Under the pieces are notes generated by a model. That model was given only the letters and a program-made list of their open reading frames with translations. It did no database searches and was not told where the DNA came from. A program made the position numbers and the translations under genes. Below are positions 1-32,243 of a stretch of DNA of 32,243 bases, piece by piece (positions within the stretch are counted from its first letter, which is position 1; every line of letters starts with the position of its first letter). Source of the DNA: an uncultured Woeseiaceae bacterium (GTDB lineage: Bacteria; Pseudomonadota; Gammaproteobacteria; Steroidobacterales; Woeseiaceae); contig CAMYLB010000059.1 of the NCBI GenBank assembly GCA_947259145.1, positions 1-32,243 on the forward strand, in the 5' to 3' direction.

Positions 1-20
1 GCGCGACGCTTGTGCGGTCT

Positions 21-78
21 CTAGTGTCCTGTTTGATGTGTCGCATGATGTCATGCGACACATCAAACAGGACACTAG
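21..78. repeat. Perfect inverted repeat, 28-bp arms (21-48 / 51-78) with 2-nt centre, overlapping the feoB stop codon
   Basis: ctagtgtcctgtttgatgtgtcgcatga-tg-tcatgcgacacatcaaacaggacactag; arms are exact reverse complements; feoB TAG lies at 75-77 inside the right arm. Confidence 0.97.
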
Positions 79-2264
79 CCGCTGCCCAACTGGAATGCCA
101 GCAATGCGCCCAGGTAGCCAATTGAGGTCATGTAAAGCCAGGCGAAGATGGGCCAGCGCCAGGAATTCGTCTCACGCCGAATGACCGCCAGCGTCGCCGC
201 GCACTGCAGGCAGCACGCGTAGAAGATCAGCAGACCAATGACCATTGGCAACGTAAACACCTTCCTGCCATCGGGCCATGTCGAGGCTTTCAGACGACCC
301 GACAACGTGCCTTCATCGGCATCGCCACCGACAGCGTAAACCGTACCGAGAACGGCGATCACAACCTCGCGTGCCGGGAATCCTGCGATGACGGCGGACG
401 ACACGCGCCAGTCCCAGCCGAGCGGTGCGAATAACGGTTCAACGAAATGCCCCGCCCTGCCCAGCCAGCTCTGCTCCATCTGAGCTGCCGCCGCGACGTT
501 GTCAATGCGCTTGTACTCGGCCGCCAGCTCCGCGCCCGAAAGCGAGTACGCAGCGACTGTTTGTTGACGCGTAACTTCAGGTGCGATCAGCTCTGATCGT
601 GGGAAGTAGGCAAGTGCCCAGACGATGACCGCGACCGTGAAGATCACGGTACCGGCACGATAAAGAAACACCTTCGCGCGGCCGAGCAGCTGAATGAACA
701 CGGTCTGCAAATTGGGTCGTCGAAACTCGGGCAACATCAGCGCGAACGACGGTTTCGGGCCACGCAAGGCCGTTTTTCGAATCAGCAAGGCCGTCAGAAT
801 GCCGGCCACGATTCCGAACAGGTAAAGACCGAAAAGAACCAGTCCCTGCAGATTCAAGAACCCGACCCGTGTGGCGGGCACAAACGCTGCGATCAACAAA
901 GCATAGACAGGAAGCCTTGCAGAACAGGTCATGAACGGCGCCGCCATAATGGTCGCGATTCGGTCGCGGCGGTTCGGGATCACGCGCGTCGCCATGATAC
1001 CGGGCACGGCACACGCAAAACTCGAAATCATCGGAATGATGGACTGACCGGAGAGCCCCACCGAACGCATCGCGCGGTCCATGAGATAGGCAGCGCGCGC
1101 GAGGTAGCCCGAGTCTTCGAGCAAAATAATAAACAGGAACAGAATCAGAATCTGCGGTAGAAAGATCAAGACACTGCCGACACCCGCGATGATTCCGTCA
1201 GCGATCAGGCTCGCAAACGCACCCTCACCGAGCGCTTGCGTGACATTGCCACCCAAAGTCGCGGCGCCGGCATCAATGAGATCCATGATCGGCGTAGCCC
1301 AGGCAAAAACCGCCTGGAACACGATCGCCATGACGAGAAACAGGCCGATCGTTCCGGGAACCGGCCGGTTGACGAAACCCGCGATTCGCGTACGCCAGGA
1401 ATAGAACGGTGGCGCCGAATGCTGTACTTCGGCAAGTACTTTACGGACCCAGGCGTAACGGATCCTGGCATCCCGGGCGATGGGAGGCTCGATGCCGAAC
1501 ATCGAATCCCTTACCGCTTCCAGTTTGCCTTGCGCATCGCCGCCGAGTTTTTCGAGGAATGCGCGATTCGCATCCGTCGGGCCATCAATCAGCAATCGTT
1601 CGAGCTCCGCAAAGCGTATCGGCTCCTTTGCATCTTGCGCCAGTTCGTGGGCCGCCTCGGTCAGCTCGGGCCAGACGACGATCCGCTCGACCGGCACAAG
1701 GCTCGGCATGTCGGCTATCGCCTGACGAAGCTGCGGCAGGCCGGCACCGGTTGTCGCAACAATCGGGTAGATGGGAACACCGCCGAGCGCCAGCCGCAGC
1801 CGTTCAATATCGATACGCACGCCACTGCGTTCGGCCGCATCGGTCATCGTCAGCGCGATTACCATCGGCAGCTTCAGGTCGATCAGCTGCTGCACCAGGA
1901 ACAACCCCTGGTAGAGATTGGTCGCATCTAGGACCACGAGTATGCCGTCGGGCGTTTTCATATCCTGCACTCGCCCGAAGATCACGTCGACAGCAATGTG
2001 CTCCTCGAGTGAATGTGCACTGAGAGAGTGCGTGCCCGGCAGGTCGACAAGCTGTATGACTTTGTTATCGACCTTGAGCAGGCCTATGTGTCGCTCAACC
2101 GTGACGCCCGGGTAGTTGCCGATGCGCTGCTTTAAACCCGTCAGCCGGTTAAAGAGCGTGCTTTTCCCCGAATTGGGATTACCAACCACCGCGATGCTGG
2201 CGTCTGAACGCTTGGCAAAGGGGATTTCATTGGCGGGAATGCGGATTTCTGAGCGTTTAGTCAC
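75..2264 (-). CDS. feoB: Ferrous iron transport protein B (FeoB GTPase/permease)
   Basis: N-terminal G-domain with GNPNSGKSTLFN, DLPGTHSL; C-terminal multi-TM permease (PIISSFACAVPGIMATRVI, FMTCSARLPVYALL). Confidence 0.97.
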   Translation of the reverse strand: MTKRSEIRIPANEIPFAKRSDASIAVVGNPNSGKSTLFNRLTGLKQRIGNYPGVTVERHIGLLKVDNKVIQLVDLPGTHSLSAHSLEEHIAVDVIFGRVQDMKTPDGILVVLDATNLYQGLFLVQQLIDLKLPMVIALTMTDAAERSGVRIDIERLRLALGGVPIYPIVATTGAGLPQLRQAIADMPSLVPVERIVVWPELTEAAHELAQDAKEPIRFAELERLLIDGPTDANRAFLEKLGGDAQGKLEAVRDSMFGIEPPIARDARIRYAWVRKVLAEVQHSAPPFYSWRTRIAGFVNRPVPGTIGLFLVMAIVFQAVFAWATPIMDLIDAGAATLGGNVTQALGEGAFASLIADGIIAGVGSVLIFLPQILILFLFIILLEDSGYLARAAYLMDRAMRSVGLSGQSIIPMISSFACAVPGIMATRVIPNRRDRIATIMAAPFMTCSARLPVYALLIAAFVPATRVGFLNLQGLVLFGLYLFGIVAGILTALLIRKTALRGPKPSFALMLPEFRRPNLQTVFIQLLGRAKVFLYRAGTVIFTVAVIVWALAYFPRSELIAPEVTRQQTVAAYSLSGAELAAEYKRIDNVAAAAQMEQSWLGRAGHFVEPLFAPLGWDWRVSSAVIAGFPAREVVIAVLGTVYAVGGDADEGTLSGRLKASTWPDGRKVFTLPMVIGLLIFYACCLQCAATLAVIRRETNSWRWPIFAWLYMTSIGYLGALLAFQLGSG

Positions 2265-2508
2265 CAGCCGCTACAGGTGAAACTTTGAAGTACTTTGCGT
2301 GTTCCTGTCGCAGAGAAATAGCGCAACCAAACAGCCGAAACTCCATCGGGTCGCCACCAATCGCAGAACTCGCATGCTCGACCTCGGCACCCTCGACCAG
2401 GCCGAGTACCATCAGGCGTTGCACCTGTGGATCAGCCGCGTCGACGAGCTGGATGACACCCCTCTGGCCGCGTTTCAGCGTCGCGAGCGTTTTGCCGTTA
2501 ATTTCCAT
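2257..2508 (-). CDS. feoA: Ferrous iron transport protein A (FeoA)
   Basis: 83-aa SH3-like small protein overlapping the feoB start; pattern RLMVLGLVEGAEVE...FRLFGCAISLRQEHAKYFKV. Confidence 0.9.
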   Translation of the reverse strand: MEINGKTLATLKRGQRGVIQLVDAADPQVQRLMVLGLVEGAEVEHASSAIGGDPMEFRLFGCAISLRQEHAKYFKVSPVAAGD

Positions 2509-2560
2509 AACTTCCTATAAATACTGAAGTTTCAGCCCATTGGTGAGTATTGCTGAAATG

Positions 2561-2577
2561 GTAATGATTCGCATTAC
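2561..2577. promoter_or_regulatory. Fur-box-like palindrome upstream of feoA
   Basis: GTAATG-ATTCG-CATTAC inverted repeat within tgaaatggtaatgattcgcattacgat, resembling the Fur consensus, about 50 bp upstream of feoA. Confidence 0.6.
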
Positions 2578-2751
2578 GATATGCAATAGGGAATTGTACG
2601 GATATCCGGCACTTGCGCCATTCAGCGTGTGATCCAGTTCTCGAATGTCGCATAAAGGCGGCGTTCAGGCTGCATTCATTGACTCACGGTTAGCGTATCT
2701 CGATAGCAGCCACCCCCGCTCCAGTCAGTCACCCACCGCGAGGATCGCGAC

Positions 2752-3567
2752 ATGAATACGACCGCCCGAATCCTGATCACAGTCTTGCTCATCACCGTCG
2801 CCACGCTGACGACACGAGCGACGCTAGCCAATACGCCAACTATCCGGCTCTTCCCCACGACGGTTGTCGAAGATCTGCGGCAAACCGGCAATGTCGCGCG
2901 CGACATGGAAACCGGCCTGCAAGAAGTGATTGGCCGACTCGATCAGCAGCAGGAGCTGTACCACGAGAGCAAATGTGACGGCGCAGAAGATGACTCCGGG
3001 TGTCAGCGCCTCGCACGTCAGATTGGCGCGAGCTATCTCGAGATGCTCACCATTATGGATGAGCGGCTGCCGGACATGGAGCACACGGTGAATAACACGC
3101 GGCTGAGTCTCGAGAAAAGTCTGCGCAATGAGCTCGGCCGGAAAATGACACCCTGGACATTGCAGGAAACGCTGATAGGCAGTGATGCGAACAAAACGGT
3201 AAGTAAGTCCTCCCCCACGCTGCGCGGTCGCTCGGGCATGCGTCTCAGCGAACGATTCAATCAATATTATCAACTGGTCGCTACGTCCGGCGCCAAAGGT
3301 GACCAGTCGCTTGCGGTACTGGCGTCGGACATCTACCTCGATATGGAAGAGACCAGTCTGCTGATTCAGCGCACGCGTCAGGAGATCGCCCGTGCAACGC
3401 TGATGGAACAGCTAAACCAGTCGTTCGGCATCATCACACCCGAAATGATTGAAGTCGTTGGCGGCGTCAAATCCATCCTGTTCGGCGACGAGGAAGGTCA
3501 GGCGCTCGTTGCCGGCCCACCACCAGGCAGCGTCGAGCAAGCCTACCGCAGTCCGCTTGAACAATGA
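2752..3567 (+). CDS. Secreted helical hypothetical protein; first gene of the envelope operon
   Basis: 271-aa ORF with N-terminal signal peptide (MNTTARILITVLLITVATLTTRATLA) and charged helical body. Confidence 0.75.
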   Translation: MNTTARILITVLLITVATLTTRATLANTPTIRLFPTTVVEDLRQTGNVARDMETGLQEVIGRLDQQQELYHESKCDGAEDDSGCQRLARQIGASYLEMLTIMDERLPDMEHTVNNTRLSLEKSLRNELGRKMTPWTLQETLIGSDANKTVSKSSPTLRGRSGMRLSERFNQYYQLVATSGAKGDQSLAVLASDIYLDMEETSLLIQRTRQEIARATLMEQLNQSFGIITPEMIEVVGGVKSILFGDEEGQALVAGPPPGSVEQAYRSPLEQ

Positions 3568-3592
3568 AAAAAGTACAGTGAGGAGAATTTCT

Positions 3593-4144
3593 GTGAACTC
3601 AAACGCCATTAGAAAACCGCTGCTTGTTGTCGCGGGACTCATCGCGACAGCTTTCTTCATAGCGTCATGTGCATCGACAGCCCCAAGCTGCGCAGCACCA
3701 CAATCGAAGAATCTCAGTTCAGCTATTAGCACCACGCAATCATCGTTGCTGGAAGGCTGCCACGCGCACTTTGACCGCTATTATGACGATCTGATGACCA
3801 TCGCGGAAGGTGATCCTAAACCGGAAAACAAGCGGGAGTTCAGCCAGTTCCTGGTTTGGTCCGCTGACAAGGGACTGCTCAGTAACCGACAGGCGGAGGA
3901 TTACTACAACCGCTTCTTTAACGTGAAGTTCATGTCACTTAAGGGCGACTACAACAACTGCTCACACACCTGTCCCAATAAGCAAAAGGTGCTGTTCGAC
4001 ATGGAGCGCGAACTGTCAGAAAAGGAACGTGGTTTGCTCAAGGTCAGTCTCGATAACGACGGTTATTACCGTGCCGACCAGTTGTACCAGGAAGTCGAGC
4101 TCGTACTCGAGGCGACCTGCACCGCCTGCTCGGCAAGCCGATAG
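3593..4144 (+). CDS. Putative lipoprotein of unknown function
   Basis: Within ORF 3449..4144; GTG at 3593 preceded by aggag; signal VNSNAIRKPLLVVAGLIATAFFIASC gives a lipobox-like Cys. Confidence 0.7.
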   Translation: MNSNAIRKPLLVVAGLIATAFFIASCASTAPSCAAPQSKNLSSAISTTQSSLLEGCHAHFDRYYDDLMTIAEGDPKPENKREFSQFLVWSADKGLLSNRQAEDYYNRFFNVKFMSLKGDYNNCSHTCPNKQKVLFDMERELSEKERGLLKVSLDNDGYYRADQLYQEVELVLEATCTACSASR

Positions 4145-4160
4145 ATTGAAGTAAACGACG

Positions 4161-4811
4161 ATGAGCCGCAGCCTCGTCTTTTTCAAAGGGCTCGCCGCCG
4201 GCGCGCTCGGAACCCTGATCGGCGGTTCGGCGACGCTGTACCTGTTGGGCCGCAGCGGCGTGATTCATTTTAATGACACGGCGATCAGCAGCCCCGGCGA
4301 ATGGCTGCACTGGGCTTACACGAATCTCGGCTCCTCTATTCCGGTCTTCGCGGTACTGCTGCTGGCCTACTTCGTCACTCTTGGGCGCCTGCGCGACGCG
4401 CTGGAGAACGCGCGCCCGATCAACCAGATCGTGCAGCTCGATCACCTGACCGATATCTGGACCACGTTGTTTTTTGGCACGGGTGTTATCTGGACTGCAA
4501 TCGGCATGCGCAGCGCGCTGATATTTGCACTCGGCGATCGCGCTGCGGCGCTGCAGCAAGGCGCGTTCGCAATGCTCGAACGCATGATTGACGGCGGCAT
4601 CCTGTTGGCACTCTCCACCACTATTTTTGGCGGTGTGGGCGGATACGTGATGCGCGTATACAAGACTGTATTGCTCGGCACGCAGCTGCAACAACAGTAC
4701 GACACAGCTGCGCGCGCCGATACCTCTGAAATGCGCGAGAGCCTGAAGAGAATCGAGACACACCTTCGCAAGGGCAGCGATGCGTCTGCCGTCGTCGAGG
4801 CGCAATTATGA
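4161..4811 (+). CDS. MotA/TolQ/ExbB-like proton-channel membrane protein (divergent)
   Basis: Three hydrophobic segments; FFGTGVIWTAIGMRSALIFAL and GGILLALSTTIFGGVGGYVMRVYKTVLLG resemble TolQ TM2/TM3; overlaps the next gene by ATGA. Confidence 0.6.
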   Translation: MSRSLVFFKGLAAGALGTLIGGSATLYLLGRSGVIHFNDTAISSPGEWLHWAYTNLGSSIPVFAVLLLAYFVTLGRLRDALENARPINQIVQLDHLTDIWTTLFFGTGVIWTAIGMRSALIFALGDRAAALQQGAFAMLERMIDGGILLALSTTIFGGVGGYVMRVYKTVLLGTQLQQQYDTAARADTSEMRESLKRIETHLRKGSDASAVVEAQL

Positions 4812-5602
4812 TGCGCTCACCGTTAGCCTACCCTCTCAATCGTTCCGCCGACATGGATGGCGGCGGCGCCGCAGACCTGCAAACCGACATCATGCGATTC
4901 ATGGCGATCCTGTCGCTGTGTCTTGTTGCGATATTCGCGCTCGTGCAGAGCATACCGATGACACCGGCGCCGCCCGTCGAGCCCGAGCCACAGGACACAC
5001 CCGTGGAACCGACCCCAATAATCGCGAAAATCCCGCCGGCCGCCCCGCCAAAACCGGCGGTCCCGAAAACGGTCGCAAAACCGGTCGAAAAAGCCGTCAC
5101 GCTGACACGTCCCAAGTGGGTTCCGAAATTCCAACCGGCGAAGGCTGTTGCTGTACCGATCGAAGCCGCGCCTCAGGTTCAGGCGGCTGCGGCTACCGTG
5201 ACGGAGGCAACGTCACCAGCGATACCGCCGGTTGAGAGCGAGGCGAAAGGATTCACGCTGCGCTTCGAATCCGATGCCGCACTGACGCGGCTTGTCGCGG
5301 CAAGCCATGTCGGTCTGTACGCCATTGAAAGCGACCGCGCGCAGCGCATGACCGTCAGCAACAGCCGTATCAGTTTCTGGGACGCATCCATGCCGAACAC
5401 ATTTCACGAAATGGAAACCGCCACGGTACCTGCCGCGGTGATTGAAGCGCTGACCCGGACCGGAATAACAGCCGACGCCGTCAGCTGGGGCGTCACCTTG
5501 CCGGGCAAATTGAAAATTCAACTCGATGATCTCATGCAGGCCCACAGCGGCGGCGTACTGGTCATCGGGGCAAGCGGTGACATCCAATTGGAGGCCTCAT
5601 GA
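4808..5602 (+). CDS. ExbD/TolR-like single-pass protein with Pro-rich linker and periplasmic domain (divergent)
   Basis: N-terminal TM DLQTDIMRFMAILSLCLVAIFALVQSIP with Asp at its start as in ExbD/TolR; Pro-rich linker; ATGA overlaps on both sides. Confidence 0.55.
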   Translation: MMRSPLAYPLNRSADMDGGGAADLQTDIMRFMAILSLCLVAIFALVQSIPMTPAPPVEPEPQDTPVEPTPIIAKIPPAAPPKPAVPKTVAKPVEKAVTLTRPKWVPKFQPAKAVAVPIEAAPQVQAAAATVTEATSPAIPPVESEAKGFTLRFESDAALTRLVAASHVGLYAIESDRAQRMTVSNSRISFWDASMPNTFHEMETATVPAAVIEALTRTGITADAVSWGVTLPGKLKIQLDDLMQAHSGGVLVIGASGDIQLEAS

Positions 5603-7122
5603 TCCGACGTATCCTGATTCTGCTAACGGTGCTTGTCGCGCAGGCGATTCCAGCTGTTGCCCAGTCGCGAGAAAAGGACCTCGATCGCTGGCTGGACCGC
5701 GACCTTATACCTTACGTGCGACAACAGCTGATCGTGCATCCGCGCTTCAAGAACGAGACCGTGATGTTCGTGGTGCTGCGCGATAACGCGCCGGCTTCTG
5801 CGAGCAACGCGCTGGCACTGTCGCTGCGCGATCGTGTCCTGGCCGCAGCCGTGGCGACGCCCGGCGTTGCCATTGGTTGGCAGCAGGGACGTAGCGGCAA
5901 TTCGCTCGATTCGCAGCCGCAGAATTGCACGCTTGACGACGTGCACTACTACATCGGAATCGAGCTTACGCAAAAACTCGACAGCAGCTATTCGGTAAAC
6001 GTACGTGCGCTGGACCTCGAGGATCGTAACTGGGTGACCGGTTTCGGCAAGCACTGGAAGGGACAGCTCAGCACGACTCAACGCCAGGCAATGCGACAGT
6101 CGCGCATCGATGAGACTTTTCTCGGCGCTCGCGACGTGCCGTTCACGCTGGCGCAGACGGACCTGCTCGCAGCGCATCTGGCTCACCAGTTGACCTGCAC
6201 GATGCAAAAGCGCGTATCGGACGAATACGTGGTCGCTACGGATCTCCAGGAACCAACGGCAAGTGGCCTGCAGGGAACAGTCGAACTGATCAGCAACAAT
6301 CTCGCAAACCGCCAGGCGCTCGTATTGAGCAGTGACGAGACGAGAACGAATGCGGTGTTGGGCGGCAAGGCGCATCAGATCGATGGCGTGTTGTTTCAAT
6401 ACTGGCTGACCGTGACGCCGCAAAATGAAGATGACGACGTCACGGCACTGAGCGCCAGCGCTTACATCGTATTGCCTGACGCGCAGTTCGCGAATGTGCC
6501 GAATCCGAAGCCGGATCCGGCCATGAAACAGACGGCCGCCGTGACGCCGACTTCGATCTCAATACCGAATGCCGGAAAAGACTCATTGATCAATTCACTG
6601 CAATTGTCGTCGCCGGCCTCATTGAGCGATTGCCAGGGCGGCGGCATAGCTATTCGCGAAACAACGTATATGACGGGTGTGCGGCCGTGCTCGATACTGC
6701 AGACTCGCGCAAACGCGGACTCGATAGTCTTCTTCCTGGAACACCAGGCGAATCATGGGCTCGTGCGGCTGGCCGGGCCCGAATGCCGTGATCGGACCAA
6801 GGCGAATATTGTACGCAGCGGCGAGCTGCTGAGTTTTCCCATCGCCAAGACAACTACCGCAAGACAAAACTGGAGCGAGACCTACGAATGGTTGCTGCAA
6901 CCGGATCTCGACACCTACTACGCCGTGGTCGTATCGGATGCTCAGCTTGCAAGGCGCGTCGCCAACCACATGGACAATCTTCCACTGCGATGCTCCACGT
7001 CGATTCGCCCGGGCCTCGAGGGCGACGATCTTCGAGAATGGCTGAGTGATTTTGCAATGATTACGGCACGCTCATCGAAACACGTCGACTGGCGCGCTCT
7101 GAAAGTTACGGACGTACTTTAG
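5599..7122 (+). CDS. Secreted 507-aa protein of unknown function
   Basis: Signal peptide MIRRILILLTVLVAQAIPAVAQ; start overlaps the upstream stop (ATGA). Confidence 0.7.
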   Translation: MIRRILILLTVLVAQAIPAVAQSREKDLDRWLDRDLIPYVRQQLIVHPRFKNETVMFVVLRDNAPASASNALALSLRDRVLAAAVATPGVAIGWQQGRSGNSLDSQPQNCTLDDVHYYIGIELTQKLDSSYSVNVRALDLEDRNWVTGFGKHWKGQLSTTQRQAMRQSRIDETFLGARDVPFTLAQTDLLAAHLAHQLTCTMQKRVSDEYVVATDLQEPTASGLQGTVELISNNLANRQALVLSSDETRTNAVLGGKAHQIDGVLFQYWLTVTPQNEDDDVTALSASAYIVLPDAQFANVPNPKPDPAMKQTAAVTPTSISIPNAGKDSLINSLQLSSPASLSDCQGGGIAIRETTYMTGVRPCSILQTRANADSIVFFLEHQANHGLVRLAGPECRDRTKANIVRSGELLSFPIAKTTTARQNWSETYEWLLQPDLDTYYAVVVSDAQLARRVANHMDNLPLRCSTSIRPGLEGDDLREWLSDFAMITARSSKHVDWRALKVTDVL

Positions 7123-7132
7123 TGAGGCCGCG

Positions 7133-7672
7133 ATGATCAGAATTATTGGAATCTTGACGGGCTCTGCACTTGCGGTTGCATTTCTGATCGTTGCATTGGG
7201 CATACCTGAACTCGAGGCACCACAGCCAGAACCGGCAGCGCCGACGCCAGCCGTGAGGCAGGCCGACGCCGCGCCGAACCCGCAACCCGCGCCGCAACCG
7301 CAGCCCGCGCCGAACCCGCAACCCTCGCCGCAACCGCAACCGCAAGCGATTTCTCAGCCGGAACCGGAACCTGCCGTTGCCCGGATTCCACCCTCGCCCC
7401 CCGTTCCGCGGCCGGAGACCGCGGCCGTGCTCGAAGACGTTGCCGTGCCTGTTGAGGAACAGTGGTATGCCTTCTGGAGCCCTTTCCGGAGCAAGGTGGC
7501 CGCAGACGGCTTCGTGTCGCAGCTGCAAAAAACGACGGGGCTGGACTATCGCGTCGTCAAACTCGAGCCTGGCGTTTACGAGGTCGCGTTTGCCTATTCT
7601 GATGACTCGGACATCCAGGAAAAACTGGTACGGATCTCCTCAGCAACGGGTCTCGATCTGCCGGGTGGCTAG
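7133..7672 (+). CDS. Membrane-anchored Pro-rich protein with C-terminal SPOR-like domain
   Basis: N-terminal TM, P-rich linker with tandem repeats, C-terminus WYAFWSPFRSKVAADGFVSQLQKTTGLDYRVVKLEPGVYEVAFAYSDDSDIQEKLVRIS with SPOR-type beta-alpha-beta pattern. Confidence 0.6.
   Translation: MIRIIGILTGSALAVAFLIVALGIPELEAPQPEPAAPTPAVRQADAAPNPQPAPQPQPAPNPQPSPQPQPQAISQPEPEPAVARIPPSPPVPRPETAAVLEDVAVPVEEQWYAFWSPFRSKVAADGFVSQLQKTTGLDYRVVKLEPGVYEVAFAYSDDSDIQEKLVRISSATGLDLPGG
7273..7344 (+). repeat. Two copies of a 36-bp Pro-rich coding repeat (PNPQPAPQPQPA)
   Basis: gccgaacccgcaaccc(g/t)cgccgcaaccgca(g/a)cc... starts at 7273 and again at 7309. Confidence 0.8.
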
Positions 7673-7673
7673 C

Positions 7674-8465
7674 ATGCGGGAAATTCGTCTACAGGTCCTT
7701 ATTGCTCTTGGTGGAATCATCCTCATGGTTCTGTCAGGTTCGGCTGGCGCCGCGAAACCTGACTTTGACGCTGCGTGGCAGAATTATTCGGCAAACCAGG
7801 CGTCACTCGAGCCCGCCTATACTTTTCCCCATGCCACATGTTTCAGCGTCGCCGCCCTCGAATACGACCTGCCCGAGTCACTGTTGCTCGCCGTCGCGCG
7901 CGGAGAAAGCGACTTCAAAGCGACCGCGCGATCCCGTGCCAATGCCCATGGTGTGATGCAAATTCTCTGGCCAGGCACTGCAAAGCACCTGGGGATTCAT
8001 CGTTTGAGCGATTTGTACGATCCCTGCACGAATATTGACGCGGGCGCGCGCTACCTCAAAGAACTTCTGCAGCGCTATGACGGCAACGTGCATCTTGCGC
8101 TCGCGGCATACAACTATGGCCCGGGTCGTATCGCGGAAGACGGATACGGCATTCCATCCGGCGCCGTCTGGTACTCGGGCTACATTTACCGCCATCTGAA
8201 CTACGTCCTGGGCAGCAGTTCGGTCGCAAAGCCCGTGCCGGATACCCTGTACTCGGCTATCGGGCAATCAACGCTGCTGACGTTCGGCGAACCCTACCGC
8301 GCCGAAGCGTTTATCGCCCGCCTCGAAAAACGCTCGTCAGAACTGAATCTCGACTGGTTTCGTCGCGGTACGGGCGAATTTGAGGTAGTAATGACTTACG
8401 CGAATCGCGAAGAATACGATCGCAGTGCCCGCCAACTTGCGCGCGCCGGATTCAGGATCGACTAG
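7674..8465 (+). CDS. Lytic transglycosylase (SLT domain) with C-terminal SPOR-like extension
   Basis: Signal peptide; SLT motifs ESLLLAVARGESDF, ANAHGVMQILWPGTA, LAAYNYGPGRI; ATG at 7674 in frame with ORF 7377..8465. Confidence 0.85.
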   Translation: MREIRLQVLIALGGIILMVLSGSAGAAKPDFDAAWQNYSANQASLEPAYTFPHATCFSVAALEYDLPESLLLAVARGESDFKATARSRANAHGVMQILWPGTAKHLGIHRLSDLYDPCTNIDAGARYLKELLQRYDGNVHLALAAYNYGPGRIAEDGYGIPSGAVWYSGYIYRHLNYVLGSSSVAKPVPDTLYSAIGQSTLLTFGEPYRAEAFIARLEKRSSELNLDWFRRGTGEFEVVMTYANREEYDRSARQLARAGFRID

Positions 8466-9097
8466 CAGCCTGGCCGGCCGATACCCTCGGGCAACACAGA
8501 CTCGATGCGTTCCATGACGTCGAGCCTGTGAACCAGGTCATGGATGTAGTCCATCTTATCCGTCTCCAGTATCAGCACGTCGCTCAGGTCGTACGACGCA
8601 ATCCAGCCTTCATAAAGACGATCGAGCCGTTTCAGGTACGACAGCGGCACGTCCTTTTCCATTTTACGACCGCGCAGCCGAATTCGCTGGCGCAGTGTCG
8701 GCATTGAACATCGCAGGTAAATCATGAGGTCCGGAGGGCGAATCGCGTCGAGGATCGCGCTGTAAAAACCCCGATACGTTTCCCAGTCGCGCTTCGAAAT
8801 CTTGCGCATCTGGTGCAGCGCCGTCGCAAATATTTCAGCATCCTCGAAAATCGTACGATCCAGGGCGACAACACCGGGCTGGCGGTCGAGCTCCTGATGC
8901 AATCGAAACTTGTTGCTCAGGAAATACAGCTGCGACTGAAAGGCCCAGCGTTTCATGTCCTTGTAGAAATCGGCGAGATAGGGATTCTCGTCGTTGGGCT
9001 CGTAAAATGGCGCGACGTCATAAGTCTTGTGCAGAAATTCGACAAGCGTTGACTTGCCCGTGCCCATATTGCCGGCTATCGCGATTGATCGTTTCAT
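8462..9097 (-). CDS. Deoxynucleoside kinase family protein
   Basis: P-loop IAIAGNMGTGKST, YEPNDENPYL, LDRTIFEDAEIFA, LRGRKMEKDVPLSYL. Confidence 0.85.
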   Translation of the reverse strand: MKRSIAIAGNMGTGKSTLVEFLHKTYDVAPFYEPNDENPYLADFYKDMKRWAFQSQLYFLSNKFRLHQELDRQPGVVALDRTIFEDAEIFATALHQMRKISKRDWETYRGFYSAILDAIRPPDLMIYLRCSMPTLRQRIRLRGRKMEKDVPLSYLKRLDRLYEGWIASYDLSDVLILETDKMDYIHDLVHRLDVMERIESVLPEGIGRPGC

Positions 9098-9149
9098 TGC
9101 CCGCCAACCATACCGCATTCGCGTCTGGCATCCATCCGGAAGATCGCCT

Positions 9150-9716
9150 ATGCTCGTTGCGAATCCTTTATGTGAGGCCGATGTGAGTCAGGAAGTCCTC
9201 AAAGTTCTCATCAGCGAAGCGGACATCCAGGCCCGCGTCGCGGAACTGGCCCAGCAGATCTCGAAAGACTATGACAATTGCGGCGAGCTCGTCCTTGTCG
9301 GCGTATTGAAAGGGTCTTTCATTTTCCTGGCTGATTTGTCGCGCCAGCTGTCAATCCCGCGTGTCATCGAGTTCATCGCGGTATCCAGCTACGGCAAGGG
9401 CAGCCGTTCGAGCGGCGCCGTGCGCCTCGTCATGGACGTGCGCGGCAATATTGAAGGCAAGCATGTGCTGATCGTCGAAGACATCGTCGATACGGGCCAC
9501 ACGCTCGAATACCTGATCGGCATGCTCAAGTCCCACGGTCCGGCGTCGGTAAAAACCTGCGCGCTGGTGCGTAAAGCGGATTGTGCAGAAGTCCATGTGG
9601 ACGTCGACTACCTGGGGTTCGATATCCCCGACGAATGGGTGGTCGGCTATGGCCTCGACTACGCGGAAAAGAACCGCACCCTGCCCTACATCGGTATCAT
9701 CGCACCCACTGACTAG
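9150..9716 (+). CDS. hpt: Hypoxanthine (guanine) phosphoribosyltransferase
   Basis: PRPP motif VLIVEDIVDTGHTLEYL; LVGVLKGSFIFLADLSR; DEWVVGYGLDYAEKNRTLPYIG. Alternative GTG start at 9183. Confidence 0.92.
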   Translation: MLVANPLCEADVSQEVLKVLISEADIQARVAELAQQISKDYDNCGELVLVGVLKGSFIFLADLSRQLSIPRVIEFIAVSSYGKGSRSSGAVRLVMDVRGNIEGKHVLIVEDIVDTGHTLEYLIGMLKSHGPASVKTCALVRKADCAEVHVDVDYLGFDIPDEWVVGYGLDYAEKNRTLPYIGIIAPTD

Positions 9717-9729
9717 TGATCGGCACAGC

Positions 9730-10480
9730 CTAATGATCGGCACAGCCATCGACCTCGACCTCGATCGTCGAGTGCCCGATACCGTATTCCTCCTGCAGGA
9801 ACGTTTTTACATCGCGAATAACGCCGGACTGACTCTCGACCGGCCCGTCCAGCGACACGTGCATGGTCAGCATCAGCTGCTGAGGCGTTAGCCCCCAGAT
9901 ATGGACGTGATGAATTTCGCGCGACCGACAATATCGGGTCGATCGGCGTCCAGCCCGTGTTAATAATGATGATTGCCGCCACGATCGCTGCAATCGAACC
10001 CAACAGGTCGCCCGCCACGTGCAGGGCAGCACCTCGAATATTCAGGTTTTCCTTGTCGCCCGTATGTAAGACGGCAAAAGAAACCAGATTGATGACGAGA
10101 CCGGCTGTTGCCACCACGAGCATCGTCTCACCCAATACATCTCTCGGGTTAAAGAACCGGCTGACCGCCTCAAACAAAATCCAGCCGACGACCGCCAGCA
10201 GGCTCAATCCATTAACAAACGCGGCGAGTATCTGGAAACGCTGGTACCCGTAGGTCAGGTGACCGCCCGGCGGGCGCTTGCTGACCTGAAACGCCATGGC
10301 CGCGAGTGACAGTGCCATTGTGTCGGTCAACATGTGGCCGGCGTCCGCGAGCAACGCCAGCGATCCCGAAATAATGCCGCCTACGACTTCGACCAGCATG
10401 AACGTGCCGGTCAGGACAAGTGCAATCATCACGCGCCGCTGATTGCTCTCGTTCGCCTCCTGCCCATGCGCCTGCGCCAT
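9730..10480 (-). pseudogene. CDF-family cation efflux transporter (ZitB/CzcD-like), broken by internal deletion and frameshift
   Basis: N-terminal part in ORF 9713..10480 up to GWTPIDPILSV; C-terminal part REIHHVHIWGLTPQQLMLTMHVSLD in another frame (ORF 9730..10032); the segment between appears missing. Confidence 0.8.
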
Positions 10481-10488
10481 TCTTCCTG

Positions 10489-11793
10489 TTACTCGCTGTC
10501 GTCGCTGATTCTGTAAATCAGTATTGCGGCGCGCTTGATGGCGAGCGGCAGCGAGGCCAGGTCAAGACTTTCGTTCGGAGTGTGACCGCCATCGCCAAGC
10601 GCGCCCAGTCCCGCAATTGCATCGGTGTACGGTGCCACGAAGGAGACATCCGCCGCACCCCGCATCGAGGGATCCAGTTCCTTCATCGGGCCTCGACCGA
10701 GCGCCTCGTTGATCGCCGACAACACAACTTTCAGGCTGCGATTGCCTTCCGTTGGAAACATTGGCGGATAGCCTTCCGCGAACTCGATGCTCGCGCTGGT
10801 ATGCGGCAGGCTTTCGGCGACGACGGCTCGCATCGCATCGCGCGTGCGCTCGAGCTGCTCTATTGAAATCGTCCGCATGCCGCCATGAACTATCGTCTTG
10901 CGTGGCACGACATTCGTCTTGCCAAAGGCCGAGCCACGGTTTTGCTGCGGATCGTATGCAACATCTGTCCCGCCCAGGATCGTGCCGACGTTGAATGTCA
11001 GGTGCTGCTCGCCGCGAACTTCGTCATAAAAGGCGTTTAGTATTCGCGCGGTTTCGAAAATCGCGCCGGCGCCCACGTCGTCACTGAATATGCCCGAAGA
11101 ATGCGCCTGTTTGCCTTCGACTTCCAGAATCCAGCGGCTGGAACTCCGCCGGGCGATCGTCGCCCAGTCGGAACCTTCACGATGAACCGCTGATTCGAAG
11201 CCGAGCGCGATATCAGCCCATCGGCCCGCTTCAATCAGAGCTCTTCGGCTAATGGAGAGCGGCCTGCCCGTCTTTTCTTCATCTCCTGTGTATGCGACAA
11301 CGACCGGAATGTCGTCCAGCGCGCCGATCTCCTGCAGCGCTTTCAGCGCGTAGATCATGACCACGTTGCCCGATTTCATGTCGTCAACACCAGGACCCGT
11401 CGCGGTGTTGCCGGTTCGCGCAAACCCCTGAAACGCATCGTCAGCTTCGAAGACCGTATCCAGGTGGCCGATAAGAAGAAACTTCTTCGCCGTGCCATCA
11501 AGCTTTCGCCCGAACAGGTGCCCGGCCCGGCCCATTTCCTCAGGCATTTCGATCCACTCGGAATCCAGGCCGAGTTGCTCGAGCTCGCGGCGCATGGCAC
11601 GCCCGACTTCGCGAACACCGGCCTGGTTCATCGTGCCGCTCGAAATATTGACAGTTTCTTCGAGCAATGCGATCGCATCCTCCGCATGTGCATCGATCCA
11701 CTCGACCATTTGTCGCTCGTTTTCGTCCAGCGCCTGTCCGACAGCAGGTAATGTCGCAAACAAGAGCGTCAGCCCGAGCATTTTCCTGATCAT
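10489..11793 (-). CDS. M20-family metallopeptidase (glutamate carboxypeptidase-like), secreted
   Basis: ATG at 11793 gives signal MIRKMLGLTLLFATLPAVGQA; LLIGHLDTVFE, GPGVDDMKSG, YTGDEEKTG motifs. Confidence 0.88.
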   Translation of the reverse strand: MIRKMLGLTLLFATLPAVGQALDENERQMVEWIDAHAEDAIALLEETVNISSGTMNQAGVREVGRAMRRELEQLGLDSEWIEMPEEMGRAGHLFGRKLDGTAKKFLLIGHLDTVFEADDAFQGFARTGNTATGPGVDDMKSGNVVMIYALKALQEIGALDDIPVVVAYTGDEEKTGRPLSISRRALIEAGRWADIALGFESAVHREGSDWATIARRSSSRWILEVEGKQAHSSGIFSDDVGAGAIFETARILNAFYDEVRGEQHLTFNVGTILGGTDVAYDPQQNRGSAFGKTNVVPRKTIVHGGMRTISIEQLERTRDAMRAVVAESLPHTSASIEFAEGYPPMFPTEGNRSLKVVLSAINEALGRGPMKELDPSMRGAADVSFVAPYTDAIAGLGALGDGGHTPNESLDLASLPLAIKRAAILIYRISDDSE

Positions 11794-11863
11794 GATAGTG
11801 ATTCCATATGTCGCGGCACACGAATATATTGAGCATCGAATGTAGCAGATAACGGAGATACCC

Positions 11864-12726
11864 GTGATTTCAGCCACAGAACATCCAAAGAAGTATATTG
11901 ACGTCAATGGCAGGCGCATGGCCTATGTCGAGATGGGCGAGGGCGACCCGATTATTTTTCAACACGGTAACCCGACCTCGTCCTACCTGTGGCGCAATAT
12001 CATGCCGGAATTGGCGAACCATGGACGCTGCATCGCCGTCGATCTGATCGGTATGGGCGATTCCGACAAACTCGATAATCCGGGTCCTGACAGCTACCAA
12101 TACGTAGAACATCGCGACTACCTGTTTGCGGCCTGGCAACAACTGGGTGTCACTGACAACGTCACTTTTGTAATCCACGATTGGGGCTCGGCACTGGGCT
12201 TCGACTGGGCCTGCCAGCACCCGGACAAAGTACGCGGTATCTCGTACATGGAAGGCATCGTGAGACCCGTCAGTTGGGAGGAGTGGCCCGAGGCGATACG
12301 CCCGTTGTTCCAGGGATTTCGTTCCGAAGCCGGTGAGACGATGGTGCTCGAAAAAAACGTGTTCGTGGAACGCGTGTTGCCCGGCTCCGTGCTTCGCGGC
12401 CTGACCGAGGATGAAATGGCCGTCTACCGGCGGCCGTTCGAAAACGAGGGCGAGACCCGACGGCCGACATTGACATGGCCGCGCCAGATTCCGCTGGAGT
12501 CCATGAGATCGTCGCGCGGTACGCGGACTGGTTATGCCATTCTGGGGTACCGAAACTGTTCATCAACGCCGAACCGGGAGCGATTCTCACAGGGGCACAG
12601 CGCGAGTTCTGCCGGGGCTTTCCAAACCAGATCGAGGTAACGGTTGCCGGCAGTCACTTTATCCAGGAGGACTCTCCGCGGGAAATCGCGGCTGCGATTC
12701 GCGAATGGCTGGACGCCCTGCCCTAG
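11864..12726 (+). pseudogene. Haloalkane dehalogenase (LinB/DhaA-like) split by a frameshift near 12500
   Basis: [21 protein letters not shown] in frame 1; [15 protein letters not shown]...GSHFIQEDSPREIAAAIREWL in frame 2 (ORF 12475..12726). Confidence 0.82.
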
Positions 12727-12750
12727 TGCGGCCACGCGAAATCCGGACAA

Positions 12751-12782
12751 AAAAAAGCGGCTTCTCGCGAAACCGCTTTTTT
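12751..12782. terminator. Bidirectional Rho-independent terminator
   Basis: aaaaaagcgg-cttctcgcgaaa-ccgctttttt; 10-bp perfect arms (12751-12760 / 12773-12782), A-tract and T-tract on both sides. Confidence 0.85.
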
Positions 12783-13031
12783 CAAACCTACGTTAACACG
12801 TAGTTCCTGGCCCCCTGAATCCCCCGCCAAGTCGTACCTGAAGGTGTCTTGCAATCGCCACGCAGCCAAGGTGTTGTGGAAAGGCTACGTTTGATGGGAT
12901 TTAAATTCGCAGAAAACTCGCTTGTTGTCAATCCTTTAGGTGACATCCGGCTATAACACCTGAGCCCCCGCTTTTTTTGTGGCATAAACACAACGATCTG
13001 TTCAGGTTACGATTGCCTGAAAAATCAACGC

Positions 13032-13892
13032 TTAAGCGGTCACTTCAGAGGATTCGTCCAGAACCGGGCTACGCAGACGGCCCACACCCGGGACTTCGAC
13101 TTCGACCGTGTCGCCGGGTTGCAGCCAGACCGGGGGCGTCCGAGCTGCCCCGACTCCGCCCGGTGTGCCGGTCGCAATGATGTCGCCCGGCAATAATTCC
13201 GAGAATGTGGAGCAGTATTCGATCAGCGTCGGAATATCGAAAACCAGGTCGGCTACCCGCCCACGCTGCATCACCTCACCATTTACGAAGGTGGTGAGCT
13301 GCAGCACCGACGGGTCGGGAATTTCGTCGGTGGTAACGATGCAAGGGCCCATCGCACCGCTGTGATGAAAGTTCTTGCCCGGCGTGAATTGCGGCGTGTG
13401 CCTTTGCCAATCCCGAATCGAGCCGTCCATAAAGCAGCAGTAACCCGCGACGTAGTCGAGTGCATTGTCTCGATGGACATGGCGCGTGCGCTTGCCAATG
13501 ACAATGGCCAGCTCGCCCTCGAAATCGAATTGCTCGGAAGCGGACGGCCGGAGTATCGGTTCATTGTGTCCGGCCAGACTGGCTGGAAACCGAACGAACA
13601 CGACCGGGTAGTCGGGGACCTGCCGGCCCATCTCCTCGATATGCGGCCGATAGTTCACGCCGACACACAGGATCTTGTCCGGGTTCGGGATTGTGGGGAC
13701 AAAGCGAAGCTCGGAGGCACTGTAAACCGCGACTCCGGCATCGTCCGCCAATTCCTGCTCCGCTCCGGCGGCAATCACGGCCCGAAGATCGCGAAATCGC
13801 TCGCGAAATGCCAAACTGGCCTCGCGGACGCGATCGCCGTCCGCTAGCCCATAGCTCAGTTGGCCATCGTGTTCGAAGCTGACTAACTGCAC
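13032..13892 (-). CDS. Fumarylacetoacetate hydrolase (FAH) family protein
   Basis: KILCVGVNYRPH, FDFEGELAIVIGK, GDIIATGTPGGVG motifs; GTG start directly after the upstream M16 TAA. Confidence 0.9.
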   Translation of the reverse strand: MQLVSFEHDGQLSYGLADGDRVREASLAFRERFRDLRAVIAAGAEQELADDAGVAVYSASELRFVPTIPNPDKILCVGVNYRPHIEEMGRQVPDYPVVFVRFPASLAGHNEPILRPSASEQFDFEGELAIVIGKRTRHVHRDNALDYVAGYCCFMDGSIRDWQRHTPQFTPGKNFHHSGAMGPCIVTTDEIPDPSVLQLTTFVNGEVMQRGRVADLVFDIPTLIEYCSTFSELLPGDIIATGTPGGVGAARTPPVWLQPGDTVEVEVPGVGRLRSPVLDESSEVTA

Positions 13893-16823
13893 TTAGTTAA
13901 ATACGTCATCAGAACTAACGATGCTGACCTTGTCATTGGACAGGCCGAGCGGGACTGTCGAGATCAGTTTGTCCTCATCGAGCAGTTCCTGAGGCTTGTC
14001 GGCATCATAGCTGATCGGGGAAGCACGGTTCGACACCAGGCGGTCACGCAGATCCTTGGCGTCTTTACTTACGAAGACGTACTGAACGTTATCGGTGCTC
14101 AGATTTTCCTTTATCACACGGTTGACGTCGTCCAATGTCAGCTTGTTCAGCCCTTCCCGCACGTATTCAGCAAAGTTGCCTATCCGGTAATACTGGCTGT
14201 CTAATGCATAGCCGAGCTGCCGCGATTGGCCATCCATCAACAGGCTGACAAATTTGGACAGGTAGGCGCGCGTAGTCTCGAAGTCCGACTCGCTCATGCC
14301 ATTTTGGACCAGTTTGTCGAGCTCGACCATGGCCGTGCGCGTCGCGAAATGCGCGTCGTTATTGTCCCGCAACGGACGCAGCCATACCTGGAAAATCTGC
14401 TGCTGGCGCGCGAGGTTGGTGTCAGGGTGAAACTGGAACATACCGCGCGGAAAATATTCGATGTACGCATAGTCACCGTAGTTCATGCCCCGGGTTTCGC
14501 GTATGCGCTTGTACAGATGGCTGTTGGAATTTCGATGCTCGCCAAAGTAGGAGCGCACGAGCCATAGCGCAACCCAGTCGGGGTCACCACGTCGCAATTC
14601 GATTGGGAAGCCGAAAGACACAGCGACGGCCGGTGTCTCCTTCTGCACCAGAACTGCTTCACGACCGTCCGGCATGCGAGCTGCCGGAACTTTCAGGTTC
14701 AGACGTTCGCCGGCAGGGAGTTTCTGCAGATCTGAACTGACAGCCGCGACAAAGTCGTCAGGATAGCCGCCGGCGAGTCCAACCGTGACGTTTGATACCG
14801 TGTAGTTGTCGCGATAGAACGCCTTCAGGTCATCCAGAATGATCGCCTCGATGTCACTGACATCACCGAAGTTAAATGAGCCGTAGGGGTGATTCGCGCC
14901 GTAAATGGTCGCATACAGGAACTCCTTGCCTAGTTCCTCGTCATTGTTGCCCACGAGATCGGTACGAATTCCGTTGATCAACTGGGTTTTGACGCGATCG
15001 AAATCACTTTCAGACCATGCCGGGAACAGCAGCTGGCCGCGCACCAACGAGTACCAGGTATCGAGATTGTCCCTGTGTACCTGGCCGGTCAGTCGCGTCA
15101 TCTCCTTGTCGACCTGCGCATTGAATCCTGCAGCAATCGGGTACATGGCTTCGTTGATATCTTCAATCGTCATGGCTTGTGAACCGCCATCCGAAATCAT
15201 TGCTGCTGTCATTGCGGCGAGGCCTTTCTTGCCATCCGGATCAAAACCCGCTCCCGTGTGCACGATAAACGCGACATCCACGAGCGGCGAGGTAGCGGAC
15301 TGCCTGGCAACAAACGACACCGGAACAGGGTCCTCGGCCTTGCCGACCAGGAGCTTGCCGACCGGCTTGGCGGCGGCAGATTCGGTCGGCCCTTTTGATG
15401 TTCCGGTCGCAGCAACGAGCTCGTCCACCGACGCCATCCCGTCAATTCCTGCGACGCTTTCATCGTTGGAGAGCGTGACCGTCACACGTTGACTGTCGAC
15501 GAAATAGCGGTTGGCAGCCTCGCGTATGTCCTCCGCCGTCAACGAGTCGTAGGTCGCGAATACTTCGTTGACGGTCTCAGGCGTGCGTGAAAAGTGGACC
15601 ACGCGGGCCAGCATCTCGGCGATGCCCGATGAGTTATCCAACTGCGACGCGAACCCGTAGCGCAGCCGTGATTTTGTTTCCGCGACTTTCTTCTCTGGAA
15701 CGAGCTGCGTCCGCGCTTTGGCCAATGTGGCATTAATCGAATCGCGTACGTTGACAGCGTTCTTGATGTCGGTGAGCCGAGCCGCTATTAGCAGCATGCC
15801 CGGGTCTTTCTGGTCCGGGAAGTAGCCCCACAGCTGATCGACTGCCTGCTCCTGGATGACGAGCTTCTGATATAGCTCCGATGACTCTGAAAAATAGATC
15901 GATGAGATCAGGTCCAGCGCCGGCATGTCCTTTTCCGTTGGAACGTAGGCCGGACCGCGATAGGTCATGACAAACCACGGCTGCGTCGGGCCTTCCCAGG
16001 CCAGGTGCTCATACTTGGGCCCCTCGAGTGGCGGCTCGACCGGGATCTCGACATCGTAGTCACCGCGCTCCCAATCGCCCCAGTATTTCTTGACCAGGGC
16101 GAACGTCTCTTCCGCATCGACATCGCCGACGAGAATCACAACGGTCTTTTCGGGGCGGTACCAGCGATCGAAAAACAGGTCGGCGTACTCCATCTGATCG
16201 GGCATGACCTCGATGTCCTCGATGAAGCCCATCGTTGTGTGTTTGTAGGTGTGCTGCGTGTACATCAGGTCGCTGACGCGCTCGAACAGCTTCTGCACCG
16301 GATTGGAAAAGTTCTTCAGGTACTCGCCTTTAACAGCCAGCGCTTCGGTGCGGAACTGCTCCTCGGAATATTTGAGGCTCTGAAAACGATCCGCTTCCAG
16401 TTCAATGACCTTCTCGAGATCATTCTTCGTGAACGTGATGTGATAGTTGGTGTAGTCATCGGTCGTGTAGGCGTTTTGATCCGCTCCGGCTTTCTTCAGT
16501 ATGTCGCCGTAGACTTCGGGCGGGTACGCCTCGGTGCCGCGAAACATCATGTGTTCGAAAAAGTGCGCGAATCCGGATTTGCCAGGCTCGACTTCATTGC
16601 GTGATCCGGTCTGAACCGGAATCTGAATCGAAACGATATCCGGATAGTCTGTCGGGACAACAATGACGCGCAGACCATTGTCGAGATCGCGCATCAGGTA
16701 CGGCATGTCGAAGATTTTCGAATTTTCGGCGGACGCTTCGGGCGTCTCCTGTTTCTGGCCGCAGGCCGAAACCAGGAAAGTAACTGCAAACAGAACAGGT
16801 AAGCTGTTGATCAGCTTTTTCAT
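13893..16823 (-). CDS. M16-family zinc peptidase lipoprotein (two peptidase domains)
   Basis: Lipoprotein signal MKKLINSLPVLFAVTFLVSACG; HFFEHMMFRG catalytic motif; second non-catalytic domain. Confidence 0.92.
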   Translation of the reverse strand: MKKLINSLPVLFAVTFLVSACGQKQETPEASAENSKIFDMPYLMRDLDNGLRVIVVPTDYPDIVSIQIPVQTGSRNEVEPGKSGFAHFFEHMMFRGTEAYPPEVYGDILKKAGADQNAYTTDDYTNYHITFTKNDLEKVIELEADRFQSLKYSEEQFRTEALAVKGEYLKNFSNPVQKLFERVSDLMYTQHTYKHTTMGFIEDIEVMPDQMEYADLFFDRWYRPEKTVVILVGDVDAEETFALVKKYWGDWERGDYDVEIPVEPPLEGPKYEHLAWEGPTQPWFVMTYRGPAYVPTEKDMPALDLISSIYFSESSELYQKLVIQEQAVDQLWGYFPDQKDPGMLLIAARLTDIKNAVNVRDSINATLAKARTQLVPEKKVAETKSRLRYGFASQLDNSSGIAEMLARVVHFSRTPETVNEVFATYDSLTAEDIREAANRYFVDSQRVTVTLSNDESVAGIDGMASVDELVAATGTSKGPTESAAAKPVGKLLVGKAEDPVPVSFVARQSATSPLVDVAFIVHTGAGFDPDGKKGLAAMTAAMISDGGSQAMTIEDINEAMYPIAAGFNAQVDKEMTRLTGQVHRDNLDTWYSLVRGQLLFPAWSESDFDRVKTQLINGIRTDLVGNNDEELGKEFLYATIYGANHPYGSFNFGDVSDIEAIILDDLKAFYRDNYTVSNVTVGLAGGYPDDFVAAVSSDLQKLPAGERLNLKVPAARMPDGREAVLVQKETPAVAVSFGFPIELRRGDPDWVALWLVRSYFGEHRNSNSHLYKRIRETRGMNYGDYAYIEYFPRGMFQFHPDTNLARQQQIFQVWLRPLRDNNDAHFATRTAMVELDKLVQNGMSESDFETTRAYLSKFVSLLMDGQSRQLGYALDSQYYRIGNFAEYVREGLNKLTLDDVNRVIKENLSTDNVQYVFVSKDAKDLRDRLVSNRASPISYDADKPQELLDEDKLISTVPLGLSNDKVSIVSSDDVFN

Positions 16824-16966
16824 TGCGAGACTCCAGGGCGTTTTCATACGGCAGGGTTTGACATGCCGTGTATAAAAGAGGTCCATGTTATCGTGTCGCC
16901 GCATATCCCGCATCGTGGCAAGCCGCAAGCTCGTGTCGCCAAAATCCGCAAAGCCTGAGAGGAATA

Positions 16967-18640
16967 ATGTATAATTATTTATATAAAACAATATCTTACA
17001 CTGTCATTCTATTCGTATTCTACGGTGCGGCGGCGGCGGAAACAGTCCTGCATAACGTAAATGGCTACACCACCAGCGGTGACGGTATCCGCCAGTTCTC
17101 CGTGCTGGTTTTCGACGTTGCAGGCAAGGTGGTCGCGACCGGCGGCGATGAACTGCTTGCTGGCAGATCGGGCGACGACCGGATTGACGGTGGCGGTTTC
17201 ACAGTGCTGCCAGGCCTCATCGATGCGCACGCGCACGTCTATGGACTGGGTCTCCTGAAAACCAGCCTCGATATTACCGGAGTACCCAGTGTGGACGACG
17301 CAGCGAGCCGTATTCGTATTTATGCCGAGGAACATCCACGTGCGCGCTGGATACTGGGCCGCGGCTGGAACCAGGTACTGTGGCCCGTAAAGGAATTCCC
17401 GACCGCGGCGCAAATCGACACGGTTGTCAGCGACCGGCCGGTCTGGTTACGCCGAATCGACGGACATGCCGGCTGGGCCAATAGCGCCGCAATGAAACTT
17501 GCCGGCATCGACAACGACACACCGGACCCGGTTGGCGGCAAGATATTGCGCGATGACAACGGTCACGCTACCGGTATTTTTGTCGACCTCGCGATGGACC
17601 TCATCGACACACATTTGCCGAAGCCTGAGAAAAGCGACTACCGGCAAGCCCTGAAAAGCGCGGTCGACGCACTCGTCGCCGAGGGCATGACCGGCGTCCA
17701 TGACGCTGGCATCGATCTCATGAACGCCGAAGTCTATATTTCCATGGCAGACAATGACGAGCTCGATATGCGTATCTACGCGATGACGGGTGGCGCTGGT
17801 GAGGTCCTCGACGCAATCGGCAAGCCTCTGCATGATTATGGCAACGACCGTCTTGAGATTGCCGCCGTCAAACTCTACGCCGACGGCGCCCTGGGCAGTC
17901 ACGGCGCTGCGATGATCGAACCCTATTCCGACGATGCCGAAAACCGTGGCCTGGCTTTCTGGACGCAGGATGAGCTCGACCGGATGGTCGCCAAAGCCAA
18001 TGGCATGGGTTTCCAGGTCGGTATTCACGCGATCGGCGATCTGGGTAACCGCATGGCGCTGGATGCCTTTGACAAGGGGCAAGACGGCAAACCGTCAGCA
18101 TTGCGCAATCGCATCGAACACGCCCAGATTATTGCTCTCGGGGACATTCCGCGATTCGCCGAGCTCGGCGTCATCGCGTCGATGCAGCCAACGCACGCGA
18201 CCAGCGACAAGAACATGGCTGAGGATCGGGTTGGCCCCGACAGGATACTGGGCGGCTATGCCTGGCGACGCTTGCTGGATTCGGGTGCCGTAATTGCGAG
18301 CGGCTCCGATTTCCCGGTTGAGCTTTCCAATCCGTTCCACGGCTTGTATGCGGCGGTTACGCGGCAGGGACGCGATGGTGAGCCAGAAGATGGCTGGTAT
18401 GCGGACCAGGCCCTGACCCGGGCCGAAGCTCTGCACTCTTTCACACTGGCTGCCGCCTATGCTGCCAACCAGGAAGACCGCCTTGGCAGCCTCGAGCGCG
18501 GCAAGTGGGCTGACTTTATTGTTATCGATCGCGACTACTTTACGATTCCCGCCTCCGACATTGACGACATCCAGGTGCTGCAAACCTGGGTTGGCGGCGA
18601 AAAAGTCTACGATGCGAACAAAGAGGTGACGAGCAGATGA
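16967..18640 (+). CDS. Amidohydrolase (YtcJ-like), secreted
   Basis: Signal MYNYLYKTISYTVILFVFYGAAAA; PGLIDAHAHVYG, HAIGDLGNRMALDAF, IASGSDFPVE motifs. Confidence 0.88.
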   Translation: MYNYLYKTISYTVILFVFYGAAAAETVLHNVNGYTTSGDGIRQFSVLVFDVAGKVVATGGDELLAGRSGDDRIDGGGFTVLPGLIDAHAHVYGLGLLKTSLDITGVPSVDDAASRIRIYAEEHPRARWILGRGWNQVLWPVKEFPTAAQIDTVVSDRPVWLRRIDGHAGWANSAAMKLAGIDNDTPDPVGGKILRDDNGHATGIFVDLAMDLIDTHLPKPEKSDYRQALKSAVDALVAEGMTGVHDAGIDLMNAEVYISMADNDELDMRIYAMTGGAGEVLDAIGKPLHDYGNDRLEIAAVKLYADGALGSHGAAMIEPYSDDAENRGLAFWTQDELDRMVAKANGMGFQVGIHAIGDLGNRMALDAFDKGQDGKPSALRNRIEHAQIIALGDIPRFAELGVIASMQPTHATSDKNMAEDRVGPDRILGGYAWRRLLDSGAVIASGSDFPVELSNPFHGLYAAVTRQGRDGEPEDGWYADQALTRAEALHSFTLAAAYAANQEDRLGSLERGKWADFIVIDRDYFTIPASDIDDIQVLQTWVGGEKVYDANKEVTSR

Positions 18641-19428
18641 TTGTCGAACAGATCTGGACCGGCAATGCCTATCGCAATTTCAATTACCTGATCGCCTGTC
18701 CCGAAACAGGTGACGCGCTCGCGATCGATCCGCTGGACTTCAAAAAATGCCTGGCCGTCGCTGATGACAGGGGCTGGACGATTTCACAAGTCCTGAACAC
18801 CCACGAACACGGTGATCACACAGGCGGAAACAAAGGGGTCGTCAAAGCAACCGGTGCGAAAATCATTGCCCACAAGAACGCGAAGGACCGCATACCCAAT
18901 ATGGATCGTGGTGTCGGCGCTGGCGACATCATAAAAGTCGGCAAGACCGTCGAACTGGAATGTCTCGATACACCCGGCCATACGATGTGCCACATCTGCC
19001 TGTTGTCGCATACGGACCAGCCGGGTTTGTTCAGCGGCGATACCTTGTTCAACGCGGGCGCCGGCAACTGCCACAATGGCGGTCATCCGAAGGAGTTATT
19101 CGAGACCTTCGAGAAACAACTGAATGTGCTTGGCGACGACACCCTGGTCTACCCGGGACACGACTACCTGCTGAACAATCTTGCATTCACGCTCGACCGT
19201 GAGCCCGACAATGCCGTCGCGCATGAAATGCTCAAAGCCTGCGAGAACCAGGACCCCGCGGATGCCCTCGTAACTTCGATAGCACAGGAGCGCGACATCA
19301 ACACGTTTTTCCGCCTACAGAGTCCAACTGTGGTCGCAAAACTTGCCGAGGAGTTTCCCGAGCTGGGCGACAACCCCGACGCGCGCGCCGTGTTTCTCAA
19401 ACTTCGGGAACTCAGGAACAGCTGGTAG
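18637..19428 (+). CDS. Hydroxyacylglutathione hydrolase-like MBL-fold protein (glyoxalase II)
   Basis: THEHGDHTGG, DTPGHTMCHICLL, FSGDTLFNAGAGNC, YPGHDYLLNNLAF. Confidence 0.9.
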   Translation: MIVEQIWTGNAYRNFNYLIACPETGDALAIDPLDFKKCLAVADDRGWTISQVLNTHEHGDHTGGNKGVVKATGAKIIAHKNAKDRIPNMDRGVGAGDIIKVGKTVELECLDTPGHTMCHICLLSHTDQPGLFSGDTLFNAGAGNCHNGGHPKELFETFEKQLNVLGDDTLVYPGHDYLLNNLAFTLDREPDNAVAHEMLKACENQDPADALVTSIAQERDINTFFRLQSPTVVAKLAEEFPELGDNPDARAVFLKLRELRNSW

Positions 19429-20224
19429 CCACGCGCTCACCCAGTTGCTTGACGACTTTGGCTGAACTGTCGGGTCTCGACGCGAGCCACAGCCACAATA
19501 GCGCGAGATAAAGCTGCTGCTGCTCTACAAGTTGCGGGTACCAGGATTCTCCCGAACCGTCGAAATAGGCGTCCAGAAGCGCCCTTGCATGTACCTCGCT
19601 CAACTCGTGATGTTCCACGATCGTCGCCAGGTCGAACAACGGGTTGTTGTCGCACGCGTATTCCCAATCGAGGAACTTGAGATCGGGTGAAGCGATAATA
19701 TTTTCGGCGACGAGGTCGTTGTGGCAGCAGCAAAGGTAGTTTGGCAGCCGCACTTTCTTGATGACACCGAGGCAGGTGGCGATGAGCTTCTTGTCCGGGT
19801 TTTCAATATCTTGAACGTACAGCTTTGCAGCCCCGCGTGCATCGAATGATCGGCCTGTTTGCGGCAGCGAATGCAGACGCCGAAGCGCTGAAGCGAGTTG
19901 TTCGATTCTGCTTTCCTTGTCGAGGTCAGCCGGGTTCCAGGCGGCACCCTCAACGTACTCGGTGAGATAAATCCGGCGGTCGGCGAATAGAACGGGGCTG
20001 GCGAGCCCGGCCTGTGCTGCTGCCGTTTGCACTTCTGCTTCCGCAAGCCGGTCATTGAAGGGAGCCTTGCGGGGTTCCTCATCTATTTTGAGGACAGCCT
20101 TGCGCCCGTCTTTTTCCAGCAGCCAGGTATGGTTCGTCAGGCCACCCGCGAGTTCGGTCCTGGTGGCGCCCTGCCAATCGGTCAGGTCGGGGATGATCTC
20201 ATCGGGTGACATCGCCGCTGTCAT
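19412..20224 (-). CDS. APH-fold phosphotransferase; likely thiamine kinase by context
   Basis: GGLTNHTWLL, CCHNDLVAENII, KFLDWEYACDNNPLFDLA; last gene of the thiamine-type cluster. Confidence 0.75.
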   Translation of the reverse strand: MTAAMSPDEIIPDLTDWQGATRTELAGGLTNHTWLLEKDGRKAVLKIDEEPRKAPFNDRLAEAEVQTAAAQAGLASPVLFADRRIYLTEYVEGAAWNPADLDKESRIEQLASALRRLHSLPQTGRSFDARGAAKLYVQDIENPDKKLIATCLGVIKKVRLPNYLCCCHNDLVAENIIASPDLKFLDWEYACDNNPLFDLATIVEHHELSEVHARALLDAYFDGSGESWYPQLVEQQQLYLALLWLWLASRPDSSAKVVKQLGERVATSCS

Positions 20225-20760
20225 GCTCTTCGCTCGCGCATCGACCGGCTCCAGGCAACAAGGCCGAACGGAATCATGATGACGTAAATTACAAACAGCA
20301 ACGATGTGAGCTGCAGATCACGTACCCAGTAGATAAAGACCGATGCCATATCAATACCCAGCCAGTACCACCAATTCTCAAGCACCTTGCGCGCGACGAG
20401 GAACGTTGCCCATATCGCCGACCATGTTGTCAGTGAGTCTATGTAAGGAAAAGCAGCGTCGGTGTACCGGCTTAACAAATAGCCGTTGACCAAGCTGGCC
20501 GCGAGTATAACAACGATGGCCGAGGCATGCGTTTGCAGCGGCCAGGTGACGACGGGTCGTTCGTGATCCTCTGCCTCGCCAGTGGTCCAAAAGTACCAGC
20601 CGTAAATTGCCATGACAAAATAAAAGCCGTTAAGTACCGACTCCATGTACAGCCTGGCGCCGATAAAAAGCCAGACATAGATGGCCGTGCTGACGCCCGC
20701 GCAGAGCCAGCACCAGATGTTCTGCCGTATCGCCAGCAGTTCAGAATCTTGATCGCGAAC
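20221..20760 (-). pseudogene. PnuC/PnuT-like vitamin transporter with apparently truncated N-terminus
   Basis: Reading frame extends upstream of the ORF-track ATG as ELLAIRQNIWCWLCAGVSTAIYVWLFIGARLYMESVLNGFYFVMAIYGWYFW...; no start codon seen before it runs into the YkoF-like gene. Confidence 0.65.
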
Positions 20761-20969
20761 ACGGCTTTGGGCAGCTGCTCGAAGGTAGCCCCGATTTCCT
20801 GACGCAATGCATCCATGACGTCATCGAACTCGCCAACGACCTGCGTGCTCATCGCATTCGTCCATACCTCGAGTCGCTCGTGGCCATTCAGACGGGCAAT
20901 CACGTCCTTGATGGGTGGAATGAAATCCGCGTCCAGCGGGTACAGACTGATATCAACCGCTACTTTCAT
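20739..20969 (-). CDS. YkoF-like thiamine-binding small protein (C-terminus fused or lost)
   Basis: MKVAVDISLYPLDADFIPPIKDVIARLNGHERLEVWTNAMSTQVVGEFDDVMDALRQEIGATFEQLPKAVFAIKILN; the rest of ORF 20472..20969 is out of frame over the PnuC-like gene. Confidence 0.6.
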
Positions 20970-23086
20970 TAGTCGAACCTCTTTTCAATAGTGACGCCTG
21001 CCTGGCGAGGGTCGCCCAGGCGTGTGTACAACGTATTCGGAAAATCCGGCGGCTCATTGCCAAAGTAAAATCCGCGTACTGCATAATTTTCGTCGAGCAG
21101 GTTGCGTGCCCACAACTGCAGCGACCAGCTATCACGCTCGTAACCGATACGTGCGTTCAGCAGTTCATAAGCCTGCGATTTTTGGTCGTGACTGACGTCG
21201 AAGTAGAAGGCATCACGCGCCGTTACATCCAGGCGCGCAAAGAAACCGCGAGCGTTTCGGTACACCGCGCCGGCCGCGAGCGTATAGCGCGGCGCATGGG
21301 CCTGGTCCCGTCCACCGAGGTCGCCCTGCGGCGCGATGAATTCGTCGAAATCCGCGCGCAGCAACCCCAGGTTTGCGTACAGCTCCCAGTACTCGGATAC
21401 AAACCATCGCAGCTCTGCCTCTGCACCGAGGGTACGGCCTTTTGCCGCGTTGTCGGTAAAAAACACGAATGACGCCGGGTCACCCGGTATGAGCTGAAAC
21501 GAGGTGCGCACCTGTTGATCGTCACGGCGACTGTAGAACAACGAAGCATTTAACTTCAGCGCATCATCGGCCAGCGACGATTTGATGCCCGTCTCGACGC
21601 TCCAAAGTTGCTCTTCACCGTAGTCCCTGCGTCCCGGAGGCACGGCACCCAGGTTAAAGCCGCCAGCTTTATAGCCTTTGGTCAGGCTCACGAAACTGCT
21701 CAGTGCGGCGGAGTGATCGTGGCTTACGCTGAGTTCCCCGCCCCACATGGTTTCCGATGGCCCCGCCCGGAGCGCGGTTGTATCGACATAGTCGGTCGAT
21801 CGATGCTCGATTCGCAGCCCAACGCCTAGTCGGGTCGCGGCACCGATAGCGCTTTCCAGCTGGCCGAACAGCGCCGTACTCATCGCCTCGTAATCACTGC
21901 CGAACGAATCGTCGAGACTGTCCGCGAAGTCATAGAAAGGATCGTAATAGTCGCCCTGGTTCAGCGTCAGCAGCTCGTCGTTAAGATCTTGCACGTAGAG
22001 CCCGACGAGCCAGTCGGTGGTTGCATTGAAAATCTGCCCGGCGTCATTCGAGGCCAGGCGAAACTCCTGGCTAAGGGTCCGGCGACCGCGATCATTGATT
22101 GAGACGTAGTCGTAGGTCACGGGCGCCCAGCTATCGTCATTGCCCCAATCCGCATCAAAACCAAAGTCGATATCGGAATCAGCGATCGCGGTGATGGACG
22201 TCAATGTCATGGATTCCATGGCTGACCAGTCGAGCCGCAATGAAGCTCCCGTACTTCGCTGGGCATCCCTGCCCGGCTTGTCGGATAACATCGTATAGCT
22301 GTTGTCGAGCGCGAACGCATCGTAGCCGTTGTCGATGTCGCTATGCAGGACTGAGAGGTTCGCTTCGAGCGTCGGTGACGGTCGATATCGCAGCCGGATA
22401 CGCAGCGCCGATTCATCGCGGCCGTTGGTATCGTCGCGACCGAGATGACTGTTGCTGCGAAATCCGTTGCTTTTGTATTTTTGCGCGCTGACGCGAAAAG
22501 TCATCGTCTCACTTTCATCGAGCGCTCCGCCGAATGCCAGACCCAGCGAGATGGCATCATCATCGCCGGCGCTCAGCTGCACGCGCCCATCCCGTTCCGG
22601 CGACGGATCGGCGCTGCGCACGTAGATCAGTCCACCGAGCGCATTCGCTCCGTAGCGACTGCCCTGCGAACCGCGTAATACCTCAATCGACTCAACGTCA
22701 AATAGCGTCGCGACTGTACCGATACCGCTGAAGTCGATGTCATCGATTAGAAAGCCGATGGACGGATTCGGTGCACCCTGGTATTGCTCCAATTCACCGA
22801 CCCCACGAATCTGAAAGTAACGGGCACGATGCCCATCGCCTGACCAGTTGAGATTGGGAATCACATTGATCAGTTCTTCAAAGTGCTGAACTGCGCTTTG
22901 CTCGATGAATTCGGCGTCCAGTACGCTGACGCTGGCCGGAAGCTCATTGACAGTACGTTCCCGGAAGTCCGCTGTCACAATGATCTCATCAACCGGATCT
23001 GTATCGGTCTCAGCCGCCGCAGAGGGTAGCGCGAGTATCAATAATAGTGCTGCGCCGAATAAGCGCCTGTTGGACCGTGGATGCAT
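20969..23086 (-). CDS. TonB-dependent outer membrane receptor, probably thiamine-related
   Basis: Signal peptide, TonB-box/plug (DEIIVTADFRERTVNELPASVSVLDAEFI, VESIEVLRGSQGSRYGANALGGLIYV), C-terminal beta-strand ending VTIEKRFD; TPP-riboswitch-like leader. Confidence 0.9.
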   Translation of the reverse strand: MHPRSNRRLFGAALLLILALPSAAAETDTDPVDEIIVTADFRERTVNELPASVSVLDAEFIEQSAVQHFEELINVIPNLNWSGDGHRARYFQIRGVGELEQYQGAPNPSIGFLIDDIDFSGIGTVATLFDVESIEVLRGSQGSRYGANALGGLIYVRSADPSPERDGRVQLSAGDDDAISLGLAFGGALDESETMTFRVSAQKYKSNGFRSNSHLGRDDTNGRDESALRIRLRYRPSPTLEANLSVLHSDIDNGYDAFALDNSYTMLSDKPGRDAQRSTGASLRLDWSAMESMTLTSITAIADSDIDFGFDADWGNDDSWAPVTYDYVSINDRGRRTLSQEFRLASNDAGQIFNATTDWLVGLYVQDLNDELLTLNQGDYYDPFYDFADSLDDSFGSDYEAMSTALFGQLESAIGAATRLGVGLRIEHRSTDYVDTTALRAGPSETMWGGELSVSHDHSAALSSFVSLTKGYKAGGFNLGAVPPGRRDYGEEQLWSVETGIKSSLADDALKLNASLFYSRRDDQQVRTSFQLIPGDPASFVFFTDNAAKGRTLGAEAELRWFVSEYWELYANLGLLRADFDEFIAPQGDLGGRDQAHAPRYTLAAGAVYRNARGFFARLDVTARDAFYFDVSHDQKSQAYELLNARIGYERDSWSLQLWARNLLDENYAVRGFYFGNEPPDFPNTLYTRLGDPRQAGVTIEKRFD

Positions 23087-23087
23087 G

Positions 23088-23152
23088 ATTCCCTTCCTAC
23101 GCCGGTACTAGCCGGATCAGGTTCTAAGGGTTCCCTGTGCGCCCGGCACCCT
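23088..23152 (-). promoter_or_regulatory. TPP (THI) riboswitch-like leader, 3' half conserved, 5' half atypical
   Basis: Minus strand ...GGGTGCCGGGCGCACAGGGAACCCTTAGAACCTGATCCGGCTAGTACCGGCGTAGGAAGGGAATC-ATG; matches ACCTGATC-GG-TA-TACC-GCGTAGG; the CTGAGA motif is not seen. Confidence 0.75.
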
Positions 23153-23989
23153 GGATGTGTCCCAGCGGCTGCCGCCCATCGCCTGCACCTCGGCATAGAA
23201 TTGATCGACGAGCTCGGTGACCTCGAGCCTGGCGCCGTTGCTTCTGGACTCATCGAGCGCGATCCGAAGGTCCTTGCGCATCCAGTCGACGGCAAAACCA
23301 AAGTCAAACTCGCCGTCGACCATCGTCTGCCAGCGGTTTTCCATTTGCCAGGACTGCGCCGCCCCTTTGGAAATTGACTCAATGACGACCGCGGGATCGA
23401 GGCCGGCGCGTGCCGCAAAGTCGAGCCCCTCGGACAGCCCCTGAACGATGCCGGCGATACAGATCTGGTTGACCATCTTGGCGAGTTGACCGGAGCCGGT
23501 CGGGCCGATGTGCGTGATCCCTTTTGCGTAGCTGTCGATCACGGGCGCGGCTCGCTCGAATACATCGGGGTCGCCGCCAATCATCACCGCAAGCTGACCG
23601 TTCTCGGCGCCCGCCTGGCCACCTGATACCGGTGCATCCAGAAAGCCCACGGCCTTCTCTGCGGCTCGCACATGGATTTCACGCGCTATAGTCGCTGACG
23701 CTGTCGTGTGGTCGACGATTAGTGCGCCCGGTGAAATGCCATTGAGAACCCCCGTCTTGCCGAGGATGACTTCGCGCACATCGTTGTCGTTACCCACGCA
23801 ACAAAACACGATATCGGCATCCTCTGCGGCTGCCGCCGGCGTTGCCGCGCTGCTGCCGCCGAACTGCCGGGTCCAGCTTTCTGCTTTGGATGCGGTACGG
23901 TTATAGACGACCACGTCGTGGCCCGCTTTCGAGAGAAAGCCGGCCATCGGATAGCCCATAACGCCAAGCCCAATAAAAGCAGTGCGCAT
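23117..23989 (-). CDS. 3-hydroxyisobutyrate dehydrogenase family protein
   Basis: IGLGVMGYPMAGFLSKAGHDVVVYNR, FLDAPVSGGQAGAENGQLAVMIGG, GSGQLAKMVNQ; C-terminal codons overlap the riboswitch-like leader. Confidence 0.9.
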   Translation of the reverse strand: MRTAFIGLGVMGYPMAGFLSKAGHDVVVYNRTASKAESWTRQFGGSSAATPAAAAEDADIVFCCVGNDNDVREVILGKTGVLNGISPGALIVDHTTASATIAREIHVRAAEKAVGFLDAPVSGGQAGAENGQLAVMIGGDPDVFERAAPVIDSYAKGITHIGPTGSGQLAKMVNQICIAGIVQGLSEGLDFAARAGLDPAVVIESISKGAAQSWQMENRWQTMVDGEFDFGFAVDWMRKDLRIALDESRSNGARLEVTELVDQFYAEVQAMGGSRWDTSRVPGAQGTLRT

Positions 23990-24000
23990 CTCTTTATCTC

Positions 24001-25182
24001 TCAGGCCGCATTGGCTTTCGCGGCTTTTTCTCGTTTGCGCGGGTCCAGCCCGATCGAACGCGCGATGATCTCACGCATGATTTCCGAGCTACCGGCGTAG
24101 ATGCGGGATACGCGTGCATTGGTATACAGGCGCGAGACTTTGTATTCGTCCATGTAACCATTGCCGCCATGCAACTGAACGCATTCGTCGGTAATCCGAC
24201 CTTCGAGTTCACTGGTCCAGAGCTTCGCTTTCGCCGCGTCATCCGCGGTCAGGCGACCCAGGTTGTGATCTTCAACGCAACGATCAACAAAGGCATATCC
24301 GACATCCAGTTCGGTACGCATGTCCGCCATCTTGAAGCGCGTATTCTGAAAGTCGGCAATAGCCCTGCCAAAGGCCTTTCGTTCGTTAACGTATTCCAGC
24401 GTCAGGTTGTACGCCGCCTCAGCGCTCGCAATATAGCCGCAGGCACCTAGCAGGCGTTCTTCGGCCAGCCCGTGCATCAGGTGGTAGAAACCGCGATGTA
24501 GCTCACCGAGCAGGTTCTCCTTCGGAACCTTGACGTTGTTGAAAAACAGCTCGGCCGTATCCTGGCTCTTGAGGCCCATTTTCTTCAGGTTCTTACCACG
24601 TTCGAAACCCGCCATGCCACGTTCGACGACAAACAGTGACAAGGCATGACTGTTATTGGGGTCGGTACGTGCCACGACGATAACAAGATCCGCGAGGATG
24701 CCGTTTGAAATGAATGCCTTGGATCCGTTGAGCAGGTAGTGATCGCCTTTGTCTTCCGCTTTGGTGCGCAGGCCGGCGACGTCGCTGCCGGCGCCAGGCT
24801 CGGTAATCGCAACGGCAAGTATGTGCTCACCCGAAATGCATTTCGGCAGCCAGCGCGCCTTCTGTTCCTCGGTTGCGAAGCTGTCGAAATAAGGAGCAAC
24901 CAGGCGGCTGTGCAGGGTCATGAAGAATCCGGCATCGCCATGATGAGCGTTTTCTTCGATAAGAATTTGCTCGTATCGAAAATCGCGTACGCCGATGCCG
25001 CCGTATTTTTCGTCAGCCCACATCAGCAGGAAACCCATCTCGCCGGCCTTGAGGAACGCCTCGCGATCCACGATGCCTTCTTCGTGCCAGCGCTCGCTGT
25101 GCGGCTCGATTTCTTTTTTCATGAAGCTGCGCACGGAGTCGCGAAACATCTCGTGTTCTTCTTCGAAAATATTTCTGTCCAT
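24001..25182 (-). CDS. Acyl-CoA dehydrogenase
   Basis: AVAITEPGAGSDVAGLRT, ERLLGACGYIASAEAA, QLHGGNGYMDEYKVSRLYTNARVSRIYAGSSEIMREIIARS. Confidence 0.95.
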   Translation of the reverse strand: MDRNIFEEEHEMFRDSVRSFMKKEIEPHSERWHEEGIVDREAFLKAGEMGFLLMWADEKYGGIGVRDFRYEQILIEENAHHGDAGFFMTLHSRLVAPYFDSFATEEQKARWLPKCISGEHILAVAITEPGAGSDVAGLRTKAEDKGDHYLLNGSKAFISNGILADLVIVVARTDPNNSHALSLFVVERGMAGFERGKNLKKMGLKSQDTAELFFNNVKVPKENLLGELHRGFYHLMHGLAEERLLGACGYIASAEAAYNLTLEYVNERKAFGRAIADFQNTRFKMADMRTELDVGYAFVDRCVEDHNLGRLTADDAAKAKLWTSELEGRITDECVQLHGGNGYMDEYKVSRLYTNARVSRIYAGSSEIMREIIARSIGLDPRKREKAAKANAA

Positions 25183-25211
25183 TGTCGTTACCCTGTCAAT
25201 TTTTCAGGCGT

Positions 25212-25985
25212 TTACTTGCCTTTGAAATTCGGCTCACGTTTTTCGAAGAACGCCGCAACGCCTTCGATATTGTCGTCACTGCCTGCCAATGCCTGCTGCC
25301 AGTCAGCTTCCAGGCTGAAGGTGCTCGCCCAATCATTGTCGATAGCGTGACGCATGGTTTTCTTGGTCGCCTCGAGCGACCGCGGCGCGCGTTTCGCAAG
25401 CGCCTGCGCCCATTCCAGCGCCACACTCTGCAAGTCCTCTGCGGGCACGGCCTTGTTCGCAAGGCCGAGTTCAACGCATCGATTCGCAGTAATGCGCTCC
25501 GATTCGACGCTGAGCTGGAAGGCACGGCGATAGCCGAGCTGCCGCACGAGCAGCCAGCTGAGTCCGCCATCCGGTACGAGCGAAATCGTCGTGAACGGTG
25601 ACAGCAGGAACGCGTTGTCGGCCATGACCAACAAATCGCAGTGCAGTGCCAGTGACATGCCGATGCCGGCCGCCGAGCCCGGAACAGCCGCTATGACAGG
25701 CTTCGACATCGTCGCGACTGCCGAGAACACGGGTCGATACTCGTAGTGCAACTTGCCGAATACGCTGCGCCCTTCGATTCCGGCCTTGAGATCTGCCCCG
25801 GCACTGAAACATCGCCCTTCGCCGGTCAGTACGACCACGCGGACATCGTCATCGGCGGCCGCACGTTCAAGCGCCAGCTGTGTTTGCAGGGACAATTCCG
25901 CCGTGAATGCGTTCATCGCATCGGGGCGATTCAATGTAATCACGGCAACGGCGCCCTGTTGTTTGTAGCTGACAATGTCAGTCAT
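25212..25985 (-). CDS. Enoyl-CoA hydratase/isomerase family protein
   Basis: VITLNRPDAMNAF, GEGRCFSAGADLK, VPGSAAGIGMSLALHCDLLV. Confidence 0.93.
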   Translation of the reverse strand: MTDIVSYKQQGAVAVITLNRPDAMNAFTAELSLQTQLALERAAADDDVRVVVLTGEGRCFSAGADLKAGIEGRSVFGKLHYEYRPVFSAVATMSKPVIAAVPGSAAGIGMSLALHCDLLVMADNAFLLSPFTTISLVPDGGLSWLLVRQLGYRRAFQLSVESERITANRCVELGLANKAVPAEDLQSVALEWAQALAKRAPRSLEATKKTMRHAIDNDWASTFSLEADWQQALAGSDDNIEGVAAFFEKREPNFKGK

Positions 25986-26282
25986 TAGGGGACCTCCGAT
26001 TGACTATTTCATGACTGCGCTGCGCGCCCAGTTGTGCCGAGACGCGACGCGGCTCGATGGTAATGGCCTTAGCCCTTGCCGAGAGGCGCAACAAAGTATC
26101 GGCACAACTGGGCCACAACCCGTTGACACAGATTGTTCTTCTTCCGGGCCGGGGTGGATCGTCCGAATAGCGACGTTGCGATGCCTCGACAGACCTATGG
26201 GTATGTTGTCGCCATCGCGCCTTTCTCTCCGGACGATCCACCACCGGCGCAGCCACGAAATAATCATTCGAAGGTCCCATAA
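25985..26282 (-). repeat. Large nested inverted-repeat element: outer 38-bp imperfect arms enclosing two long hairpins; candidate structured RNA or palindromic mobile element
   Basis: Outer arms 25985-26022 / 26245-26282 (31/38 identical as inverted repeat); inner perfect arms 26026-26040 / 26099-26113 (15 bp) and 26153-26165 / 26230-26242 (13 bp); further hairpin gcgatg/catcgc and cgaca/tgtcg inside the second. Confidence 0.9.
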
Positions 26283-26288
26283 GTCTCC

Positions 26289-28463
26289 TCAGGCGGCTGA
26301 ACGGGCTTCGCCCTTTTCGGCAAGCCCGTAGTAGGTTTCGCCGCTTTCAGCCATTGCGCGCAATCCGTCGGGAACTTCGAATCGCGCGCCGTAGGTTTTT
26401 GCAAGCCGGTCGGCGTCGGCAACAAACGCTTTTAAGCCAATCGTCTCAATGAATGACAAGGTGCCGCCCATATAGGGCGGGAAACCCCAGCCAAAAACAG
26501 ATCCTACGTCGGCATCAGCCGGATGCGTCAGCACGCCTTCCTCAAGACAACGCGCTGCATCTATGGCTTGCACATACAACAGGCGGGTTTTGACCTCTTC
26601 CGGTGAAGGTTGTTCACTGGATAGCGGGAAATGCTTGGTCAGCCCAGGCCACAGTCGCTTGCTGCCATCGTCGGAATATTCGTAGAAGCCGGCGCCAAAC
26701 CGCTTGCCGCGCCGCTCGAGATCGACCACCATTTTTTCCATCACGTCATCGGCGGGCGTCGCGACATAGTCGTCACCCAGGTCGGCCTTGGTTTGTTTTC
26801 CGATCTTGTAGGCCAGCTCCAGCGACACCTCATCCGTGACAGCCAGCGGACCGACCGGCATGCCGGCATGCTTCGCAACATTCTCGATCAGTGCCGGTTT
26901 AACGCCTTCGGCGAGCATCGCAATGCCTTCCCGCGTAAAGGTGCTGAACACGCGGCTCGTGTAGAAACCGCGGCTGTCATTGACAACAATCGGCGTCTTG
27001 CGAATCTGCTGGATGTAGTCCAGCGTGCGCGCGATCGCCTTGTCACTGGTCTTTTCGCCCACGATGACTTCCACGAGCGGCATTTTATCAACGGGCGAGA
27101 AGAAATGGATGCCGATAAAGCTCTCAGGACGCTTGGACGCCTCGGCAAGACCCGTAATCGGCAATGTCGACGTATTTGAACCGAAAATTGCGTCGCTACC
27201 AATCACGGCCTCGGTTTTCGCCGTCACATCCGCTTTTATACTGCGATCTTCGAAGACCGCTTCGATCACATATTCGCAGCCATCGAGATCCGCATAATCG
27301 TCGGTCGTATGTATCTGCTCGAGGATAGCCGCAGCAGCGTCGGCATCCATGCGGCGACGGTCGATCCGTTTTTGCAGCAATTTGCGCGAGTAGTCTTTGC
27401 CTTTCTCGGCGTCGTCTTTGCTGCGATCGAGCAATACCACCTGCATGCCGGCACGCGCCGAGACAAATGCGACCCCGGCGCCCATCATGCCGGCACCGAG
27501 TACGCCAAGTTTCGTGACCTTGCTCTTGTCGATACCCTGCGGACGACGCACGAGTTTATCCGCCGCCCCTTTGTTGACGAACAGGGTGCGAATCATGTTA
27601 CGAGCTTCGGCGCTAGTGAGGAGTTCTGCGAAGTACTTCGATTCTATCTGCAATGCCTGATCGATCGGCAGAACCGACCCTTCGTAAACCGCTGACATGA
27701 TTGCGATCGGCGCTGGATAATTATGATTGGTCGCTTTTTGCAGCAACGCGACGCCGAACATCTGCGTTTGAATGGCCTTGGGATTCATGAGGCCGGCGCC
27801 GCCGGGTACCTTGAATCCTTTCTTGTCCCAGGGTTGAACGGCTTCGCCCCCGTCGAGAATCCACTGCTTCGCGGCATCGACCTCCTGACCCGGTTCCACC
27901 AGTAGATCGACGACACCCAGCTCGGTCGCTTTCGCGGGTGACAAGTGCGTGCCTTGCAGCAACAAAGGCAGCGCCGCCTCGAGTCCAATCAAGCGCGGCA
28001 GGCGTTGCGTGCCTCCGGCGCCGGGCAGCAGCCCGACCTGCACCTCCGGCTGGCCCAGTTTTGCCTTCGGATTATCGGCGGCAACGCGGTAATGACACGC
28101 GAGGCACAGTTCGAGGCCACCGCCGAGCGCGGTGCCATTGATCGCGGCAACGACGGGCTTCCCACAGGTTTCTAGCTTGCGATAAAGCTGCTGCAGGCCG
28201 CTCCATTTGGCGAAGGCCACTTTCGGATCTGCTCCCGGATCGATTTCATCCACAATCTGCAGCAGGTCCGCGCCGGCAATGAAGGAGCTCTTGCCGGATG
28301 TAACGACGGCGCCCTTGATGTTCTCGTCGCCTGCAACCTGGTCGATTGCCTTGTCGAGCTCGGCGATGAACTCCGGTGATACGACGTTCATGGATCGGTC
28401 CTTGAGATCGATCGTAATCAGTGCGATGCCATTGCTGTCTGTTTTGATATCAAGTGTTTTCAT
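26289..28463 (-). CDS. FadB/FadJ-like fatty acid oxidation complex alpha subunit (enoyl-CoA hydratase / 3-hydroxyacyl-CoA dehydrogenase)
   Basis: GKSSFIAGADL, GTALGGGLELCLACHYRVA hydratase motifs; LGVLGAGMMGAGVAFVSARAG NAD-binding; IGIHFFSPVDKMPLVEVI. Confidence 0.95.
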   Translation of the reverse strand: MKTLDIKTDSNGIALITIDLKDRSMNVVSPEFIAELDKAIDQVAGDENIKGAVVTSGKSSFIAGADLLQIVDEIDPGADPKVAFAKWSGLQQLYRKLETCGKPVVAAINGTALGGGLELCLACHYRVAADNPKAKLGQPEVQVGLLPGAGGTQRLPRLIGLEAALPLLLQGTHLSPAKATELGVVDLLVEPGQEVDAAKQWILDGGEAVQPWDKKGFKVPGGAGLMNPKAIQTQMFGVALLQKATNHNYPAPIAIMSAVYEGSVLPIDQALQIESKYFAELLTSAEARNMIRTLFVNKGAADKLVRRPQGIDKSKVTKLGVLGAGMMGAGVAFVSARAGMQVVLLDRSKDDAEKGKDYSRKLLQKRIDRRRMDADAAAAILEQIHTTDDYADLDGCEYVIEAVFEDRSIKADVTAKTEAVIGSDAIFGSNTSTLPITGLAEASKRPESFIGIHFFSPVDKMPLVEVIVGEKTSDKAIARTLDYIQQIRKTPIVVNDSRGFYTSRVFSTFTREGIAMLAEGVKPALIENVAKHAGMPVGPLAVTDEVSLELAYKIGKQTKADLGDDYVATPADDVMEKMVVDLERRGKRFGAGFYEYSDDGSKRLWPGLTKHFPLSSEQPSPEEVKTRLLYVQAIDAARCLEEGVLTHPADADVGSVFGWGFPPYMGGTLSFIETIGLKAFVADADRLAKTYGARFEVPDGLRAMAESGETYYGLAEKGEARSAA

Positions 28464-28491
28464 TTATCTGTTTCCGTCAATTTTATCTGGC

Positions 28492-29700
28492 TCAAACGCG
28501 TTCGATTATGGTCGCTGTACCCATGCCGCCGCCAACGCACAGGTTGATCAATGCTGTTCCCTGGTCGCGGCGTTCCAGCTCGTCGAGTACCGTGCCCAAT
28601 ATCATTGCACCCGTTGCGCCGAGTGGGTGGCCCATTGCAATGGCGCCACCGTTGACGTTGATGCTGTCATGCTCGATGCCGAGCTGCCGCATGAACAACA
28701 TCACCACCGATGCAAACGCCTCGTTCAACTCGAACAGGTCAATATCCTTGACGGCCATTCCGCAGCGCTTCAATACTTTTTCGGCCGATGGCGCTGGGCC
28801 GGTCAGCATTATGGTCGGATCAGTGCCGATCGAGGAAAAACCCTTGATACGCGCGCGCGGCTTCAGCCCCAGCGCTTTGCCCATTTCCTTCGTGCCAACC
28901 AGGACCGCGGCTGCTCCGTCAACGATGCCGCTCGAGTTACCGCCCGTGTGGACATGGTTGATCGCCTCTACCTGTGGATACTTCTGCAGGGCGACTGCGT
29001 CGAATCCTGCCTGGTGACCCGGGATCTCAAACGCGGCTTTTAGGCCTGCCAGATCGTCTGCCGTCGTACCCGGCCGCATGTGTTCGTCGCGATCCAACAG
29101 GACGGTGCCGAGCTGATCGGTAATCGGCACAACGGAATTCGAAAAATAACCCTTCTCCCATGCGTGCGCAGCCCGTGCCTGGCTTTCCACGGCGTAAGCA
29201 TCGACATCTTCACGCGTGAAGCCTTCGAGGCTCGCGATCAGGTCCGCACCAATGCCCTGCGGTACGAAGTACGACTTGTAGGCAAATCCCGGGTCGGCAT
29301 GCATCGCGCCGGAGTCCGATCCCATCGGCACACGCGACATGCATTCGATGCCGCCACCGATGGCAAGATCGGATTGGCCAGACATCACCTGTGCCGCCGC
29401 CGTGTTCACAGCCTCGAGACCGGATGCACAAAACCGGTTCAGCTGTTTTCCCGGAACGCTTTGATCGTAATCCGCGTTGAGCAGCGCCAGGCGAGGAATG
29501 ACTGATCCCTGTTCGCCGACCGGGGCCGTGCATCCGAATACAACGTCGTCGAGTTTGCTGGTGTCGAGCTCGTTACGATCGCGCACCGCGGTCAATACCT
29601 GGGTGACCAGATCGATAGGCGTTACCGGGTGCAGGGACCCGTTCGAGCGGCCTTTGCCGCGCGGACTGCGAACGTGATCGAAAATATAGGCGTCTGTCAT
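28492..29700 (-). CDS. Acetyl-CoA C-acyltransferase (thiolase)
   Basis: [53 protein letters not shown]. Confidence 0.95.
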
Positions 29701-29732
29701 TTTGATTTCCTGTGCTTGAATACTGCCGCTCG

Positions 29733-30353
29733 CTAAACGGCGCTAAGTGAGTCCCTCAACTGTCTTTTCATTACCTCGTTCGCCACAGAGAACTCGAAAG
29801 AGTCCGGACTCATCATCCAGAGGTAGGTCATACCGGATATGTAGGCGACGTACTGCGCCGAAACTTCGTCCGCGTTAACGTCGTCGCGAATCTGACCGGC
29901 TTCCTGTCCGCGGCGTACCCAGTCGGCTACGTCGGATTTTTGACGCCGTCGAATGCCAACCGCTGTTTGTTGATACTCCGCGCTGGGACTAGCGGCGCCG
30001 CTGTACAAAATCTGCAGTGCGCGGGCTTCGTCCGGCAACTCCTGCTCAAACTTGAATATCGTATCGAGCGCAGCGCACATCGCGTCAATACCGACCTTGT
30101 CGCCAACACCCTGCTTCAGGTATTCGAGCCAATGGCGAGATATCGCTTTGCACAAGGCGTCGTAAAGACCGCCTTTGGAGCCGAAGCGGTAGGTCGCCAA
30201 ACCGCGGCTGTAGCCCGCTTTTTCGCCAATCATCGCGAGCGTGGTCTTGTCCGTACCGTGCTCCAGAACCAACGCCATGGCCGCTTCCAGCATGGCTTTG
30301 TCAGAAAGGGCCGTGCGCTCGGCCTGCGTCAGTGATTGGTTGGTCTGCTGCAA
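29733..30353 (-). CDS. TetR/AcrR-family transcriptional regulator
   Basis: N-terminal [50 protein letters not shown]. Confidence 0.9.
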
Positions 30354-30365
30354 TCGTCGTCAATT

Positions 30366-30386
30366 ACTTGCTGTCAACAAGCAAGT
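30366..30386. promoter_or_regulatory. Candidate TetR-type operator palindrome
   Basis: ACTTGCT-GTCAACA-AGCAAGT, 7-bp perfect arms, 13 bp upstream of the TetR start. Confidence 0.5.
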
Positions 30387-30517
30387 GATTATACGCTGCC
30401 GTTGCCGGGTTTCAAGTGAAACCAGTACCTTGTTCTCCCTGATTTCTGCCTCATTTCTTGAGCGGGTTCACACTTTGTTATGTTAAAACTCGGTACGCTT
30501 CCGACCAAGTTGGAGCA

Positions 30518-30775
30518 ATGGATACAGAGCGTATGAGCAACAATCTAATGGACGAGCCTGGGGATACAGTACGTATCCTAAGGCCCCCACCACGAGTCTT
30601 CACCGATTTGAGTGGTCGCAACGTGTGGATCGGCGGCGTTGAGCCAATCGAACTCGCACTCGAAGGCGTTGAGCCAATCGAACTCGCACTCGAACACCCG
30701 ACAAACACCGACCCCTACAATAGTGCCGACGTCGCCGGGCATCTCCTGTTCCGGGTTGGTGGCCTTGGTCGTTAG
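30518..30775 (+). CDS. Small hypothetical protein with internal 10-aa tandem duplication
   Basis: ATG at 30518 in frame with ORF 30458..30775; contains GVEPIELALE twice. Confidence 0.5.
   Translation: MDTERMSNNLMDEPGDTVRILRPPPRVFTDLSGRNVWIGGVEPIELALEGVEPIELALEHPTNTDPYNSADVAGHLLFRVGGLGR
30635..30694 (+). repeat. Perfect 2 x 30-bp direct tandem repeat
   Basis: ggcgttgagccaatcgaactcgcactcgaa at 30635-30664 and 30665-30694. Confidence 0.97.
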
Positions 30776-30829
30776 TCAACGAAAAAAGCCACTTTCACTA
30801 GTCGCACTATTCAAACATCCGAGTGCGAG

Positions 30830-32050
30830 ATGAATAGATTTTGGTCTGGCTGCTTGCTACTGCTGTGCTGTAGCGCGGTTGGATGTAACGCAGAGCGCGG
30901 TATTTCGACGGAAATAGAGCCCCCTGGAAGAGGCCCGCATTCAGTCGGATCGACGAATATGGAAGTGGCTCCTGAGTATGCCGACATCGGCGACGATGCA
31001 ATGCACGAGTACTTGTTAGGTCGTGCCGTAGACCCAGATCATTCCCGTTATCTAGCCGACATTCTGAAATACCCTGAATCCGCGTGGATCACCGATGTGA
31101 AGGTCCCGGACGAACACGCGCTGTATGGTCCGGCAAGCGGCCTGACCTTGCCGATCGTGACGTTCCTGACGTACCCATCCAGTGCAAAACGGCAGCAAAA
31201 CAGTTATGCGTTTCCTTATCACGACGCGAGATACGGGATTTTCGAGGACATGCTTGGTCCCGGAGAGGCGCCGCGATTTGCCGATCCCGACGAACGCTAT
31301 CCCCTGATCATTCTCGCCCACGGTTCCGAGGCGCATGGCATATACGATGTAAGACACGCACATAATCTCGCCAGTCACGGGTATATCGTCGCCGTTATCA
31401 ACTACGGGGACGATCGCACAGCGTATGCGGACCAGCTGAATCCTCATGTTTCGTTTCTCAGGCCCTTTCTTACGAAAGCTGTCCTCGACTCACTTCTGGC
31501 GAGCGAGACATTTGGTGCGCATATTGACACCGACAATATCGGAATCACCGGTCACAGTTTCGGCGGCTACACTGCACTTGCTATAGCGGGCGGGCCGTTT
31601 CAGGGAAACATGGCGACGGTTAGCGACAAGCGGATCAAAGCAGGAGTTATCGCAGCGCCCTGGGTTGGTGGCAACTACGACGGCAACGACTTTTTTGCAT
31701 TCGGCCCTGACAACAGCGACCTGAATCGGGTAAATGCTCCGATGATCTGTTTTTTCGGCACGAAGGACGAGGACACGTTGGCCTCGTTTATTCTGCCAGC
31801 GATGAGACACCTGTCCGGCCCAACCTATGTGGTAGAACTCGTCGATCAACCGCACATCTTTGAGCAAGGTTCCTGGGAGGATCGTGACAACTGGGAGTTG
31901 TTGTTCTTTTCCGCCTATTTGAAGAACAACCCGGCCTCGCTTGAAATGCTTAAAACCGCCCGTTCAATGAAAGGCGGCAACGAAGACATTCAGCTTTTCG
32001 ACTATCAGAGATCGCCCGTCAAGACCGGGGAACGCGGCCCGGTGCAATAA
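30830..32050 (+). CDS. Alpha/beta-hydrolase lipoprotein (dienelactone hydrolase / PAF-acetylhydrolase-like)
   Basis: Lipoprotein signal MNRFWSGCLLLLCCSAVGC; LIILAHGSEAHGIY, nucleophile elbow GHSFGG, late His (DQPHIFEQGSW). Confidence 0.8.
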   Translation: MNRFWSGCLLLLCCSAVGCNAERGISTEIEPPGRGPHSVGSTNMEVAPEYADIGDDAMHEYLLGRAVDPDHSRYLADILKYPESAWITDVKVPDEHALYGPASGLTLPIVTFLTYPSSAKRQQNSYAFPYHDARYGIFEDMLGPGEAPRFADPDERYPLIILAHGSEAHGIYDVRHAHNLASHGYIVAVINYGDDRTAYADQLNPHVSFLRPFLTKAVLDSLLASETFGAHIDTDNIGITGHSFGGYTALAIAGGPFQGNMATVSDKRIKAGVIAAPWVGGNYDGNDFFAFGPDNSDLNRVNAPMICFFGTKDEDTLASFILPAMRHLSGPTYVVELVDQPHIFEQGSWEDRDNWELLFFSAYLKNNPASLEMLKTARSMKGGNEDIQLFDYQRSPVKTGERGPVQ

Positions 32051-32243
32051 CTTTGCGATGTCGTTCGGGATGTAACGACCGGTTGAAATCACAGTCAGCA
32101 ACAGTCGTTCGCTAGTTTATCACCCGAACTTCTGCTTTCGGCCTATTCTGTTGAAAAACTCTGTTTTGAAAATTGCCTGCTTTTTATTTGCGATCTGCCG
32201 CCGATTTCGTATTGTATATACGAGGAGGTAGTGCAAACCTTAT

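Follow-up and report, generated by a model that had tools for sequence, protein, structure and literature searches.

Do seven tightly packed envelope genes in an uncultured member of the Woeseiaceae encode an ion-driven machine and, if so, does it belong to one of the systems already described? The genes, designated A to G, lie in tandem on the + strand at positions 2752-8465 of the window, by which we mean the whole 32,243-nucleotide stretch of DNA that was analysed; the source assembly is 3.08 Mb in size and 76% complete. An earlier note on this DNA had read the seven genes as an envelope operon that pairs an ExbB/ExbD-like proton channel with a lytic transglycosylase and SPOR-like domains. 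To our knowledge, 5:2 ion-driven motors have only a handful of known physiological roles, namely flagella, Ton, Tol-Pal, gliding/T9SS, and Zorya.

Gene content and packing of the cassette

Gene A (2752..3567) encodes a secreted periplasmic protein of 271 residues, probably mainly helical. It is followed by gene B (3578..4144, with a GTG start at 3578 or 3593), which encodes a lipoprotein with the lipobox ...FIASC, probably located in the outer membrane. The product of gene C (4161..4811) is an inner-membrane protein with several predicted transmembrane (TM) helices and a putative pentameric channel subunit, while that of gene D (4808..5602) is a putative axle with a single TM helix, a proline-rich linker, and a C-terminal domain. 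Gene E (5599..7122) encodes a secreted protein of 507 residues, gene F (7133..7672) a protein with one N-terminal TM helix, a proline-rich linker, and a C-terminal domain, and gene G (7674..8465) a secreted lytic transglycosylase that ends in a domain homologous to that of F. The true start of gene G is 7674, and a mechanical ORF start at 7377 was set aside. Signal peptides (A, E, G), a lipobox (B), or TM helices (C, D, F) are thus seen in every product, as the earlier note had stated.

The gene pairs C/D and D/E overlap by an ATGA (-4), and the remaining intergenic gaps span 1-16 nt, so the tight spacing that had been noted before is borne out. It is largely retained in relatives, where most copies keep the C-D overlap of -4. 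Across relatives, dN/dS falls between 0.04 and 0.28 for all seven; they are therefore real genes under purifying selection. A scan of the cassette for promoters and terminators gave no signal above that of shuffled sequences, and searches of the cassette proteins against Pfam and NCBIfam yielded a confident family match for G alone.

Two other regions of the window deserve mention. A cation-efflux (CDF) gene at 9713-10480 (- strand) looks frameshifted: its Pfam homology covers residues 18-187 of the ORF, and the C-terminal part appears to run on in another frame (ORF 9730-10032). The region 20969-29700 (- strand), with genes for a TonB-dependent receptor and then an acyl-CoA dehydrogenase, a multifunctional 3-hydroxyacyl-CoA dehydrogenase/hydratase, and a thiolase, is an ordinary fatty-acid oxidation region.

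A heritable unit, kept or lost whole

Loci were gathered through relatives of protein C, and more distant gammaproteobacterial families through a profile of protein A. At about 30 loci, in Woeseiaceae and in other families, A-G is complete and in the same order, truncations at contig edges excepted. The co-conservation on which the earlier reading depended is therefore seen across Woeseiaceae and further gammaproteobacterial families. The cassette is known from seven families: its own (f1), three more from its order (f4, f8, and f16), and three from other orders (f77, f149, and f168). In family f4 and in one f168 genome, the contig ends after A-D. Clustering of flanking ORFs at 16 loci found A-G to be the sole block common to all; a larger operon was rejected because these flanks share no genes outside A-G, and the adjacent feoAB, dNK, and hpt genes belong to the local surroundings and not to the cassette.

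In Woeseiaceae the usual site of the cassette lies between feoA and a deoxynucleoside-kinase (dNK) gene. Seven relatives without the cassette have an empty site, in which feoA and dNK stand about 90-170 bp apart (dNK-feoA-feoB adjacent) and none of A-G is present. In two Woeseiaceae genomes of 1.5 Mb, all that is left at the cassette site beside feoA is a decayed stretch of gene A of some 50 codons (L167:5826-5978, which has an internal stop, and L168:2737-2886); these remnants are scars of cassette loss. When 99 relatives were screened, A was found in 37 genomes, C in 34, and E in 35. These genome sets are nearly identical, and the mismatches are accounted for by contig ends and the two relics of gene A. 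A-G is one heritable unit, kept or lost whole.

Distances for all seven proteins follow those of FeoB (Mantel r 0.74-0.88). From this tracking, the empty sites, and the relics, the cassette appears to have been inherited vertically in Woeseiaceae and lost whole repeatedly. A mobile cassette or horizontal transfer within the family was rejected on the same evidence, since the empty sites and relics fit loss; gene A had no match in plasmids or phages. Outside this family the cassette is rare: it occurs in 5 other genomes of the 369 sampled in the class, and in the phylum a further 398 sampled genomes all lack it.

Two genomes each carry two divergent copies (L076 and L077 in G025; L090 and L091 in G439). 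In family f8, the genes that flank the cassette encode a FimV-domain protein and a MotB (plug and OmpA) (L070:2353-4752, 12369-13409; L071). Genome G001 has an empty feoA-dNK site and yet, elsewhere, a homologue of E at a contig edge (C14, L169:61-1335), and its cassette may have moved. A C homologue at G034:C40:34897-35514 (L012) has an in-frame TGA, either an assembly error or a mark of a decaying copy.

Gene C encodes a putative channel subunit

None of 24 C homologues reaches Pfam model PF01618 (MotA_ExbB), and NCBIfam likewise gives no match. A whole-genome search with PF01618 finds seven proteins elsewhere, C not among them. However, all 24 homologues carry, over the two central TM helices (TM3/TM4), the signature GxxxTxxG ... 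GIxxALxxTxxG of the MotA/TolQ/ExbB superfamily. The invariant residues are G108, T112, G115, G146, I147, A150, L151, T154, and G157, and so include both signature threonines (T112 and T154), which correspond to channel-lining positions of the superfamily. Scanned against 4580 ORFs (six-frame, at least 100 codons), the signature matches 88 relatives of C, 64 PF01618-type proteins, and nothing else, a result that is strong but not blind, because the pattern was drawn with the alignment in view and both families are over-represented at these loci.

Profile and fold comparisons lean more weakly the same way. HHalign of C with the superfamily aligned exactly the TM3/TM4 signature stretch (E 0.0097), with 4 of 250 shuffles scoring equally well or better. 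A single-chain AlphaFold model of C (pLDDT 81) was compared with 350,542 PDB chains by Foldseek. TolQ ranks first, and 28 of the top 50 matches are TolQ, ExbB, PomA, or MotA, at E of at least 0.19 and a TM-score of about 0.27. C is very probably a remote, divergent member of the MotA/TolQ/ExbB superfamily. Pfam and NCBIfam both miss the earlier ExbB/ExbD calls, which draw their support from the signature, the fold, and the profile comparisons.

Gene D encodes a putative axle

Protein D has a single N-terminal TM helix with a conserved aspartate near its cytoplasmic end, as in ExbD, TolR, and MotB. The helix (residues 22-47) opens with LQTDxMRF. The earlier note had pointed to a conserved TM aspartate as a feature to look for, and Asp27, nearly invariant, sits where the aspartate of MotB and ExbD does. 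A linker of 42-179 residues follows, mostly proline-rich and, in the distant copies L091-L093, coiled-coil-like; this switch resembles, by analogy, the variation of domain II in TolA and TonB, where a comparable swap between helical and proline-rich types is described (PMC12204202). The C-terminal domain (residues 148-262) is predicted with high confidence and has no fold match in the PDB; gyrase B in its Foldseek list is meaningless (TM-score about 0.15).

Neither Pfam PF02472 nor MotB_plug matches D, and alignment of its TM region with ExbD is not significant. By HHalign, the last 32 columns of the C-terminal region score higher against the ExbD periplasmic region than any of 251 controls, shuffled or reversed. 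Because the globular domain has no ExbD match in the PDB, the label ExbD-like, given to 4808-5602 earlier, rests on the TM aspartate and this 32-column similarity.

The C-D gene pair resembles exbB-exbD in arrangement and in the short profile match at the C-terminus of D, but differs from it in the 42-179-residue linker and larger domain of D, the absence of TonB, and the missed PF02472. MotA-MotB and PomA-PomB are likewise two-gene motors whose axle protein bears a periplasmic domain, and D resembles them in having an Asp-x-Met where its TM helix begins. Unlike them, D shows neither an OmpA-like domain nor a plug motif, flagellar partners are absent, and PF01618 is missed.

Genes F and G have a tail domain in common

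The lytic transglycosylase claimed earlier is confirmed. The SLT domain of G is found at E=1.3e-27 (96 bits against a cut-off of 21.3), its catalytic residue Glu78 is invariant in 21 of 21 sequences, and by sequence G is an SLT-family lytic transglycosylase. It has this domain and the catalytic glutamate in common with Slt70 and MltC, but is short, secreted, and operon-bound, with a tail that is also found in F.

HHalign shows that the F and G tails are homologous (94%, E 1.2e-7), with a score that none of 201 controls reached. Their former description as SPOR-like fares less well. PF05036 (SPOR) is reached only below threshold, by 4 of the 20 F members and 4 of the 21 G members, and HHalign against true SPOR domains is weak and off-register for the F tail and not significant for the G tail. 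A canonical SPOR assignment was therefore not established; the firm result is that F and G have one homologous C-terminal domain, which is only weakly SPOR-like.

Genes A, B, and E encode envelope proteins of no known family

A is the most conserved member of the cassette (52-97% identity) and has two invariant cysteines, at positions 75 and 84. B has seven, of which the lipid-anchored one is the first. E also has conserved cysteines, and four of its distant copies are lipoproteins. Such cysteines would suit an oxidising periplasm. No family match in Pfam or NCBIfam, and no PDB relative by sequence, was found for A, B, or E, in keeping with the earlier statement that these three match no nameable family. 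Low-scoring Pfam, NCBIfam, and PDB matches were judged to be chance, with the exception of weak hints for E, each in one member, to ABC_trans_aux (0.0032) and DUF4384 (0.0052).

A proposed peptidoglycan-directed motor and its alternatives

The anatomy of the seven proteins fits best with a further ion-driven machine of the envelope, belonging to the 5:2 motor class, MotAB/TolQR-like and acting on peptidoglycan; we judge the chances that this reading is right to be about even. With somewhat less confidence, we suggest that this machine is distinct and undescribed, a new C5D2 motor subfamily with its own force-bearing axle, in which five dedicated proteins, three of them familyless, deploy the cassette's own transglycosylase. 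We infer for it a 5:2 assembly, ion flow, force transfer, and a peptidoglycan target. C would form a pentamer in the inner membrane, with D as a dimeric axle whose TM aspartate would be loaded with protons (or Na+) where D meets C. Like MotB, D would have its own reach, through its proline-rich or coiled-coil linker and periplasmic globular domain, and a separate TonB or TolA would, we propose, therefore be unneeded. D might then move or load the periplasmic or outer-membrane partners A, B (the lipoprotein), and E, and so govern where and when G opens glycan strands. The domain common to F and G may keep G at the site of membrane-tethered F.

An apparatus for motility, adhesion, or secretion, AglRQS/Glt- or GldLM-like, in which G merely gaps the peptidoglycan for an envelope-spanning assembly, is an unlikely reading. 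Envelope-spanning machines are accompanied by dedicated transglycosylases, a patchy, dispensable distribution suits an accessory trait, and the f8 cassette adjoins FimV-domain and MotB genes. The gliding machineries would also resemble the cassette in putting a 5:2-type motor to non-flagellar use with many envelope partners. However, the cassette has no recognisable Glt or Gld component and no recognised surface filament, adhesin, ATPase, secretin, or outer-membrane beta-barrel, nor is a gene for any of these last five common to its flanks.

It is doubtful that C and D serve instead as a non-motor scaffold, by which a complex of the lytic transglycosylase is anchored in the inner membrane, for example at the divisome. 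In favour of this reading, both proteins fall short of their Pfam families and give weak whole-chain fold matches. Against it stand the two TM3/TM4 threonines invariant in C, the nearly invariant TM aspartate of D, and a C signature exclusive to the superfamily.

We consider it improbable that the cassette arose as a diverged copy of Tol-Pal (or Ton) and performs the standard Tol-Pal function. In favour of this are the seven-gene layout, the TolQ chains that lead the fold list of C, and the lipoprotein and secreted partners; C also has the TM3/TM4 signature in common with the Tol system, and D a linker that reaches into the periplasm and varies between proline-rich and helical. Yet no cassette gene shows a recognisable TolA, TolB, Pal, or CpoB domain, and each of the ten genomes tested, whether it has the cassette or not, encodes a single TolB at another place. 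The cassette also has a transglycosylase and the F/G domain, and we know of no SLT/shared-tail pair in Tol-Pal. Because the partner genes are missing from the cassette and TolB lies elsewhere in the same genomes, the cassette is not Tol-Pal or Ton, and a Tol-Pal paralogue was rejected. The earlier note had already held, from the absence of those partner genes, that it is not Tol-Pal, and had seen no adjacent TonB gene.

Anti-phage defence of the Zorya type, with a MotA/MotB-like stator, would fit the stator-like pair and the accessory distribution but is highly improbable and was rejected along with other defence systems, since PADLOC, including its ZorA/ZorB models, matched no cassette protein at E<=0.01, the cassette has no nuclease or helicase gene, and it appears to be vertically inherited and repeatedly lost.

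Implications

By membership the cassette belongs to none of the Tol-Pal, Ton, flagellar, gliding, or Zorya systems; if the reading as an ion-driven machine acting on peptidoglycan is right, it works in a MotAB/TolQR-like manner. A survey of MotAB relatives notes a large number of generic ion transporters whose function is unknown (PMC12505986), and a further motor role is therefore compatible with current knowledge. We found no description of the seven-gene cassette in the open-access literature; so far undescribed, it is carried by Woeseiaceae of marine sediments and by a small number of further families of Gammaproteobacteria. If this conserved operon, present in full or not at all, does join a motor to a peptidoglycan-cutting enzyme of its own, that would be a further role for 5:2 motors, and would render directly testable whether proton-motive force can serve to deploy a lytic transglycosylase. 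Woeseiaceae are abundant and little-studied bacteria of marine sediments, and the cassette offers a concrete target for study in this family.

Follow-up and report, generated by a model that had tools for sequence, protein, structure and literature searches.

A MITE with IS5-type ends in a Woeseiaceae genome and a hairpin family apparently constrained on one strand

Bacterial MITEs, such as ERIC, NEMIS/Correia, RUP, Nezha and the Coxiella elements QMITE1 and QMITE2 (PMC5896051; review PMC10969869), are short and non-coding, have terminal inverted repeats, are dispersed and often gene-adjacent, and give transcripts that are predicted to fold strongly (PMC5896051, PMC10969869). The element described here, from an uncultured Woeseiaceae bacterium, resembles them in these respects. 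Unlike in those MITEs, however, it is the interior and not the ends that is conserved between distant groups, as an inverted pair of homologous hairpins under strand-specific constraint. The direct repeats also differ, being 2-4 bp of variable sequence in QMITE1 (PMC5896051) and TA in the hairpin family. An IS5-family insertion sequence (NF033581) found in three genus-mates has ends that match the element's; unlike such insertion sequences, the element encodes no transposase. REP dimers and REPINs likewise consist of two inverted hairpins, sometimes within an outer palindrome, and REPs are 20-40 bp long, tagged by GTAG or CGTC and associated with RAYT transposases (PMC3733652, PMC3116915), whereas the hairpins studied here are ~100 nt long and have no such tag. 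We interpret the element as a MITE with IS5-type ends, belonging to a family whose homologous inward-reading stem-loops are under strand-specific constraint, as folded RNA or single-stranded DNA, and give this interpretation a probability of roughly 0.85.

Architecture of the element in the fadB-ECH gap

The window is the whole stretch of DNA analysed, 32,243 nucleotides of contig CAMYLB010000059.1. The element and its surroundings are composed of the following features, with the evidence for each in brackets.

25212-25985, minus strand: enoyl-CoA hydratase (ECH) gene (Pfam)
25986..25987, no strand: TA, putative target-site duplicate beside the ECH start codon (sequence; TA duplication in family members)
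25988..26279, no strand: whole MITE, 292 bp, quasi-palindromic (relatives' gap without the element; homologues elsewhere in genus-mates)
25988..26020, plus strand: terminal inverted repeat (outer arm), ECH side (pairs with 26247-26279; family consensus TAGGGAACCTCTGATYAATTATTTC; IS5-family ends in L247-L249)
25993..25997, minus strand: GGAGG, Shine-Dalgarno-like, 7 nt upstream of the ECH start, within the MITE end (sequence)
26017..26120, plus strand: inner hairpin B, directed inward from the end next to ECH (63.8 bits with covariance model R1, E = 4.6e-15; fold z = -6.3)
26121..26146, no strand: linker separating hairpins B and A (lies between the two R1 model matches)
26147..26250, minus strand: inner hairpin A, directed inward from the end next to fadB (38.8 bits with covariance model R1, E = 3.1e-8; fold z = -6.3)
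26247..26279, minus strand: terminal inverted repeat (outer arm), fadB side (pairs with 25988-26020; consensus TAGGGAACCTCTGATYAATTATTTC; IS5-family ends in L247-L249)
26280..26281, no strand: TA, putative target-site duplicate, fadB side (sequence; TA duplication in family members)
26289-28463, minus strand: FadB-type gene (Pfam)

The earlier note had described nested inverted repeats exactly filling the gap between the two genes. The repeats are present: the two perfect stems are 15 bp (26026-26040/26099-26113) and 13 bp (26153-26165/26230-26242) long, and the outer arms pair along some 33-38 nt, with four G.U pairs on the minus strand. The gap is indeed filled, but the boundaries had to be corrected to 25988-26279 (292 bp), with TA on each side. 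Folded with RNAfold, the minus strand reached -169.7 kcal/mol; dinucleotide shuffles averaged -110.7 (sd 5.7), which gives z = -10.4, and 0 of 100 shuffles folded as well. The architecture is beyond chance, because the same layout recurs in other genomes and at other sites.

Two open frames span the element, of 100 aa (25978-26280, minus strand) and 118 aa (25975-26331, plus strand). Neither has a Pfam match along its course through the element, and they are probably a by-product of the GC-rich palindrome. Simple scans found no promoter-like or terminator-like sites at the element. No Rfam family exceeded its gathering threshold in the window; the same search on two full family members gave nothing above threshold, and at 12 loci with family members it returned no family match, only an unrelated tRNA. 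The weak matches in these searches were far below the gathering scores.

The hairpin family and its strand-specific constraint

A pattern search in the genus revealed copies with different outer arms and the same layout. In the GTDB collection, the hairpin-tip pattern found at least 120 stretches, and carriers among the matches listed include Thiodiazotropha, Thioalkalivibrio, Thiohalobacter, Marinobacter, Microbulbifer, Woeseiaceae, Burkholderiales, Zetaproteobacteria and Malonomonas. Thiohalobacter thiocyanaticus and Marinobacter halodurans are examples of carriers in culture. Most complete elements are ~260-290 bp long with near-perfect ends of ~35 nt, arranged as TIR, TCAG, hairpin, about CCCTTCGGG, inverted homologous hairpin, CTGA and TIR. 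The covariance model matches 109 of 387 sampled gammaproteobacterial genomes (84 of 288 genera) and, in a phylum-wide draw, 70 of 399 genomes. Plasmids and E. coli genomes gave no family match, phages one short partial match and viral contigs one match. Based on crude ORF calls, 50 of 81 family sites lie between co-directional genes, 21 between convergent and 10 between divergent ones, and 43 of 92 gene stops are within 12 nt of an element; near-exact filling of an operon gap is thus common in the family. A suspected bias of element orientation relative to transcription was discarded, as a hand tally of scores gave 15:4 but the 50 co-directional sites gave 23:26.

Some smaller and composite forms were also observed. 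Eight loci (L104, L107, L108, L112, L115, L121, L123 and L126) carry TIR-only palindromes of 33 bp with type-2 ends, whose sequence fits deletion of the interior of a full element between TTGACGG direct repeats. Two type-2 elements (L036, L040) contain, nested within them, another palindromic repeat (about AAAAAATTGGGGTCGAACCGAAGTTTTT) that is unrelated, and similar repeats of the GGTCGAACC type flank transposase genes in L250 and L267.

The covariance model R1 was built from 41 aligned divergent hairpins of distant family members, leaving the window out, and finds both window hairpins. The earlier note would have taken a lack of homologues with compensatory changes as a refutation, and such changes are there: in the alignment of the 41 hairpins, 26 of the 36 consensus pairs have double changes. 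Paired cells amount to 93.4%, compared with 68.1% in shuffled and 34-46% in slid alignments, and double-change cells number 392 against 115 when shuffled. The tip and internal-loop motifs AAGG...AATGGC...CCTTGYCAAG...AACGC are nearly invariant in the 41 hairpins, in part because the tip pattern was used to collect members. Looser members, with still other ends and terminal loops, keep the same AAGGCGC...GCAACGC frame, so the frame does not stem from the search pattern alone.

A constraint acting on the hairpins purely as double-stranded palindromes should leave G.T and A.C mismatches in equal numbers on a given strand. We counted both by ungapped pairing in 82 distinct elements, using the outer arms as control. 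The left hairpin has 113 G.T and 25 A.C mismatches (binomial p about 1e-14, which ignores shared ancestry). For the right hairpin, on the forward strand of that hairpin, the counts are 102 and 22 (p about 2e-13, likewise ignoring shared ancestry). The outer arms have 41 and 39. An earlier count with a different alignment method gave 89:36. The excess in the hairpins and the parity in the arms suggest that the outer arms behave as DNA ends and that the hairpins are selected as folded single strands. At the family level, this strand-specific constraint on the hairpin sequences is well supported, the counts being taken without regard to shared ancestry. The earlier note had read the G-U wobbles of the outer stem as a sign of RNA; four such pairs do occur here, and the sign disappears across the 82 members. 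Its intuition of an RNA fold suits the two inner hairpins, with their strong strand-specific G.T preference, but not the outer stem.

The pattern of mismatches most likely reflects hairpins that take their form as folded RNA, in transcripts entering from either side. Alternatively, they could act as single-stranded or cruciform DNA, for instance as sites for a transposase or a host protein in transposition or replication. This is a serious possibility, though clearly the less probable one. The hairpins are symmetric, one immediately inside each end, the preferred strand has its 5' end at the end of the element, and DNA hairpins tolerate G.T too. Yet ends that lack a hairpin do occur in small derivatives, TIR-only or with one hairpin, although deletion could explain these, and the same hairpin frame is carried by ends of very different sequence.

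It is unlikely that the hairpins are functionless and kept merely by mutational correction. Template switching is known to correct quasi-palindromes and would by itself yield apparent covariation, and palindrome deletion is evident in the family. Such correction, however, predicts no strand preference, with which the arms agree (41:39) and the hairpins do not (113:25 and 102:22), and it leaves the near-invariant tip and internal-loop motifs of the 41 aligned hairpins unexplained.

Insertion, ends and target site

Of 73 genomes of the genus, 64 have a homologue of the ECH protein. Among the relatives that share the gene pair, the closest ones (G009, G104 and others) lack the element and have a gap of ~10-20 nt; in G009, whose ECH has 98% amino-acid identity, it reads TGA-GGAGACAGTT-ATG, and G104 is similar. 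The window element has TA on either flank, yet the duplication is imperfect when compared with the closest empty relative. The fadB-ECH gap of G023 (L044) contains TTAGGGGACCTTATATG, which resembles a remnant of a MITE end. That it is an excision footprint is unproven, since closer relatives show no trace.

BLASTN revealed homologues elsewhere in genus-mates, 73-82% identical along most of the element or a part of it; some are truncated or without one hairpin. Some match to the element occurs in 8 of the 100 genomes searched, the host itself included, and the covariance model detects several further copies in the host genome.

The empty sites in relatives decide against a cis-regulatory or intercistronic RNA belonging to the fadB-ECH operon, which the earlier note had considered. 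The element does lie exactly between two co-directional genes, its fold is very stable, and its end bears GGAGG ahead of the ECH start. But the gap is empty in close relatives, other copies adjoin unrelated genes, and Rfam has no match, making this reading very improbable; an ancestral element of the operon is refuted, and a later local effect could exist. The GGAGG (25997-25993, minus strand), inside the outer stem, replaces the GGAG of the empty site, and this MITE-derived motif may alter translation of ECH.

The other suggestion of the earlier note, a MITE-like palindromic insertion, is borne out by the empty sites in relatives, the dispersed copies and an insertion sequence with matching ends. 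Three genus-mates (L247-L249) carry this 1.2-kb insertion sequence, whose ends, e.g. CTAG-GGAAGCTCTGATCAATT and (reverse strand, L247) CTAG-GGAACCTCTGATTTATTC, match the outer arms of the element. Its transposase belongs to the IS5 family (NF033581, E = 5.7e-106, above the cut-off; Pfam DDE_Tnp_1), and the window element is on this basis a MITE with IS5-type ends. Its identity as a MITE is well supported: it is 292 bp long and non-coding, with terminal inverted repeats of ~33 nt, an empty site in relatives and IS5-family ends. This transposase may mobilise the element in trans. The partner was seen in three other genomes of the genus; the incomplete host genome yielded none.

An autonomous partner was found for this one end type, and none for the ends of the other hairpin-family members. 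A candidate partner with type-2 ends, in L176, proved to be merely a MITE beside an aroC-like gene, and none was found within 2.0 of the 2.96 Mb of G237. Other insertion sequences of the genus (L255, L259, L261) have CTAG at both ends, e.g. CTAGCAGGCTGTTGAAAAAC, and CTAG-type ends are therefore common in the genus.

The target site was identified from a pair of filled and empty loci, L021 (G051) and L314 (G032), in which AAATAGCTG becomes AAATA-[GTACTCC...GGAGTAC]-TAGCTG, a duplication of TA. In the 2.0 Mb of G237, 18 copies have a median pairwise identity of 99.2%, and 15 of them are flanked by TA on both sides, with flanks that differ further out. The CTAG ends had suggested a four-base duplication, YTAR, but the empty-site alignment and this burst pointed to TA instead. 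In L021 the element went into the TA of a stop codon, TAG, which the duplication restores, as also in L176; insertion into TAG may thus be harmless at such sites.

That the element is instead of REP/REPIN type, with a RAYT (Y1) transposase moving it, is far-fetched: inverted hairpin dimers in a longer palindrome do resemble REP dimers within palindromes (PMC3733652), and 11 of 13 genus genomes tested have Y1_Tnp matches, but the hairpins exceed the REP size range, the 41-hairpin alignment has no GTAG or CGTC at the stem foot, no Y1_Tnp gene was seen flanked by the element's ends, and IS5-type ends with TA duplication fit a DDE transposase. As a separate observation, Y1_Tnp genes flanked by short repeated palindromes, resembling REP/RAYT pairs, occur in the genus (L268, L270, L272, L278).

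Proposed role of the hairpins

In the mechanism that we propose for the MITE, the outer arms would work as DNA, being the sites for the transposase, and the hairpins would work as RNA folded within transcripts that read through the element. Since one hairpin is an inverted copy of the other, read-through from either side would yield a correctly oriented hairpin before the outer arms pair. The hairpins may lower the cost of insertion through transcript stability or polarity relief. More tentatively, there could be a class of selfish DNA across the Pseudomonadota with paired inward-facing RNA modules, in which either landing orientation would present a correctly oriented hairpin first in any read-through transcript. 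The hairpin would alter transcription or mRNA fate, e.g. by antitermination, and the element could be tolerated inside operons at little cost; we regard this wider proposal as possible and rather doubtful.

We found no earlier description of the hairpin family in the open-access papers searched, and one may exist elsewhere; sRNA-Xcc1 was considered as a candidate for such an earlier name. MITEs are usually viewed as empty shells defined by their ends. Here the ends vary, and a conserved interior, constrained on one strand, occurs in roughly one in four of the gammaproteobacterial genomes sampled. These features suggest a folded module, of RNA or DNA, that is selected within mobile elements and apparently undescribed. 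The covariance model would annotate many structured intergenic regions that might otherwise be mistaken for regulatory RNAs, and the family offers a system in which to test how transposons become less costly within operons.
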